A stretch of DNA of 64,000 nucleotides, from contig NZ_CP139301.1 of NCBI RefSeq assembly GCF_034092395.1, positions 248,001-312,000 on the forward strand. Reading direction: 5' to 3'. The translations under genes were made by a program, and so were the position numbers. Position 1 is the stretch's first letter; each line of letters begins with the position of its first letter. The notes under the pieces are model-generated. The model had not been told where the DNA came from. It saw only the letters and a program-made list of their open reading frames with translations, and ran no database searches. Positions 1-64,000 of this stretch are shown here, in pieces. Origin of the DNA: Prochlorococcus sp. MIT 1307 (GTDB taxonomy: Bacteria > Cyanobacteriota > Cyanobacteriia > PCC-6307 > Cyanobiaceae).

Positions 1-2
1 CC

Positions 3-1139
3 TTGTTGAGAGATCACGAATTGGGTGTTGATGCAATTAGAGATTTTTTAAAATCTCATTCAGGTCTTGAAGAATATGATCTTTATCCACATCTTTTTAC
101 TTTTAAACAAGAAGAAGCTGTTGCTCACTTGATGAGGGTGGCAGCTGGCCTAGATAGTTTGGTTTTAGGTGAGGGTCAGATACTTTCCCAGGTGAAGAAA
201 ATGCTTCGTCTAGGACAAGATCATCACTCTATGGGGCCTATTCTTAATAGGCTGCTTACTCAGGCAGTAAGTACAGGAAAGAGAGTTCGCAGTGAGACTA
301 GTCTTGGAACTGGAGCAGTATCGATAAGCTCTGCTGCTGTAGAGCTAGCTCAACTTAAGCTTGGACAATCTCAAGGAAAAGATCAGTTAGTAAGTCTCGA
401 GCCTGAGAAAGTCGCAGTAGTAGGAGCTGGAAAAATGAGTCGGCTATTGCTTCAACATTTGCAAGCCAAAGGTTGTTCAAAGTTGACACTCGTTAATAGG
501 ACTAGACCGAGAGCAGAATCACTGGCGTCAGATTTCCCTGATTTGAGTGTTGATTGTCGATTACTTGATGATCTGGATCATTGCTTAAGTTCATCTTCTC
601 TTGTTTTTACAAGCACAGCCGCAGAGAACCCAATTATCGATGCTTCAAGATTAAAACCTTTGAGATTAGGTTCTCTACGATTAATTGATATAGGAGTACC
701 TCGAAACATATCAGCTGATGTAGAGGGAATTCCAGGCGTTGATTCTCATGATGTTGATGACCTTCAGGAAGTAGTTTCTCGGAATCAGGAAGCTCGTAAA
801 CAAGTTGCTCTAGAAGCCGAAGGACTACTCAAAGAAGAAGGTCGAATTTTCCTTGAATGGTGGGATAGCCTTGAGGCTGTTCCTACTATCAATCAACTAA
901 GAGCAACGCTTGAAGGAATTCGAAGTGAAGAATTGCAAAAAGCGTTAAGTAGAATGGGTCCAGATTTTTCAGCAAGAGAAAGAAAGGTTGTTGAAGCATT
1001 AAGTAAAGGCATTATTAATAAAATCCTTCATACCCCTGTAACTCAGCTTAGGGCGCCTCAATCTCGAGGGGACAGGCAACAGGCACTTAAGGTTGTGGAA
1101 ACCCTTTTTAAATTGGATCTGTCTAATGATGGAAAGTAA
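3..1139 (+). CDS. hemA: Glutamyl-tRNA reductase, 5'-truncated by window edge
   Basis: Reduces glutamyl-tRNA(Glu) to glutamate-1-semialdehyde with NADPH, the committed step of tetrapyrrole (chlorophyll, heme) synthesis in the cytoplasm. The frame is open to the window edge, so the true start and the catalytic Cys of the N-terminal domain lie upstream; about 378 of the usual 430 residues are visible. Seen: the segment around AGLDSLVLGEGQILSQVK typical of the family, the NADPH-binding stretch VAVVGAGKMS (about residue 137 of the visible part), and the C-terminal helical dimerisation domain. The visible leucine codon at position 3 is not a start. Followed by glgC on the same strand after 124 bases. 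Identification is secure. Confidence 0.95.
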   Translation: MLRDHELGVDAIRDFLKSHSGLEEYDLYPHLFTFKQEEAVAHLMRVAAGLDSLVLGEGQILSQVKKMLRLGQDHHSMGPILNRLLTQAVSTGKRVRSETSLGTGAVSISSAAVELAQLKLGQSQGKDQLVSLEPEKVAVVGAGKMSRLLLQHLQAKGCSKLTLVNRTRPRAESLASDFPDLSVDCRLLDDLDHCLSSSSLVFTSTAAENPIIDASRLKPLRLGSLRLIDIGVPRNISADVEGIPGVDSHDVDDLQEVVSRNQEARKQVALEAEGLLKEEGRIFLEWWDSLEAVPTINQLRATLEGIRSEELQKALSRMGPDFSARERKVVEALSKGIINKILHTPVTQLRAPQSRGDRQQALKVVETLFKLDLSNDGK

Positions 1140-1263
1140 TTTATCTAGAAACACCACCAGTGCTTGAAAAACAATCAGCCATTAATCGATCTGCCCTTTT
1201 TGGTAGCTTTAGGAGTCTTTTTTCCAGTAAATTTGATTATCAACGCACAAGTGCGAAAGCAGA

Positions 1264-2559
1264 ATGAAGCGTGTTCTTGCAATAATTCTAGGAGGAGGCG
1301 CAGGAACGCGCCTTTATCCTCTAACCAAAATGAGGGCAAAACCTGCAGTGCCACTTGCAGGTAAATATCGCCTTATTGATATTCCTATTAGTAATTGCAT
1401 TAACTCGAACATCAATAAGATGTACGTTTTAACACAATTTAATAGTGCCTCTTTAAATAGACACTTAACTCAGAGTTATAACTTAAGTGCACCATTTGGC
1501 CAGGGTTTCGTTGAAGTATTAGCAGCACAACAGACGCCAGATAGTCCTTCTTGGTTTGAAGGAACAGCTGATGCCGTTCGGAAGTATCAATGGTTATTTC
1601 AGGAATGGGATGTTGATGAATATTTAATTCTTTCTGGTGATCAATTATATCGAATGGATTATAGCTTGTTTGTAGAACATCATCGTTCTACGGGTGCTAA
1701 TTTAACAGTTGCTGCACTTCCTGTTGATAGTGAGCAAGCTGAAGGTTTTGGTTTGATGCGTACAGATTCTGAAGGCAATATAAAAGAATTTAGTGAAAAG
1801 CCAAAAGGTGCTTCATTGAAAGCTATGGCAGTTGATACATCGCGGTTTGGACTTTCAAGCGAATCAGCAAAGGAAAGGCCTTATTTAGCCTCTATGGGTA
1901 TTTATGTTTTTAGCCGCGAGACACTATTTGACCTTTTAAATAAAAATTCCTCACACAAAGATTTTGGCAAAGAAGTAATTCCAGAATCTCTCAGAAGAGG
2001 GGACTTGTTAAAAAGTTATGTTTTTAATGACTATTGGGAAGATATAGGAACTATTGGTGCATTTTATGAAGCAAATCTTGCATTAACTCAACAGCCCAAC
2101 CCTCCATTTAGTTTTTATGATGAAAAATTCCCAATTTATACCAGACCTCGTTATTTACCACCTACAAAATTAGTCGAAGCCCAAATAACAGATTCAATTA
2201 TTGGAGAAGGATCTATTTTAAAATCATGTAGCATTCATCATTGTGTATTAGGGGTACGTAGCAGAGTAGAAAGTGATGTAGTTTTGAAAGATTCTTTGGT
2301 AATGGGGTCAGACTTTTACGAATCTTCCGAAGAACGTATAGCTTTAAGGAATGGAGGGGGAATTCCTCTTGGGGTAGGTCAGGGGACAACTGTAAAAAGA
2401 GCAATCCTTGACAAGAATGCGCGGGTTGGGAATAACGTCGCAATAGTTAATAAGGACCATGTAGAAGAAGCCGATCGAGCAGAAGAAGGTTTTTATATAA
2501 GAAATGGAATAGTTGTTGTATTAAAAAATGCGAGCATCTCAGATGGCACTGTAATTTGA
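1264..2559 (+). CDS. glgC: Glucose-1-phosphate adenylyltransferase (ADP-glucose pyrophosphorylase)
   Basis: Makes ADP-glucose from glucose-1-phosphate and ATP, the committed and allosterically controlled step of glycogen synthesis. 431 residues, normal for cyanobacteria. Seen: the nucleotide-binding signature [12 protein letters not shown] (residues 9-20), the substrate segment [12 protein letters not shown], an EFSEKP motif, and a C-terminal left-handed beta-helix region rich in I/V hexapeptides ([11 protein letters not shown] onward). The ATG at 1264 gives a family-like N terminus. gnd and pgl downstream on the same strand place glycogen synthesis and the oxidative pentose phosphate pathway together. 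Confidence 0.96.
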
Positions 2560-2562
2560 AAA

Positions 2563-2709
2563 CTAGTTTGTATGACTAGGCTTTGGCTTGATAGCAAAAT
2601 ATCCTGAACCATCTTTTTTTAAGATAATTTTCTTATAAACAATTTCCCAATCCTGACATTGCCGTCTAATTAGCAGCCGAATACCCAATGCAGGGTCACA
2701 CTGGCCCAA
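2563..2709 (-). CDS. Small conserved-looking protein between glgC and gnd
   Basis: I do not recognise this 48-residue product with certainty. It fills the gap between glgC (stop 2559) and the probable gnd start (2730), opposite in strand. From a TTG at 2709 it reads with the motifs DPALGIRLLIRRQ, CQDWEIVYKKI and DGSGYFAIKPKP, a composition of alternating hydrophobic and charged residues ending in a glycine-rich turn, unlike a random antisense frame. The frame stays open into gnd (up to 2895), but that part is antisense to the Gnd Rossmann domain and is unlikely to be translated. The non-ATG start and the lack of a recognised family keep confidence moderate. Confidence 0.45.
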   Translation of the reverse strand: MGQCDPALGIRLLIRRQCQDWEIVYKKIILKKDGSGYFAIKPKPSHTN

Positions 2710-2729
2710 GTTCTTATAAACCTTTGGAT

Positions 2730-4148
2730 ATGACCAAAGCACATTTTGGTTTGGTTGGTCTTGGGGTGATGGGGGAAAACCTAGTTTTAAATGCAGAAAG
2801 AAACGGTTTTTCGAGTGTTGTTTATAACCGTACTTATTCCAAAACGCAGAGTTTTTTACTAGGTCGTGGAGCTGATAAAAATATTTCAGGTGCAATTGAT
2901 ATTGAAGAATTTGTTCAAAAGCTAGATCGCCCTAGAAGGATATTGATGATGGTTAAGGCAGGTCCAGCAACAGATGCAGTTATAAAACAAATTTCTCCAT
3001 TTCTTCAAGAAGGAGATTTACTTATTGATGGAGGCAATGCTCAATTTAGTGACACTGAGAGAAGAGTTGCTGAGTTAGAGAGTCAAAGCTTTGGATATAT
3101 AGGAATGGGTGTTTCAGGAGGAGCCAAAGGTGCATTCGAAGGTCCAAGTATGATGCCTGGTGGAACTAAATCTTCTTATGAGGCTATTGAAAATTTGTTG
3201 AACAAGATGGCTGCACAGGTAGAAGATGGTCCTTGTGTTTCATATATCGGTCCAGGCGGATCAGGACATTTTGTTAAAACCGTACATAACGGAATTGAAT
3301 ATGGCATTGAACAAATATTGGCCGAGTCTTATGACTTAATGAAGAGAGTATGTGGTATGAAAGGTGAGCAAATTGCTGATGTTTTTGGTTTTTGGAATAA
3401 TACTGAGGAGCTTTCTTCTTATTTAGTCGAGATCACTGAAATTTGCCTTCGTAAGAAGGATCCAGAGGATGGTGACGACTTGGTTGAAAAGATTATGGAT
3501 AAGGCTGGGCAAAAGGGGACTGGACTTTGGACAGTTATTAGTGCTTTGGAATTAGGAGCTTCAGTTCCGACTATTTATTCTTCCTTAAATGCACGTGTAA
3601 TGAGTTCAATGAAATCACAAAGAGAAAATGCCGAATCAATATTAGCTAGACCTTCACTAAGACCTTTTGACCTGGGAAGTGTTTCTGATGGAATGTCACC
3701 ACTTATGGATGCAGTTGTTTTGGCAACTATCGCTAGTTATGCCCAAGGAATGGACCTTTTGAAGCTTGCATCTTCAGAGTACAACTATGAACTTCATCTC
3801 CCTTCTATTGCACAGATTTGGAAAGGTGGTTGCATTATTCGTTCTCGCCTTCTAAAGCGAATCCAGGATGCCTTTAATGATGATCCAAACTTAACTAATT
3901 TAGTTTTAGATCCATGGTTCGCGAATCAAGTGAGCTCACGGTTGCCAGGACTCGCAAAAGTTGTTGCTGGGGCAGCTGAATCAGGCATCCCACTACCTTG
4001 TTTATCAAGCTCATTAGATTATTTGAATAGTTATAGGACAGCAAGATTGCCTCAAAATTTGGTACAAGCTATGCGTGATTGCTTTGGCTCTCATACCTAT
4101 CAGAGAGTTGATAGAGATGGTAGCTTTCATACTGAATGGCTTGGTTAA
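2730..4148 (+). CDS. gnd: 6-phosphogluconate dehydrogenase, decarboxylating
   Basis: Oxidatively decarboxylates 6-phosphogluconate to ribulose-5-phosphate, making NADPH; the third oxidative pentose phosphate step, which supplies reductant in the dark. Seen: the N-terminal Rossmann motif GLVGLGVMGEN, the catalytic segment VSGGAKGAFEGPSMMPGG, HNGIEYG, and the all-helical C-terminal domain. The frame opens at 2688, but the ATG at 2730 (MTKAHFGLVGLG) gives a family-like 472-residue protein, so I chose it. pgl, encoding the preceding enzyme of the pathway, begins 10 bases after this stop, so the pair is probably one operon. Confidence 0.95.
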   Translation: MTKAHFGLVGLGVMGENLVLNAERNGFSSVVYNRTYSKTQSFLLGRGADKNISGAIDIEEFVQKLDRPRRILMMVKAGPATDAVIKQISPFLQEGDLLIDGGNAQFSDTERRVAELESQSFGYIGMGVSGGAKGAFEGPSMMPGGTKSSYEAIENLLNKMAAQVEDGPCVSYIGPGGSGHFVKTVHNGIEYGIEQILAESYDLMKRVCGMKGEQIADVFGFWNNTEELSSYLVEITEICLRKKDPEDGDDLVEKIMDKAGQKGTGLWTVISALELGASVPTIYSSLNARVMSSMKSQRENAESILARPSLRPFDLGSVSDGMSPLMDAVVLATIASYAQGMDLLKLASSEYNYELHLPSIAQIWKGGCIIRSRLLKRIQDAFNDDPNLTNLVLDPWFANQVSSRLPGLAKVVAGAAESGIPLPCLSSSLDYLNSYRTARLPQNLVQAMRDCFGSHTYQRVDRDGSFHTEWLG

Positions 4149-4158
4149 ATTCTTATTT

Positions 4159-4872
4159 ATGGCTAGTTACAAAATTGAACAAGCTATTGATAACGATGAT
4201 TTAGCTAAAAAAGCATCTCAGGTAATAGCTGCCCACATTGATTTAGCTCTTGATCAAAAGGAACGGTCTCAAATTTCACTCGCAGGTGGTAGTACACCAT
4301 CTTTGACATACAGCTTTCTGGGGCAAGAACGTCTTCCTTGGGACCGAGTAGATGTTTTCCTTGGTGACGAGAGATGGGTAGAACCAAATAATGAATGTAG
4401 TAATGCATTAATGCTTCAGAGATCATTGCTTGCTCAGTTCCCTGGCTCAAATGCTCGCTTCCACCCTGTTCCAACTACAAGTTATTCAAGTCCTAATGAG
4501 AGTGCGGAATCATTTTCTAACCTTATATCTAAAATTTGTGTAGGTGAACCTCCAATTTTTGATTTAATAGTTCTTGGCTTAGGAGAAGACGGACATACAG
4601 CATCTCTTTTTCCATCCAGTGACTCTCTACTCATTAAAGATAAATACACAACTATTGCACATGGCAAAGGGAAAGATCGCATCACTCTTACAGCTCCTGT
4701 ACTTAGTGCAGCGCGTAAAGTTATTTTCCTTGTATCTGGCGCCTCTAAACAGATAGCATTGAAACGTTTGCTAGACCCTTCAGAATCTTATCTGCGAACT
4801 CCAGCAAAATTAGTTAGCCCTATTTCGGAAATTCAAATTTTTGCAGATAAAAGTGCATTACTCTTGGTCTGA
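4159..4872 (+). CDS. pgl: 6-phosphogluconolactonase
   Basis: Hydrolyses 6-phosphogluconolactone to 6-phosphogluconate in the oxidative pentose phosphate pathway. Seen: the NagB/RpiA-like fold motifs SLAGGSTPSLTY, DVFLGDERWV (the conserved GDERWV block) and LGLGEDGHTASLFP, all in order. The frame is open from 4075 inside the end of gnd, but the ATG at 4159 gives a normal 237-residue protein and a 10-base gap after gnd. Co-transcription with gnd is inferred from the spacing and pathway logic. Confidence 0.93.
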   Translation: MASYKIEQAIDNDDLAKKASQVIAAHIDLALDQKERSQISLAGGSTPSLTYSFLGQERLPWDRVDVFLGDERWVEPNNECSNALMLQRSLLAQFPGSNARFHPVPTTSYSSPNESAESFSNLISKICVGEPPIFDLIVLGLGEDGHTASLFPSSDSLLIKDKYTTIAHGKGKDRITLTAPVLSAARKVIFLVSGASKQIALKRLLDPSESYLRTPAKLVSPISEIQIFADKSALLLV

Positions 4873-4913
4873 AATTATTTCTTATTATTGAAAGTAAATT
4901 AAGGCCTTTGAAA

Positions 4914-5465
4914 GTGTCTAGAAATCTAATCATTGCTTCGTACAAAGATTTTGGCAATTGGATAGCTTTAAATGACACGATAATGGGCGGTTCAAGCGAG
5001 GCCACCTGTAAATTAACTTCCCAAGGCCTTGTCCTTGATGGGAAATTAATAGAAGAGGGAGGTGGTTTTGTTAGTTGTCAATCTCCTTTATACAAACCTA
5101 CCTTAAACCTTTCAGGATTTTGTGGCTTCCAACTTCAATTAGATGGCCAAGGTAGGACTCTCAAATTTGCAGTTGCTTGTAAAGGAAGTTTTTTGGGGTA
5201 CAAAAGTTTCTTTGGATCTGGACTTAGGTGGGTTTCCACCTTTCCTACCAAACCAGAAGGAAAAACAATAATTCAAATTCCTTTCAATAAACTAAAACCT
5301 ACTATTAGAGCTAAACGTGTAATACCTTTTACCAAATTTGACCCATCATCTATTTACCAAATTCAGTTGCTTTATTCAAAATTTGGTTTACCTGGTGAAA
5401 TGAATCCTGGGTTTAAATCAGGTCCTATTCATTTATTATTAAGAGAGGTAAGTTCATATGCATAA
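4914..5465 (+). CDS. CIA30-family (NADH:ubiquinone oxidoreductase intermediate-associated protein 30-like) protein
   Basis: A protein of about 183 residues with the beta-sandwich pattern of the CIA30 family: an N-terminal DFGNWIALNDTIMGGSS block, a central FQLQLDGQGR...FAVACKG strand pair, and a C-terminal YQIQLLYSKFG strand. Family members in mitochondria assist complex I assembly; in cyanobacteria a role in NDH-1 or photosystem assembly is a reasonable but unproven inference. No signal peptide. Possible starts are TTG at 4908 and GTG at 4914; AAGG at 4901-4904 is better spaced for the GTG. Its end overlaps the next gene by 8 bases, suggesting translational coupling. Confidence 0.78.
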   Translation: MSRNLIIASYKDFGNWIALNDTIMGGSSEATCKLTSQGLVLDGKLIEEGGGFVSCQSPLYKPTLNLSGFCGFQLQLDGQGRTLKFAVACKGSFLGYKSFFGSGLRWVSTFPTKPEGKTIIQIPFNKLKPTIRAKRVIPFTKFDPSSIYQIQLLYSKFGLPGEMNPGFKSGPIHLLLREVSSYA

Positions 5466-5874
5466 TTCACTTCCTAACTTATTGGTTGAAATTGCAAAGG
5501 CTGCTGATATTTGTAACAAGCCCTTCAAACATTCAGTTTTAGAACATAATTTTGATTCAGATAATAAGAAGAATCAAGATTCTCTTGATGATTTAATCCT
5601 TAAGATTGAGTCCAGGAATTTAGATGGAGTAAGATATCCTGAACATGACTTGGAACTTGAAATATATAAAAGTGGTAATGATTTACATGTAATGCTGGCT
5701 TGGTTTGAACAGCCTCAACGTCCAATACTTTGGCAAGGTAAGCATTCTATGTGGATGGATGCTGGCAATGGCAAGCGTTGTCAGGCGCCTCTAGATGGTC
5801 AATATTTAGAATCACTTGCAAGACGATTAAGGACATTATTTATTGTTAACAACTCTAAAAATGATTTAGCCTAG
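5458..5874 (+). CDS. Conserved hypothetical protein, 138 aa
   Basis: Not recognised as a named family. An acidic, soluble 138-residue protein with an N-terminal helix ([17 protein letters not shown]), a middle beta-rich part ([21 protein letters not shown]) and a short C-terminal helix ([14 protein letters not shown]). No signal peptide or membrane segment. The ATG at 5458 overlaps the CIA30-like gene by 8 bases, so the two are probably co-expressed. The 3' end overlaps the convergent ilvD stop by 4 bases, so the two genes share a termination zone. Confidence 0.7.
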
Positions 5875-7544
5875 GCCCTGTCAGTAGTAGCTCCTTGACT
5901 TGCGCTACTAACTAATCGACAGTATTTTCCAAGAATCCCTGTTTTGTATCTTGCTGTTGGCTTTTCCCATTTCTGACGTCTATTTTCAAGTTCAATCTCA
6001 TCAACATTTAGCTGAATTAATTTCTTAACAGCATCAACGGTGATGCTGTCTCCTTCTTCAACTAAGGCAATTGTTCCTCCGCTTGCAGCTTCAGGTGCTA
6101 CATGCCCAACTACCAAGCCATAAGTTCCTCCACTAAAACGTCCATCAGTGATTAGAGCTACTTTCTCGCCTAGACCCTGCCCAACAATTGCAGAGGTTGG
6201 AGAAAGCATTTCTCTCATTCCCGGTCCACCTATTGGGCCTTCATAGCGAATAACAACAACGTCTCCCGAACTTATTTGATTTTTTAGAATTGCCTTTAAA
6301 CACTCCTCTTCACTTTCAAAAACCCTTGCAGGACCAGTTAAAATTGGGTTTTTGATACCGCTAATTTTAGCAACACTACCTTCTGTTGCTAAATTACCTT
6401 TGAGAATTGCCAGATGACCTTTTTTATAAATTGGATTGTCAATTGAACGAATGACTTCTTGCCCCGATGGAGGAATGGATGGAACATCTTTAAGTACTTC
6501 TCTTAGTGTTTTCCCTTCAATATTTCTACAGTCGCCGTGTAGTAATCCCGCATTAAGTAACAACTTCATTACTTGAGGGATTCCACCAGATTTATGAAGA
6601 TCAACTGTGACATATTTTCCACTCGGTTTGAGGTCACAGATAACAGGTACTTTCTGGCGGATTTTTTCAAAGTCATCAATAGATAGTTCGACTTCGGCCG
6701 TTTGAGCTATTGCTAGTAAATGTAAAACTGCATTAGTTGATCCTCCCACTGCCATTATTACACTAATTGCATTTTCAAAAGCCTCCCTTGTGAGCAGATC
6801 GAGTGGTCTAATATCTTCTATTATTGCATTAACTAATACTTGAGCACTCTTTGAGGAATTTTCTGCTTTCTCTGCATCTTCAGCTGCCATTGTAGAACTA
6901 TAAGGTAAGCTTAACCCCATTGTTTCTATTGCTGCAGACATTGTATTTGCAGTAAACATACCTCCACAGCTTCCTGCTCCAGGAATTGCATTTTTCTCAA
7001 CTTCTATCAACCTCTCCTCGTTAATCTTCCCACTAGTTAGTTGTCCAACAGCCTCAAATGCACTTACAACCGTTAAATCACAACCATTTAATCTTCCAGG
7101 TTTTATTGTACCTCCATATACAAAAATAGCTGGAATATTCATTCTAGCCATGGAAATTATTGCTCCAGGCATATTTTTATCGCAGCCTCCAATAGCTAGT
7201 ACACCATCCATACTTTGACCATTGCATGCTGTTTCAATTGCATCAGCAATTACTTCTCTAGAAACCAGTGAATATTTCATCCCTTCTGTTCCCATTGAGA
7301 TGCCGTCACTAACTGTTATGGTTCCAAACATTTGCGGCATTCCTCCAGCAACTCGAATAGCTTCCTCTGCCCGTTTGGCTAAATCATTTAATCCCACATT
7401 GCAGGGTGTAATTGTGCTAAATCCGTTGGCTATGCCAACTATCGGCTTGTTGAAATCCTCATCTTTGAAACCGACAGCTCGAAGCATTGCTCGGTTAGGA
7501 GAACGCTGAATGCCTTGTGTTATAGCTCTTGATCGAAGCATCAT
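5871..7544 (-). CDS. ilvD: Dihydroxy-acid dehydratase
   Basis: Dehydrates 2,3-dihydroxy-acids to 2-keto acids in isoleucine/valine synthesis; an iron-sulfur cluster enzyme of the cytoplasm. 557 residues, the usual length. Seen: the three cluster-ligand cysteines in family context, C48 (TPCN), C121 (GGCDKNMPG) and C193 ([14 protein letters not shown]), plus the C-terminal [19 protein letters not shown] block. Start ATG at 7544. The iron-sulfur requirement makes it sensitive to iron limitation, but nothing here shows iron regulation. Confidence 0.96.
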
Positions 7545-7588
7545 ATTTGTGAGGAGCTAGTAAAAAAAACCATTCGAGATTTAATGAT

Positions 7589-7888
7589 TTAATTGCGACC
7601 ACCAAGGTCTTCAAGTTGTTTTCTTACATCGGCAATGGCAGCATTTAATTGTTCAACCCTTTGTTCAAGCTGCTCACTACTTTCATTTTTGATGGCAGGT
7701 GAGGATGTCTCAAGTGCTTCAGATCCATCTTGGATGCGCGGTGCATAAAGCATTGCACGCTGCTTTCTTGTCTGTTGCCTTCTTTCTGCTTCTGAAAAAA
7801 GCCACCAAGCCAGGCCAGCTGCTCCTAGAACTGCTCCACTAATTAAAGAGGAGAGACTTGCCGTTGATGACTCACGATACTGACTCAT
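7589..7888 (-). CDS. Small membrane-anchored coiled-coil protein, 99 aa
   Basis: Conserved-looking hypothetical protein. Residues about 12-30 form one hydrophobic segment (SSLISGAVLGAAGLAWWLF), followed by a basic patch (ERRQQTRKQR) that predicts the C-terminal part on the cytoplasmic side. The last 35 residues (SEQLEQRVEQLNAAIADVRKQ) have the heptad pattern of a coiled coil. It lies between upp and ilvD, all on the minus strand with gaps of 24 and 44 bases. No function can be assigned; a membrane scaffold or partner-binding role is only inference. Confidence 0.65.
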   Translation of the reverse strand: MSQYRESSTASLSSLISGAVLGAAGLAWWLFSEAERRQQTRKQRAMLYAPRIQDGSEALETSSPAIKNESSEQLEQRVEQLNAAIADVRKQLEDLGGRN

Positions 7889-7912
7889 AATTATTAATTA
7901 GATTTCCTAATG

Positions 7913-8557
7913 CTAATTCTTACCAGTGATTTTGGTGGTCAGACGTAATGATGGGTTTCCTATACCTGGAATAATTTCACCATTGTCGGTTATACCAGCA
8001 TCGATACATGAACAGTAGATGACCAGATTAGGAATATTTTCTCCAAGTAATTGAAGTCCTGGTTGGGCAGTAATAGCGCTTATAACTCTTATCCTTCTTG
8101 GCTCCACATTTTGTTTCATTATCAATTTTATAATTTCTAGCAAATCGATAGCATCTGATATTTGATCCATATAAATAATAATCCCTGCTTTCTTTTCAAT
8201 TGGATTTGGTACCTCTCCTAAACAGAGGTGGGAATTTGGTAGAACATTTCTTCCCCCATGCCACAGTTCTAACCCCCCTGGAAGCTTTGGCATGGCTAAT
8301 AAAGGAATACTTGGTTCAATTACTGTTCCTCTTGATTTAGCTTGAGAGGTCACTACCTCTTCCTCTCTGTGCGGCAACCAATCCCTTAATGCTTCATAAG
8401 TAAGCCATCTGCCAAGCTCCTCTAGAGCTTTACCGTAAAGAGGGGCTGGTGTTTTGGCATCACGAAGCATCGTCAGCCAATGTCCGATAAGTGGGTGTGG
8501 TGGTACCACAACTCTTAATGTCATGGCCATTTGGCTTCCATGGGCTTCTTTTGCCAT
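7913..8557 (-). CDS. upp: Uracil phosphoribosyltransferase-like protein with a degenerate PRPP loop
   Basis: Resembles uracil phosphoribosyltransferase (uracil + PRPP to UMP) over most of its length: the N-terminal VVVPPHPLIGHWLTMLRD block, the RRIRVISAITAQPGLQLL strand, and the C-terminal uracil-binding region YCSCIDAGITDNGEIIPG. However, the PRPP-binding loop, in active enzymes a D-x-M-L-A-T-G-G/N-S motif, reads IYMDQISDAIDLL here, losing the TGGS core. The product may therefore be inactive or have another role. The start could be ATG 8557, or internal ATG codons at 8530 or 8524 just before TLRVVVPPHP. Confidence 0.72.
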   Translation of the reverse strand: MAKEAHGSQMAMTLRVVVPPHPLIGHWLTMLRDAKTPAPLYGKALEELGRWLTYEALRDWLPHREEEVVTSQAKSRGTVIEPSIPLLAMPKLPGGLELWHGGRNVLPNSHLCLGEVPNPIEKKAGIIIYMDQISDAIDLLEIIKLIMKQNVEPRRIRVISAITAQPGLQLLGENIPNLVIYCSCIDAGITDNGEIIPGIGNPSLRLTTKITGKN

Positions 8558-8600
8558 AACGTGAATACAAATTACTGGCTAGCGGCCACTCTTTATCCTC

Positions 8601-9113
8601 ATGACCTACCTCTCTTCTCTTTTTTCACGGTTAAACCTGGCTGTCCTTTTAAGTATCTTGTTGTTCGCTTTGGCTATTCCTTTTAACCCTGTTTTTGCAA
8701 AGACCCCTCCTGAGATAAGAAATCAAGACGAATTAAAGATTTCTCAGGATATGCATGGCAAGGATTTAACTGGATATGAATTTGTAAAGCTTGACCTTCG
8801 TAATGTCGATTTCGGTGAAGCAGACCTTAGCGCAGCAATTTTTAATAATAGTCAGTTACAGGGGGCTGATTTAAGAGGAGCTAATTTGGAAGATGCTGTT
8901 GCCTTTGCATGTGACTTTGAAGGAGCCGATTTAAGGGATGCAAACTTGAGCCAAACCTTACTTATGGAAAGTACCTTTACAAATGCAGATATTGATGGAG
9001 CAGATTTCACTGATGCTGTTATAAGTAGGATTCAATTAAAACAACTTTGTTCGATTGCTGATGGTGAAAACTCTGCCACCGGTATAAGTACTAGATACAG
9101 TCTTGGTTGTTGA
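8601..9113 (+). CDS. Secreted (thylakoid-lumen or periplasmic) pentapeptide-repeat protein
   Basis: 170 residues. The N terminus is a signal peptide (residues about 1-33, hydrophobic LAVLLSILLFALAIPF, ending in the Ala-rich VFAK). From about residue 55 on it carries tandem A(D/N)Lxx pentapeptides (for example QGADLRGANLEDA and EGADLRDANLSQ), which fold as a right-handed quadrilateral beta helix. Two Cys (FACDFEG and QLCSIAD) might form a disulfide in the lumen. Cyanobacteria have several lumenal pentapeptide proteins of unknown function. The stop overlaps the open frame of the next gene but precedes its probable start by 34 bases. Confidence 0.82.
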   Translation: MTYLSSLFSRLNLAVLLSILLFALAIPFNPVFAKTPPEIRNQDELKISQDMHGKDLTGYEFVKLDLRNVDFGEADLSAAIFNNSQLQGADLRGANLEDAVAFACDFEGADLRDANLSQTLLMESTFTNADIDGADFTDAVISRIQLKQLCSIADGENSATGISTRYSLGC

Positions 9114-9147
9114 TCTTTTTAAATACTTTTATAAATATAATCCTCTA

Positions 9148-10203
9148 ATGTCAAAGCGATTGCCTGTCACTGTTATCACAGGTTTTCTAGGCGCCGGTAA
9201 GACAACCTTATTGCGCCACCTGTTGACTACGAGCCAACAAAGATTGGCTGTTATGGTTAATGAATTTGGGTCTGTTGGCCTTGATGGGGACTTAATTAGA
9301 AGTTGCAACTTCTGTTCAGATGAAGAACTTGATGGACGTCTTGTTGAACTCAATAATGGCTGCTTATGTTGCACAGTTCAAGATGATTTTCTCCCTACTA
9401 TGGAAAAGTTATTATCACTTTCTAGAGAATTAGATGGAATCCTTGTTGAGACAAGTGGACTAGCTTTGCCACTCCCTTTGGTACAGGCCCTTGATTGGCC
9501 TGAAATAAGAGCCAAAGTCTATTTAAATGGTGTAGTTACCATTGTTGATGGAGAAGCTCTTGCCGCAGGTAGTCCAGTTGGTGATACTCTAGCCCTGGAG
9601 AAGCAACGTCAAAATGATCCTAGCCTAGATCATTTGACACCAGTTAATGAACTTTTTGATGATCAAATAAGTTCAGCTGACTTTATCTTAATTAGTAGGT
9701 TTGATCTTTTAGAACCTATACAATACTCAAACATTAAACTAGAACTTTCTAAGAAGTCATTAAATGGAACTCCTGTTATTGGCATTAATAACGGCAAAAT
9801 TGATCCATCTTTAATCTTAGGAATAAAATCCGATCAACTTTGTGATGTGAAAAAAGAACCGCTAGAGGATCATTCTCACGCATCACATAGCCATGTGCAG
9901 GTATTTAGCAGTTTGATTAGGGTCGAGTTACTTATTAGTCAAAAGCAACTTCAAGAGCTTTTGACTAGCTTGGCTATTAAGTATCAGATTTTGAGATTGA
10001 AGGGACGTTGCTGGCTTCCCCAAAAGAGCATTCCACTCCAGCTGCAAATGGTTGGGGCAAGATTTAGTAGTTGGTTTGAGTCTGTGCCTGAGAATACATG
10101 GAAGCCAAAAGTAGGGGGAGTTGAACTTGTCGTTTTGAGTTTTGATGAATTTGCAGAGCAGGCAATAAAGGAAGCACTTAAGGATTTTGGGCCCGCTTCT
10201 TGA
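9148..10203 (+). CDS. CobW/COG0523-family metal-chaperone GTPase
   Basis: G3E-family P-loop GTPase. Seen from the ATG at 9148: P-loop GFLGAGKTT (residues 12-20), the hallmark metal-binding C-x-C-C motif (C72, C74, C75 in NGCLCCTV), the ETSGLALP segment, and a histidine-rich linker HSHASHSH before the C-terminal CobW domain. Relatives deliver zinc or cobalt to client proteins or act in cobalamin synthesis; which metal applies here cannot be told from sequence. An upstream frame extension to 9103 exists but lacks family similarity, and MSKRLPVTVITGF is a typical N terminus. A hairpin/operator-like repeat follows at 10277-10303. Confidence 0.88.
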   Translation: MSKRLPVTVITGFLGAGKTTLLRHLLTTSQQRLAVMVNEFGSVGLDGDLIRSCNFCSDEELDGRLVELNNGCLCCTVQDDFLPTMEKLLSLSRELDGILVETSGLALPLPLVQALDWPEIRAKVYLNGVVTIVDGEALAAGSPVGDTLALEKQRQNDPSLDHLTPVNELFDDQISSADFILISRFDLLEPIQYSNIKLELSKKSLNGTPVIGINNGKIDPSLILGIKSDQLCDVKKEPLEDHSHASHSHVQVFSSLIRVELLISQKQLQELLTSLAIKYQILRLKGRCWLPQKSIPLQLQMVGARFSSWFESVPENTWKPKVGGVELVVLSFDEFAEQAIKEALKDFGPAS

Positions 10204-10276
10204 ACTTAAGGCAAACTTTATATTATTTATATTACTATTTGGTTGTTTTATTCTGAAAAGTCGCGATTCTATTAAT

Positions 10277-10303
10277 GGTAATTGTGAATAATCACAAATT
10301 ACC
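10277..10303. promoter_or_regulatory. 27-base near-perfect inverted repeat with TTGTGA/TCACAA core
   Basis: The arms GGTAATTGTGA and TCACAAATTACC pair with a single bulged base around the loop ATAA. It lies 73 bases after the CobW-type gene and 40 bases before the probable start of the small CxxC protein. No T-run follows, so it does not look like a normal intrinsic terminator. It may be an operator (the core resembles Crp-type half sites but with a 4-base spacer) or an RNA processing structure. Confidence 0.45.
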
Positions 10304-10342
10304 GAATAAAGTTCTCTTAACCCCTTTTTGGGTCGGATTTCA

Positions 10343-10516
10343 GTGATTCTCACAGAAAGTAAAATCCAAACTAGACTTCAGGTGCAAAAGTCAGACACTA
10401 CAATCAAAAGTGCTACATGTTCTCAATGTGGAGGTAATGGCTACATGAAAACTAATCCGAACTGTTATCAGACTTGTCTTCATTGTCTAGGTAGAGGAGT
10501 AATTCATATTGATTAG
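10343..10516 (+). CDS. Small protein with DnaJ-type CxxCxGxG zinc-binding motifs
   Basis: About 57 residues from GTG 10343 (TTG 10328 is an alternative). The C-terminal half carries two paired motifs, CSQCGGNG and CLHCLGRG, separated by YMKTNPNCYQT, which match the CxxCxGxG repeats of the DnaJ zinc-finger domain and of BSD2-like plastid chaperones. There is no J domain. It probably binds one zinc ion and may assist folding of a photosynthetic or RuBisCO-type client, but this is inference. It follows a metal-chaperone-type GTPase on the same strand, which hints at a link to zinc supply. Confidence 0.72.
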   Translation: MILTESKIQTRLQVQKSDTTIKSATCSQCGGNGYMKTNPNCYQTCLHCLGRGVIHID

Positions 10517-10627
10517 ATGAACTGATTTTCTTACTTTACTCAACATCATACTCTGAGTATTAATTTAAGCCGTTTTAAGTGAATACAATCTTTTTCTTCA
10601 ACATCCAAAAACAACCAAACAAATACA

Positions 10628-10885
10628 GTGCCAAACTTCCAAGCAAGTGTTTTAGTTAGCCTTCGACCTTCAGTCTTAGACCCAGCGGGAGAGGCAATCA
10701 GATCTGCAGCTAATAGGCTTGGTGTTGAAGGAGTGAGTAAATTGAGGATAGGCAAGGCTGTTTCATTGGAGCTCGAAGCACCCAATGAAACAGAAGCACG
10801 TCGCAGAGTAGAACTATTAGCCGACAGGTTATTGGCTAATCCAGTGATTGAGGACTGGAGTTTAGAACTTAAAACTACAAATTAG
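10628..10885 (+). CDS. purS: Phosphoribosylformylglycinamidine synthase, PurS subunit
   Basis: Small subunit that bridges PurQ and PurL in the FGAM synthase complex of de novo purine synthesis. 85 residues starting at GTG 10628. Seen: the ferredoxin-like PurS pattern [30 protein letters not shown] and [15 protein letters not shown]. It is separated by 4 bases from purQ on the same strand, the normal arrangement; purL is not in the window. Confidence 0.94.
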
Positions 10886-10889
10886 TCTT

Positions 10890-11546
10890 ATGACTATTGG
10901 TGTTGTTGTTTTCCCTGGATCTAATTGTGACAGAGATGTGAAATGGGCTACAGAAGGTTGCCTTGGCTTTCCAACTAGATTCCTTTGGCATGAAACAAGA
11001 GATTTGAGTGGTTGTGAAGCTGTAGTACTGCCTGGAGGTTTTAGTTATGGTGATTATCTTCGGTGTGGAGCAATTGCTAGGTTTGCTCCTGTACTTGAAG
11101 CCTTAGTAGATTTTGTTGAAAAAGGTGGCAAAGTACTTGGAATTTGTAATGGCTTTCAAGTACTTACAGAATTAGGTCTTCTTCCAGGTGCTCTTACTAG
11201 AAATAAAGATCTTCATTTTATTTGTGAGAATACAGAACTAATAGTTAACAGTAATCAAACAAGTTGGTTGAATGGTTTTCAGCCTGGTGATCAACTTCTC
11301 TTGCCGATTGCCCATGGTGAAGGTTGTTTTCAATGTAGTGAATCTACTCTTCACAAGTTGGAAGATGAAAACGCTATTGCATTGAGATATTTAAATAATC
11401 CAAATGGTTCTATAAATGATATTGCAGGCATTACAAATTCTAAAGGAAATGTACTTGGCTTAATGCCGCATCCTGAAAGAGCTTGTGACCCTTCAATTGG
11501 TGGAACTGATGGAAGGAAGATCTTGGAAGCTTTGATTGCTAAATAG
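10890..11546 (+). CDS. purQ: Phosphoribosylformylglycinamidine synthase, glutaminase subunit PurQ
   Basis: Class I glutamine amidotransferase that supplies ammonia to PurL for FGAM synthesis. 218 residues. Seen: [12 protein letters not shown] at the N terminus, the oxyanion region [12 protein letters not shown], the nucleophile motif GICNGFQ, and the catalytic His-Glu pair in LMPHPER. The last codons (EALIAK and stop) lie inside the left arm of a perfect 26-base inverted repeat shared with the intergenic region before the convergent fbaA gene. Confidence 0.96.
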
Positions 11547-11598
11547 TTAACCAACAAAGTATTTAGCTTTTCGGTTAACTATTTAGCAATCAAAGCTT
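11527..11598. terminator. Perfect 26-base inverted repeat between convergent purQ and fbaA
   Basis: Bases 11527-11552 are the exact reverse complement of 11573-11598, with a 20-base loop. The left arm begins inside the purQ coding sequence (last six codons plus stop) and the right arm is intergenic, ending 14 bases before the fbaA stop. On the plus strand a short T-run (CTTTTTA, about 11604-11610) follows, so it can act as a transcription terminator, perhaps for both genes. An uninterrupted 26-base-pair stem is far longer than ordinary terminators and looks like a recent inverted duplication of the purQ 3' end. Confidence 0.7.
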
Positions 11599-11611
11599 AG
11601 TAGCTTTTTAC

Positions 11612-12661
11612 TTAGACCTCACCTTTTAAATAGAGATCTGCAAAGTAATTGGTGCTTTTTTGTTTGATTTTACTTGCTTGACCAGCACACCAGAATTGTT
11701 GATATCTATCTAGGCATACCTGCTTCATATACTTTCTTGCTGGTTTATTGAAGTGCCTAGGGTCGAAGTTCGTTGGATCGGCAGAAGCTGCTTCACGAAC
11801 TGCAGCTGTGAATGCGAGTCGATTATCTGTATCAATATTTACTTTGCGGACTCCATTTCGAATACCTTCTTGGATTTCTTCAACTGGCACACCATATGTC
11901 TCAGGAATGGCCCCTCCATATTTATTAATCATATCTAGCCATTCTTGAGGAACTGAGCTGGATCCATGCATAACAAGATGAGTATTTGGAATAGCCTTAT
12001 GGATCTCAGCAATCCTGCTTATTGCTAATACTTCGCCTGTTGGCTTCCTTGTGAATTTATATGCTCCATGGCTTGTTCCAATAGCAATTGCTAAGGCATC
12101 TACTTTTGTTTTCGCTACAAAGTCTGATGCTTCAGCGGGATCGGTTAGAAGCATATCCTTTGAGAGTTCTCCTTCGAACCCATGACCATCTTCTGCCTCT
12201 CCTTTGCCTGTTTCTAATGAACCAAGGCAGCCAAGTTCTCCTTCAACACTGACACCAACGGAGTGAGCAAAGTCAACTACTGTTTTGGTTACATTAACGT
12301 TGTATTCATAGCTTGCAGGGGTTTTGGCATCAGCTTCTAGCGATCCATCCATCATCACTGATGTGAATCCATTAATAGCAGCTGAGTAGCAAGTAGAAGG
12401 ATCGTTTCCATGGTCCTGGTGCATTACTACCGGGATGTTTGGGTATGTTTCTGTAGCGGCAATTATTAAGTGTCTGAGGAAAATTTCACCTGCATAGCTA
12501 CGTGCACCTCTTGAAGCCTGAAGGATTACTGGGCTATCAGTTTCTGCCGCTGCCTCCATTATTGCCTGAACCTGTTCAAGGTTATTTACGTTGAAAGCAG
12601 GGATTCCATAACCGTTTTCAGCAGCATGGTCAAGCAGAAGCCTTAGCGGAACGAGGGCCAT
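11612..12661 (-). CDS. fbaA: Fructose-bisphosphate aldolase, class II
   Basis: Zinc-dependent aldolase that joins dihydroxyacetone phosphate to glyceraldehyde-3-phosphate (or erythrose-4-phosphate) in the Calvin cycle and gluconeogenesis; often called cbbA/fda in cyanobacteria. 349 residues. Seen: N-terminal [26 protein letters not shown], metal-ligand region [10 protein letters not shown], the [24 protein letters not shown] segment, HGSSSVP, and [10 protein letters not shown] Shine-Dalgarno-like GGAG sits 6 bases before the ATG. A weak stem-loop (AAAGTCC/GGACTTT, 12700-12728) lies in the leader. Confidence 0.95.
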
Positions 12662-13125
12662 CGATGTCTCCGAGGTGCAATAGGACCCAGTTCTATTTAA
12701 AAGTCCCGGGCCGAGGGGACAGGACTTTATAAGATTGAGGTAGGAGATGTCACCTTTTACTTACTAATTAAGTGCATTTGTGGGCCAAACCCTACTAATA
12801 GGTACTTTCGAACCCATAGAGCTTGCGTTATTCCTTTGTAATTTAAGGCCTATTGAAGAATATCTGTAAAAGTTAGGCCAGGCACAATTAATTCTGCTCC
12901 ACGCCTATCAGCTCAACTGGTTCTCAAAGAAATCCTATTATTGAAAACAGGATCCAGCTTTTCATCTCTATCGCTAAATAAGCTAGAAATATACTTTTTC
13001 TAATTTTGATTAAGCTATCAATCAATTAAGTTAATTAAATTTTTACATATTACACATGATTTGATAATTAGTAATTCTTTTTCCTTTCATCTCTATGGAA
13101 GAGACTATTTAGCTTTATTTGTTAA
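12662..13125. other. Gene-free interval upstream of fbaA
   Basis: 464 bases between the fbaA start (minus strand) and the 3' end of the Gfo/Idh gene (minus strand). It must contain the fbaA promoter and leader. The only structure I see is the short stem 12700-12706/12722-12728 in the fbaA leader; the rest is AT-rich without a convincing ORF. No recognised small RNA motif was found by eye, though the length leaves room for one. Confidence 0.5.
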
Positions 13126-14238
13126 TTAAATAATTAAACTTTCCTTAGAGCTTGCTGACTCTTTAAAGGCATCACAGACTTTTTGGCTGGCAAAACCCTC
13201 TGCCAAGCCAGGTATCATGGGACTACCATCTTTAATACTTTCAGCCCACCAATCATGAATTCTAGATACAGGTGCAACACGACCATCAGACCATGTTTTG
13301 TTGAACATTAGATCCTTGTCAGGCTGAATACATTTAGGGGAATCCCCTGCTTTTGTATACCAAAGGCTAAAACCATGGACATAATCTTTTTGGTTATCAC
13401 TGCCTAGAATGAGTGTGCCTTTTGATCCATAAAACTCTATCCAGCATCCCCGTCCTTGTCTTGCTACAGCGGAAAGTGTTATCTGTGCTGGGATATTTAA
13501 ATTATTATTTTCCCCTTTAATTTTTATATGTGCGAGGGCTATATCCTCACTTGTTACATTCCTATTTTGACCAGAGTTCAAATCTATACGTTCTTTAATT
13601 GAGGTAGAGGATAGAGCACTGATTTCTTCAATTGGGCCAAATAACCAATGGATCATGTCAAATGCATGAGTTCCTAGAGCTCCAAGAACTCCACCTCCTT
13701 TGTTACTTTCTGAATACCAGTTCCAAGGTCTATTGTGGTTGGCCCTACTACTCATTAACCAATCAAATTTCACTAGCCAAGGCTGACCTATTAATCCTTT
13801 GGTTATTAATCTTTTAGCTTGCATGAACAATGGGACAGCCCTGTATTCAAAATCAATAGCTACACTTAAGCGATATTTTAATGATAATCGTTGAAGATCT
13901 GCTACTTGTGTTGCGTTTATTGCAACTGGCTTTTCTAATAATAAATGTTTTCCAGCCTTAAGTGCATCACAGGCTAGATTATATCTTGGTTCTGGTGGAG
14001 TTGCCAGAATAATTCCTTTAACATTAGAATCATTTAATAGAGACTCCCAGTCTTTAGTGTAATTTAAAGAGTGCTTATCAGTTGTTTCTTTTAGTTTGTC
14101 TGAGTTAGGGTGCCATAAAGAAATTAATTCAAACTTAGGATTAGCTTTTATGGCAGGCAGATGAACAGATTCTCCAAAACCAAGCCCGACTATTGAAACA
14201 CCAATCTTTTGATTATTATTGATTTGTGTATAGGCCAT
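13126..14238 (-). CDS. Gfo/Idh/MocA-family NAD(P)-dependent oxidoreductase
   Basis: 370 residues with the two-domain layout of the family: an N-terminal Rossmann fold (VSIVGLGFGESVHLPAI, about residues 14-30), the conserved EKPVA motif (LLLEKPVAIN, about 95-104) used for substrate and cofactor placement, and a C-terminal alpha/beta domain with GGGVLGALGTHAFDMIHWL carrying the usual G-x-x-x-D-x-x-H catalytic block. Family members oxidise or reduce sugars, inositols or biliverdin; the substrate cannot be named here. It stands alone between two AT-rich gaps of 464 and 156 bases. Confidence 0.85.
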   Translation of the reverse strand: MAYTQINNNQKIGVSIVGLGFGESVHLPAIKANPKFELISLWHPNSDKLKETTDKHSLNYTKDWESLLNDSNVKGIILATPPEPRYNLACDALKAGKHLLLEKPVAINATQVADLQRLSLKYRLSVAIDFEYRAVPLFMQAKRLITKGLIGQPWLVKFDWLMSSRANHNRPWNWYSESNKGGGVLGALGTHAFDMIHWLFGPIEEISALSSTSIKERIDLNSGQNRNVTSEDIALAHIKIKGENNNLNIPAQITLSAVARQGRGCWIEFYGSKGTLILGSDNQKDYVHGFSLWYTKAGDSPKCIQPDKDLMFNKTWSDGRVAPVSRIHDWWAESIKDGSPMIPGLAEGFASQKVCDAFKESASSKESLII

Positions 14239-14394
14239 TTTAAGAATTCTAGTTGTAAGGGATAGGTTTTTTATCGATTTAAGGTTTTTATGGAAGTTTT
14301 TTGTTCATTTGAAAGTTTATTTCCTAATAAGATTATTGATAATTCTACTGGAGCACCTCTTTGATAAAAAAGTTATTTAGAAAATTCACTTTAT

Positions 14395-15264
14395 TTAATT
14401 AATTTTGTTGTTTGCATGTAGACGAAGAAGAGTGCCTAGAGTATTTCGGAGTTGTGTTCTTGGAACAATAGTGTCAACGAATCCATGTTCACGAAGATAT
14501 TCAGCTGTTTGGAAATTTTCAGGTAGTTTTTCACGAAGGGTTTGTTCAATTACACGTCTTCCTGCAAAGCCAATAAGTGCTTTGGGTTCAGCAAGAATTA
14601 TGTCTCCTAGCATTGCGAAGCTTGCAGTAACTCCTCCCGTTGTTGGGTGAGTAAGAAGAGGCATATAAAGCAGCTCAGCTTTGCGATGTCTTTCGAGGGC
14701 GCCAGATATTTTTGCCATTTGCATCAAGCTGAGCATGCCTTCTTGCATGCGTGCTCCACCAGAAGCGCAAACAATGAGTAAAGGTATTTCTTTAGTTGTT
14801 GCTCGTTCTATTAGACGAGTAATTTTTTCCCCAACAACTGACCCCATTGACCCACCCATAAATCTGAAATCCATAACGGCTAGTGCCATTGGAATGGTTT
14901 CTACTTTGCAAATCCCCGTTACTACCCCATCCTTCAATCCTGTATTTGCTTGGCTTTCTCTCAAACGGTCGGCATATGCCCTCCTATCTTTAAATCCAAG
15001 TGGATCTATAGGGCTTAAATCCGCGTCTAAAGCGTTAAAACTTCCAGGATCAGCAATTAGATTTATACGCTCTTCACTGTCTATTCGGTTGTGATGACCA
15101 CAATTACTACAGACATTTGCATTTGCAACTAAATCTTTTCGATATACCACCTGACCACATTCTGGACACTTTCCCCAAAGACCGTCACTTTCTTCAGTTT
15201 CTTGGGTTACTTTTTCTACAAACTGACCTTTTCTTCGATCAGCAAACCAGTCGAAAAGAGACAC
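14395..15264 (-). CDS. accD: Acetyl-CoA carboxylase carboxyltransferase subunit beta
   Basis: Beta subunit of the carboxyltransferase that makes malonyl-CoA for fatty-acid synthesis. 289 residues. Seen: an N-terminal four-Cys zinc ribbon (C33, C36, C52, C55), the crotonase-like core with [15 protein letters not shown] and [20 protein letters not shown], and [14 protein letters not shown]. Start ATG at 15264. It is the last gene of a minus-strand run starting at prk; the 24-base gap to the prepilin-peptidase gene suggests co-transcription. Confidence 0.96.
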
Positions 15265-15288
15265 GGTGTTAAAAGTTGGTTAATACTA

Positions 15289-15921
15289 TTAAAGCCCCCA
15301 AAGGCTCAACCATCTTTCTTCCCACAAACTTGGTTCAAATAACCATACTCCCCATATGCCTGCTGCGATGAATGGGCCAAAGGGGAATTGCTCCATCCGC
15401 TTTAATTTTCCGCATATTATTCCAAAAAAGCTAAAAATACCTGCAGAAACAAAAGCAATTCCAGTTGCAAGGGATATTCCAGAGAGACCAAGCCATGCAC
15501 CTCCCATGGCGACCAACTTTGAATCCCCAAGGCCTAATACTTCCTGTCTGAAAATTTTTGAGGTGTACTTGCTTAGACTTGCCATTATTTTTTGAGATAT
15601 GAATGCAGCAAGGATGTGATTTATAATTAAAGGGAATCCTTCTTGAAACCCTAGATATACCGCTGTTAAAGCGGTAGAGAATAGACCAATTTTTAGTCCC
15701 CCATTAGAAATGGAATTTGGAATACACATCCTAGATATATCTATTAATGATATTCTTATTAGAAGAAATGCCAAGATGATTCCCATAGCGAGAATTATTA
15801 CCTGTGGGACATCTTCATTCTTTTCAGGGGAGAATGAATAGGCCGTATAAGTAAGCAATATAGATAAACTAATAAATTTATTTTTAGGAAGATTAATTAA
15901 GAGCGCAGGAAATATCACCAT
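15289..15921 (-). CDS. Prepilin peptidase (A24 family) lacking the N-methylation domain
   Basis: 210-residue membrane protein with the two aspartates of type IV prepilin peptidases in context: D61 in LIDISRMCIPN and D133 in LGLGDSKLVAMGGAWLG (the GxGD motif), plus the C-terminal FPFGPFIAAG segment. Several hydrophobic helices. The N-terminal Cys-rich methyltransferase domain of full-length PilD is absent, as in short TadV/CpaA-like peptidases. It would cleave type IV pilin or pseudopilin leaders, relevant to DNA uptake or pilus function, but no pilin genes are in this window. The start at 15921 is the likeliest. Confidence 0.82.
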   Translation of the reverse strand: MVIFPALLINLPKNKFISLSILLTYTAYSFSPEKNEDVPQVIILAMGIILAFLLIRISLIDISRMCIPNSISNGGLKIGLFSTALTAVYLGFQEGFPLIINHILAAFISQKIMASLSKYTSKIFRQEVLGLGDSKLVAMGGAWLGLSGISLATGIAFVSAGIFSFFGIICGKLKRMEQFPFGPFIAAGIWGVWLFEPSLWEERWLSLWGL

Positions 15922-15959
15922 TTAATTTTATAAATAGAAATTGTTAGTAGTTAATAGTT

Positions 15960-16286
15960 TTATTGTGCTTTTTTCTTTCTTAAGCTTTTGCTATAGAGTT
16001 TATTCACCTTTCCTTTAACTAAGTATTTCAATTCAACGAAATATTCATTTAGCAAAAGTGTGGGTTTTCTATAAACAATCTTTCCTTTGTGATTCTTTAG
16101 ATTTAAAACAACTCCAATAGGCATTTCGATGTTTGATGAATTAGAAATATGTTGAAAATAAATTCGCTTTGCTTTGAGTATAAGTTCTTGACTATTTATA
16201 GAATCCCATGGCATTTCATGTTCTGAATTTATTTCAGCATCTTTGATTTTAAATGATGGCTTAGTAATAGAGATGGAACCAACCAT
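15960..16286 (-). CDS. Hypothetical protein, 108 aa
   Basis: Not recognised. A basic protein without a signal peptide, predicted to be mostly beta-strand in the middle (MPIGVVLNLKNHKGKIVYRKP) with a Lys/Arg-rich C terminus (KLYSKSLRKKKAQ). It could bind nucleic acid or an acidic surface. It sits between prk and the prepilin-peptidase gene on the same strand with gaps of 47 and 38 bases. Codon use and position support a real gene, but I have no functional clue. Confidence 0.55.
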   Translation of the reverse strand: MVGSISITKPSFKIKDAEINSEHEMPWDSINSQELILKAKRIYFQHISNSSNIEMPIGVVLNLKNHKGKIVYRKPTLLLNEYFVELKYLVKGKVNKLYSKSLRKKKAQ

Positions 16287-16333
16287 GATTCAGTTGATTC
16301 CATCTTAAGTGTTTGACTAATAATAAGCAAAAA

Positions 16334-17236
16334 TTAGGTTAGATTTTTCTTCTCTTCAATCATGCGGTGGATGATTGGCGTAAGTATTAGCTCCATTGCA
16401 AAGCCCATTTTTCCACCATTTATCACGATACTTGTAGGACTGGACATAAAAGAGTCGTGAATCATGCCTAAAAGGTACTGAAAATCAATACCCCATTTTT
16501 CCCTAGCCCCTTTTCTAAAGTGGATAATTACAAAACTTTCATCTGGAGTTGGAATGTTTCTGCAAATGAATGGGTTAGAGGTATCTATAGTAGGAATTCT
16601 TTGAAAATTGATATCTGTACGACTAAATTGTGGGCAAATATGGTTGATGTAATCAGGCATACGTCTAAGGATTGTATCCACAATTGTCTCTGCTGAGTAT
16701 CCACGCTCTGCATTGTCTCGGTGGATTTTTTGTATCCATTCCAGATTTGTTATTGGGACTACTCCGACTAGCAAATCTGCTACACCAGCCACATCGTAAT
16801 CATCGCCAACCACACCACCATGTAGCCCTTCGTAAAAAAGTAAGTCAGTTTTGTCTGGTATGTCTTCCCAAGGAGTGAATTGACCTGGAGAAAGATTTGT
16901 TCCTAGCCTTGCGTTGTGCTCTTCAGCTTCTTCTGGGCTGTGTAAATAGTAACGCTTTTTCCCACTTCCAGATTGACCATAGCTTCTAAAAAGCTCTTCT
17001 AATTTGTCGAAGAGATTGGCTTCAGGCCCAAAATGTGAGAAATTTTCTCCTTTGGCAAGCGCATCAGCCATGGCTTGCTTCATAGGTCCGCGTTCAAAGC
17101 GGTGATAGCTGTCGCCTTCTACAACAGCTGGAATGATGTTTTCTCGTGCAAAGATATGCTCGAATGCTCTTTTGACTGTGCTGGTTCCTGCTCCGGAGGA
17201 ACCCGTAACGGCTACAACCGGGTAACGCTTCGACAT
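16334..17236 (-). CDS. prk: Phosphoribulokinase, proteobacterial (class I) type
   Basis: Phosphorylates ribulose-5-phosphate to RuBP in the Calvin cycle. 300 residues. The P-loop region reads VTGSSGAGTSTVKRAF, and the segments FYEGLHGGVV, TNLEWIQKIHRD, CPQFSRTDINFQRIP and DTSNPFI match class I PRK of purple bacteria, not the GDSGCGKST type of plants and most beta-cyanobacteria. Only two Cys are present, in HICPQ and FICRN, so the thioredoxin-controlled P-loop Cys is missing. This fits alpha-cyanobacteria, which also have form IA RuBisCO. Some GSSGAGTST proteins of this clade have been called PRK without biochemical proof. Confidence 0.88.
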   Translation of the reverse strand: MSKRYPVVAVTGSSGAGTSTVKRAFEHIFARENIIPAVVEGDSYHRFERGPMKQAMADALAKGENFSHFGPEANLFDKLEELFRSYGQSGSGKKRYYLHSPEEAEEHNARLGTNLSPGQFTPWEDIPDKTDLLFYEGLHGGVVGDDYDVAGVADLLVGVVPITNLEWIQKIHRDNAERGYSAETIVDTILRRMPDYINHICPQFSRTDINFQRIPTIDTSNPFICRNIPTPDESFVIIHFRKGAREKWGIDFQYLLGMIHDSFMSSPTSIVINGGKMGFAMELILTPIIHRMIEEKKNLT

Positions 17237-17331
17237 CGATGCTCAAATAACAATCAAAAGGATTTTCGCAGGTCGACTGTCAATCTGTGTATTTGTGAAG
17301 AGAGCGCTATTAATTTTTGAAAGAAGAGGGT

Positions 17332-18405
17332 TTAAATGCATTTGAGTAATTCGTTTCCCATTTCAATACATCCAACTTCAGTGAAAGAACTACTCATAAG
17401 GTCGGCTGTTCTTAACCCTGCATCAAGAACGTCGTTAACAGCGTTCTCTAGATCATCTGCTGCTTTTTCTTCTTTAAGACCAATTCTGAGCATCATTGCG
17501 GCTGAAAGCACCATTGCAATTGGATTAGCTTTATCAAGTCCTGCTATATCTGGTGCGGAGCCATGAACTGGTTCATATAGTCCGGGTCCCTTTTTGCCTA
17601 TTGAGGCTGATGGCAGCATTCCAATTGAACCTGTAATCATTGCAGCTTCATCACTTAAGATATCTCCGAATAAATTTCCAGTGAGAATTACATCAAACTG
17701 CCTAGGATCCTTAATTAGTTGCATTGCTGCATTATCCACATATAAATGATTAATTTCCAGCTGCCTATTTTTATCGGCAAGGATATCAATTCGTTCTCTC
17801 CAGAGTTGACTTACCTCTAAAACATTAGCCTTGTCTACTGAACAGACTTTTCCTGTCCTGGCTTTGGCTAAATCAAATGCTACTTCTGCAATTCGATCAA
17901 TTTCATAGGCAGAATATGACATGGTATTGAATGCTCTTTCGTCTTTTTCGGTTTTGATCCGACCCTTAGGTTTACCGAAATAAATTCCACCAGTTAGCTC
18001 TCTTACGACGATAAGATCAACTCCAGTAACAACTTCTTTTCTTAGCGAGCTTGCTTCAATTAACGAGGACCATATTTTGATAGGTCTTACATTTGCAAAT
18101 AGATCTAACCCTGAACGAAGAGCTAGAAGTCCTGTCTCGGGTCTTTTCTCTCTTGGGTAATCGTCATATTTAGGACTACCTATTGCAGCAAGTAGAACAG
18201 CCTGACTTTTTTTACATGCGCTAAGTGTGGATTCAGGAAGTGGTGTTCCAGTTAGCTCAATTGCAGAGCCACCAATTGGTTGTTCATTAAATTCCAATTC
18301 GAATTGATGTTTTTGACTAACTTTTGTCAAAAGGCTTTTAGCGACAGCTGTTATCTCAGGTCCAATGCCATCACCTGGTAAAAGAACTATTTGGTGTTTT
18401 TTCAT
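17332..18405 (-). CDS. leuB: 3-isopropylmalate dehydrogenase
   Basis: NAD-dependent oxidative decarboxylation of 3-isopropylmalate in leucine synthesis. 357 residues, typical. Seen: VLLPGDGIGPEI at the N terminus, the substrate-binding RELTGGIYFG block, VDKANVLEVSQLWR, the metal-binding DNAAMQL and NLFGDILSDEAA segments, and the NAD-binding EPVHGSAPDIAG motif. Start ATG at 18405; lpxD ends 34 bases upstream on the same strand. Confidence 0.96.
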   Translation of the reverse strand: MKKHQIVLLPGDGIGPEITAVAKSLLTKVSQKHQFELEFNEQPIGGSAIELTGTPLPESTLSACKKSQAVLLAAIGSPKYDDYPREKRPETGLLALRSGLDLFANVRPIKIWSSLIEASSLRKEVVTGVDLIVVRELTGGIYFGKPKGRIKTEKDERAFNTMSYSAYEIDRIAEVAFDLAKARTGKVCSVDKANVLEVSQLWRERIDILADKNRQLEINHLYVDNAAMQLIKDPRQFDVILTGNLFGDILSDEAAMITGSIGMLPSASIGKKGPGLYEPVHGSAPDIAGLDKANPIAMVLSAAMMLRIGLKEEKAADDLENAVNDVLDAGLRTADLMSSSFTEVGCIEMGNELLKCI

Positions 18406-18439
18406 TAGAAACTTGTAGTTAACTTTTACTGATTAGAGA

Positions 18440-19483
18440 TTATTGATTCTCATCCTGACTTATCGCTCGAATGGTTTTGGCTAACTCAGGAAGTTTCTTA
18501 AAGTTGGCGGCGCAGCGAAGCCAAAGCTTATTTGGCATAGCGGGAAAGCCGCTAATTACTTCTCTCGGATTGATATCTGTATGGATACCGCATTTGGAGC
18601 TTGCTATCACTTGATCACCTACATGGACACGGTTCCCTACCCCTACTTGTCCTGCAAGTATTACACCATCTCCAAGTTGAGCACCACCAGCGATTCCAAC
18701 TTGTGCAGCCATGGCACAAGCTTTTCCAGTACTAACTCCGTGTCCTATTTGGACAAGGTTGTCGATCTTTGTTCCTTCACCTATGCGTGTCTCACCTACA
18801 GCAGGTCTGTCAATAGTTGATCCACTTCCAATCTCCACATCGTTTTCAATAATTACGGTTCCAGTTTGTGGCATTTTGTACCATCCTTTTTCTGTTGGAA
18901 CAAAGCCAAAACCATCAGCTCCAATAACAGCATTTGAATTTATAATTACTCTTTTTCCTATATTTGTTTTTGATTGGATTACGCAATTAGCATGTAACTC
19001 TGAATTATCTCCAATTATTACCTTCTCGTAAATAACTACACCCGGGTGAATAATGCAACCGTTCCCTATTTCACTATTCTCTCCTATATATGTATTGGGA
19101 CCTATTGATATCTTATTACCGAGTTTGACATTTTCCTCTATTACTGCAGTCGGGTGAATTTGTTCAAATGGTCGTTTTTTTGGGCTCAGAAATCCAAGAG
19201 ATTCGGCAAAAGCAAGCCTAGGATTTTTTAATACAGCCCAAGCAAGACCATTTTGTTTAACCTTATTGATCAGAACTTCTTCTGCAGGGATAAGAATTGC
19301 TCCAGCATTACAATTTTTGAGCTCTGTTTGTAGAGCATTGCCTTTTTCTAAAAAGGTTAGTTGATGAGATTTGGCCTGTTCTACAGATGCTCCATTTAGT
19401 AATTCCGGATCGTTTGCAAGATTGTGATTCTGCAAACCTGAATTTCCTTTTTTGAGTTCATTAATTAATTGACTGAAACGCAT
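18440..19483 (-). CDS. lpxD: UDP-3-O-acylglucosamine N-acyltransferase
   Basis: Adds the N-linked hydroxyacyl chain to UDP-3-O-acyl-glucosamine in lipid A synthesis, a cytoplasmic step feeding the outer membrane. 347 residues. Seen: an N-terminal uridine-binding domain (about 1-110) and a long left-handed beta helix of hexapeptide repeats ([21 protein letters not shown] onward), with the catalytic His in the [13 protein letters not shown] segment and the acyl-chain region [11 protein letters not shown]. It implies that this organism makes lipid A-type lipopolysaccharide. Confidence 0.94.
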
Positions 19484-19521
19484 GGCAAAAAAGTTCTTGG
19501 CGGAATCGTAGACGTACTTTC

Positions 19522-20616
19522 TTAGCTCAGGAGCTCGTCTGTTAGTACTAGTACATCTCTATGGACTACTAAGGGAGAGTTCATACCAGTTTTAGGACTT
19601 CTCAGAGCGTTTTGGAGGGTTTCGCTACTTAGTGAACTAATACCTCTAGCAATTTCTTTTGATTCTGTATCAATAATCTTCACTGCTTGATTTGCTGCAA
19701 AGTGGCCTTCTATTTGCTTAACACCAACTAGTAAAAGAGAGGCTCCTTTATTCTGAATTGCATCACAAGCTCCTTTGTCCAAATGTATTGACCCTACTGG
19801 CTTTAATGCATGAGCCAGCCAACTCTTTCGTGTACCCATCGGTTTTGGATGAGGGTGAAAAACCGTGCCCCCTCTAGCGCCTTTTAGTATTTCTTTCAGT
19901 ATTTTTGGGTTTCGCCCATCCGCTAAGTGAACAGTAATACCGCTTGAAGTGGCAATACGAGCTGCTGCAAGTTTTGTTTTTATTCCACCAGTACCCCAAT
20001 TGCCTGCATTACTTTGTATTCCTTCTAGTGACTTCAATTCTTTCGGATGAAGAACATCAGAGATTGGTTGGGCATCTATATTTGTTCTTGGATCTGCAGA
20101 GTACAAGCGATCTACATCAGTCAAAAGAATTAGTTGATCAGCGGTGACTGCCGTAGCTACTAGAGCAGAAAGAGTATCGTTGTCACCACATTTAAGTTCC
20201 TCGGTAGATACAGCGTCATTTTCATTGACTATTGGGACTATTCCCCATTCAAGGAGTTTTCTCAATGTCATAGAAACGTTCCTAAAGCTTTCCCTTGATT
20301 CAAAGTCCGCTCTAGTAACTAGAATTTGTGCAACTTTGTAGTCGAAAAATTTTAAGCAACTCTCGTAATGAGCCATTAGTTGCACTTGACCAACTGCAGC
20401 TGAGGCTTGCAAGTTTGCTAGTTCATTAGGACGTTCTTTTTTTCCTAGACGATGACATCCAAGACCTACAGCTCCACTACTAACAACGATTAAGCTGTCT
20501 CCTTTGTTTTTACTTAAAGCTATAGAAGATCCAATTTGATCTATTACTTCTGCAGTTGATTTTTCTTTTGTACCTCTTAAGACACTGGTCCCTATTTTTA
20601 TTACCCAGAGAGTCAT
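19522..20616 (-). CDS. proB: Glutamate 5-kinase
   Basis: ATP-dependent phosphorylation of glutamate, the first and proline-inhibited step of proline synthesis. 364 residues: an amino-acid kinase domain ([41 protein letters not shown]) and a C-terminal PUA domain (from about residue 270, [21 protein letters not shown]). The start abuts the stop of the upstream HAD-phosphatase gene with a 1-base overlap, so they are translationally coupled. Confidence 0.95.
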
Positions 20617-21122
20617 TATTTATTGGCCCTAAATAATTTTGCTATTGATTTTTCAAGACGTTGAATACTGTTGTATTTACAAGGGACTCCATTTGGCCCT
20701 AAAGGCTTAACTAAGACTGTATATAAACCTAGCCTCTTTCCAGCTAATACATCTGTGAAAAGTCTGTCTCCGATAATTGCTATTTTTCCCGGCTCTTGCT
20801 GTAACTTGATAAGGACCTTTTTTAAGGCACCTTTAGCAGGTTTGGCGGCTCTATATGTGAAATTTATTTCTAATTTATTAGAAATAAATTCTATTCTCTT
20901 TTTAGAGGGATTGTTACTTAACAAATGTACCGAGAAATTCTTCTTTGCTTCTTTTATCCAAAGTGAGACTGAATTGTGAATATTAATCTCTTCTCTCGGC
21001 AATAAAGTTCCATCTACATCAAGTATAAGGGCCTTAATTCCAATATCTATAAGATGTTTGATCGGAAGTCTTGTGAGGCTAAGCCCAGGTTCCCAGTCAG
21101 GCTTTAGCCAGTTTCTCTTCAT
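20616..21122 (-). CDS. YqeG-family HAD phosphatase, probable phosphatidylglycerophosphate phosphatase
   Basis: 168 residues. HAD motif I reads [11 protein letters not shown] (nucleophile and acid/base Asp), motif II LLSNNPS, and motif [21 protein letters not shown]. The family (COG2179, YqeG; Gep4 and plant PGPP1) includes phosphatidylglycerophosphate phosphatases that finish phosphatidylglycerol synthesis, an essential photosystem lipid. Role here is inferred from family; pgsA, encoding the preceding enzyme, lies about 8 kb away at 28712. The gene overlaps its neighbours DUF3727 and proB by one base each. Confidence 0.82.
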
Positions 21123-21664
21123 TAGTCAGTTATCTCCTTTTCTTCAAGTTCTCTTTCAATGAGTGGTTGTACCTTGTCGAATTCTTCACCTTCGACGAGG
21201 GTGGCCTCCCCATTTTTTATTTTTCCTACAATAAAAAATGGGTCAAGAGGGATATAAAGGCCATATTCATTATCTTCAGCCCGAAAGCTAACAAGTAGTT
21301 CATAGGTCTCAGAATCATCATCTATCTCATCTTCCTCAAGCTCTTCGGGGTCAGGTTCCTCAAGCTCGCCTGTAACAGTAAGGGTTACTGCAGAGCGAAT
21401 AAGGGTCAGATCGTGTTCTTGGAGAACTACATCAGCAACGGCAAGAATTGGCTCACTACTTGAAATTGTCTCAATTAACTCTGGATCACCTTCTTCTACT
21501 AATCGGAATAATGAGACTGGAGTATCAACAGGAGTAAGAAGAGCATATTCATCGTCTTGAATAGCTACTAACTGCTCTAGAAAACAGAGCAAAGCGCTTC
21601 CTTTGCTGTCCCTAACAAGGATTGTTGGCACATCGCTATTGTTGTTAGAACCTGATGCTGACAT
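21122..21664 (-). CDS. DUF3727 (and DUF1292-like) acidic cyanobacterial/plastid protein
   Basis: 180 residues, very acidic, with a run EEPDPEELEEDEIDDDSE about the middle. N-terminal part (VRDSKGSALLCFLEQLVAIQDDEYALLTP) and second part (YELLVSFRAEDNEYGLYIPLDPFF) match the architecture of DUF3727 proteins found in cyanobacteria and chloroplasts; the repeated pattern resembles DUF1292. No signal peptide. Function unknown. It is tightly linked to the HAD-phosphatase and ruvX genes in one minus-strand cluster, an arrangement I recall as common in cyanobacteria. Confidence 0.8.
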   Translation of the reverse strand: MSASGSNNNSDVPTILVRDSKGSALLCFLEQLVAIQDDEYALLTPVDTPVSLFRLVEEGDPELIETISSSEPILAVADVVLQEHDLTLIRSAVTLTVTGELEEPDPEELEEDEIDDDSETYELLVSFRAEDNEYGLYIPLDPFFIVGKIKNGEATLVEGEEFDKVQPLIERELEEKEITD

Positions 21665-21719
21665 TTAGTTGTAGCTCTTGTTGCTAAGGATCATGTATTT
21701 AACTCCATTTGTATATTCT

Positions 21720-22163
21720 TTATGCCGGCATGCGCACTGGTTTGACTTCTGGTCCTTCTCTTAACCATTGTTCAAGCAATAGTGCTGCGGCCGCACTATC
21801 TAATTTGCCTGACCGATCTTTTTTTAGGTTGAATTTTTCACTTGCTGCCCAACTACTACTGTGTTCATTTATCAAAGCCATTGGTAAATCTAGAGTTTTA
21901 GCAATTCTATTGGCTAATTTTTCGCAATATTTTGATTGTTCAGTAGTGTTGCCTTTTTCATCAAGAGGTATACCTACTATTAACCCTTTTACATTTCTCT
22001 TGTCGCAATAGAACTTTAAAATCTTGATATCTTCTACATACGTTTTTCGGTGTATCGCTGGGAGGCTGGTTATAGATATTCCTAGTGGGTCACAACCTGC
22101 AAGCCCAATCCTTTTTTGTCCCACATCGAGACTAAGAATTGATTTGGGTTGGGGTCTTCTCAT
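21720..22163 (-). CDS. ruvX: RuvX/YqgF-family RNase H-fold resolvase
   Basis: 147 residues with the YqgF fold: ILSLDVGQKRIGLAGCD (first catalytic Asp), GLIVGIPLDEKGN, LINEHSSSWAA, and a C-terminal KLDSAAAALLLEQWL with the last catalytic Asp. The family is annotated as a Holliday-junction resolvase and in some bacteria processes the 5' end of pre-16S rRNA. It is preceded by an unknown 352-residue gene with a 4-base gap, indicating one operon. Confidence 0.92.
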   Translation of the reverse strand: MRRPQPKSILSLDVGQKRIGLAGCDPLGISITSLPAIHRKTYVEDIKILKFYCDKRNVKGLIVGIPLDEKGNTTEQSKYCEKLANRIAKTLDLPMALINEHSSSWAASEKFNLKKDRSGKLDSAAAALLLEQWLREGPEVKPVRMPA

Positions 22164-22167
22164 TTCT

Positions 22168-23226
22168 TTACTTAGGATCCAATGTGGGAGAAGGTAGAGG
22201 AGGTCTTTGAGGATTTAGTCCTTCTAGCATTGATTCGATTTTTCTAGCTCCATCAATTAATCTACGGTTTTCTTTCCTTCGCCATAGACTTTTTCCTAAA
22301 AGTATTGTCTCGTAATTAAACTCCCAACCAATTTGATTAAGTAAATTAGTCAACTCAACATCATCTTTTGGAGTTTCGATGTCAATATTAATATCTGTTT
22401 CTTCAGATAATTCTTTTAAGGTTGATTCTAGGCCTCTTGATATTCTTTCATCCCAAGCTAAATCTCGGATAAGTTCAATAGTTAGCTTATTTTCTGTCCA
22501 ATGGCGGCATATTAAACCAGCTATTGCACAATTATTTTCTGATGTTTTTGAAATTAGTACTCTATTATGGGTTTGTATAGGATCTACTAGATCTGCTAAA
22601 TTTCTATCAAGAATTTGTCGCAGATGACTTGACTCACTTGCTTGCTCAAGCCGAAATAAAAGGCCGACATTTTCTGTATTTAATTCTTGCCATTCTAGAT
22701 CGATATGTTTTATTCTGGGTTTGATGGAACTTTTATTGTATAGAATATTAGATGGAGGTTTCCAGCAATTATACAATTTAAGGGGTTGAAAGCCAAGTTC
22801 TCTTGCTATCGCTAGTTGATTATTATCACTAGCAGGACATCTTATTAACCAACTTTGAGCTTTGTTTTTTACAAGATGCATAGAATTTTTTAAGAGGTTT
22901 TGCTTTATAAAGCTCATCGTTAATTCTTTTGGATGTGAAAGAAGTTCTGGGAAATGCACTGACCAACAAGTTGCTCTACGATTGCATGGCATAACAACTA
23001 CTAGTGCGATTGGATTTTCATTTTCAAGTGCTAGTAAACAAAATGGCCTTCGAGCAGGCAACCAGCTCGGAAGAATACTTTCAACCTGCGCAATCCAATT
23101 GCGTATCACCATCAATTGAAGCCAGGCCAGTCGCTTTCTTGAAGTTATTGAAGCGAGTTTGGAAAGATGTCTCGCTTTAATTAGTTCAACGCAAAGGGGG
23201 CTTCTGGATGCCTCTATCACGCCCAA
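22168..23226 (-). CDS. Conserved hypothetical protein, 352 aa
   Basis: No family recognised. Soluble, with a basic N-terminal third (SRKRLAWLQLMVIRNWIAQVESILPSW) and a two-domain look; the order of strands and helices (FCLLALENENPIALVVVMPCN; later CAIAGLICRHW...LTIELIRDLAWDER followed by LLNQIGWEFNYETILLGKSLW) resembles GNAT-type acetyltransferases, but the acetyl-CoA loop is not clear. The C terminus is Pro-rich (LNPQRPPLPSPT). Its stop lies 4 bases before ruvX. I treat the GNAT resemblance as weak. Confidence 0.7.
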   Translation of the reverse strand: MGVIEASRSPLCVELIKARHLSKLASITSRKRLAWLQLMVIRNWIAQVESILPSWLPARRPFCLLALENENPIALVVVMPCNRRATCWSVHFPELLSHPKELTMSFIKQNLLKNSMHLVKNKAQSWLIRCPASDNNQLAIARELGFQPLKLYNCWKPPSNILYNKSSIKPRIKHIDLEWQELNTENVGLLFRLEQASESSHLRQILDRNLADLVDPIQTHNRVLISKTSENNCAIAGLICRHWTENKLTIELIRDLAWDERISRGLESTLKELSEETDINIDIETPKDDVELTNLLNQIGWEFNYETILLGKSLWRRKENRRLIDGARKIESMLEGLNPQRPPLPSPTLDPK

Positions 23227-23278
23227 ATCAGACTCTCTTATTCAATCTATCTACTTCACAAAGATAATGCCTTTATTT

Positions 23279-24448
23279 TTATTGGTAAGGTCTTATTAGT
23301 ACAAGTGGTGTTTGCTCATTGGCATTGCCAGCGGGATTGCTAATTAAGGCTTGTTTCACAAAAACTTTTTTACAATTGCGATTTGCTGCAAGTATTTTTA
23401 CTCGGCCCAAATCATTGACATCTACAATTGCCACATCAATACCAAGTTTTGATGATAGTTTTTCACAAAGCTGTTTTGGTGATTTTGGTCCTAAAACAAT
23501 TGTTTGATCATATGGTGGAGTTGTCCCTGTGATGTCATCAATGAGCCTTGCTTGTTCTCCAGAAAGTACATAAAAAAGTCCTTTAAATCCTAAAGCCTTT
23601 GAAATTAAACCAATTATGAATGAAATTAGAACTCTTGATGGACCCACAATATCTATTAGTGTTTGGAGTCCACATGCTGTTGCAAGGCTACTTGTAGGGT
23701 GAAAACCCCTACATAAAAGTCTTGAAAGAGATCCAGGGTTTACAGTTGAAGGATGATGATATCGACTTTGCATAATTGCTACTGGTGTTTCTCCTATCGC
23801 TAAAATATCTCCAGGCTGAGCTATCTTGGATACATAAGTTATTATTACATCTTCAATTATATCCAGAGAACCAAGCAGATGAGTTTTAAGTGGAAGCAAT
23901 TGGAAGTTCTTAAATTGTTTAAAATAAGCCGTTTCAGAAATCAATGGATCAGGCCTCTTTAGAGGTATTACGAAACCATTACGTCTGTTTAATCTCCCAA
24001 AAGGACCATAATTTACCCATTTAATATCTAACCAGATATTGTTTGCGGAATCTATTACTTCTATAGGATCATTTCCTTCTAAGCTTATTGTTATATATGC
24101 TTGAGTATTGCTTTTGCTTTTTATGATGTATGCTTCCCAGTATCCATCTTTTCTTGCTTCTTGATCACGATGCAAGGGGCTAATAGATGTCTTAACACGT
24201 ATATTTTTTACACCCTCCTTACCTAGTATTAAAGGTATAGCTTGTATTTCAGGAACCATAATCTCCATTCTTCTGTGTGGGTTTATTATTTCGATAATTC
24301 CTATTACTGTTATTCCTTTCAATGTTTTTTTAACATTCCAATTAAAAGTTTTTATATTAAGAGGTGAAAAGGGCCTTAGCCGATGGCTTAGTTCAAGCCA
24401 TCCACAAAAGAGCCCAGAAATTATGAGAAGGAGGAGTATTCCGGACAT
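23279..24448 (-). CDS. CofE-like (F420-0:gamma-glutamyl ligase-related) membrane-anchored protein
   Basis: 389 residues. An N-terminal hydrophobic helix (GILLLLIISGLFCGWLEL) anchors it; the middle contains LLPLKTHLLGSLDIIEDVIITYVS and QPGDILAIGETPVAIMQ, the pattern of the F420-0:L-glutamate ligase (CofE) fold, and the C-terminal part AIVDVNDLGRVKILA. Cyanobacteria of this group are not known to make F420, so the substrate is probably different. It follows the hypothetical/ruvX cluster with a 52-base gap on the same strand. Family call moderate, function open. Confidence 0.72.
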   Translation of the reverse strand: MSGILLLLIISGLFCGWLELSHRLRPFSPLNIKTFNWNVKKTLKGITVIGIIEIINPHRRMEIMVPEIQAIPLILGKEGVKNIRVKTSISPLHRDQEARKDGYWEAYIIKSKSNTQAYITISLEGNDPIEVIDSANNIWLDIKWVNYGPFGRLNRRNGFVIPLKRPDPLISETAYFKQFKNFQLLPLKTHLLGSLDIIEDVIITYVSKIAQPGDILAIGETPVAIMQSRYHHPSTVNPGSLSRLLCRGFHPTSSLATACGLQTLIDIVGPSRVLISFIIGLISKALGFKGLFYVLSGEQARLIDDITGTTPPYDQTIVLGPKSPKQLCEKLSSKLGIDVAIVDVNDLGRVKILAANRNCKKVFVKQALISNPAGNANEQTPLVLIRPYQ

Positions 24449-24562
24449 AGAGAACCCGGTTTGTTTATTTAAAGTTCTATGTAAAGATTAATTGGTTTAC
24501 CCCAAAGATTCAATTTAAAACAGATAAATCAATTAATCTTATTTTTTTTGTCTTCTGATTAA

Positions 24563-25117
24563 TTAGCGGGGGGCTGTGTAGCCTTCCTTCTCTGGCTCAC
24601 TGTTGTATTCATTAAAGCTTTTGATCTGAATTTTAAAAGATGGTTCAGGAAGACCAGTAGCTTTACTTATGGCTTTATTTAACTTCTCAATAGGCACCTG
24701 TCCTTCTTCCTCAAGGAATATTTTTCCTTGCCCGTCAAGCACTACGACTTCTGGAATTGTACCTTTCCAATAAAACCCTTCTTGAGTTGGATTTAGGTTT
24801 CCTTTTCCTTGAAGCTCGTCAATGGTTATTGGTATTAAATCTATCGATGGACCCCATAATAATTTTAAACCAGAAACTACAGGAGCAAATGCTTTACTAG
24901 TTGCACTGTCATCCAAGTAGAAGATAATTACACTTGTTCTATTTTTCTCGAGTGACGTAGACAGGCTGCTTGGAGGAGGGACAAGGGAACCATTACCTGC
25001 ATAGATCGGAAATATATTGCCGTCGTAGCTATTTGTGTCCCTTGCTGCAGCAACACTATTGACGGAGATTATTAAAGTCAAAATTATGCTCAAAAATGCA
25101 GTGGCCAGGTGAGCCAT
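24563..25117 (-). CDS. Exported thioredoxin-fold protein without CxxC
   Basis: 184 residues. Signal peptide at residues 1-24 (LATAFLSIILTLIISVNSVAAA). The mature part has a thioredoxin-like order: SVIIFYLDDSATSKAFAPVVSGL, IDLIPITIDELQG, TIPEVVVLDGQGKIFLEEEG (with a Pro at the cis-Pro position), then a helix. The CxxC site is replaced by DDSATS, and the protein has no Cys, so it cannot be a redox carrier. Probably a thylakoid-lumen or periplasmic structural or assembly protein; the related chloroplast proteins have unknown roles. Confidence 0.72.
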   Translation of the reverse strand: MAHLATAFLSIILTLIISVNSVAAARDTNSYDGNIFPIYAGNGSLVPPPSSLSTSLEKNRTSVIIFYLDDSATSKAFAPVVSGLKLLWGPSIDLIPITIDELQGKGNLNPTQEGFYWKGTIPEVVVLDGQGKIFLEEEGQVPIEKLNKAISKATGLPEPSFKIQIKSFNEYNSEPEKEGYTAPR

Positions 25118-25175
25118 TTAGGAGTTAATGCAATTAGTACCTATTTTGTACTGCGATTGAAATAAAAACACCCTA

Positions 25176-26855
25176 TTAACTTCTTCCAAGACTTCTTCCC
25201 ATACCCTGAGCGATGCCTCTGCCTACAAGACCGATTGCTCTACCTATGACCTGAGTAAGAATAACAACCATCAAGTCGCCAAATTTTCTTATTATTGTTT
25301 GTATTTGGGGTGCGATCGCATCCCTTGCTTCAACTAACAGCGCTACTTGCTGTTGCAACCAATTAAGTGCCTTAAGTTCTTCGTCTCTCGGCTCTGTCAT
25401 TAGAACGGGTTCTATTCTTCCTTGCTTGATTCTGTAAAAGAGTCTTTTGCTTTCGTAGAGTTGAATTGGTCTTCTAACAAGATTTTGCCATCTGTTTTTA
25501 CTATTTAGATGATTGCGTAATCGTTCTAGTTCTCGAGTTGAAACTAAGTGGGGCTTGAGCAAATATCTCCTGAGTTCTGGCCATTCTCCACAGACGGAAA
25601 TTATTTCTTCCACTATAAGTTCAGCAGTTCGAATTAACCAATTACTAATAAACATCTCGAGTTGCATTAGGGCCCGGGGATCATCTGATGGTAAAAGCTG
25701 TCCATCTACTACTAATGGTTTATTCATTAACAAGGGATCTAGCATTAAGTTAGGTAGAGGTAACTCATCATCCGTATCAGATAGATTAGTCATTTTTATC
25801 AATTGTTCGCTGACCGTGGCAAGCTTACCTTTAAAAGGTAAGCGGATATAGCTCCCTGCCATTCTTCTAAGAGCTTCCTGCCGAATTTCTGGTTGTATTA
25901 CATCCCAGTTCTCTTTGATTAGATCTTTACTTTGATTTTGATTTGCTTTGCGTAGTCGTTTCAATACTTGATCTATTTGATCAAGTATTGAAATAAATAG
26001 CCCCTCTTGTCTTGACTGGCTTAAACCTTCTATTGCAAGTAGCTCACCAGTTGAATTTATTACACCTTCTTTAATTGATTTATCTAGCCTAAGTTTAATT
26101 GCTTCCCATACAGCAATTGAATCTCTTTTCTCTAAACTAATATTAGTATAAATTTCCTCTTGAAGAGGAAATCCTGTCGCTCCAATTCCTGAAATACTTT
26201 TAGTTAATGAATCATTGCTTGAGTCAAGATTGTCTAACTTTAACTCTAGAGGTCCCCAAATCCAATAGATGAGACTTTTAGCTGCTTTTAACTCTCTTTT
26301 CCTAGATAATAACAAAAGTTCCTTAAATGAATTTTCTCTTGCCTTACTTAAAATTAAATCTATTTTAATTAGCTCTTTATTTATTTGTTGAATCCCACTT
26401 AATAGTATCCATTGTCCAAGCCCCATAGTTGATTCATTTGAATAAAAACTATTACTTTCTTGCTCTTTGAGTCGTACTATTCGGCCTCCGCCTCTAATTA
26501 TTTTAATGGCTTCTTTTAGAGTTTCTAGATCTGGATCTTGGAGTAAGCCTGGACAATCAAACTGAAGTAATTCATTCGTTTTTAGAGTATGTTTTGCTGG
26601 AAGTAATAAAATTACAGGTGCAGGCTTCCAGTTTTCTTGTAGTCGCCTAAGTTCAAGTTGAATAGAGCTTCTTACCTCAAGACTTTCTACTGACCAGATA
26701 ACCATGCAAGGTTGACGAGTAAGATCCTCTCTTTTCAAGAAAACATCTAGATCTGGCTGAACAAGAGAAAGTTGCTTTGCTAATGACTCCCCTAACAAAG
26801 TGGGTGCCAGCAAGAGGATCTGGTTTGATACTCCCTCAACCAAATTAGTCACCAC
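25176..26855 (-). CDS. DUF3685-family protein with degenerate receiver-like N-terminal domain
   Basis: 559 residues. The N-terminal 120 residues follow a response-regulator receiver pattern (QILLLAPTLLGESLAKQL, APVILLLPAKHT, ETLKEAIKIIRGGGRIV), but no convincing phosphoacceptor Asp is visible. The rest matches cyanobacterial/plastid DUF3685 proteins: long helices, a YIRLPFKGKLATVSEQL block, and a C-terminal Gly-rich hydrophobic tail (DLMVVILTQVIGRAIGLVGRGIAQ) that may insert in or bind a membrane. Function unknown. It stands alone between the exported thioredoxin-fold gene and hisA. Confidence 0.75.
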   Translation of the reverse strand: MVTNLVEGVSNQILLLAPTLLGESLAKQLSLVQPDLDVFLKREDLTRQPCMVIWSVESLEVRSSIQLELRRLQENWKPAPVILLLPAKHTLKTNELLQFDCPGLLQDPDLETLKEAIKIIRGGGRIVRLKEQESNSFYSNESTMGLGQWILLSGIQQINKELIKIDLILSKARENSFKELLLLSRKRELKAAKSLIYWIWGPLELKLDNLDSSNDSLTKSISGIGATGFPLQEEIYTNISLEKRDSIAVWEAIKLRLDKSIKEGVINSTGELLAIEGLSQSRQEGLFISILDQIDQVLKRLRKANQNQSKDLIKENWDVIQPEIRQEALRRMAGSYIRLPFKGKLATVSEQLIKMTNLSDTDDELPLPNLMLDPLLMNKPLVVDGQLLPSDDPRALMQLEMFISNWLIRTAELIVEEIISVCGEWPELRRYLLKPHLVSTRELERLRNHLNSKNRWQNLVRRPIQLYESKRLFYRIKQGRIEPVLMTEPRDEELKALNWLQQQVALLVEARDAIAPQIQTIIRKFGDLMVVILTQVIGRAIGLVGRGIAQGMGRSLGRS

Positions 26856-26967
26856 TTTTAACCTTAGTTATAAGGTAACGAGCGTTAGCGAAATACTCCA
26901 GCCCTAATTGTTATGAAAAAATCACAGAACTAGATTTCGAGGATTATTCCATTTATCGAATGAGTAT

Positions 26968-27735
26968 TTATACAATAAAATTTTTCTTAATAATTGGATC
27001 TTCTAAATGACCTTTGTTAATTGCACTCTGAGCTTCTTGCAGGTTTACTGTTCCGTCATAAAGAGCTCTTCCGACAATTACACCACTAACACCATATGCT
27101 TCTAAGGGGAGAAGGGAAATTATATCTGCGGTAGAACCGATTCCCCCAGAAGCAATAACAGGAACACTGCTAACTGAAGCTATCTCTTTCATCGCATTCA
27201 GATTGGGACCTTGAAGGGTTCCATCTTTTGAGATGTCTGTAGTAATGATTCCCGCTATCCCTGAATTGTGGAAGTTTTTTGCTAGGTCAGTTGCAAGTAT
27301 ATTGCTTTGATTCAGCCACCCTCGTGTAGCTACTTTGCCCTTTTTGGCATCGATACCTATAAGAATTTTCTCAGGGTGACGTTGGGCGAGATTTTTTACT
27401 AATTCGGGTTTTTCAATTGCGACAGTGCCTAAGATTACTCGTCCGACTCCATAGGAAATTAATTCCTCTGCTCTTTTCAATGTTCTTATTCCTCCACCTA
27501 TTTGAATTGGTATTTCTAATCTCTGAGTGATTTTTCTAATACTTGAGTCATTTATTGGTAATCCAGTTTTAGCGCCATCTAGATCTACCAGATGTAAGCG
27601 CGTTGCTCCCTGTTCTTGCCAACTAAGTGCTTGAGTTAAGGGGTCACTATTGAAATGTGTGACTTGTTTGTAGTCGCCTTGGTTAAGTCGAACACAATTG
27701 CCTTCCAGCAGGTCAATGGCTGGGATGATTTCCAT
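26968..27735 (-). CDS. hisA: Phosphoribosylformimino-5-aminoimidazole carboxamide ribotide isomerase
   Basis: ProFAR isomerase of histidine synthesis, a TIM barrel. Seen: MEIIPAIDLLEGNCVRL with the first catalytic Asp, IQIGGGIRTL, TDISKDGTLQGPN with the second catalytic Asp, VIASGGIGS and GVIVGRALYDG phosphate-binding loops. The ATG at 27735 gives a 255-residue family-like start (an in-frame ATG two codons earlier at 27741 is possible). Confidence 0.95.
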   Translation of the reverse strand: MEIIPAIDLLEGNCVRLNQGDYKQVTHFNSDPLTQALSWQEQGATRLHLVDLDGAKTGLPINDSSIRKITQRLEIPIQIGGGIRTLKRAEELISYGVGRVILGTVAIEKPELVKNLAQRHPEKILIGIDAKKGKVATRGWLNQSNILATDLAKNFHNSGIAGIITTDISKDGTLQGPNLNAMKEIASVSSVPVIASGGIGSTADIISLLPLEAYGVSGVIVGRALYDGTVNLQEAQSAINKGHLEDPIIKKNFIV

Positions 27736-27822
27736 AAGCAATTTTTTATACCCTATTAACTATTTTGAATGTCAAAGGGGTTTTTTAGACGCTTGAATAG
27801 AAGTGTTGATTGTTTTGTTGTT

Positions 27823-28743
27823 TTGAAGACACTTGTATTGGGTGGCACTCGATTTGTCGGTAAGGCTCTCGTTTCCCTTTTAAGCTCTAAAGGATATGAG
27901 CTGACTTTGTTTACCCGTGGTTCTAGACCATGCCCTAAGCAGTTTGAGCATATAAAAGGAGATAGGACCACCGATGAGGGACTCAAGTTACTGCAGGGAA
28001 GAAGGTTTGATGTAATCATTGATACTTCTGGTAGAAGGCTTGAGGAGACCAAAAATGTTTTATCTATTACCGGTGCCCCTAAGCACAGGTTTTTATATGT
28101 CAGTTCAGCAGGCGTATATAACAACTCAATCTTTTGGCCAATTGATGAAGGATTTTCTATTGATTCGAATAGTAGGCATATAGGTAAGGCACAAACTGAG
28201 CAATGGCTTATTGATCAGAACATTCCATTTACTAGCTTTAGACCTACATATATTTATGGTCCTGGAAATTACAATCCAATTGAACGGTGGTTTTTTGACC
28301 GCATTATTCACAAAAGACCAGTTCCCATTCCAGGGAATGGGAACTGGGTTACACAATTAGGTCATGTACAAGACTTAGCCGATGCTATGACTAAAAGTCT
28401 AGATTTTGATATTGCAAGAAATCGAATTTACAATTGCTCTGGGAAAAAAGGCGTCACTTTTCTTGGCTTGATTGAATTAGCGGCAAGAGCCTGTGGAAAG
28501 GAGATAAGTCAAATTGATATTCGTTCTTTTAACCCTAGTGGTCTAGATCCAAAAGCTAGAAAAGCATTTCCATTACGAATTGATCATTTTCTTACAGATA
28601 TTACGCGGATTCAAGAGGATTTGAGATGGACACCCAAATATCAATTAGAAGAGGGGTTATTGGATAGTTTTAATAATGATTATTTGCTCAATGCAAATTC
28701 AGAACCTGACTTCAGCTCCGACGATGCTTTAATGGGTAATTGA
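27823..28743 (+). CDS. NAD-dependent epimerase/CSP41-like RNA-binding protein
   Basis: Extended short-chain dehydrogenase fold. Seen: LVLGGTRFVGKALVSLL at the N terminus, YVSSAGVY (with the family Ser-x-x-x-Tyr context altered), FTSFRPTYIYGPGNYNP, and PIPGNGNWVTQLGHVQDLA. These features match the cyanobacterial and plastid CSP41 group, whose plastid members bind and cleave RNA. A TTG start at 27823 (MKTLVLGG) is likely; the frame is open to 27769. The gene ends 32 bases inside the convergent pgsA, so their 3' ends overlap. Confidence 0.82.
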   Translation: MKTLVLGGTRFVGKALVSLLSSKGYELTLFTRGSRPCPKQFEHIKGDRTTDEGLKLLQGRRFDVIIDTSGRRLEETKNVLSITGAPKHRFLYVSSAGVYNNSIFWPIDEGFSIDSNSRHIGKAQTEQWLIDQNIPFTSFRPTYIYGPGNYNPIERWFFDRIIHKRPVPIPGNGNWVTQLGHVQDLADAMTKSLDFDIARNRIYNCSGKKGVTFLGLIELAARACGKEISQIDIRSFNPSGLDPKARKAFPLRIDHFLTDITRIQEDLRWTPKYQLEEGLLDSFNNDYLLNANSEPDFSSDDALMGN

Positions 28744-29248
28744 GGTATTTCATTGCTGTAGTTAGAGCGAGTACTAGAGAAGGCCAGAATAAATACCATC
28801 CAATTTTATGAATGATGCCTATTAATCTCCCATTCCCCCAGTTCGATGGCCAGATCATAAGAAGGATACTTGCGAATTGAAGTAAAGTTTTAGCTTTTCC
28901 TCCTAGAGAAGCTTGGCCTCCTTCTTTTTCTGACGATCGCCATATTGTTATTAATAATTCTCTTGACACAAGTAGCCAGATTGCCCACAAAGGTATTACC
29001 TCTTTCATGTTTAACCAAAGCAATGGAGCTGATAAAAGAATCTTGTCTGCAAGAGGATCGAGGCGTGCGCCTAATACAGTTCCTCCTCCGGCTTTTCTTG
29101 CTAGGTATCCATCAGCAAAATCACTTAAACCTGCAAGAAAGATTAAAAGCCATGCTAACGACTCATACCCCTTACTTAAAGCGAATATCACTGGAAGACC
29201 CGCTATAAGTCGAAAATAGGTTAAGTAGTTGGCTAGCTTTCTTAGCAT
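28712..29248 (-). CDS. pgsA: CDP-diacylglycerol--glycerol-3-phosphate 3-phosphatidyltransferase
   Basis: Makes phosphatidylglycerophosphate in the membrane, leading to phosphatidylglycerol. Seen: the CDP-alcohol phosphatidyltransferase signature D-G-x2-A-R-x8-G-x3-D-x3-D in DFADGYLARKAGGGTVLGAR followed by LDPLADK, with several transmembrane helices. ATG at 29248 (MLRKLANYLTYFR) gives about 178 residues; an ATG five codons upstream is possible. The 3' end overlaps the convergent epimerase gene by 32 bases. Confidence 0.95.
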   Translation of the reverse strand: MLRKLANYLTYFRLIAGLPVIFALSKGYESLAWLLIFLAGLSDFADGYLARKAGGGTVLGARLDPLADKILLSAPLLWLNMKEVIPLWAIWLLVSRELLITIWRSSEKEGGQASLGGKAKTLLQFASILLMIWPSNWGNGRLIGIIHKIGWYLFWPSLVLALTTAMKYLNYPLKHRRS

Positions 29249-29371
29249 AATTTGATTTACCACCTTTATTGTATTAAGAGGAAAAAAGGAAGGTGTTTGT
29301 TTTACATTCTTTATAATTGCATATATTTATAAATAGCTTACTATTATGAATATAAGTTATTTTTCCTCGGC

Positions 29372-29452
29372 ATGACAATTTTCTTGCTTCTTGTATTACT
29401 TGGTTCATTATTAGCAATGACATATATAGTCCGAAAAATCGACCAGAACTAA
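29372..29452 (+). CDS. Possible 26-aa single-pass membrane peptide
   Basis: ATG at 29372 to TAA at 29452 encodes a peptide with a hydrophobic core (FLLLVLLGSLLAMTYIV) and a charged tail (RKIDQN), the profile of small photosystem or cytochrome b6f subunits, though it matches none that I recognise (PetN, PetL, PsbT, PsbM, PsaM and Ycf12 were compared from memory). A TATAAT lies at 29312-29317, giving a leader of about 50 bases. No strong Shine-Dalgarno is present. It is the only ORF of note in the 290-base gap between pgsA and the next gene. Confidence 0.4.
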   Translation: MTIFLLLVLLGSLLAMTYIVRKIDQN

Positions 29453-29539
29453 GTTATGCTCTAGTCATACATGAATGATTAAGTCCAAGTCATATCTTTC
29501 TGGAAATCAATGAAAATATATTTGCACTCCTTTATAAAT

Positions 29540-30085
29540 TCATAAGCCAATTAACCTACAATTAAGTATTGCCAATGCCTCACTTGGTAAAAAAAGAAAA
29601 GTATCTAAAAGTATGTTTCCTGTACGGGGAACTATCGAAATCCCTACTAGTTTAACATTCCCATTTTTTTTAAGTGGATATCCTGATGCTTCATGTTCTT
29701 TACTTTTTACTTTATGGCTGATAAGTAAAGTTTTAACTATAAGATCTGGAGCATGAATTATAGAAAATATTGTGAACTTAAATCTTGCATCAAATTGAAG
29801 AGATATTTGGTTATTTGTTTTATCAAAAACCCCTTTCAGAAAAATAGGGTGAATCTTTATTTCTAGCCCTGGAAATAGTGGCAATCCTAATAACTTTGTA
29901 GTATCTGAATTGATTGAAGGGATAGAAAAAGTTCTAGGATTAAATGAGATGTCATACGAACTATTATCATTTTTGCGTTCACATATGCCTATTCCACCAC
30001 CTCCTTTCGCGTTGTAATAAAAAGTGGGGTACTTACCAATTTTCAATTCGCAACCTCTAAGGCTTATAAGCTCGATTTTATGCAT
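29540..30085 (-). CDS. Conserved hypothetical protein, 181 aa
   Basis: Not assigned to a family with confidence; shape resembles cyanobacterial/plastid proteins with a lipid-binding-like beta fold (DUF1997-type is one candidate). Seen: no signal peptide, a Gly-rich loop (YNAKGGGGIGICERK), alternating strands (ISLQFDARFKFTIFSI) and a hydrophobic C terminus (LLDTFLFLPSEALAIL). It is convergent with nothing and divergent from the PPC-glutaredoxin gene, with a 141-base promoter interval. Confidence 0.6.
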   Translation of the reverse strand: MHKIELISLRGCELKIGKYPTFYYNAKGGGGIGICERKNDNSSYDISFNPRTFSIPSINSDTTKLLGLPLFPGLEIKIHPIFLKGVFDKTNNQISLQFDARFKFTIFSIIHAPDLIVKTLLISHKVKSKEHEASGYPLKKNGNVKLVGISIVPRTGNILLDTFLFLPSEALAILNCRLIGL

Positions 30086-30226
30086 TGAGCAAAACTAGGA
30101 AGAATGCCTCTATTCAATGACTTTAACCTTTATAGCCTTTTTCTTGTTTTATTGAGCCTTTTTATTTATTCAACTAGCAATATCATGCCTTGATCCCTTA
30201 TTGTTGCTTTATACCGAATTTTTTTT

Positions 30227-30844
30227 ATGCAAACGCTGCCCTTCAATCTACCTCCTGGCAGCGACCTTCGTTTATCAATCGAGGAATTAGCTACTTCCCA
30301 ACGAATGTCTGGCTTTGTCTTGAGTATTGTTGGAAATCTATCGCGAGCATGTTTTCAATGCCCAGGTCGCACTAATCCAACAATATTGGAGGGAAATCTA
30401 GAAATTATAACTCTTAATGGTACTTTTTCTCCCAATAGTGTTCACCTTCATCTCAGTATTTCAGACGGTAACTGTCAGGTATGGGGTGGACACCTTGAGA
30501 ATGGTAGTGAGGTTCTTAAAGGTGCAGATATATTAGTTGGCTTCTTAGAAAGAAAACAATCAGATAAAGATATTAACTCATCACTACATTCGAATCCTAT
30601 TCATAAACTTGAGGTTTTTGTAATTCCAGGTTGTCCATGGTCCAATAGAGCTATTCGCATATTGCAATCCAACGGTATTCCTCATTCTGTCAATACAATT
30701 ACTGAAGATGAGGACTTTAATCTTTTAAAAAAGAGAAGTGGTCTTTCTACCTTTCCACAAATATTTATTGATGGTGTTCTATTAGGTGGTTATGAATCCT
30801 TATCAGAATTACAAAAAACCGGTAAATTAATAGATTTAAAGTGA
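30227..30844 (+). CDS. PPC (DUF296) domain fused to a monothiol glutaredoxin-like domain
   Basis: 205 residues with two domains. Residues 1-110 form a PPC/DUF296 domain, known from AT-hook proteins and free-standing bacterial homologues: MSGFVLSIVGNLSRACFQC, ITLNGTFSP, HLHLSISDGNCQVWGGHL. Residues 126-205 form a glutaredoxin fold: VFVIPGCPWSNRAIRIL with active site C136-P-W-S139 (monothiol in place of CPYC), STFPQIFIDG with the cis-Pro, and GG at 187-188 for glutathione binding. It overlaps the next small membrane gene by 4 bases. Confidence 0.82.
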   Translation: MQTLPFNLPPGSDLRLSIEELATSQRMSGFVLSIVGNLSRACFQCPGRTNPTILEGNLEIITLNGTFSPNSVHLHLSISDGNCQVWGGHLENGSEVLKGADILVGFLERKQSDKDINSSLHSNPIHKLEVFVIPGCPWSNRAIRILQSNGIPHSVNTITEDEDFNLLKKRSGLSTFPQIFIDGVLLGGYESLSELQKTGKLIDLK

Positions 30845-31083
30845 GCTTAACCTCTAAGGATACAGATGAGTTAAACTTATGGTCAGAAAAACCGTTTTGG
30901 TGTCAACCATGGTCGATAATACTTACTGGTATTTTAGTTATTATTATTAGCTTAATTTGGCCTGCAATAAAATGGATAACATTATTATTATCTATTATTA
31001 TAGTCTTATGGTGGATATTGTTTTTGTGGTTGGCTCCTAACCTTTACCGTGCCCAAATAGGAAACATCGATCAAGATAATTAG
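30841..31083 (+). CDS. Small two-helix membrane protein (DUF6737-like)
   Basis: 80 residues. N-terminal motif LWSEKPFWCQPWSI precedes two closely spaced hydrophobic helices (IILTGILVIIISLIW and WITLLLSIIIVLWWILFLWL). The W-x2-KP-x-WCQPW pattern is, as I recall, typical of a conserved cyanobacterial/plastid family (DUF6737). Function unknown. It begins within the last codons of the PPC-glutaredoxin gene (4-base overlap), so the two are probably translated together, which suggests a membrane partner for that protein. Confidence 0.75.
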   Translation: MSLTSKDTDELNLWSEKPFWCQPWSIILTGILVIIISLIWPAIKWITLLLSIIIVLWWILFLWLAPNLYRAQIGNIDQDN

Positions 31084-31202
31084 AATATAGTAGACTTGAT
31101 AAGATATTTCTCTCTATGCATTCTTCAGGACTATCAATAGTAGGCTAAATATTGATTGTGATATTCGCAGTTATTTAACATCGTGTATATAACTAACATA
31201 TT

Positions 31203-32159
31203 TTGCTGCGACAAAATAAAATATATTTAAGCGCAGATTTTAAAATCAACAAAGCTCATCCTCTAAAGTCTTCTCACCTAAAAATTCGACCATTACAAAG
31301 GTCTGACATACCTCTTGTTACTCAATGGTCTAGAACTGAAGGTTTTGCACCTGGAGCCGGTGATGTAAGCATTTATCGCCATACTGATCGACAGGGCCTG
31401 TGGATTGGAACTCTGGGTAAAAATTCAATTGGTTGCATAGCAGGCGTCAGATATAACGCTTCTTATGGGTTTATAGGACTTTTTCTCGTAGTACCTCACC
31501 AAAGAGGAAATGGTTTTGGACTAGAACTTTGGAAACACGCTCTTAGTCATTTAAATGATTTACCTTGTATTGGCTTAGAGGCAGCACTCGACAGAATTAA
31601 AGATTACGAATCTTGGGGATTCAAACCTTCTTCGACCACAACACGTTGGCAATGGATAGGTGACGGTGATTTAACATCAACTAATGGAATGCAATTTGCA
31701 GATTCTGTTGATGGTTTAAGGATCCTCCAAGATGACCAAATACCATCAATAGTGGTTCAGACATACGATGCTAAGAGGGAACCTAGCCCTCGCCCACATT
31801 TTCTAAAAGATTGGCTTAAACATCCAGCCGGAACAGTTTTGGCTCTTGTAGATCCCAATGGCTTTTGTCATGGCTTTGGTCGAATACGTCCTTGTCTCCT
31901 TTCTGATGGGGAAGGTTGGCGAATAGGTCCACTCTTGGCTGACACTCCCAACCTTGCGGAAAAGCTCCTAAGACTTTTAATAATGAGACATAAAGGTGTG
32001 ATTTTAATAGATACCCCTGGACTTAATTCAAAGGCTAATCCTTTACTCCAAAAACTTGGTTTCCAAGTCTTATCAGAGACACTGCGGATGTATAAAGGTG
32101 AGCAACCACCTATTTCAATGAATGATGTTTACGGCCTTGCCTGCCTAGAACTTGGTTAA
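31203..32159 (+). CDS. GNAT-family acetyltransferase, two-domain
   Basis: 318 residues. First GNAT half: LKIRPLQRSDIPLVTQWSR, IGCIAGVRY, IGLFLVVPHQRGNGFGLELW with the acetyl-CoA-binding Q/R-x-x-G-x-G/A signature (RGNGFG). The second half (from about residue 175) resembles the C-terminal domain of YitH-like acetyltransferases with CHGFGRIRPCLL and GPLLADTPNLAEKLLRLL. Substrate unknown. Start is TTG at 31203; a later in-frame start is possible because the first 25 residues are poorly conserved in pattern. Confidence 0.78.
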   Translation: MLRQNKIYLSADFKINKAHPLKSSHLKIRPLQRSDIPLVTQWSRTEGFAPGAGDVSIYRHTDRQGLWIGTLGKNSIGCIAGVRYNASYGFIGLFLVVPHQRGNGFGLELWKHALSHLNDLPCIGLEAALDRIKDYESWGFKPSSTTTRWQWIGDGDLTSTNGMQFADSVDGLRILQDDQIPSIVVQTYDAKREPSPRPHFLKDWLKHPAGTVLALVDPNGFCHGFGRIRPCLLSDGEGWRIGPLLADTPNLAEKLLRLLIMRHKGVILIDTPGLNSKANPLLQKLGFQVLSETLRMYKGEQPPISMNDVYGLACLELG

Positions 32160-32210
32160 TATAAAGAGTAAATTATGATATTATTTTTTAGGTATAAATG
32201 TGTTTTAGGC

Positions 32211-32402
32211 TTATTTATTTTGACGTAATTGTTGCTTTTCTTTTAAGAGCTCCATCTCGAGTTGTTCAATTAATTTTGATACTAGTGTTTGAAATTCAGG
32301 TTGACAACCTCGAAAGGCGGCCTTATGCCTAATAGGCTCATTACGTGTACGTAGATCTGTCAGCATTAGTTGCAATGCATCTATTCTCGGGTTTGTGTTC
32401 AT
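32211..32402 (-). CDS. Small conserved hypothetical protein, 63 aa
   Basis: Helical, charged protein with the pattern NPRIDALQLMLTDLRTRNEPI and QTLVSKLIEQLEMELLKEKQQL, suggesting a short helix hairpin or coiled coil. No metal or catalytic motif. It begins 15 bases after the NAD(P)-binding SDR gene on the same strand and is probably co-transcribed with it. I recall similar short proteins in marine picocyanobacteria but cannot give a role. Confidence 0.62.
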   Translation of the reverse strand: MNTNPRIDALQLMLTDLRTRNEPIRHKAAFRGCQPEFQTLVSKLIEQLEMELLKEKQQLRQNK

Positions 32403-32417
32403 AAGTTGTTCAATTTC

Positions 32418-33098
32418 CTAACTACCTGCAGCTACTGTAAAGCTTTCTATAGCTTCTTCCATTGTTAGTGCTTTTTGCTCTGTATTACTTGTTATTTCAA
32501 TTATTTTACCAATCGAATTAGATGTAACTAATGCTTCAATACAACACTTGGCGACAAGTCTTCGAGGTATATACGCGTCTTCTTGTTGATCTGGACCTGT
32601 AAATTTAACATTTTCATCTTTTAAATCATCTTCTCTTTCATTAAGTCCACCTGGTCTAATTACAGTCCAATCTAATGAACTTTCCTCAAGCACTCTTTCG
32701 CCAAGACGCTTCCATACAAGAATTAAGCCGAATAAGTTAAGAGGGTGAAATATTCTTCCTGAACATAAAGAACTGACAAGGATTACTCTTTTAACATTTA
32801 CACGCTTGCAACTCTCTATTTGCTTTTTGACGCCTATAGCATCAATTCTTGCTGGGCCTGTTAAATCAATAGATGGTTTTGCTCCTGTAGCAATAATAAG
32901 AGCATCACAACCTCTTAGTGAATTATCCAAACTTGTTGGATTAGAAAGAGAAATTGTATACTTTTTCTTTGATAGAAGATTTTGTGGGAGTTTGGAATTT
33001 TCTCTAACTAATAACCTTACATCGTTACCTTGGTTTAAGGCCTCCTCGGCTACTCGATAGCCAGTTTTTCCTGAAGCTCCACTAATCGCAATTTTCAT
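32418..33098 (-). CDS. NAD(P)-binding atypical short-chain dehydrogenase/epimerase
   Basis: 226 residues. Seen: KIAISGASGKTGYRVAEEAL (G-x-x-G-x-x-G nucleotide-binding motif), VRLLVRENSK, LIIATGAKPS, VILVSSLCSG and DWTVIRPGGLNE, the order of the NAD(P)H-binding Ycf39/HCF173-like and related atypical SDRs. The catalytic Tyr-x3-Lys is not evident. Such proteins in cyanobacteria assist photosystem assembly or act as reductases; nothing here discriminates. The upstream 294-base gap carries its promoter. Confidence 0.8.
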   Translation of the reverse strand: MKIAISGASGKTGYRVAEEALNQGNDVRLLVRENSKLPQNLLSKKKYTISLSNPTSLDNSLRGCDALIIATGAKPSIDLTGPARIDAIGVKKQIESCKRVNVKRVILVSSLCSGRIFHPLNLFGLILVWKRLGERVLEESSLDWTVIRPGGLNEREDDLKDENVKFTGPDQQEDAYIPRRLVAKCCIEALVTSNSIGKIIEITSNTEQKALTMEEAIESFTVAAGS

Positions 33099-33392
33099 TG
33101 TGAACCCTTTTTATGTATTATATTTTCTAGCGAAATCTGAGAGTAAGTGTTGAGTATATAAGTTTATTGTGATTAAAGCACAATTTAGAAATGAGTAAAT
33201 AGGAATTTCGCACTTTTAATGTTTCACTTTCTATGATCTCATCTGATTTTATGATAAAGGGAGTGTTTCTTAAACAATTAACTGAAATGAATACATAAAT
33301 TATTTATACAAAAATAAATGATTAATGGAAATTCGAATAAAACCCAGATTAAATTCGGTTTGTACTTAAATTGATTATTATTTATTAATTAT
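33099..33392. other. AT-rich intergenic region
   Basis: 294 bases between the SDR gene start and the nth 3' end, both on the minus strand. I see no convincing ORF. It holds one imperfectly Crp-like palindrome, ATTGTG and CACAAT with a 7-base spacer at 33166-33184, about 70 bases upstream of the SDR start. Confidence 0.4.
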
Positions 33393-34046
33393 CTATGCTT
33401 TTGAATAATGGACAGATTTAGTTCTTCTGGGATAAAGTTCCTTACATAGATCACAAACCAAACCATTGCAACCTCTAGCTGTACAGTGTTCACGCCCATA
33501 AAATATAATTTGCAGATGAAGTTTATTCCAATTGGATTTAGGAAAGAGTTTTTTTAGATCTTCTTCTGTCTGTTTAACATTCTTGCCATTTGATAGCCCC
33601 CACCTTTGAGCAAGTCTATGAATATGTGTATCGACTGGGAAGGTTGGAATGTTAAAGGCCTGAGCCATTACTACACTTGCAGTTTTATGACCCACTCCAG
33701 GCAAAGATTCTAAATCTTTATAGTTATTTGGTATTTGATTAGAAAATTTTTCTATTAACATTTTTGATAAGCCAACTAGATATTTAGCCTTTTGTTTAGA
33801 TAAACCTAATTGTTTTATTTTTTGATATATTTTTGACTCACCTAATTCATACATTTCTTCTGGTGATGAGGCTTGTTGGAACAACGCAGGTGTCAACTCA
33901 TTAACTTTTTTGTCTGTAGCCTGGGCACTCAGTACAACAGCAACAAGCAATGTAAAACTATTTACATGATCAAGTGGTATCGGTGGATTTGGATAATGCT
34001 CATTTAGCCTCCTTTGAATAGTAGTAATTCGTTTCTTTAAATTCAT
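33393..34046 (-). CDS. nth: Endonuclease III
   Basis: DNA glycosylase/AP lyase for oxidised pyrimidines in base-excision repair. 217 residues. Seen: the helix-hairpin-helix with catalytic Lys (LPGVGHKTASVV, K121) and the catalytic Asp (FPVDTHIHRLAQR, D139). Four C-terminal Cys (C188, C193, C198, C201) could hold the 4Fe-4S cluster, but their spacing (C-x4-C-x4-C-x2-C) differs from the C-x6-C-x2-C-x5-C of the E. coli enzyme. It is 5 bases downstream of the TVP38 gene, so co-transcribed. Confidence 0.93.
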   Translation of the reverse strand: MNLKKRITTIQRRLNEHYPNPPIPLDHVNSFTLLVAVVLSAQATDKKVNELTPALFQQASSPEEMYELGESKIYQKIKQLGLSKQKAKYLVGLSKMLIEKFSNQIPNNYKDLESLPGVGHKTASVVMAQAFNIPTFPVDTHIHRLAQRWGLSNGKNVKQTEEDLKKLFPKSNWNKLHLQIIFYGREHCTARGCNGLVCDLCKELYPRRTKSVHYSKA

Positions 34047-34051
34047 TTTAT

Positions 34052-34717
34052 TTAGAGAGCGTTAGTTCTTCGTAATTTGGAAGATATTAATGCTAATAAA
34101 AAGATACAAAATAAAGCGATGACTAAGATAACTTTACTACCTTGTAGCAATCCTGCACCTAAAGCTACTACAGGAGGATTGGAGAGTAATATACTTATTA
34201 TAAGAGCCGGTGCAAATTTTCTCCATGGTGTTTTAGTTAGTCCAATAGCATAACTTACAAAATCAAATAAGCCTGTCATTAAAAAACCAGTCATAAGAAA
34301 AAAATTATTCTCCAAATGCTTTCTACTGATCTTTTCAACCTTATCCATAAATCGATTACCTATTAGTTTCTTAGCTATCTCTCGCCCATAATATCTTGAA
34401 ATAAAAAAACTTATAGAGCAAGAAAATAAATCTGATAAACAGATGATAACTATACCTTGCTTAAATCCAAATATACCTCCTGCTAAGAGTGAATAGGCTG
34501 TACTTGGCAAGGCTGGGATAATAACACTTGTAAATCTAAGTATAAATATTGCTAATGGTGCTAATAATCCTAAACTCTCTATGTTGCCTTTTATGTCCTC
34601 TACCCCAATTAAATTAATTACACACAATAAGCCTATTAATATTATTACAACTAATATTAATTTTAATATATTTACTCGAAATTTATTTAATATTGATTTT
34701 GATGAAAATAGTTGCAT
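34052..34717 (-). CDS. TVP38/TMEM64 (SNARE-associated, VTT domain) membrane protein
   Basis: 221 residues with about six hydrophobic helices and the VTT-domain pattern: FILRFTSVIIPALPSTAYSLLAGGIFG, CLSDLFSCSISFFISRYYGRE, then a polar segment and MTGFLMTGLFDFVSYAIGLTKTPWRKF. DedA/TVP38 proteins are now linked to lipid scrambling or undecaprenyl-phosphate flipping in bacteria; the role here is inferred. Nearest partner is nth in the same operon; no functional tie is obvious. Confidence 0.85.
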   Translation of the reverse strand: MQLFSSKSILNKFRVNILKLILVVIILIGLLCVINLIGVEDIKGNIESLGLLAPLAIFILRFTSVIIPALPSTAYSLLAGGIFGFKQGIVIICLSDLFSCSISFFISRYYGREIAKKLIGNRFMDKVEKISRKHLENNFFLMTGFLMTGLFDFVSYAIGLTKTPWRKFAPALIISILLSNPPVVALGAGLLQGSKVILVIALFCIFLLALISSKLRRTNAL

Positions 34718-34873
34718 GTTAGTGATTAATTCAAGGAATCAAAGTTTTAAACCCTTGTGTTATTTGGCTTAATAATAAGGCTGATGCTTTAATTTGATAT
34801 TAAAAAAAATTTTTAGTAGAGCTGAATCCATGACTAAAGAAAAAATGCAACAACTTTGTGACCAAAGATACAA

Positions 34874-34899
34874 CAATATGTGCTAAATATCACATATTG
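34874..34899. promoter_or_regulatory. 26-base palindromic operator-like site (Crp/FNR-type)
   Basis: CAATATGTG and CACATATTG are perfect inverted 9-base arms around an 8-base spacer; the core reads TGTGC-N6-TCACA, one base from the TGTGA-N6-TCACA consensus of Crp-family proteins. It lies 70-95 bases upstream of the Crp-like regulator gene at 34969, the right place for autoregulation or control of the regulator-ABC ATPase pair. Binding is inferred from the symmetry and context. Confidence 0.6.
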
Positions 34900-34968
34900 A
34901 TAGCACCAAGGCCAGTGTTAGGCGGTATAAATATATAAAGCATTGGCATTTGATTCTAAAATGCTTAT

Positions 34969-35709
34969 ATGAAGAATATTACATCAATCATTCTCTCAAA
35001 AACCCTTTGGCTAGAGGGTTTTACTTTTAGCACCTCAATTCATATCCCAATATATTTGATTTATAACACTCATAATTTAGTCGAGCATTTATTTCCTATT
35101 ATATTCCAAAATTTAAACAAAACTACGGTTGAGAAAAAACTGGAATTATTAAACGAGGTAGATCTGAGTGAAGGGCAGACAAGCCTTTTAGCTACTGCAT
35201 CTTCAATAAGACTATGCTTAAAGTTTTCCTTTCCGAAAGGATTAGCAAGGATATCAAGTTATTTGTCAACCTTACGTAAGGACATAAAACTCGGCTTTAG
35301 CGATATTAAAAAGATCGTTTGGATTCGATTACCCGCTTGTGAGAGCCTTCTTTTTGAAGCTCCTAATAGATGTCATTTTGCTTTGTCTTTCACTGAAAAT
35401 TTTCAGACATATAATGATTTAATGATTCACTTGTTTATTGATAAATATAATATTCGACATCTAGTGACTTCATATGACCGTATCCAATCTGTTTTGAGAT
35501 ATTCAATTAGACGTTTTGCTTTAAAGCAATGCGATCACTATTTACTTCCTTTAGCTACTAGACACGAACGTATCGCCGAGTTAGTAGGTGCAGTTAGATT
35601 AAACTTCACCAGGCAAATCACTAAGTTAGGAGATGCGAATTTACTTTTAATTGATACGTTCACAAGGAATTTTATCATTACTAATAGTTTTCTTTCTAGA
35701 CCTATTTAA
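34969..35709 (+). CDS. Divergent Crp-family transcription regulator
   Basis: 246 residues. The C terminus carries a Crp-type winged helix-turn-helix (about residues 195-222: LATRHERIAELVGAVRLNFTRQI), close in pattern to that of the second regulator at 37971. The N-terminal 190 residues do not show the glycine-rich cyclic-nucleotide pocket of true CRP, so any effector would differ. It is followed after 13 bases by the FutC-like ATPase gene, suggesting one operon, and preceded by a palindromic site. Likely a regulator of iron or stress genes in this cluster (inference from neighbours). Confidence 0.72.
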   Translation: MKNITSIILSKTLWLEGFTFSTSIHIPIYLIYNTHNLVEHLFPIIFQNLNKTTVEKKLELLNEVDLSEGQTSLLATASSIRLCLKFSFPKGLARISSYLSTLRKDIKLGFSDIKKIVWIRLPACESLLFEAPNRCHFALSFTENFQTYNDLMIHLFIDKYNIRHLVTSYDRIQSVLRYSIRRFALKQCDHYLLPLATRHERIAELVGAVRLNFTRQITKLGDANLLLIDTFTRNFIITNSFLSRPI

Positions 35710-35722
35710 TATTGTGAATAAT

Positions 35723-36793
35723 ATGAATAATACAGCTTTAAAAATTGAAAATTTATGCTTTCAGTATACAAATTCTAGCAATTTACATTTGGCTGTTAAT
35801 TCTGTAGATCTATCACTGGGTTATGGAGAATTGATTGGACTCCTAGGTCCATCAGGATGTGGTAAGACTACTTTGCTAAGGCTAGTCGCTGGTTTTGAAA
35901 AGCCTACTAAAGGAAGGATCCTAATTAATAATAATATTGTAGCTACTAATAAATATTTAGTTCCTCCTGAAAAAAGAGGCATAGGTATGGTTTTTCAAGA
36001 TTATGCACTATTCCCTCACCTAGATACATGGCAAAACGCCTGCTTTGGATTGAAACGTGGTCAAGACAAAAAAAGGGTCGAATGGTTATTAGATTTACTT
36101 GGCTTGTCTAATCTCCGTTTTAGATATCCTCATGAACTATCTGGTGGGCAAAGACAGCGCTTGGCACTTGCAAGAGCTCTAGCTCCGGGTACGTCAATAG
36201 TTGTTTTAGATGAGCCATTTTCTAATTTAGATGTAGACGTACGGTTGAAATTACGTTCTGAGCTTACCCATGTACTCAAAACTTGTTCGGCTAGTGCAAT
36301 TTTGGTTACACATGACCCTGATGAGGCATTAGCGATTTGTGACCGTGTAGCTGTTATGTGTGATGGAAACTTACATCAATGCACCAGTCCTCCTGATTTG
36401 GTACATAAACCTGCAACCTCATTCGTTGCAAGATTTGTACTCCAGAGAAATGTTATTCCTATTGATGTACAAGGAACAAATATTCATACACCATTTGGAA
36501 CAATCATAAATCCTATTAAGGATCAATTGGTTTTACCTTATGAGCTAATGCTTGATGATAAATGCTTAGAGATTATACCTAACTTAGATGGTAAGGCTGT
36601 TATTGAAGGATCAGAGTTTCAAGGACAATATTGGTCACTTCGAGTAGCTCTTGGGTCACACAAATATAGGATTCATTATGAACTAAGTGCTACACCTAAG
36701 GTGGGTGATAGATGCAATATTAGGTACAAAACTAATAAACATGGCCTTTTATTCCCAGGTGCTGTTAATTGCCCGCTACAAGTAATTAACTAA
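35723..36793 (+). CDS. ABC transporter ATP-binding protein, FutC/FbpC-like
   Basis: Cytoplasmic ATPase subunit of an importer. Seen from ATG 35723: Walker A GPSGCGKTT, Q-loop MVFQDYALFPHL, signature LSGGQRQRLALARAL, Walker B SIVVLDEPFSNLD, H-loop VTHDPDEA, and a C-terminal TOBE/OB-like regulatory domain (from about residue 240). Highest resemblance by motif is to Fe(III) or polyamine/thiosulfate-type ATPases. No permease or binding-protein gene is adjacent, so it must pair with partners elsewhere. Linked to a Crp-like regulator (13-base gap) and near two ferritin genes, which favours an iron role. Confidence 0.82.
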   Translation: MNNTALKIENLCFQYTNSSNLHLAVNSVDLSLGYGELIGLLGPSGCGKTTLLRLVAGFEKPTKGRILINNNIVATNKYLVPPEKRGIGMVFQDYALFPHLDTWQNACFGLKRGQDKKRVEWLLDLLGLSNLRFRYPHELSGGQRQRLALARALAPGTSIVVLDEPFSNLDVDVRLKLRSELTHVLKTCSASAILVTHDPDEALAICDRVAVMCDGNLHQCTSPPDLVHKPATSFVARFVLQRNVIPIDVQGTNIHTPFGTIINPIKDQLVLPYELMLDDKCLEIIPNLDGKAVIEGSEFQGQYWSLRVALGSHKYRIHYELSATPKVGDRCNIRYKTNKHGLLFPGAVNCPLQVIN

Positions 36794-36796
36794 TTG

Positions 36797-36934
36797 TTAC
36801 TTGCCATTACAGATACATTTTCCTCCTTTCCACTTAGAACACTTTCTTTTTTTACAAGTCTTTTTTTTATTTGTTGTCAATACATTCATTCCAGCAATTT
36901 GTTTTCCTGAAAAACTCCCAATTGAATTAGGCAT
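36797..36934 (-). CDS. Possible 45-aa Cys/Lys-rich small protein
   Basis: ATG at 36934 to TAA at 36797. The N-terminal half is neutral (MPNSIGSFSGKQIAGMNV); the C-terminal half is strongly basic with four Cys (KKKTCKKRKCSKWKGGKCIC), a pattern of small metal-binding peptides. A TATAAT lies on the minus strand at about 36977-36982, embedded in ATAATGAGAATC (36969-36980), which resembles a Fur half box, giving a leader of about 35 bases. It ends 3 bases from the convergent FutC-like gene and is divergent from a ferritin gene. Short length and lack of a clear Shine-Dalgarno make it tentative. Confidence 0.42.
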   Translation of the reverse strand: MPNSIGSFSGKQIAGMNVLTTNKKKTCKKRKCSKWKGGKCICNGK

Positions 36935-36968
36935 TTTTTTAGGTTTTTGCGAATTCGCTACTGAGTTT

Positions 36969-36983
36969 GATTCTCATTATATG
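36969..36983 (-). promoter_or_regulatory. -10 TATAAT overlapping a Fur-like GAGAATC/ATAATGAGAATC motif
   Basis: On the minus strand the sequence reads ATATAATGAGAATC. It contains a perfect -10 hexamer and matches much of one side of the Fur consensus (GATAATGATAATC). Position: about 35 bases upstream of the Cys/Lys-rich small ORF. Alternatively it could act on the divergent ferritin gene at 37101, 120 bases away. No good -35 is visible. Confidence 0.4.
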
Positions 36984-37100
36984 CTGTATTACTCTTCTTA
37001 AGCATTGAGCTTTGTTTTTAATAAAATCCTTGTATCATTTATTACATCATTAGGCCATTGCCTTAACTTTAGTTCATAGGACTATTTACTCCAAATCAAC

Positions 37101-37649
37101 ATGACAGTAACACCCAGTAATTCTTTGAAAATCAAAACTGGTCCAGCTGGTAGGGCAATGGCTGAGGCCATGCAATCTGAACTAGTTGAAGGGCTGCTTC
37201 AACATTTAACAATGGAGAGAAGCGCAAGCGCACAATATTTTGCTAACTCCCTTTGGTTTGCTGAAAGGGAATTAAAAGGATTCTCAAGTTTTTTCAAGAA
37301 AGAATCTGAAAATGAGCAGGCTCATGCATCGATATTTGCCGATTATCTTATTGCAAGAGGCCAATCAGTTCTTTTAGAAAAACTAAAAGCCCCCATTCAG
37401 AGTTGGAGTGATATAGAAGAAGTGTTTGCAGCTTCCTTTCAGATGGAGGCAGACGTTACTACTTCGTTGCACCAATTATATGCAATTGCAGAAAGAGATT
37501 CTGACGTTCGCACTAATGTATTTTTAGATCCAATAATTGAAGGCCAAACGTCCTCTGAAGATGAATTTGCTCATTTATTGGGAAGAGTTAGATTTACTAA
37601 GAATCAACCATCTGCACTTTTAATAATAGATGGAGAATTGAATATTTAA
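37101..37649 (+). CDS. Ferritin (non-heme), first copy
   Basis: Iron-storage protein with a four-helix bundle. 182 residues. Ferroxidase-centre candidates are E39 (LTMERSAS), E72 and H75 (ENEQAHA), E116 (QMEADVTT) and E153 (SSEDEFAHLL) in the order expected of bacterial ferritins. A longer N terminus (about 25 residues before the first helix) differs from the second ferritin at 40171. It lies between the FutC-like gene and a Crp-type regulator, consistent with iron control. The ATG at 37101 follows a promoter-length gap. Confidence 0.92.
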   Translation: MTVTPSNSLKIKTGPAGRAMAEAMQSELVEGLLQHLTMERSASAQYFANSLWFAERELKGFSSFFKKESENEQAHASIFADYLIARGQSVLLEKLKAPIQSWSDIEEVFAASFQMEADVTTSLHQLYAIAERDSDVRTNVFLDPIIEGQTSSEDEFAHLLGRVRFTKNQPSALLIIDGELNI

Positions 37650-37707
37650 CTCCTGACTTATTAGAAATTCGTTTAGTAATTTATTTATTAGCAATTGAGT
37701 ATTCACT

Positions 37708-37965
37708 TTACCTATTACATAATTCTATTAAAAATTCAATTGAGAGATTGTCAGATATATTTCCTTTTTGAATATTAGAAGCTATCCTGATAATTTCTTG
37801 TCTTCTATTCTCCAATGAATCTAATTCTTTTTTTAGTCGAATTAATAAGGCCTCATCGTGACTATTGATAATAGAGCTAACAATACTTTTACACCTGATT
37901 CGTAGAAGTTCAACCTCCTTTGAAAGATTGCCTATTAGAGTATCTGATTCTTTTAACGCAAGCAT
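37708..37965 (-). CDS. Hypothetical coiled-coil protein, 85 aa
   Basis: Fully helical, charged protein (NLSKEVELLRIRCKSIVSSI, LLIRLKKELDSLENRRQEIIRIA). One Cys. It begins 5 bases after the stop of the Crp-type regulator gene and is almost certainly co-transcribed with it, so it may be a partner or modulator of that regulator. No known family. A homodimeric coiled coil is the simplest structural guess. Confidence 0.6.
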   Translation of the reverse strand: MLALKESDTLIGNLSKEVELLRIRCKSIVSSIINSHDEALLIRLKKELDSLENRRQEIIRIASNIQKGNISDNLSIEFLIELCNR

Positions 37966-37970
37966 ATGAT

Positions 37971-38555
37971 TTAAACAGCAAAAGATGCAGATTCAATTAA
38001 TGTTGGAGCTACTTTTAAAATATGTTCTCCAGTTGGAACACTTAATAGCTCTTCTGATCTAAGTCTAGAAATCAATCTAGTTGAAGTTACTCTTGTTGAT
38101 CCTATAAGTTCTCCAATTCTCTCGTGTGTAAGTCTGAAAGGAAGTTGGCACCAGTCACCGCATCTTCTTCCTAATCTGTTTACTAGAAGTGCAAATAAAG
38201 CTTGTAAGCGTAATTCTGCGCTGCCTAAGTGACGTATACGAAGAAGTTGAAGTGTCCACTCGTTTACTGCATCAAAGCCCTCGCCTTCACTTGCCTTTGT
38301 ATCATTACGAAAAATAAGTGGAGTAAGTGCTTCTACACAAACTCCTTCACTACAGAGCCTTTCAGTCCGCAGTTGATCTCCTGATTGTAGGAAAGCAAGT
38401 GTCATTCCTTCAGTTTCTTCGCAGGGACAGTAAACACGTGCTATTCCCTCAAGTACTTCAAGGCAGGAATTACCATCTCTAGGGATAAGTACTGATTGAC
38501 CTGTTGGCATTCTTACCGGCGCTACAGGTTCATCTGGCAGAAATCGGAAGCTCAT
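37971..38555 (-). CDS. Cys-rich Crp-family transcription regulator
   Basis: 194 residues. N-terminal beta-roll-like domain: GQSVLIPRDGNSCLEVLEGIARVYCPC, then LAFLQSGDQL; C-terminal winged HTH at about 143-166 (LTHERIGELIGSTRVTSTRLISRL). Seven Cys (31, 43, 45, 68, 73, 132, 136), including a C-P-C pair, could bind a metal or Fe-S cluster, and the cyclic-nucleotide pocket motif is not evident. The upstream interval has a perfect TGTGA-N6-TCACA palindrome and several TTGAGA elements. The position between ferritin and pcb genes makes it a candidate regulator of iron stress. Confidence 0.82.
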   Translation of the reverse strand: MSFRFLPDEPVAPVRMPTGQSVLIPRDGNSCLEVLEGIARVYCPCEETEGMTLAFLQSGDQLRTERLCSEGVCVEALTPLIFRNDTKASEGEGFDAVNEWTLQLLRIRHLGSAELRLQALFALLVNRLGRRCGDWCQLPFRLTHERIGELIGSTRVTSTRLISRLRSEELLSVPTGEHILKVAPTLIESASFAV

Positions 38556-38578
38556 TTACGGTTTTGAATCTTTCTTGC

Positions 38579-38663
38579 TGAGAATGAATCTCAACCTTAT
38601 AACGATGAGGGCCTTTTTTGCAAGCGATTCTCAATAGCAATAGCTTTGTTGAGACGGTTGAGA
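38579..38663. promoter_or_regulatory. Cluster of TTGAGA/TCTCAA elements upstream of the Cys-rich regulator
   Basis: Four copies of the hexamer occur within 85 bases: TCTCAA at 38589 and 38629, TTGAGA at 38649 and 38658. The first belongs to an imperfect dyad TGAGA-N5-TCTCA at 38579-38593, only 24 bases above the start codon, resembling a degenerate Fur box. Iron-responsive control by Fur is inferred from the motif and neighbours. Confidence 0.4.
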
Positions 38664-38680
38664 GATTTGGTATGTTTTGG

Positions 38681-38696
38681 TGTGATTTTTATCACA
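38681..38696. promoter_or_regulatory. Perfect Crp-type palindrome TGTGA-N6-TCACA
   Basis: TGTGATTTTTATCACA matches the Crp/SYCRP-family consensus exactly, including the 6-base spacer. It is 126 bases upstream of the Cys-rich Crp-type regulator start and 160 bases beyond the pcb terminator, so the regulator gene is the natural target. Autoregulation or regulation by the other Crp-like protein at 34969 is inferred. Confidence 0.62.
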
Positions 38697-38856
38697 GTTC
38701 TCTGTGATATTTAAGTGAAATTTCTATCAAGTTATGATTTAAAGACTTGAATTGTAGAAAAATTTCTTTAATAAAAATGATTTTATTATTAAGGCATCAC
38801 TTTCTTTGCTGAGAATATATTCTTTAAAATTGGAAAACCCAGCTTAATTGAATATT

Positions 38857-38888
38857 AAAAAAGCCCTGCAATTTTGCAGGGCTTTTTT
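38857..38888. terminator. Strong intrinsic terminator of the pcb gene
   Basis: Stem AAGCCCTGCA / TGCAGGGCTT (38861-38870 and 38875-38884) with loop ATTT, extended by an A-run on one side and a T-run on the other, so it can end transcription in both directions. It sits 50 bases after the pcb stop on the minus strand. Confidence 0.88.
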
Positions 38889-38938
38889 CTTTGACTTAGT
38901 TAGATGTAAAAAGAATCTCTTGTTTAAGGAGTTACTTT

Positions 38939-39994
38939 TTAGCCAGCTGAGATTTGGCTGGTTTCTAGGTTGTCAAAGTACTTACCAATACGCTTGAAGT
39001 CGAAGCCCATAGCTCTTAGACCATGCCAGAGGTGGCCCTGGAGGTAGAAGAAGCCAACGTAGTAATGGAAGTTAGCCAACCATGCACGTCCTGTATGTGC
39101 GTCACCAGCAAGTGTCTGGGTATCTAGGAAGTAAGGAGCAATTTCAAGTTTCAACTTGAGTACTTCACCATATAGCTCAGTTGGATAGATGGTTGTGTTA
39201 GTTGAAACCCAGAAAGCAGCTACAAATGCTGTATACGCTGCACCAGCAAGAGAGGTGGAAAGCACCCATTCTGCTCCAAGAAGACCTTTACCTTTGAATT
39301 CAGTGTATTCACCGAAATTACTGGTGAAGATGTGGAAGGCAGCTCCTGCAGCCATAAAGAATGCTAGGAATGCATGTCCTCCCATGATGTCTTCAAGGCT
39401 ACTAATTGATAGCCAGTCAATCTGGTGGTTCCAGATAGCACCAAGGTCAAGATTGTATTGAACCTTACGAACTGAACCTATAGCAGGGTCATAGATTCCA
39501 TTGTATTTAGCCCATTCAACAAATTGAACACATCCCAATGCAAGGAAGCAAAGATGATGACCAAGAATTGATGTGAGCCTATTAGGATCAGTCCAATCAA
39601 AAGCAAATTTGTTAGGCCTTGAACCTGCTGGGTAGTCTTCTAGCTTTTCCTTATATCTAAAGGAGTGGAGCATTGCACCACCAGCATAGACAGCTGAGAA
39701 AATGAGGTGGAAGACTGCAACAACAGTGATTGTGTAAGGCTCTGTTAGTACTCCGTTCTCACAACCACCCAGTCCATAAGTAGCTAGATGAGGAAGCATT
39801 ACTAAACCCTGATCTCCCATTGGAAGTGAGGGGTTGTAGCGAGCTAGTTCAAAAAGGGTGTTAGCGCCAGCACCGAAGCAAATTAATCCTGTATGACCAA
39901 TATGCGATGCAATAAATCGGCCAGAGCGGTTTGTAACTCCAGAGTTACCCGCGTACCACGCGTAGGTAACGTTGGGGTTCCCGTAGGTCTGCAC
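38939..39994 (-). CDS. pcb: Chlorophyll a/b-binding antenna protein Pcb (IsiA/CP43 family)
   Basis: Integral thylakoid antenna protein that binds divinyl chlorophyll a/b and feeds a photosystem. 351 residues with six transmembrane helices and the conserved His ligands (RFIASHIGHTGLI, HLATYGLGGC, FHLIFSAVYAGGAMLHSFR, GHHLCFLALGC, IMGGHAFLAFFMAAGAAFHIF, FHYYVGFFYLQGHLWHGLRAMG). It lacks the large lumenal loop of CP43. Location beside a ferritin, Crp-type regulators and flavodoxin suggests the iron-stress-induced copy (PcbC-like of low-light strains), but the paralogue cannot be fixed without alignment. Confidence 0.92.
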   Translation of the reverse strand: MQTYGNPNVTYAWYAGNSGVTNRSGRFIASHIGHTGLICFGAGANTLFELARYNPSLPMGDQGLVMLPHLATYGLGGCENGVLTEPYTITVVAVFHLIFSAVYAGGAMLHSFRYKEKLEDYPAGSRPNKFAFDWTDPNRLTSILGHHLCFLALGCVQFVEWAKYNGIYDPAIGSVRKVQYNLDLGAIWNHQIDWLSISSLEDIMGGHAFLAFFMAAGAAFHIFTSNFGEYTEFKGKGLLGAEWVLSTSLAGAAYTAFVAAFWVSTNTTIYPTELYGEVLKLKLEIAPYFLDTQTLAGDAHTGRAWLANFHYYVGFFYLQGHLWHGLRAMGFDFKRIGKYFDNLETSQISAG

Positions 39995-40170
39995 GAGAAA
40001 AAATTAAAAGGGCGAAACTAAGATATTTTCTAGTGAGCAATTATGGATAATCTCTTCACATGGCTTAATAAAAGAACTATTAAATAGTTGTCGTGGATTG
40101 AAAATATAGGGTTTCTCTAATTTTATTTGAGATCAAAAAATTTTTATTTTGTTTATATTTTATTTATTTT

Positions 40171-40689
40171 TCAGTTAGGCCCTGGTCCACCTTTAACCGT
40201 GGTTAGAGCAGTCCCGTCTAAAAACTGTTGATCGAGAAGTAGCAATGCTGCGCTGTTTTCACCTGCAAGCCTTAACCTTTTTCGTACAAAACGGGCTTCA
40301 GCTTCTTCTTGCAACTGTTCTGCGACAAACCAGTCAAGCATTGCTGTAGCACTTCTTTCTCCTGCCTTTTCTGCTATTGAATAAATTCTGTTAATTGAAG
40401 CCGTAACAGCTTGCTCCATTTCATAAACATTATCAAAAAGAGTTTGAGCGGTTGTCCAACTTCTTTGTGGTGCGTCAACGCTAGGTAGTTCAACCTGCTC
40501 GTCGCAATCCACGAGGTATGCAATTAATCGATCCGCGTGGCCTCTTTCCTCCTGACTCTTTGTTTGCATATATGTAGAGAAGCCGGCTAGGTCTCTCTCT
40601 CTAAGCCAAATTGACATAGCTAGATATGTGTGACTGGCTTGAAACTCACAAGAGAGATGATTATTAATAGCTCTAGTTAGTTCCTGCAT
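40171..40689 (-). CDS. Ferritin (FtnA-like), second copy
   Basis: 172 residues, non-heme ferritin. Ferroxidase ligands by family position: E15 (CEFQASHTY), E48 and H51 (QEERGHA), E92 (YEMEQAVT), and the Q125/E128/E129 segment (EQLQEEAE). Cytoplasmic 24-subunit iron store. Start ATG at 40689. Both ferritins flank the pcb/regulator genes, so the cluster can both store and mobilise iron. The two differ much in sequence, which suggests different roles rather than recent duplication. Confidence 0.94.
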   Translation of the reverse strand: MQELTRAINNHLSCEFQASHTYLAMSIWLRERDLAGFSTYMQTKSQEERGHADRLIAYLVDCDEQVELPSVDAPQRSWTTAQTLFDNVYEMEQAVTASINRIYSIAEKAGERSATAMLDWFVAEQLQEEAEARFVRKRLRLAGENSAALLLLDQQFLDGTALTTVKGGPGPN

Positions 40690-40820
40690 CTTTTCTCAGA
40701 GCTTTAATTTTAAATATTAATCCTTTTTAAGGATAAGTCAAAAGAAATTTCTTATATAGGCGTTTCGCAAATTGACCTATATCTGATTAGAATTTATATA
40801 CTCTTTCTGAAACACCAAAA

Positions 40821-41573
40821 TTGAATCATCTTAAAGATCAAGATGCATCTAAGCAAGATCAAAAGGAGTTTTTGTTATCATTACCTGGCATGGAGAAAGG
40901 TTGCAAACGTCTTGTAATAATATTAGGATTGTTAGGAGATTTTGATAGTATAGAATATATTCAAATGTTGGTTAGATATTTGCCCTGCTTAGAAAAGGCA
41001 AACATCAAATTATTAGTTATTGGAATTGGTAGTGAGGAAGGTAAAAAGAAATTTTGCGAATTTACAAAATTACCACATAACTACATAACTGTTGTTGATC
41101 ATATAGATATCCATCAAAAACTTGGCTTAAATACTTGTAGAATGTCAATTTATAGTCCTATAATTAATTTATTACTAATGTGTGCTGGAATTAATTCACC
41201 TGGTACTTTAAACGAGGTATTAAGAGGATATGTTGGAGATAAAAATGCACAGCCAATTTTTAAACCCGATGACATAATTTCGACTGGTATTCTTCCGGAC
41301 TTTAAAGGTAAATTATTTGAAGGCGCTGGTGGAAAAGGTTTCCTAAGGCCTTTTGAAATGGCAACATTAAGATTAGGTAATATGACTGAAGTACTTTTTA
41401 ATTGGAGTCAATATATGATTAATAATGAGTATTTGAGTCAGAGAGGTGGTACATTTATGTTGGATGAGGGTAATAAATTCATTCACATTCATCGCTCTAA
41501 TGCTCTACTTTCATATTCACATAATATGTCGAAGCCAATATCTTATTTAGAACAATATATCAAAGTTCAATAA
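40821..41573 (+). CDS. AhpC/TSA-related peroxiredoxin-like (PRXL2) protein
   Basis: 250 residues with the thioredoxin-like order of the peroxiredoxin-like 2 family: CKRLVIILGLLGDFDSIEYIQML, IKLLVIGIGSEEGKKKFCEFTKLP, and YITVVDHIDIHQKLGL. The usual peroxidatic CxxC/TxxC is replaced by LLGDFD, so redox activity is doubtful. C-terminal part (GGKGFLRPFEMATLRLGNM) is family-specific. Starts with TTG at 40821, 131 bases from the divergent ferritin start. The shared promoter region suggests co-regulation with iron-stress genes. Confidence 0.75.
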   Translation: MNHLKDQDASKQDQKEFLLSLPGMEKGCKRLVIILGLLGDFDSIEYIQMLVRYLPCLEKANIKLLVIGIGSEEGKKKFCEFTKLPHNYITVVDHIDIHQKLGLNTCRMSIYSPIINLLLMCAGINSPGTLNEVLRGYVGDKNAQPIFKPDDIISTGILPDFKGKLFEGAGGKGFLRPFEMATLRLGNMTEVLFNWSQYMINNEYLSQRGGTFMLDEGNKFIHIHRSNALLSYSHNMSKPISYLEQYIKVQ

Positions 41574-41686
41574 CTTTTAACCATTGAGTTTTGTACTTAA
41601 ATAGTGTTTTTATATTAAAAATTACTTTTCTATAACTCTTAGGTTGAAAGGAGATCAAATATTATGTATAGAGATAAAGCATCATT

Positions 41687-41896
41687 ATGTCGCCATATCG
41701 TTGTAATAGTTGTGGTAGTAAGGAATTTAGGGCAGATAGGGCATTAGCTGGACGCTTAATTTGTAGGAATTGTGGATTACCCCTAGGTAATAGCAATAGA
41801 ACCAGCAGCAGAAAAAGGCAATCAGGATTTAGTTCTAATCTCCCTTACCTTTATATAGTTTTAGGTGTAACAATACTAGTCATTATATTGAGATAG
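41687..41896 (+). CDS. Small zinc-ribbon membrane protein
   Basis: 69 residues. N-terminal CNSCGSKEF and CRNCGLPLG form one four-Cys zinc ribbon, then a basic linker (TSSRKRQ) and one transmembrane helix (LPYLYIVLGVTILVIIL) at the C terminus. Similar small proteins occur in marine picocyanobacteria. Function unknown; the ribbon faces the cytoplasm if the positive-inside rule holds. It ends 34 bases from the convergent flavodoxin gene. Confidence 0.75.
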   Translation: MSPYRCNSCGSKEFRADRALAGRLICRNCGLPLGNSNRTSSRKRQSGFSSNLPYLYIVLGVTILVIILR

Positions 41897-41930
41897 ATAA
41901 ATTTGTGAGTATTTAGCTTAAGAATAACAT

Positions 41931-42452
41931 TTACAAACTAGGAATTTCTTTTTTTAATTGGTTGCACCAGTTTTCTAGTCTTTCATCTGTCATATCAGAC
42001 TCGCTATCCTCATCCAATGGAAGACCACAAAATAAATCTCCAATTAAACTTTTAGACTCCTCGAATGTGTAGTTTGATTTACTTACGTATCCAACCATTT
42101 CAGCGCCAGACTTAACAAAATAAGAATGGAGCTCTTCCATTGCATCACAAAAGTTTTCGGTGTAGGTAGATGAATCCCCCAAACCAAATAGGGCTACTTT
42201 TGTTCCGTTTAAATTAAGCTCTCCAATTTCTTCTAGCATTGAATCCCATGCTGTACCCGACCTTTCGCTGTCTGCACCAGTGTTCCATGTCGGAATCCCG
42301 CATATAATTCCCTCATAGGATGTAAATTCTAATAGGTCTGAAACGTCAGCTAAATCTTTTGGTGCCTCTGCAGAAGGAAGAAAACTGTGAAGCCGCTCAG
42401 CTATATCTTCTGTTTTACCAGTTGTGGTTGCAAAGTAGATTCCTACTGCCAT
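41931..42452 (-). CDS. isiB: Flavodoxin
   Basis: FMN electron carrier that replaces ferredoxin when iron is scarce. 173 residues. Seen: the phosphate-binding loop GIYFATTTGKTEDIAERL, the FMN loops IPTWNTGADSERSGTAWD and ALFGLGDSSTYTENFCDAM, and the long-chain flavodoxin insertion. The classical GD/GS-Y loop (GLGDSSTY) is intact. In other cyanobacteria isiB is Fur-repressed and induced by iron loss. Upstream DNA has an AT-rich inverted repeat at 42586-42610. Confidence 0.96.
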   Translation of the reverse strand: MAVGIYFATTTGKTEDIAERLHSFLPSAEAPKDLADVSDLLEFTSYEGIICGIPTWNTGADSERSGTAWDSMLEEIGELNLNGTKVALFGLGDSSTYTENFCDAMEELHSYFVKSGAEMVGYVSKSNYTFEESKSLIGDLFCGLPLDEDSESDMTDERLENWCNQLKKEIPSL

Positions 42453-42585
42453 GGATCGAAAAGAAGTTATTACTGTCCTAATTCAAAAATGCAAATAAGT
42501 GAAGACAAATTAGAACAATTTGACATGATTGATTATACAATAATGTTTGTTCTCTAATATTTATCTACTGAAAACACAGACTTGA

Positions 42586-42610
42586 AATAATAATGAATTT
42601 AATTATTATT
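42586..42610. promoter_or_regulatory. AATAATAAT-N7-ATTATTATT inverted repeat upstream of isiB
   Basis: A perfect 9-base inverted repeat with a 7-base spacer (GAATTTA), 135-158 bases above the isiB start. The triplet NAT pattern recalls Fur boxes, though the spacer is longer than the canonical site. In an AT-rich genome such repeats also arise by chance. Confidence 0.35.
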
Positions 42611-42699
42611 ATATTTAATTCGTATCAAGATTCTACATAAGTCCTCTTGATAAGAACCTTTTGTTATCACATCTTAAGAATATTAAGTATTGATGAAGG

Positions 42700-42807
42700 T
42701 TAACCTAATTTAAAACTCCAGAATTCATATAGTTGCCAACTCGACCACAAAAAGATTCCTAGGAATGCCCAGTTCATCCATGCAGGTCTATTCTGATTTT
42801 GGTTCAT
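42700..42807 (-). CDS. Possible 35-aa Trp/Phe-rich single-pass membrane peptide
   Basis: ATG at 42807 to TAA at 42702-42700. Reads MNQNQNRPAWMNWAFLGIFL then WSSWQLYEFWSFKLG; a polar N terminus and one aromatic-rich transmembrane helix, similar in shape to small photosystem or high-light-type subunits but without a recognised match (no HLIP ExxNxR motif). It lies between the Rieske oxygenase (60 bases upstream on the same strand) and isiB, so it may share a transcript with them. A real gene is likely from its codon order and position, but not certain. Confidence 0.5.
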   Translation of the reverse strand: MNQNQNRPAWMNWAFLGIFLWSSWQLYEFWSFKLG

Positions 42808-42868
42808 TGCTTTATACTTTCTAATTAAGAATAGCCCAAAATAACTAAAATAGTTCTTATTTTATAAA

Positions 42869-44203
42869 TTATAAAATAAGTAGTAAAAGCCCTAATGGAA
42901 CAATTAGTCTGATAACAAGTTTCATGGCTATAGCCCTTTGATTACTTTTTGCTAGTTTTGGGTTTTCTGGTGGATATAACATTTCCATATCCTTGTGGAC
43001 AGTATTAGTGTGAGCATTTGTCGGATGCAGCTCCCAGGGCCGATCCTTTATTAGTGCATTTTGCAGCCAATCCCAGTAATATTGAACCATCTTATCTTCT
43101 CCTAGTAATTTAACATTATCTTTTTCTATATAACCCATTTGCTGATTAAATGATTGTGTTTTTAGAATCATATAATCTTCCGAAAAGACCTTGTAGAATA
43201 CGCGATGTTGAAGATTTTTAAACAGTATAAGATTGGTCAGTAACTTATTCTTCATGAATCTTCTATAATGCCTTACAATTACACGGGCACGGTTTTCTGC
43301 AAGTGGTATATGGTCTAAGACTTGAACATAACGAGAGCTCTCTTCTTCCCCTTTGTAAATAATTACTCTTCCAGGAGGAATAAACTTTATAGTTATAAAT
43401 TCCCCCTTAGATTTGTCTTTGTGATTATATTTACTTTGGATTTGTCTAGCTTCCCTGGTTATTGCCTGATTGAAACTTGTTATAATATTTCTACTCACAT
43501 CTTTATCAGGAATAGTATCTCCATGAACCCAAAATATATGGAGGATATCTAGGTGATTTTCAATAATTCTGGCCCAATCCGCTTTGAAATCTACTGTTAC
43601 CTCTTCATACTCATATTCAGAAATCTTAAAACCATATGATTCTGCTAAGGAGTTCTCTAGTGGGTAATTTATCTCAAAGTCTGAAAGATTTGTTTTGGCT
43701 TTTCCAGTATAATAAATATATATATAGCCATTCTTCTCTATACAAGGATATTGTGATAGATGTATTTTTTTTGCGTAATTATCGTAATTAGTATCAACAA
43801 TATGTGAACAAGTAATCCTATCTAAATTCGTACACTCACCTTTTGAGGAGAACCTTGCTCCATGGTATGGACAAATTAATTCTCCTTCCTTTATTTGTCC
43901 ACCTGTAAATGATGCACCCCTATGTGGACACATATCCTTAATACATTTTACATTTAAATCTTTATCCCTATATAAAATCAGTGGTTCATTATACATTGAA
44001 AATAGGTATAATTCATCTCTTTTTACTGCTCGACTGGAACATGTTGCATACCAACCTAATAGACCACTCTCCAGTTGATTAGAGGGTTGTATGGCAGTTT
44101 TTTCTGATAATAAGCTTTCTGACTTGCTATCTATTGATTGATTCATTGGGGTACTGTCCGCCAGGTTAAGTGAATTAAATTGTTTTAATTCCTCTTGGCT
44201 CAT
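42869..44203 (-). CDS. Rieske mononuclear-iron oxygenase of the PaO/CAO/Tic55 type (possible chlorophyllide a oxygenase)
   Basis: 444 residues. Rieske 2Fe-2S ligands: C92-x-H94 (DMCPHRGAS) and C111-x2-H114 (LICPYHGARF). Mononuclear iron site: N216-x2-D219-x2-H222-x4-H227 (ENHLDILHIFWVHGD). C-terminal hydrophobic helix (AMKLVIRLIVPLGLLLLIL) anchors it to the thylakoid. Prochlorococcus chlorophyllide a oxygenase, which makes chlorophyll b, has this same domain set and was reported as a divergent Rieske protein; related enzymes degrade pheophorbide. I cannot tell which from sequence alone. Neighbours (flavodoxin, Pcb antenna) fit pigment metabolism under iron stress. Confidence 0.85.
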   Translation of the reverse strand: MSQEELKQFNSLNLADSTPMNQSIDSKSESLLSEKTAIQPSNQLESGLLGWYATCSSRAVKRDELYLFSMYNEPLILYRDKDLNVKCIKDMCPHRGASFTGGQIKEGELICPYHGARFSSKGECTNLDRITCSHIVDTNYDNYAKKIHLSQYPCIEKNGYIYIYYTGKAKTNLSDFEINYPLENSLAESYGFKISEYEYEEVTVDFKADWARIIENHLDILHIFWVHGDTIPDKDVSRNIITSFNQAITREARQIQSKYNHKDKSKGEFITIKFIPPGRVIIYKGEEESSRYVQVLDHIPLAENRARVIVRHYRRFMKNKLLTNLILFKNLQHRVFYKVFSEDYMILKTQSFNQQMGYIEKDNVKLLGEDKMVQYYWDWLQNALIKDRPWELHPTNAHTNTVHKDMEMLYPPENPKLAKSNQRAIAMKLVIRLIVPLGLLLLIL

Positions 44204-44505
44204 GGCTACTTTCCAACATTAATGCAGAAAAAGAATCTTTATAACCATCTTGCACTCTACGCTATAGGGAGAATATTCGTGCTAATCGACGTGAATTTGT
44301 AAGTTCTGTAGCAACAATTGTTTGTGTCTATAAACCCTTGCGCTGCAATAGACTCCGTTCTATGACAAATTATTATCAACTTGATTTACTGCTGACAGAA
44401 CGAGGCTTCGGATGCTAGGGATTATTTTGCTGTCTAAGTATTATTTATACATTTAATACAAATTAGGGTCACTTTTTTACTTGCTTCAATTAAAAAACGA
44501 TCTTC
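44204..44505. other. 302-base divergent promoter region
   Basis: Between the Rieske oxygenase (minus) and ABC exporter ATPase (plus) starts. A GGAAAG Shine-Dalgarno-like sequence precedes the oxygenase ATG. One 18-codon plus-strand ORF (44361-44417) is too short and weak to call. No clear operator palindrome was seen. Confidence 0.4.
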
Positions 44506-45492
44506 ATGTCACTAATTACCGTTCGCTCTCTATCAAAAAAATATAAAATAGCAGATAAGAAGCCAGGTATAAAGGGAACAATTGATCATTTCTTTAAAAG
44601 GAGAATACGTGAAATAACTGCTGTAAATAATATTTGCTTTGATATTGAGCAAGGTGAAATAGTTGGTTTTCTTGGATCTAATGGTGCAGGTAAGACTACC
44701 ACCTTAAAAATGCTCTGTGGTTTAATTCATCCCACTAGTGGAGAAATCTTGGTAGCAGGCCATGTCCCCTTTTTGAGGAAAAAAAATTATCTCCGACAAA
44801 TAACCCTAGTAATGGGTCAGAAACAGCAGTTGATTTGGGATTTACCCCCTTTGGACTCATTACGAGTTAATGCTGCCGTTTATGGAATTCGTAATAAGGA
44901 AGCTAATAGTCGGATTGAGGAATTGGCTTCAATGCTCGACCTAGATAGTGAATTATCTAGACCTGTAAGAAAATTGTCATTAGGTGAACGAATGAAAGCT
45001 GAACTACTAGCTGCTCTTATTCATAGACCTTCAGTTTTATTTCTTGATGAACCTACATTGGGCTTAGATATAAATTCGCAGTTAAAGGTAAGAGAATTTC
45101 TTTCTACATATAATCAGAAATATGGAGCAACTATATTGATTACAAGTCATTACATGGGAGATATTACTTCTTTGTGCAAACGTGTACTTTTGATAAACCA
45201 AGGTCATCTTTTCTTCGATGGATCACTTGTCAAACTAACAGAGAAACTATCTCCCTCTCGCTGCCTGCAGATTGAACTGAAAAAATCGATAAATATAGAA
45301 CAATTTTATCAATATGGAAGAATAATATTCCATAAAGATAATGTAATTAAACTCCTTATACCTAAAGAGAAATTTGCTGATGAGCTTGTTGAGATACTTA
45401 AAAATTTTCCAATTAATGACCTAGAGGTTTCAGAACCACCAATTGAGCAATTAATTGGTAGGCTTCTAAAAACAGGGTTAATAGACCAGTGA
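44506..45492 (+). CDS. ABC-2 exporter ATP-binding protein (COG4586-like)
   Basis: 328 residues. Walker A GSNGAGKTTTLKML (about 58-71), signature LSLGERMKAELLAAL, Walker B SVLFLDEPTLGLD, H-loop ITSHYMGD, and a C-terminal extension of about 80 residues typical of COG4586 ATPases. Together with the two following permeases it matches the COG4586-COG4587-COG3694 system, of which the Synechocystis viologen exporter (VexABC) is one member. Overlaps the next gene by 4 bases (GTGA). Substrate unknown. Confidence 0.88.
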   Translation: MSLITVRSLSKKYKIADKKPGIKGTIDHFFKRRIREITAVNNICFDIEQGEIVGFLGSNGAGKTTTLKMLCGLIHPTSGEILVAGHVPFLRKKNYLRQITLVMGQKQQLIWDLPPLDSLRVNAAVYGIRNKEANSRIEELASMLDLDSELSRPVRKLSLGERMKAELLAALIHRPSVLFLDEPTLGLDINSQLKVREFLSTYNQKYGATILITSHYMGDITSLCKRVLLINQGHLFFDGSLVKLTEKLSPSRCLQIELKKSINIEQFYQYGRIIFHKDNVIKLLIPKEKFADELVEILKNFPINDLEVSEPPIEQLIGRLLKTGLIDQ

Positions 45493-46304
45493 ATATTTTC
45501 AATGTTTTAAAATATTTTAAGGGTTTCCTTAGTGTAGCTAGATCCTTGTTGGTTTCTCAGTATGCACTAATGCTTGAATATCGAGTCGAAATTATTCTAT
45601 GGGCAATTTCAGGAATTTTACCTTTAATCATGCTTGGTATATGGAAGGATGCAGGAATTTCTTCAAACATTGGATTAGATGGAGATTGGATAAGTAAATA
45701 CTTTATTTCCGCATTTGTTGTTAGACAATTTACTGCCGTTTGGGTAATGTTTTCTTTTGAAGAAGATAATATTGAGGGTCGACTTTCACCTTATTTACTT
45801 CAACCCATAAATCCATTTTGGAGATATTATTTCTCTCATATAGCAGAACAAATAAGTAGATTTCCGATTGTATTGGTCTTAACATCTATAGTATTCCTAT
45901 TATTACCTGATTCTCTATGGCTCCCAAGTATTTCATCTATCATCTTATTTTTTATTGCTGTTTTCTCTGCTTTTACAGTTCGCTTTCTTTTACATTGGGT
46001 ATTCGCAATGATATGTTTCTGGACTGATCGCGCAAGTGCATTAGAAAGACTGCTTTTGGTTCCCTATTTATTCTTATCAGGTTTAGTAGCACCATTAGAA
46101 TCATTTCCTACCTTGATCAGAAAAATAGCATACTTTACGCCTTTTCCTTATATACTTTCTTTTCCTGCTAAAATATTGGCTGGTCAGAAAATGGATATGT
46201 TCATTTCTTTTTCTGTATTGTATCTTTGGGGATTATTATTTTATATCATTGGTAATATATTGTGGAATGCAGGTCTAAGAAACTATTCTGCAATGGGAAG
46301 TTAA
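45489..46304 (+). CDS. ABC-2 exporter permease, first subunit (COG4587-like)
   Basis: 271 residues, six predicted transmembrane helices. Seen: an N-terminal amphipathic segment (YALMLEYRVEIILWAISGILPLIMLGIW), polar loop FEEDNIEGRLSPYLLQPINPFWRYY, and helices through the C terminus. GTG start at 45489 overlaps the ATPase stop. The EGRLSPYLLQP motif is shared with COG4587 permeases. It pairs with the following permease as a heterodimer. Confidence 0.82.
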   Translation: MNIFNVLKYFKGFLSVARSLLVSQYALMLEYRVEIILWAISGILPLIMLGIWKDAGISSNIGLDGDWISKYFISAFVVRQFTAVWVMFSFEEDNIEGRLSPYLLQPINPFWRYYFSHIAEQISRFPIVLVLTSIVFLLLPDSLWLPSISSIILFFIAVFSAFTVRFLLHWVFAMICFWTDRASALERLLLVPYLFLSGLVAPLESFPTLIRKIAYFTPFPYILSFPAKILAGQKMDMFISFSVLYLWGLLFYIIGNILWNAGLRNYSAMGS

Positions 46305-46311
46305 ATAGTAT

Positions 46312-47112
46312 ATGTTTACAATAAATTTCTATTACATTAGACTAATAATTTGTTTTTGGTCTACTAGTATTTATAGCGAACTAGAATATAGATTAAATAT
46401 TATCATAGAAATATTGTCTGTTGGAGGTAATCTCGCTGGTAGCCTTTTTACTTTATCTTTATTTTATGGCCCTGATACTAATCTAGGCGGATGGAGTTGG
46501 TCAGCATCCTTGGTTGTCTTAGGAACGTATACATTATTAGATGGATTTACCACCACTTTTTTACAACCTAACTTAAGTCGAATTGTTAATCATGTACAGA
46601 ATGGAACTTTAGACTACATACTAATAAAACCTATTGACAGTCAAATTTGGGTTTCTTTAAGAGTGTTTTCACCGTGGGGTCTCCCATCTATAATCTCAGG
46701 CATTATATTAATAGCAATAGGACTATATTCAAATGGAGTAACTTTAAATTATAATGTAATTACTGTTTCTACTATAACTTTATTATCTAGTCTTTGTATT
46801 CTTTATAGTTTGTGGTTTTGTATCGCAACTACTAGTATATGGTTTGTTCGAGTATGGAATGCAAATGAGGTACTACGTTCTACATTAGTGGCTGGCCGCT
46901 TTCCTATTACTGCTTATCCAGAATCCTTACGACGGATATTTACTTTTATTATCCCTATAGCTTTTCTTACAACTGTACCTGCAGAAGCTATGCTAAACCT
47001 TATTTCGGTAGATGTAATTATGATTTCTACTTTCTTTTCAATTAGTTTCCTTTTATTAACTAAATGGTTTTGGAAATACGCATTAGGCTTTTATACTTCG
47101 GCATCAAGTTGA
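46312..47112 (+). CDS. ABC-2 exporter permease, second subunit (COG3694-like)
   Basis: 266 residues, six predicted helices. The polar loop NHVQNGTLDYILIKPIDSQIWVSLR parallels the loop of the first permease (GRLSPYLLQPINPFWRYY) and is typical of DUF990-type permeases. Starts 7 bases after the first permease. Because only exporter components are present and no substrate-binding protein, export is favoured over import. Confidence 0.82.
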   Translation: MFTINFYYIRLIICFWSTSIYSELEYRLNIIIEILSVGGNLAGSLFTLSLFYGPDTNLGGWSWSASLVVLGTYTLLDGFTTTFLQPNLSRIVNHVQNGTLDYILIKPIDSQIWVSLRVFSPWGLPSIISGIILIAIGLYSNGVTLNYNVITVSTITLLSSLCILYSLWFCIATTSIWFVRVWNANEVLRSTLVAGRFPITAYPESLRRIFTFIIPIAFLTTVPAEAMLNLISVDVIMISTFFSISFLLLTKWFWKYALGFYTSASS

Positions 47113-47194
47113 AATACTAACGTGTTATGAATAGGATAAGCATTATATTTTTCAATTTATCTGATAATATATTCATATTAGCTAATTATATATT

Positions 47195-47938
47195 TTGAAT
47201 AAACTCATAGTTATTCAAAACATTGAGAGAGAAGGTCCAGGTATCTTTTATGAAATTGCTGACAGATTATCACTACAAATCTCAATTATTCGTTTTTATG
47301 AGGGTGATTCTTCCCCTCTTCCTGATAGAGGGGATATAGTTTTAATTCTAGGCGGACCAATGGGGATATCTGAGCTAAGTAATCCAAACTATAAATGGTT
47401 AAATGAGGAACTGAAGCTAATAGATTATGTACTCAAAAATAATATTCCATTTATAGGCATATGTTTAGGAGCTCAACTACTTGCTCATATGGCTGGAGGT
47501 ACTATTACTTATTTAACTGACATTAATAATATTCCGATATATGAGGTTGGTTGGTCAAAATTAGAGTTTGTCACTGAAATTATAAAGCAGGAATTTCTTG
47601 GCTCAATAAATAGTTCATTTTATGCATTACATTGGCACAAAGATCGAATCTTACTGCCTGATAATGCCACATTGCTAGCAACTAGTTCAGTATGTAAGGA
47701 ACAGATGTTTAGAATAGGATCTCATGCTTATGGACTTCAATTTCATGTTGAAGTAGTTGATGATGATTTTAAGGTTTGGTTGGATGAGGATCGGGATTTT
47801 GTACTTAAAGCAGTAGGTTTAAAAGGTGCTTCTCAATTGTTAAGTGATCATAATATTATTTCTAAAGACACAGAATCGATTAGAAGGTCTTTTTTATATA
47901 ATTTGGCTTCTTCTCTTTTGTCAAAGGATTCAAATTGA
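47195..47938 (+). CDS. Class I glutamine amidotransferase-like protein
   Basis: 247 residues. Catalytic triad in order: C90 (FIGICLGAQLLAHM), H184 and E186 (GLQFHVEV); also the conserved HWHKD segment. It resembles GMP synthase-like GATase (COG0518) proteins that act without a synthetase domain, for example gamma-glutamyl hydrolases or peptidases of small metabolites. Start is TTG at 47195. It follows the exporter operon by 82 bases and may supply or cleave an amide-linked compound that is exported; this is inference. Confidence 0.85.
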   Translation: MNKLIVIQNIEREGPGIFYEIADRLSLQISIIRFYEGDSSPLPDRGDIVLILGGPMGISELSNPNYKWLNEELKLIDYVLKNNIPFIGICLGAQLLAHMAGGTITYLTDINNIPIYEVGWSKLEFVTEIIKQEFLGSINSSFYALHWHKDRILLPDNATLLATSSVCKEQMFRIGSHAYGLQFHVEVVDDDFKVWLDEDRDFVLKAVGLKGASQLLSDHNIISKDTESIRRSFLYNLASSLLSKDSN

Positions 47939-48112
47939 AGACTCAATCATTTCTAAATATTCAGAGGCATCTTCTAGATTTTCACAGAATTTACAGGTGC
48001 CAAGATAACAGCCCAAATATCTTTGAAAGGATCTTTTGCCCCCAGTTAATGGGTATTCATGTATCGTGCCTCCATGAGGAGTAGCCTGTACCAATTTAGG
48101 TAATAGGTTCAT
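47930..48112 (-). CDS. Uncertain small protein, about 60 aa
   Basis: Frame open from 48160 (TTG) or ATG 48112 to a stop at 47930 overlapping the amidotransferase 3' end by 9 bases. It has a plausible fold pattern (MNLLPKLVQATPHGGTIHEY; then LGCYLGTCKFCENLEDASEY with three Cys), so a small metal-binding protein is possible. No known family. Real status is uncertain. Confidence 0.38.
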   Translation of the reverse strand: MNLLPKLVQATPHGGTIHEYPLTGGKRSFQRYLGCYLGTCKFCENLEDASEYLEMIESSI

Positions 48113-48449
48113 TGCTAGATATCTTTTGCCAACTTTCCCGTAAGAATACTTCTCAAGCAATAGGTGGATTTACTCTTTTCTAGTACTATATTTCTTATTG
48201 CCTCATTCTTGATTCATTTAGTTTTTCTATGAGTCCGAAAATTCTTATTTATATAGTCATATATAGTCCTATTAGTTTCTAAAAATTATATCATTGTAGA
48301 TTATTTGAGAAACTTAAAATTTTAAAGTTTCTTTTTGAATAGAGTTATATTCACTTGAGAATGTAAGAAGAGCATTACTTTTTCTTATGTATTGGTATTA
48401 TTTCTGGATTTTGCCAAATCTTCTAAGGATCAGTGCTCCAATAATTATG

Positions 48450-48494
48450 TGGGTGCGGGGGAGAGATTAGAACCCACGACCTTCGGGTTTATAG
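48450..48494 (-). repeat. Degraded copy of the 3' half of tRNA-fMet (att-site-like)
   Basis: Over 45 bases, 36 match the 3' half of the tRNA-fMet gene at 48943-49019, from the anticodon region through the variable arm (ACCCGAAGGTCG), T-loop (GTTC-AAT) and acceptor (CCCCCGC). The T-stem no longer pairs and no 5' half exists, so it cannot be a functional tRNA. A truncated tRNA 3' end on the same strand is the usual scar left by integrases that target tRNA 3' ends. Confidence 0.78.
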
Positions 48495-48546
48495 CTAGAC
48501 GGAATTAAGCACAGAACCCTTGCTAATACAGTCCTTGGCTCTAGAG

Positions 48547-48568
48547 CTCCCCTTGGCACTCCCCTTGA
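48547..48568 (-). repeat. 22-base repeat, copy 1
   Basis: CTCCCCTTGGCACTCCCCTTGA on the plus strand. It matches copy 2 (48806-48827) at 19 of 22 bases and is itself an imperfect tandem of CTCCCCTTG. Downstream, both copies share GCTGAAT..CGC within 25 bases, so the duplicated unit is longer than the core. Probably a relic of repeated insertion beside the tRNA. Confidence 0.6.
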
Positions 48569-48805
48569 TTCTTATCCGCTGAATTTCGCACAATTGAGAT
48601 ATTTTTAAACTCCAATATACAGAACAAATAACACCTAAGAACAGAATTTATGAATAACAATAAACGTTATATTCGACTAATGCAAAATATTTAACTCAGG
48701 ATACTTTAAGTAGGTTTTGTATACACAAAGGCCATATTAACCAACTAATTGTTTTAATTGGCTTATTTATATATGACCTTCGGGACGCTAGCCCGAAGCA
48801 TGAAA

Positions 48806-48827
48806 CTCCCCCTGGGACTCCCCCTGA
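48806..48827 (-). repeat. 22-base repeat, copy 2
   Basis: CTCCCCCTGGGACTCCCCCTGA on the plus strand; see copy 1. It is preceded at 48775-48784 by GACCTTCGGG, again a piece of the tRNA anticodon/variable region, so the order tRNA piece-repeat is the same in both copies. Confidence 0.6.
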
Positions 48828-48908
48828 AGTTGATATTTGCTGAATACGCTAGAAACACGCTGAAACAAGTTTGTAAATCGCTGGCATACTCTTCAGACTA
48901 GTTATAGA

Positions 48909-48933
48909 CAAAAAAAAAGGGGCATAAGCCCCT
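48909..48933 (-). terminator. Intrinsic terminator of tRNA-fMet
   Basis: On the minus strand, AGGGGC-TTAT-GCCCCT followed by a run of nine T, 10 bases after the tRNA CCA end. Strong stem and T-tract, a standard intrinsic terminator. Confidence 0.85.
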
Positions 48934-48942
48934 AGTTGTAAT

Positions 48943-49019
<77 letters not shown>

Positions 49020-49065
49020 AAGCACTACAAGCATACAACCTCAAAGTTAAGAACACTATAAATAT

Positions 49066-50043
49066 TCAATTTTGCTGAAATTTAAGTTGTCCTTTAACTT
49101 CCAGTTGGACTCCTGGTGATAGCAAGAGGATCTGTTCTTCAAGCTCCTGCAGGGCTGAAGGTGTTATCCAGTCAAGTTGACGAAGTATATGAAGAGCCAC
49201 TGCATGCTTGGCTCGCTTTGACCCATCTTCAACCTTAATCGCAATTCCCAGTCCATCGCCTACCTTTGCCATGCATTGAATTCCTTCCGCGCCACCTTTA
49301 CTTATTATTTGCAAATGTGAACGACGCATTAATTCCGTATCAAATAATCCATCACCAGAAATTAATTCTGGATGTGAAACCATTGATCTACTTATTTGTT
49401 CTAAATCTGCATGACTTGATTTACTTAAATGAGCATAAAGTACAGACATTTGTGAAAGATTTAGAAGTATCGTTGGCGCTCCACAGTCATCTCTAGCAGC
49501 TATAAATTCTTCATATGGTTGTCCTAAAAGTTCACTAACTCGCCTAAATATTTCTAATTGAAGGGGATGTTTTCCATCTAGATAATTATCTAGTGGCCAT
49601 TTCATTTTTTTGCAGGTAGCTAAGAATGCGGAATGTTTTCCTGAGCAATTATGTTCAAGGGGACTTCTACAACCTTTTGGTATAGGGCATTGCAATAAAT
49701 CAACATTTAAATCTGAACTCCATAGGATTTTGAATGCTTCTCTGGCATGTTTAGTACTGCCATTATGTGAACTACAACATATTGCAATTCCTTTATCTCT
49801 ACATGCTATTTTTTCTGCTGTTCCACTATTTATAAAAGGCAAGGCTTGAAAAGGTTTTAATGCTGACCTTATAAATGTCAAATAATCAGCTTGACCGGCA
49901 TTTAGTAAAACTCTCCCTTTCTCATCAGATACCACAGCGTGTACCCTATGAGTAGATTCCACACTAGAACCTCGATTAAGATTTACTGTTAAAGGTGCTG
50001 ATCTTAAACGCTCATAACTGGCCAAACTATTTGGGATATTCAT
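49066..50043 (-). CDS. Type II-like asparaginase (AnsA/asparaginase II family)
   Basis: 325 residues, matching the asparaginase II family (PF06089): N-terminal VNLNRGSSVESTHRVHAVV, CCSSHNGSTKHAREAF, LQCPIPKGCRSPLEHNCSGKHSAFLA and KGGAEGIQCMAKVGDGLGIAIKVEDGSKRAKH. It would hydrolyse asparagine to aspartate and ammonia; cytoplasmic, as no signal peptide is visible. It overlaps the Ycf36 gene by 4 bases (ATGA), the last gene of a four-gene minus-strand operon. Confidence 0.85.
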   Translation of the reverse strand: MNIPNSLASYERLRSAPLTVNLNRGSSVESTHRVHAVVSDEKGRVLLNAGQADYLTFIRSALKPFQALPFINSGTAEKIACRDKGIAICCSSHNGSTKHAREAFKILWSSDLNVDLLQCPIPKGCRSPLEHNCSGKHSAFLATCKKMKWPLDNYLDGKHPLQLEIFRRVSELLGQPYEEFIAARDDCGAPTILLNLSQMSVLYAHLSKSSHADLEQISRSMVSHPELISGDGLFDTELMRRSHLQIISKGGAEGIQCMAKVGDGLGIAIKVEDGSKRAKHAVALHILRQLDWITPSALQELEEQILLLSPGVQLEVKGQLKFQQN

Positions 50044-50549
50044 AGCAATTTATTATATAGATAGTAAATCATTAATCCACTAACAATGATTGATATTATT
50101 ACTATAATTGATTGATTGATTTCGTGGATGATTGGCATTACATCATGACGTGCAATAAGTAGATCTCTTTGTCTCCACTCTATGGGCTTATCCCATTTAG
50201 CTCCATCATACCAACCAGACTTTTCATATTCTATTTTTTCAGAATAAAGTCTTTTTAGGATATATTGCCAGCTTAACCATAGTCTAATTAGAAGAATTAA
50301 AGGAAAAACAAGGCTTGCCAGGCTACTAAGTGCTAGAAGCTTAGGTATATCGCTTCTTAATTGTAAACTACCGGTTCCTAGAATCAGATTAATAGGTAAC
50401 ACAAGCATCCAACTTATGAATAGCTTCCTATTAAAGTGTGAGTCATTATTGATAGGCCAGGAAAAAAACCATGATTTAGACATTTCCACAAATTCTTCTA
50501 TGGGTATTTGTGCTCTTGGTACAGGACAATATATATTTTCTTGGGACAT
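50040..50549 (-). CDS. ycf36: Ycf36/CGLD27 (DUF1230) membrane protein
   Basis: 169 residues. N-terminal CPVPRAQIPIEEFVEMSKSW, then two helix pairs (SWMLVLPINLILGTG; LSSLASLVFPLILLIRLWLSW), a conserved EYEKSGWYDGAKWDKPIEW motif, and a C-terminal helix. The family is conserved in cyanobacteria and plastids; algal CGLD27 is linked to iron-deficiency tolerance and photosynthetic fitness. It overlaps the asparaginase start and lies 8 bases after rsfS. Confidence 0.88.
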   Translation of the reverse strand: MSQENIYCPVPRAQIPIEEFVEMSKSWFFSWPINNDSHFNRKLFISWMLVLPINLILGTGSLQLRSDIPKLLALSSLASLVFPLILLIRLWLSWQYILKRLYSEKIEYEKSGWYDGAKWDKPIEWRQRDLLIARHDVMPIIHEINQSIIVIISIIVSGLMIYYLYNKLL

Positions 50550-50557
50550 GTTATAAA

Positions 50558-50923
50558 TTATGTCTTCTCAGATGTTAGATATGAATGTTTTTCACCATTG
50601 CTCCAAAAGGATTCTAATTCGTAATATTGACGTTCGTGTGGCTGAAACACATTAATAATTAGGTCACCATAGTCTAGGAGTGCCCATTTGCCTTCATTAA
50701 TACCTTCACGTCTAATTGGCACTCTATTGGCTTTTACTTTTAATTTATCTTCAACTGATTGAATAATTGCCCTTACATTAACATCTGTTAGACCTTCTGT
50801 GATTATTATCCAATCAGACAGAATAGATACTTCTGCTATACGTATTAATTGGATGTCTTTAGCCTTTTTGTCATCACATGCTTCTGCAGCTAATTCAGCA
50901 AGCTGATTACTATCCATATACAT
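50558..50923 (-). CDS. rsfS: Ribosome silencing factor RsfS
   Basis: 121 residues, RsfS/IojAP family. Binds ribosomal protein uL14 on the 50S subunit and prevents 30S joining when nutrients are low. Seen: AAEACDDKKAKDIQLIRI, DWIIITEGLTDVNVRAII, REGINEGKWALLDYGDLIINVF and HPHER-like QPHERQYYELE. It overlaps the upstream DUF3318 gene by 14 bases and is 8 bases from ycf36, so the group forms one transcript. Confidence 0.93.
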   Translation of the reverse strand: MYMDSNQLAELAAEACDDKKAKDIQLIRIAEVSILSDWIIITEGLTDVNVRAIIQSVEDKLKVKANRVPIRREGINEGKWALLDYGDLIINVFQPHERQYYELESFWSNGEKHSYLTSEKT

Positions 50924-51545
50924 TTTCGCTTGTTACTGATTGACGTGAACCTTCTTGTTGAGCCATTTCTGCTCTCGCTTTTTCAGCACTTTTACGAAGA
51001 GCTTCTAATCTATCTTCGTAAAAAGATCTTTTTTTCTTTTTCCTTGTTTTTTCGACCATTTCCTTCAAAGCTCCTCCTAAACTTTTATATGCATTAGGAA
51101 CGCTATAACCAAAGCGGCATGCCAAATCTATAGCCCTTTCATCGGCGGATATTGCATCCTGCAATCTTTTTTCTGAATTATTCTTTAGATATAAGCGATA
51201 TCCAGCAAAGCCTGATAGACCGAGTGCCATCAGGAGCAACAACCCATCTTGGACCCACAATTCCCCAATAGCTCCACCTAGCCCAATAGCAAGTGCTGCC
51301 ATTTCCCAGCCATCTCTTGGAATGGTGTCATTTTGAATACGGCCAACTTCATGCCAAAAAAGCATGTTCCGATGATCTTGAGCAAAGTCATCCCACTGAT
51401 CTAAGTCAATTTGAATTTCAACTTCATCACGCCCAATCTCTTCGAGGGTTATTAAAGGTGGATCTACGGCTGCTGCTGCCTCCACGAACACCCAGCTTTG
51501 ATTTTCTGGAGGCAGCAGCCCTTTTAGGCGCTGAAGTTCGCTCAT
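50910..51545 (-). CDS. DUF3318 membrane protein
   Basis: 211 residues. N-terminal soluble part (SELQRLKGLLPPENQSWVFVEAAAAVDPP; LDQWDDFAQDHRNMLFWHEVGRIQ), two hydrophobic helices (about 85-118) and a basic C-terminal helix (RKKKKRSFYEDRLEALRKSAEKARAEM). Matches DUF3318 proteins of cyanobacteria and plastids. HE in FWHEVGRI resembles an HExxH-like metalloprotease remnant but is incomplete. Function unknown. It heads the DUF3318-rsfS-ycf36-asparaginase operon. Confidence 0.83.
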   Translation of the reverse strand: MSELQRLKGLLPPENQSWVFVEAAAAVDPPLITLEEIGRDEVEIQIDLDQWDDFAQDHRNMLFWHEVGRIQNDTIPRDGWEMAALAIGLGGAIGELWVQDGLLLLMALGLSGFAGYRLYLKNNSEKRLQDAISADERAIDLACRFGYSVPNAYKSLGGALKEMVEKTRKKKKRSFYEDRLEALRKSAEKARAEMAQQEGSRQSVTSENVYG

Positions 51546-51668
51546 GGTATAAAAATCTCCTGCCTAACCAAGTTAGTGGCAACTGTGATGTAGTTTCATA
51601 CTTTACTTAGTACTCTGCATTCAACTACTTGTGAAGCTTGTACCAAGTGGAATTAATTTTTAAAGCTT

Positions 51669-54600
51669 ATGCCCCGGCGTACTGATCTACGTCGAATTCT
51701 CCTGCTTGGTTCTGGTCCAATAGTGATCGGACAGGCTTGTGAATTCGATTATTCCGGAACACAGGCTTGTAAAGCTCTCAGAGCTGAGGGCTATGAGGTT
51801 GTACTTGTGAACTCCAATCCAGCCTCAATAATGACTGATCCAGAGATGGCAGATCGAACTTATGTCGAGCCATTAACTACAGATATAGTCACTCGAATAA
51901 TTGAATTAGAACGACCTCAAGCCTTACTTCCAACAATGGGGGGGCAGACATCCCTCAATATTGCTGTTGATCTTGCAGAAAGCGGAATTCTAAAAAAATA
52001 TGAGGTCGAATTAATAGGTGCAGATCTTTTAGCAATTAGAAAAGCTGAAGATAGATTGCTTTTTAAGCAATCTATGGAACGTATTGGAGTTAATGTTTGC
52101 CCTTCTGGCATTGCATCTTCTATAGAAGAAGCTTGTCAAGTTGGTAATGAAATAGCTAGCTTTCCTAGAATCATTCGCCCAGCCTTTACTCTGGGAGGAA
52201 GTGGAGGTGGTATTGCATATAACATTGAGGAATTTAATGCAATATGTAAGGCAGGCCTGGAGGCTAGCCCAGTTAATCAAATACTCATTGAAAAATCTTT
52301 ATTAGGTTGGAAAGAGTTTGAACTTGAGGTTATGAGGGATAAGGCAGATAATGTTGTAATTATATGCAGTATTGAGAATTTTGACCCTATGGGTGTGCAT
52401 ACTGGAGATTCAATTACAGTTGCACCTTCTCAAACATTAACTGATAAGGAATATCAGCAGTTAAGAGATTGTTCAATAAAAATCATTAGAGAGATTGGTG
52501 TAGATACTGGTGGTAGTAATATTCAATTTGCAGTCAATCCAAGTGATGGATCTGTAGTAGTTATAGAGATGAATCCTCGGGTTAGTAGATCATCTGCGTT
52601 AGCAAGTAAAGCAACTGGATTTCCAATAGCAAAAATTGCAGCATTGTTAGCTGTAGGATATACATTGGACGAAATTATTAATGATATAACTGGAAAAACA
52701 CCAGCCTGTTTTGAGCCTACAATTGACTATGTTGTGACTAAAATTCCAAGGTTTGCATTTGAAAAGTTTAAGGGTAGTTCTTCTATATTGAATACATCAA
52801 TGAAATCTGTAGGAGAGGCAATGGCAATTGGAAGATGTTTTGAAGAATCATTCCAAAAAGCTATTAGATCACTTGAAACAGGACATTCCGGATGGGGATG
52901 TGACCGACCTGATAAATTATTGTCCCAGCAGGAAATTGACTTACTTTTACGATCTCCTTCTCCAGAAAGAATTATGGCAATTAGAGTTGCTATGTTACAA
53001 GGAAGAAGTAATGAAGATATACATTCACTTAGTCATATCGATCCGTGGTTTATATCTAAGTTGAGAAATTTAATAAATGTGCAAAAGAAATACCTTTCTA
53101 ATAAAAAATTGAGTGATTTAAATTATGATAGCTTATTACAACTAAAACAGCTTGGTTTTTCAGATGCTCAAATCGCTTGGGCTACTAAATCAAATCAATT
53201 TGATGTGAGAAGGCTAAGAGAGGATTATTTAATCATGCCCTTATATAAAACTGTAGATACTTGCGCAGCCGAATTTGCGTCTAATACTCCTTACCATTAC
53301 TCCACTTATGAAAGGACTATAAAGAGAATCACAAATGATCAAAAAATTGAACCGTTAGATATTCAAAATGAGGTCAAAGTAGAAAGCAAAAAAAAGGTTT
53401 TAATACTTGGTGGAGGACCAAATAGGATAGGACAAGGTATAGAGTTTGATTATTGTTGTTGTCACGCTTCATTTGAGGCGCAAAAGAGTAATTTCTCCAC
53501 AATAATGATTAATAGTAACCCTGAAACTGTATCTACTGACTATGATACTAGTGATAGATTGTATTTTGAACCTTTAACATTAGAAGATGTTCTTAATGTT
53601 ATTGAAGAGGAACAGCCAGATGGAGTAATTGTTCAATTTGGAGGGCAAACACCACTGAAACTATCGCTACCTTTGCTTAAGTGGTTGAAGGAATCAAAAA
53701 TATCTGAATCTAAGACAAGAATATGGGGAACATCGCCAACTTCAATTGACCAAGCAGAAAACCGTGAACTATTTGAACAGATTTTAAGAAAACTAGATAT
53801 TCGTCAGCCAAAGAACGGTATTGCAAGAACTGTTGAGGAAGCTAGAAATATTGCTAACAATATTGGTTATCCAGTTGTAGTTCGTCCTTCTTATGTTCTT
53901 GGTGGTAGAGCAATGGAAATAATTTTTGATGAAAATGAGTTAAATAGATATATATCAGAAGCCGTCAATGTAGAACCAGATCATCCTGTCTTAATTGATC
54001 AATATCTAGAAAATGCTATTGAAGTAGATGTAGATGCTCTTTGTGACTCTGAGGGTAATGTTGTGATAGGTGGGGTTATGGAGCATATTGAACCTGCTGG
54101 AATACATTCTGGAGATTCGGCATGTTGTTTGCCTACAGTCTCTCTTGGGCAGAATGCTTTAAAGACAATAAGAAGTTGGACAAAAGCATTAGCATTAGAA
54201 TTGAAAGTTACTGGACTAATTAATCTTCAGTTTGCTGTACAAAGGAACAACGTTGGCACTGAACAGGTATTTATTATTGAAGCAAACCCACGAGCTTCTA
54301 GAACAGTTCCATTCGTTTCTAAAGCTACAGGGGTCCCTTTAGCGCGTATTGCAACAAGTTTGATGAGCGGAAAAACACTAACAAGTATTGGTTTAACAAA
54401 AGAACCTATCCCACCAATACAAACTGTGAAAGAAGCAGTATTACCATTTAGAAGATTTCCTGGAGCAGACAGCGTACTTGGCCCAGAAATGAGGTCCACT
54501 GGCGAAGTTATGGGATCTGCCCCAACTTTTGGTATGGCTTATGCCAAATCAGAACTAGCGGCAGGCGAGGCCTTGCCAACTACTGGTATTGTTTTTCTAT

Positions 54601-54977
54601 CGACTCATGATCGTGATAAACCAGCGTTAGTTCCTGTTGCAAAAAGCCTTGTTCAATTAGGCTTCGGTCTGGTTGCAACGTCCGGGACTGCAAGTGCTCT
54701 CAGTCAATTTGATATAAAAGTAGAAAAGGTATTAAAGGTTCATGAAGGAAGACCTAACATTGAAGATCTAATACGATCTGGTCAGATCCAGCTGGTAATT
54801 AATACACCTATTGGCCGTCAAGCAGCACATGATGATAAATACCTTCGACGAGCAGCCTTAGATTATAGAGTGCCAATACTTACTACTTTGGCAGGTGCTC
54901 GGGCAGCAGTTGAAGCTATTTCATCACTACAAAAACAAGAACTCTCTATTTCAGCACTTCAAGATATACATAAATAA
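51669..54977 (+). CDS. carB: Carbamoyl-phosphate synthase large chain
   Basis: Makes carbamoyl phosphate for arginine and pyrimidines from bicarbonate, ATP and ammonia passed from CarA. 1102 residues, the usual size. Two homologous ATP-grasp halves are visible ([17 protein letters not shown] at the N terminus and [15 protein letters not shown] in the middle; [14 protein letters not shown] and [13 protein letters not shown]), followed by a C-terminal regulatory MGS-like domain ([14 protein letters not shown]). Begins 123 bases from the divergent DUF3318 gene. Confidence 0.97.
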
Positions 54978-55242
54978 ATTTAAGACTATCTAAGGATATT
55001 TATTACTTAGAAAAATTAATATATTGCTTAAATTAAACTTATTATTATTCAATGAATTATCAATATATAAGATTTAAACTTAAATTAGATTTTAATATTC
55101 CCAATTAGTTTTTCATTTGTTGTTTAGTTAGATAAATCAAAATCAGAGTAGATGTAAAATTTTTTTCAGAATTAAATAAGATTTTATATCTAGTTGCAAA
55201 CCTAGTCAATCTGTGAGACTATTGTCAAAATTTTAATTCTAA
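54978..55242. other. AT-rich gap before the amino-acid symporter
   Basis: 265 bases, very AT-rich, no ORF of note. It must hold the symporter promoter; I see no convincing palindrome or terminator for carB. Confidence 0.4.
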
Positions 55243-56631
55243 GTGATTAATCTCTCTTTAATCAGTCAACACCTTCAAAATTTTGCTCAGACCCCTGGAA
55301 CGATTGAACAGGCAATTAATCTCATCAATACACCTATTAATAATTTTGCCTGGGGTTGGCCTACAGTTACTCTTATTGCAATTACAGGAGTTTTATTCAC
55401 ACTGGGACTTGGCTTTATGCCAATTATTCGTATCCCATATGCCATAAATATTCTTCTTAGGTCCAAAACAACAAAATTAGAAAAAGGAGAAATTAGCCCT
55501 TTTCAGGCATTAATGACTTCCCTTTCAGCAACAATTGGAACTGGAAACATAGCAGGTGTAGCTGCTGCAATTGCTGTTGGTGGGCCTGGAGCAATATTTT
55601 GGATGTGGTTAATTGCCCTTTTTGGCATAGCAACCAAATATGCCGAAGCTGTCTTAGCTGTTCATTATCGAGAAGTTGATTCCCTTGGGAATCATGTTGG
55701 CGGTCCTATGTATTACATAAAAAATGGACTTGGACCTAAATGGACTTGGTTAGGTGGATTATTTGCTCTTTTTGGAATGCTGGCAGGCTTCGGAATTGGT
55801 AATGGAGTTCAGTGCTTTGAAGTTTCTAGTGCACTAGCAATTGTTGGAATTCCAAGGCTTGTAACGGGAGCTTTGCTAGGGGTGTTGGTTTTTGCTGTCA
55901 TTATTGGCGGTGTAAAGCGTATTGCTAAAGCAGCATCTGCAATTGTTCCAACGATGGCTTTACTTTATATAATTGCTTGCTTGATAATTCTTCTTAATAA
56001 CATCTCTTCTATTCCTGATGCATTTGCAACAATATTTGCAAATGCATTTACAGGTAAAGCAGCTGCTGGAGGTACTTTTGCACAGGTTGTTCTTATGGGT
56101 TTTAAAAGAGGAATATTTTCTAACGAAGCTGGTTTAGGTAGTGCTCCAATTGCACATGCTTCTGCAAGAACAAGCGATCCAGTAAGACAAGGGACCATTG
56201 CGATGCTTGGAACTTTTATAGATACATTAATTATTTGTACAATGACAGCTTTGGTTATTATTACTACAGGGGCTTACCAAACAGGTGCATCGGGTTCTGA
56301 CCTTTCAATTGCCGCTTTTAATAGCGGAATAGAAGGAACAGGATGGGTAGTCCTTGTTGGCTTAGTTGTCTTCGCTTTTACAACAGTTTTAGGTTGGAGC
56401 CTTTATGGGGAAAGATGTGCAGAATATCTTTTTGGAGTGAAAGCTATTCTCCCATTTCGTTTTGTTTGGGTAGCTTTTGTTGTTATTGGTTCAGTTGCAG
56501 GAAACAGAGGTGTTGTTTGGGCAGTTGCAGATACATTAAATGGTCTTATGGCAATTCCAAACCTGATAGCTCTTATTCTTCTTTCAGGAACAGTATTTAA
56601 ATTGTCTAGAAACTATCAATTTAATGGATAG
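55243..56631 (+). CDS. Alanine/glycine:cation symporter (AGCS family)
   Basis: 462-residue membrane transporter, about 11 helices, importing alanine or glycine with Na+ (or H+). Seen: FQALMTSLSATIGTGNIAGVAAAIAVGGPGAIFWMW (the family signature GTGNI and GPG), GGPMYYIKNGLG, GIFSNEAGLGSAPIAHA, and W-S-L-Y-G-E-R-C. GTG start at 55243. Amino-acid uptake fits a marine oligotroph. A terminator-like hairpin follows inside the 3' end of the convergent small gene. Confidence 0.9.
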   Translation: MINLSLISQHLQNFAQTPGTIEQAINLINTPINNFAWGWPTVTLIAITGVLFTLGLGFMPIIRIPYAINILLRSKTTKLEKGEISPFQALMTSLSATIGTGNIAGVAAAIAVGGPGAIFWMWLIALFGIATKYAEAVLAVHYREVDSLGNHVGGPMYYIKNGLGPKWTWLGGLFALFGMLAGFGIGNGVQCFEVSSALAIVGIPRLVTGALLGVLVFAVIIGGVKRIAKAASAIVPTMALLYIIACLIILLNNISSIPDAFATIFANAFTGKAAAGGTFAQVVLMGFKRGIFSNEAGLGSAPIAHASARTSDPVRQGTIAMLGTFIDTLIICTMTALVIITTGAYQTGASGSDLSIAAFNSGIEGTGWVVLVGLVVFAFTTVLGWSLYGERCAEYLFGVKAILPFRFVWVAFVVIGSVAGNRGVVWAVADTLNGLMAIPNLIALILLSGTVFKLSRNYQFNG

Positions 56632-56650
56632 AAATAAATAATAAAAATTA

Positions 56651-56878
56651 TCAGGGCATTGGCGCAATGCCCTTTAATTTTTGATTTAATTGGGCGGCCA
56701 TTGATTGCCGACCAACAGCTAAAACCTTTAAAGTATCTTCATGCATTCGTAATTGTGCGTCAGCAACCTGCATTCCCCTAACAAGTTCCTTTAGTTCGTC
56801 GGGCAGAGCATTTAGGTCATAACGTTTACCTTCGAAAGTCAGAATGGGTTCATTCGGTTTGGGTGCTGTATCTGACAT
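56651..56878 (-). CDS. Small conserved protein (DUF6447-like)
   Basis: 75 residues. Motifs ILTFEGKRYDLNALPDELKEL and VRGMQVADAQLRMHEDTLKVLAVGRQSM resemble DUF6447 proteins, with a short beta-turn N-terminal part and a long helix. Function unknown. Its last codons form an 8-base inverted repeat that doubles as a terminator for the convergent symporter gene. Confidence 0.7.
   Translation of the reverse strand: MSDTAPKPNEPILTFEGKRYDLNALPDELKELVRGMQVADAQLRMHEDTLKVLAVGRQSMAAQLNQKLKGIAPMP
56653..56673 (+). terminator. Hairpin terminator embedded in the convergent gene
   Basis: AGGGCATT and AATGCCCT pair perfectly around the loop GGCGC and are followed by TTAATTTTT. Oriented to end the symporter transcript, it lies inside the last codons of the minus-strand small gene, an economical overlap. 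Confidence 0.6.
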
Positions 56879-56973
56879 TTCTTAAAAAAAATTTTTCCGT
56901 TTTATATTAGTTGAATAGAGTTGAAAAAAAGCTAAAATTCTTAAATCCAAATCTGTAAATTATTTCTAGGGCT

Positions 56974-58707
56974 TTATTGCCTTATTAGCTGCTTAGTGCA
57001 AAGTTCTTTATATCTTCCATCTCTAGCAATAAGCTCATCATGACTACCCTTATCACAGATAATACCTTTATCTAAAACAATTATTTGATCAGCTTCCTGG
57101 ACTGTTGATAATCTATGTGCAATTACCAGAACAGTTCGACCCTTCATTGCTCGATTTAGGCCTAACTGTACTGACTCTTCAGCTTCTGCATCTAATGCAC
57201 TGGTTGCTTCATCAAGTAGCATTACAGCAGGATTACCTAAAACTGCTCTAGCTATAGCAATTCTTTGTAACTGCCCGCCTGAAATATTAGTACCTCTTTC
57301 TTCCAATATTGTTTGATATCCATCTGATAATTCCATAATGAATTCATGTGCATTGGCAATTTTTGCTGCAGCTATGATTTTCTCCATGGACGTCTTGCGA
57401 CCAAATGATATTGCATCTGAAATACTTCCTGTAAATACTGATGCTCTTTGTGGCACTAATGCCAAAGATCTTCTTATGTCTTCAGATTTAAGGTTATAAA
57501 TGTCATGACCATCTAGGAATATTTGTCCATTATTAGGTCTTAAAAATCTTAGTAGGAGAGAAAAAATAGTACTTTTTCCGGCGCCTGATGGGCCAACTAA
57601 GGCTACTACTTGGCCTGGATTTATAGTTAAACTAATATTTTTTAATATTGACTTATTAGGAATATATGAAAAGCATACCCCCTTTAAAATTAATTCTCCT
57701 TTAACATTTTCTAAAATTACTGGCTCATTACAATCTTCTTCTTCACATTGCTCATTCTCGATTTCTCTAAGACGCTTTAATGAAGCCTGACCTTGTTGAA
57801 ACTCATTAAAGTTAGTTGTTAAATGGCTAATAGGGTCAATTAACATTAGAAGGGCAGCGATAAAACTACTGAAGCCTTGTGAGTTCATCCCTCCACTTTG
57901 TATTCGAGCTGCTCCTATTGCGAAAACAGCTAATATGCCACTTGCCTCTATAAATCCAACAACTGGATGTTGTAGTGCTAGCAACCTCATGGTTTTATAT
58001 TTTGCTAATCGGTGTAATTCGATTTGTTTATTAAATTTACTTTGCATCCATATTTCTGCGGCAAAAGCTCTAACTAATGGTATTCCTTGGATTGCTTCTC
58101 CAAGAAGTCCTGCTAATTCACTAACTTGCTTCTGACTTTTCTCTGCTGCATTCATTACTTTATTTCCAAATACACTTACTAGAATTGTGACAAGTGGCGC
58201 AAGAAAGAGAGTGGCAGTTGAAAGTTGCCAGTCTAGGATTATCATATAACTAAATACTGCAATTAACTGTAAAAAACAAGGTACAGTATCTTGTATTGTT
58301 TTATATATAACCTCTCCAACCCTATCTGCATCTTCTGTCAATCTATATGCAATATCTCCTGATGAAAGTTTTTCTAAGGAACCTAATTCTACTTTTTGCA
58401 ATCTGCTAAATATTTGACTTCTCAGTTCTTGGCTGATTTTGAGTGCTGGTTGAGCTAAAAAGGTATCTTGTGCAAATTGGGCTAATTTTTGAATTAGAAA
58501 AACTAGCAGTGCAATTGTAATTACTTTAGATACATTGATAAGGTTACCTTCTCCTATGTTAGGTATTAGTTCACCAGCAAGCCTTGCTAAAATTGGCCAA
58601 CAGGCTACATAGACCACCATGGAGCATCCTCCCAACAAAAGGTTTCGTTTGTGAGGTTTGAGAAGTGGAAGCAGTCTTCTAAAGCCAGCTTCGGATTGAG
58701 AAAACAT
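56974..58707 (-). CDS. ABC exporter, fused permease-ATPase (MsbA/multidrug type)
   Basis: 577 residues. N-terminal six-helix exporter domain (about 1-310), then nucleotide-binding domain: Walker A VGPSGAGKSTIFSLLLRF, Q-loop, signature NISGGQLQRIAIARAV, Walker B PAVMLLDEATSALD, H-loop IAHRLSTVQEAD. Homodimeric exporters of this type flip lipids (MsbA) or expel drugs. No specific substrate can be named. Divergent from the S4 gene with a 41-base gap. Confidence 0.92.
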   Translation of the reverse strand: MFSQSEAGFRRLLPLLKPHKRNLLLGGCSMVVYVACWPILARLAGELIPNIGEGNLINVSKVITIALLVFLIQKLAQFAQDTFLAQPALKISQELRSQIFSRLQKVELGSLEKLSSGDIAYRLTEDADRVGEVIYKTIQDTVPCFLQLIAVFSYMIILDWQLSTATLFLAPLVTILVSVFGNKVMNAAEKSQKQVSELAGLLGEAIQGIPLVRAFAAEIWMQSKFNKQIELHRLAKYKTMRLLALQHPVVGFIEASGILAVFAIGAARIQSGGMNSQGFSSFIAALLMLIDPISHLTTNFNEFQQGQASLKRLREIENEQCEEEDCNEPVILENVKGELILKGVCFSYIPNKSILKNISLTINPGQVVALVGPSGAGKSTIFSLLLRFLRPNNGQIFLDGHDIYNLKSEDIRRSLALVPQRASVFTGSISDAISFGRKTSMEKIIAAAKIANAHEFIMELSDGYQTILEERGTNISGGQLQRIAIARAVLGNPAVMLLDEATSALDAEAEESVQLGLNRAMKGRTVLVIAHRLSTVQEADQIIVLDKGIICDKGSHDELIARDGRYKELCTKQLIRQ

Positions 58708-58748
58708 TCGCTCAAACTAACAGTGTTGGAAAATCATCCCTGCTTTCA

Positions 58749-58964
58749 ATGAAGCTTGATCAATTCTTGAAATGGGAGGGTTTAGTTTCGACAGGTGGCG
58801 AAGCTAAACATGTTATTAACACCGGCCAGGTGTCCGTTAATGGTTCAGTAGAACTTAGGCGAGGTAGGAAACTGTGCCATGGTGATCAGGTAACCCTTGG
58901 CAATATTAAGTTGATTTTTAATGAAACTGATGCTCTAGGCCGTAGGTTGGCAAGTAACGATTAG
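58749..58964 (+). CDS. S4-domain RNA-binding protein (YaaA/YbcJ-like)
   Basis: 71 residues consisting of an S4 fold alone: [31 protein letters not shown] followed by [14 protein letters not shown]. Stand-alone S4 proteins of this size bind structured RNA, often rRNA. It lies 14 bases before the probable tpiA start and may be co-transcribed. The partner RNA is not known. Confidence 0.85.
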
Positions 58965-58978
58965 TAGAGGTGGAACGC

Positions 58979-59710
58979 GTGCGTAAGCCTGTTATTGCTG
59001 GAAATTGGAAAATGCACATGACCTGTGCTCAGACAAAGGATTACATGAATAGATTTCTCCCTCTTGTAGAAGCAACACCTAATGATCGACATCTGGTTAT
59101 AGCACCACCATTTACCGCCTTATCGACCCTGGCTGAAACTGTTTCAGGTACAGCAGTTGAAATTTCTAGCCAGAATGTACATTGGGAGGATAAGGGAGCT
59201 TATACAGCGGAAATATCTCCTACAATGCTTACAGAGTTTCAAACGAAATATACAATTGTTGGTCATAGTGAGCCTCGCAAATATTTTAGTGAAAGTGATG
59301 AACAAATTAATAAGAGAGCTAAGTCTGCTCAATCTCATGACTTGATTCCAATTGTCTGTGTAGGTGAAACTGACGAACAGAGAGAAAGAGGGGAAGCAGA
59401 AAGAGTTATACGAAGACAAATTGAACAAGGTCTAGAAGATACAGACCCAGAAAAATTAGTAGTTGCATATGAGCCAATATGGGCTATTGGAACAGGAAAG
59501 ACATGTGAAGCAAAAGAAGCAAATAGAATTTGTGGTTTAATTCGCAATTGGGTTAATTCCTCAAATTTGATTATTCAATATGGAGGTTCAGTAAAACCAG
59601 GAAATATTGACGAATTAATGGCTATGAGTGATATAGACGGTGTATTAGTTGGAGGGGCTTCACTTGAACCAGAAAGCTTTGCGAGAATTGTCAATTACCA
59701 AAATATCTAA
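58979..59710 (+). CDS. tpiA: Triosephosphate isomerase
   Basis: Interconverts dihydroxyacetone phosphate and glyceraldehyde-3-phosphate. From GTG 58979 ([15 protein letters not shown]) 243 residues; an upstream GTG at 58970 is possible. Seen: substrate-binding N and K in AGNWKM, catalytic His in IVGHSEPRK, catalytic Glu in [17 protein letters not shown], and the loop [10 protein letters not shown] and GVLVGGASL. Overlaps folP by a few codons. Confidence 0.96.
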
Positions 59711-60542
59711 TAATCTCTGGCCGAAGGGTTGGAGAGAGGAAACATGTTTGATGGGGGTCTTGAATGTAACTCCTGATTCATTCAGTGATGGAGGCCTATA
59801 TCTGGACCCTGAATTAGCTAATCGGCGGGCTTCTCAACTAATTTCTGATGGAGCAAATATAATAGATATAGGAGCCCAAAGCACTAGACCAAAATCAGAA
59901 GAAGTAGGTATTCAAGAAGAGTTAAGGCGATTAAAACCAGCTATATTAGCTATTCGTAAATCCAACCCCGAAGTTCTAATATCTGTTGATACTTTTAATT
60001 CAAAAGTTGCTGAAAAAGCATTAGATTTTGGAGCTAATTGGGTTAATGATATTAGCGGGGGGAGGCGTGATCCTAATATGTTCAGCCTGGTTGCGGAAAC
60101 AAATTGTCCATTCATAATAACTCATAGTAGAGGTAATAGTTACACTATGGATAAATTAACTAATTATAGGGATATTACTAATGATGTTTGCCTAGAGTTG
60201 CTAAGATCTTCTGAAGAGGCAATTAAGGCTGGTGTTTCATCAGAACAAATAATATGGGATCCTGGACTTGGTTTTGCAAAAAATACTATTCAAAATTTAA
60301 CTATAATTAGAGAATTAGAATCTATTTGTTCAAATGGGTTTCCTGTTCTTCTAGGCCCTTCAAGAAAACGTTTTATTGGAAAGGTCCTTAGTGAAAGCAA
60401 TTATGAAAAAAGGATATGGGGCTCAGCAGCGATAGCTTCTAGATGTGTTCAGGCAAATGTTGCTCTAATACGTGTTCATGATGTTTTTCCTATTAAACAG
60501 ACCATAAGAATGGCTAAAGAAATATTTAAACCACTAAAATAA
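59688..60542 (+). CDS. folP: Dihydropteroate synthase
   Basis: Joins p-aminobenzoate to dihydropterin pyrophosphate in folate synthesis; the sulfonamide target. TIM barrel: [16 protein letters not shown] (pyrophosphate loop), [39 protein letters not shown] and [11 protein letters not shown]. The frame is open back to 59649; the TTG at 59688 overlaps tpiA by 23 bases and gives 284 residues, a normal length. Ends 7 bases from the convergent chlH. Confidence 0.95.
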
Positions 60543-60549
60543 GTAAATA

Positions 60550-63500
60550 TTAGTTTTCCATATCGGGATTACTTACCCCTTCTATTCTATCTTCAACCTC
60601 TTGATACAACTCCTTTAATTGCTCTATATTCTCTTCAGATGTATCCCAGTAACCTCTTCCATTTACCTCCAGTAATGTACCAACAATTCTTCTGAAACTA
60701 TGTGGGTTCATTTCCATAAGACGTTTCCTCATCTCGGGATCATTGATAAATGTTTCGTTTGACTCCTCGTAAACGAAATTATCTACTTGTCCGCTTGTGG
60801 CACTCCAACCTAAGGTGTAATTAAGCCTATTTGAAACCTCTCTAACCCCTTCATAACCTGAATTAAGCATTCCTTCGTACCATTTTGGGTTTAAAAGCTT
60901 TGTTCTTGAATCAAGTCTAATTGTTTCACTTAGGGATCGAACTTGAGCATTCGCTGTAGTCGTATCAGCTATATAACTACTTGGTGTCTTTCCATCATCT
61001 CTTAGATTCTTGATCAAATTTGTTGGATCAGAATCAAAGTAATGACTGACATCTGTTAATGAAATTTCTGATGAATCTAGATTTTGGAAGGTAACATCAG
61101 CAGTTTTCATTACAGATTCAAAAACCTGTCGTTTTTGATTCATCTCTCCTGGATTATCTGCATTAAATGCGTATGTTTTTCTAGATAAGTACATTTCTTG
61201 CAACTCGCCTTCTTCTTCCCAAGTTGAATTTTCAACTGCCAGATTAACATTAGAACTATAACTTCCACTAGCATTTGAAAAGACTCTGCATGCTGCTTCT
61301 CTAATACTTGTTCCTTCTTTTTGTGCTTGTTCTAAAGCGTGTTTTCTAACAAAATTACTTTCTACAGGTTCATCTGCTTCGGCTGCTAATTTTACTGCTT
61401 GATCAATAAGTGCCATTTGATTAATAAATAAATCTCTAAATACACCTGAACAATTTACAACTACATCTATTCGTGGCCTGCCTAATTCCTCTAATGTGAT
61501 TAGTTCTAATTTGTTAACTCTTCCTACGGAGTCTGATTTTGGTCTAACACCTACGAACCATAGTATTTGTGCAAGTGATTCTCCATAAGTTTTAATGTTG
61601 TCTGTACCCCAAAGTACACAGGCTATTGTCTCAGGCCAGTCACCTTGTTCTTCTCTTTGGCGTTCTATTAATTTGTCTACAACTCCTTTCGCTGCAGCTA
61701 CAGCTGCTGTTGTCGGAATGGATTGTGGGTCTAGTGCGTGTATATTTTTTCCACTTGGTAGTACTCCGGGGTTTCTTATTGGGTCCCCACCAGGTCCTGG
61801 TAGTACATAATCTCCATCTAATGCCTTTAAAAGGCTCTCCATTTCCTTATCTGCACATATCTGATCAAGGCAAAATCTCAAATATTCAAATAATTTGTCT
61901 AAAGATAAGGAATCTACATTTTTAAACCCTCTTCTAGTACAAGCTTTCATCCAGGGCTCTTGAAATTTAAATCCAAGCTTTTTGAGAAAATCAACAATTC
62001 TAGTAATGATATTCTTGCGCATATTGACTCTTCCATCTGTTCCAGTAAGAGAAAGAACTAAAGCACTAACTGCTTCTCGGGTTGTTTCAGTAATACTTCT
62101 ATTTAGTTCAACATCTTTCAAGTCTCCAGTGTTATTACCTTTATAAATATCTTCGATATTTCTATTAATTGATTCTGCTAAAAGACCTGGTAATGAGCGT
62201 AAGCCATCTTCTTCTCTTTCAAGAGATGAAATACTAACTATAGTCGCAATAGCCTCTTCAGCTGTAGGTGGCTTACCAATTGTGTGTAAGCCACAAGGAA
62301 GCAACCGACTCTCTATTTCCATTAATTGGCTATATACAGAACCAACTACAGAATCCCGATTATCTAAATCTAGTAAAGATGCATCTTCATTTGGTAAGTT
62401 AACATCCTGATCTAAGTTACATTTACGAGCTGTTTCTATAATTGCATTTACGATTTGTACACCTCTGCCACTTTCTCGTAATTGTTGATATGAACCAACT
62501 AGTTCACTAAGTTCTTTTAGTCCCTTATAAAGCCCTGCATTTTCTGCTGGGGGAGTTAAGTAACTTATGGTTGAAGCATATCCACGCCTTTTTGCGATTG
62601 TGGCTTCTGATGGATTATTTGCCGCATAATAATAAAGATTAGGTAGTCCACCAATTAACGAATCTGGATAACATGTTTCACTCATTCCCATTTGCTTTCC
62701 AGGCATAAACTCGAGTGAACCGTGCGTTCCAAAATGGAGAACTGCATCCGCCTTCCAAACTTTTTCTATATATGTGTAATAGGCTGCAAATCCATGATGA
62801 GGGCTAGCACTACGCGAATAGAGAAGTCGCATAGGATCACCTTCATAACCAAATGTTGGTTGTACTCCTACAAATACATTGCCAAAATGTCGACCATAAA
62901 TTAAGAGATGTTGCCCATCACTGTTTAGATTTCCTGGCGGTTTCCCCCAGTTTTCTTCTAATCTATCTGAATAAGTTGTAAAGCGTTCATATTCTTCCAC
63001 AGTCATTCTATGAGCTATAGAAAGCTCTGGAGAACCCTCTAAAGCCTCTGGATCATTAATAAGACTTTCCATTAATGATTTTGGATCTTTAGGTAAATCA
63101 TTTATTTGATAGCCTTTTCCTTTCATTTCTTGAAGGACTCTATGAATTGAACCAAATACATCTAAATAGGCAGCTGTTCCAACATTTCCTTTATCAGGAG
63201 GGAAACTAAATACTGTTATTGCTAGTTTCTTTTCAGCTCTTGGTTTAATTCTTAGTGAGGACCAGCGAATTGCTCTTTCGGCAATTGCATCTACCCTGTC
63301 TTGCAATGTATGTGCTTTCCCTGTTGCATCATCTCGACCAGATAAAACTATTGGTTCAATAGCTCCATCTAGTTCTGGTATTGCTATTTGCAAAGCCACT
63401 TGCACTGGATGAAGGCCTAAGTCACTACCCTCCCATTCTTGAGTTGTTTGGAAAACAAGTGGTAAGGCAACCATATAAGGCCTATTTAATTTTTTTAAGG

Positions 63501-64000
63501 ACTCGATGGCCTTTGGATGATCTTGTCTGGCTGGACCCCCCACCAAAGCAAATCCAGTTAGTGATACAACACCATCAACATGTGGATTGTCTTTTACTAG
63601 TGGGTCATAGAAAAAAGCATTTACTGGTTTAGAAAAATCTAGGCCTCCACAAAATATTGGTATTACTCTTGCGCCTCTATATTCGAGCTCTTGAATAATT
63701 GCAACATAGTGAGCCTCATCGCCAGTGACAATATGACTTCTTTGAAGTACTAAACCAATTACTGGACCCTTTTTAGCCTTTTCAGATAAATCAGTTCTAC
63801 TTTCATTCCAATTGAGGTACTCCTTAATATCCTCAAACATTTTTGAAGAAAGAGGATGCCAAATTCCTAGGTCTGGAAAAACTTCTGGTTCAGCAATATC
63901 TATATTTGATTCATGATTATCATTTACACCTGGGAAAACATATTTGTCTCCTAGCATCAAGAGAAAATTTCGAAGATTTTCAGGAGTACCTCCAAGCCAA
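60550..64000 (-). CDS. chlH: Magnesium chelatase subunit H, 5'-truncated by window edge
   Basis: Large porphyrin-binding subunit that inserts Mg2+ into protoporphyrin IX with ChlI/ChlD, the first step unique to chlorophyll. About 1149 residues are visible; the frame continues past position 64000, so roughly the first 190 residues of the usual 1330 are missing. Seen: [67 protein letters not shown], and the CobN/Mg-chelatase core. With hemA at the other end of the window, both are on the tetrapyrrole pathway. Confidence 0.97.

Follow-up and report, generated by a model that had tools for sequence, protein, structure and literature searches.

A widespread picocyanobacterial PPC–glutaredoxin fusion with two fusion-linked cysteines and a possible thiol switch

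Organization of the fusion locus

The window analysed here is a 64,000-nucleotide stretch of DNA from Prochlorococcus sp. MIT 1307 (contig NZ_CP139301.1, positions 248,001 to 312,000), and it sits in a single-contig genome of 2.03 Mb. On its plus strand, a 205-amino-acid open reading frame with no internal stops (window positions 30227–30844) encodes a PPC/PCC (DUF296) domain together with a glutaredoxin (Grx) domain, as judged from the reading frame, Pfam and homologues. The PPC domain (residues 4–105; 30236–30541, plus strand), which is also delineated by the AF2 model and by conservation, matches PF03479 with 71.4 bits (E = 1.1e-19, cut-off 25). The Grx domain (residues 126–205; 30602–30841, plus strand), assigned from profiles and fold, matches PF00462 across residues 129–185 with 51.6 bits (E = 1.1e-13), above the curated cut-off. 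An AF2 model of the monomer, built with 18 fused sequences (A1), has a pLDDT of 89.8 and a pTM of 0.54, and comprises two domains and a disordered linker wherein pLDDT falls below 50 (residues 111–124; 30557–30598, plus strand). Across 79 fused proteins, the stretch corresponding to residues 107–125 varies in length from 10 to 66 residues, with a median of 18.

The stop codon of the fusion overlaps by four bases (GTGA) the GTG start codon of a gene for an 80-amino-acid membrane-type protein (30841–31083, plus strand). This protein matches PF20522 (DUF6737; 57.5 bits, cut-off 27) and contains two long hydrophobic runs. On the other side of the fusion, a divergent gene on the minus strand (29540–30085) encodes a predicted β-barrel of 181 amino acids, which was singled out by its model, its linkage to the fusion and its residues Cys12 and Cys176. 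The 141 bp sequence separating the barrel gene from the fusion (30086–30226) was compared by eye among 11 loci, and no common motif was seen. An earlier note on this DNA had described both the fusion of PPC and glutaredoxin domains in a single frame and the overlap with a small membrane protein, and the Pfam matches and coordinates given above bear it out on each point.

The fusion is an old and nearly universal trait of the family

After duplicates were dropped from 91 extracted loci, 79 distinct homologues remained, and all 79 are fused in one reading frame. This result, together with the uninterrupted frame in MIT 1307, excludes the possibility raised in the earlier note that the two domains are separate genes joined by a frameshift or sequencing error. 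Of 200 genomes from the order, 184 have a strong match to the fusion (best E ≤ 4.2e-39), and all have a Grx-level match of some kind. The 16 genomes without a strong match were searched again, together with ten that have one. One of the 16 (G085) is a close relative assembled as a single contig, and therefore loss of the fusion does occur; among the others, assembly gaps may be the cause. In six genomes (G063, G079, G091, G136, G155 and G160), one of the weaker strong matches splits in two, and both parts fall within a single open frame, judging from its length.

In a sample of 292 genomes from the phylum, PF03479 is found in 64, comprising all 36 genomes of the picocyanobacterial family and 28 of the 256 others, and each of the 36 family genomes carries the fusion. 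A scan of 84,980 species used patterns derived from one protein, which distant fusions can escape; among the 80 of 227 relatives listed, 17 are fused, all of them cyanobacterial, and the other 63 match the Grx part. No Grx was found in the PPC reading frame of 33 fetched non-fused loci, some of which come from the picocyanobacterial family itself. The gene is retained in Prochlorococcus-like and Synechococcus/Cyanobium genomes of marine and freshwater origin, very small ones included, and in the tree the MIT 1307 protein is nearest to the fused protein of Prochlorococcus sp. AG-363-C20. This distribution across the order and phylum samples marks the fusion as a long-standing and near-universal feature of the picocyanobacterial family rather than a local accident. 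Non-fused PPC genes also occur in some family genomes (L120, L125, L212–L215 and L228–L231), in some cases alongside the fusion (e.g. G030, G032, G046, G079 and G091) and in others where the fusion was not found (G119, G125, G141 and G181).

The suggestion in the earlier note that the fusion is unusual does not survive the counts for the order, and a DUF296-GRX architecture has been in print since 2009 (Alves et al., 2009; PMC2679010). As far as the available portion of that paper goes, it describes an architecture of the CPYC class confined to bacteria, possibly DNA-binding, with a suggested role in gene regulation. Its domain order and CPYC-class Grx match the present fusion, and the same portion makes no mention of PPC cysteines, picocyanobacterial range, barrel linkage or experiments.

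Carriage on mobile elements was also considered and rejected. Three of 50,697 phage records match, and the sole two-domain match spans nrdB and the next gene of a Microcystis phage, where the PPC part was judged to be due to chance. Matches were obtained to 22 of 72,556 plasmid records, none of which covers 80% of the query, and the 15 of the 22 that were listed fall on the PPC side. All 28 matching loci on viral contigs match solely from residue 94 onward, and so no PPC domain was seen there.

A class I glutaredoxin half that probably relies on one cysteine

The active site of the Grx half is CPWS (residues 136–139), the one-cysteine site read by the earlier note. The catalytic Cys136 (codon 30632–30634, plus strand), cis-Pro177 and the glycines at 187–188 are each present in all 79 fused proteins, and Arg141 is kept in 76. 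Across the set, the active sites are CPWS (37), CPWC (21), CPFS (12), CPYS (7), CAWS (1) and CPYC (1). Proline thus follows the catalytic cysteine in 78 of 79 proteins, and the CGFS motif was found in none of the 79.

Among NCBIfam models, GRX_bact (TIGR02181) scores 49.2 bits versus 38.4 bits for the Grx4 CGFS model, and neither score reaches its cut-off (90 for the Glutaredoxin 3 equivalog TIGR02181 and 117.1 for Grx4). By sequence, then, the Grx half is best described as a relative of Grx3 and not Grx3 proper. The modelled fold aligns with E. coli Grx3 (1fov; rmsd 1.4, 80 aligned) and with Synechocystis GrxA (3qmx; rmsd 4.3, 86 aligned), at Z = 13.8 in both cases. The fold, the CPxC/CPxS site, the cis-Pro and the GG motif are traits of class I (CPYC type) Grx that are shared with these two proteins. 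Unlike them, the fusion mostly has Ser for its second Cys, has lost a helix region in part of the set (see below) and is tethered to a PPC domain. With CGFS monothiol (class II) Grx it has in common one active-site Cys, whereas its CPxS site and its lower score against the Grx4 profile set it apart.

The second active-site residue is Ser in 57 and Cys in 22 of the 79 proteins, and at least six changes between the two are seen on the tree. This toggling suggests that one cysteine suffices. In 20 of 79 proteins (L034–L036, L128, L176, L190–L192, L194–L197, L199–L201, L205 and L208–L211), the Grx half is about 12 residues shorter at 155–177 and retains the catalytic Cys, cis-Pro and GG. The 155–177 region includes a helix that contributes part of the glutathione site in other Grx proteins. 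This shortening, and the lack in most fused proteins of a Lys just before Cys136, make poor catalysis on glutathione possible. The MIT 1307 genome also encodes a separate CPFC Grx and a separate CGFS Grx. Elsewhere, the longer open frames of loci L217 and L218 (283 and 783 amino acids) contain a segment that resembles Grx and has a CPWG site.

Two cysteines of the PPC domain accompany the fusion

PPC proteins typically form trimers and bind DNA, and we know of no settled role for the prokaryotic members. The PPC half of the AF2 model has the same fold as the single-domain proteins 2p6y (VCA0587; Z = 20.3, rmsd 1.1, 108 aligned), 2hx0 (Z = 18.3) and 2h6l (AF0104; Z = 13.9, rmsd 1.9, 106 aligned), the last of which is titled ‘metal-containing’. 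These proteins lack the Grx domain. For a comparison within the sequences, the alignment took in 34 rows of non-fused PPC proteins (33 loci), of which 33 bear a letter at each site. His73, His75 and His89 are invariant in all 79 fused and all 33 non-fused rows, and the HxH and GGH motifs of the fusion are likewise present in the non-fused rows (GGH in 33 of 33).

In contrast, Cys45 (codon 30359–30361, plus strand) and Cys83 (codon 30473–30475, plus strand) distinguish fused from non-fused proteins. All 79 fused proteins have both, whereas among the non-fused rows Cys occurs at position 45 in 1 of 33 (L127, whose locus contains an internal stop) and at position 83 in 1 of 33 (the L130 fragment). 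The 10 non-fused PPC rows that come from the picocyanobacterial family have neither residue. A further difference is found at residues 98–101, which read K-G-A-D in most fused and T-T-A-E in most non-fused rows. Non-fused PPC proteins of family f31 (L103–L107, L109, L110, L112 and L115) have a Cys two residues past position 83, in KGKC or KGRC, that does not align with Cys83.

The presence of Cys45 and Cys83 in fused proteins and their near absence from related PPC proteins suggest a built-in redox switch, and we regard this pair as the strongest clue to mechanism that the sequences suggest. The 79 fused rows belong to a single family and so do not represent 79 independent events; shared descent alone could preserve two cysteines in one family. 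The architecture itself is already known and the PPC cysteine pair looks new; neither the fusion-specific cysteines nor the barrel linkage was found in the open-licence literature that was searched.

Neighbouring genes as candidate partners

Gene neighbours were surveyed at 57 fusion loci with flanks of 4–6 kb, some of which were ended by contig ends. At 28 of the 57, the flank contains the DUF6737 gene, which in every case lies downstream of the fusion and has its orientation. By coordinates, it adjoins the fusion in 15 of the 25 family genomes that have it and is unlinked in 10; the remaining 11 of the 36 family genomes, all of genus g2 and all carrying the fusion, lack it. Across the phylum sample it is found in 102 of 292 genomes, mostly without any PPC-Grx protein. 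Outside the family, 30 DUF6737 loci revealed no steady neighbour, the commonest occurring in at most 4 of 30. The membrane partner that the earlier note drew from the gene overlap is thereby weakened.

Linkage of the predicted barrel gene to the fusion, seen at 28 of 57 loci, takes three forms: on the opposite strand in 12, downstream on the same strand in 15 (with gaps of about −26 to +50, start codons being estimated) and upstream on the same strand in one. It is present in 11 of the 292 phylum genomes, all from the picocyanobacterial family, and adjoins the fusion in seven of these. Counting near-duplicates, Cys12 is found in 39 of 39 barrel rows and Cys176 in 37 of 39. The two residues fall within the areas of the model's first and last strands, respectively.

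The model of the 181-amino-acid barrel, built from 11 sequences (A3), has a pLDDT of 92.4. Its best alignment to outer-membrane barrels is with 1p4t (Z = 10.8, rmsd 3.2, 141 aligned); in a comparison aimed at a YceI- or lipocalin-like ligand-binding barrel, YceI-type proteins and BcnB score lower, at Z of 8–9, as with the YceI-type lipid binder 1wub (Z = 8.7, rmsd 3.7, 136 aligned). A Foldseek search with the model returned no matches at E ≤ 0.001, and any function assigned to the barrel is therefore a guess. No Pfam match was obtained (best E = 0.12, for one of 26 members), and no credible sequence match to a solved structure was found (best E = 0.64). The multiple arrangements of linkage and the two conserved cysteines make the barrel protein a better candidate partner than DUF6737, though it is absent from most sampled family genomes.

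A proposed thiol switch and its alternatives

We tentatively propose that the one-cysteine Grx resets a cysteine switch in its own PPC domain, a self-resetting mechanism that could well prove wrong. The PPC part would assemble into the oligomer usual for PPC proteins, with a site lined by His residues. Under photosynthetic redox stress, Cys45, Cys83 or both might be oxidized to a disulfide or a glutathione adduct, and this change would alter the binding of PPC to a ligand, a partner or DNA. With Cys136 as its only working thiol, the tethered Grx would then reduce Cys45 and Cys83 again, and the linked barrel, with its own conserved Cys pair, would be the leading candidate for a partner or a second client. 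A disordered linker of variable length is what one would expect of a Grx that has to reach its target. It may be that Cys45 and Cys83 are unable to bond, or that Cys136 cannot reach them, and the invariant cysteines could alternatively be structural residues or metal ligands. Our search of the open-licence literature turned up no functional study of the fusion family, nor measurements of DNA binding or redox behaviour for any of its proteins.

One competing explanation places the client in trans. The PPC oligomer would scaffold several Grx domains that reduce or deglutathionylate Cys12 and Cys176 of the barrel, which may carry a lipophilic ligand. The linkage of the two genes at about half of the surveyed loci, their adjacency in 7 of 11 barrel genomes and the near-invariance of the barrel cysteines would fit such an arrangement. 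However, only 11 of 36 family genomes have the barrel whereas all 36 have the fusion, so the barrel cannot be a general client; the unlinked pair in 4 of 11 genomes and the empty Foldseek search also argue against this reading, which we consider rather unlikely. Distinctly unlikely, in our estimate, is that the protein is a general glutathione-dependent reductase tethered by PPC to DNA or a large assembly, with the PPC cysteines incidental. Record names annotate PPC proteins as DNA-binding, the class I traits are in place, and in the available portions of two sources the first Cys alone is enough for active class I Grx to act on glutathionylated substrates (PMC7138851, PMC8161271). Even so, this explanation leaves the strict association of Cys45 and Cys83 with the fusion unaccounted for, and the genome already has its CPFC and CGFS Grx proteins.

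The earlier note suggested that a monothiol Grx of this kind might serve as an Fe-S cluster or glutathione sensor. The association of monothiol glutaredoxins with Fe-S clusters, on which it drew, holds for the CGFS proteins of class II. The Grx fold, and cluster binding by two class I CPYC proteins, T. brucei GRX1 and C. reinhardtii GRX2 (PMC8161271, in the portion available), speak for it. According to the same portions of the literature, however, a Pro directly after the catalytic Cys usually prevents cluster binding (PMC7138851, PMC8161271), and CrGRX2 required its second Cys (PMC8161271), a position that is mostly Ser here. The class of the Grx half, the near-invariant Pro and this Ser favour thiol exchange over Fe-S chemistry; with profile scores that are not those of a CGFS protein and a separate CGFS Grx in the genome, a cluster or glutathione sensor appears very unlikely. 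Most improbable of all is a two-gene membrane module of the fusion and DUF6737. The four-base overlap and the constant downstream orientation speak for such a module, but DUF6737 is missing from 11 family genomes that have the fusion, lies apart from it in 10 of 25 others, and is spread through the phylum mostly without PPC-Grx and with no recurrent neighbour.

Extended to the whole order, the self-resetting switch would become a redox sensor in which cysteines of the PPC oligomer are the switch and the tethered one-cysteine Grx is the reset. Such a sensor would link the glutathione pool with the output of PPC and, for some of the family, with a redox-active barrel encoded by a linked gene, with no need for a separate Grx. 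In this full form we consider the scheme unlikely. Cysteines that accompany a fused redox enzyme offer a direct handle on whether a PPC domain is under redox control.
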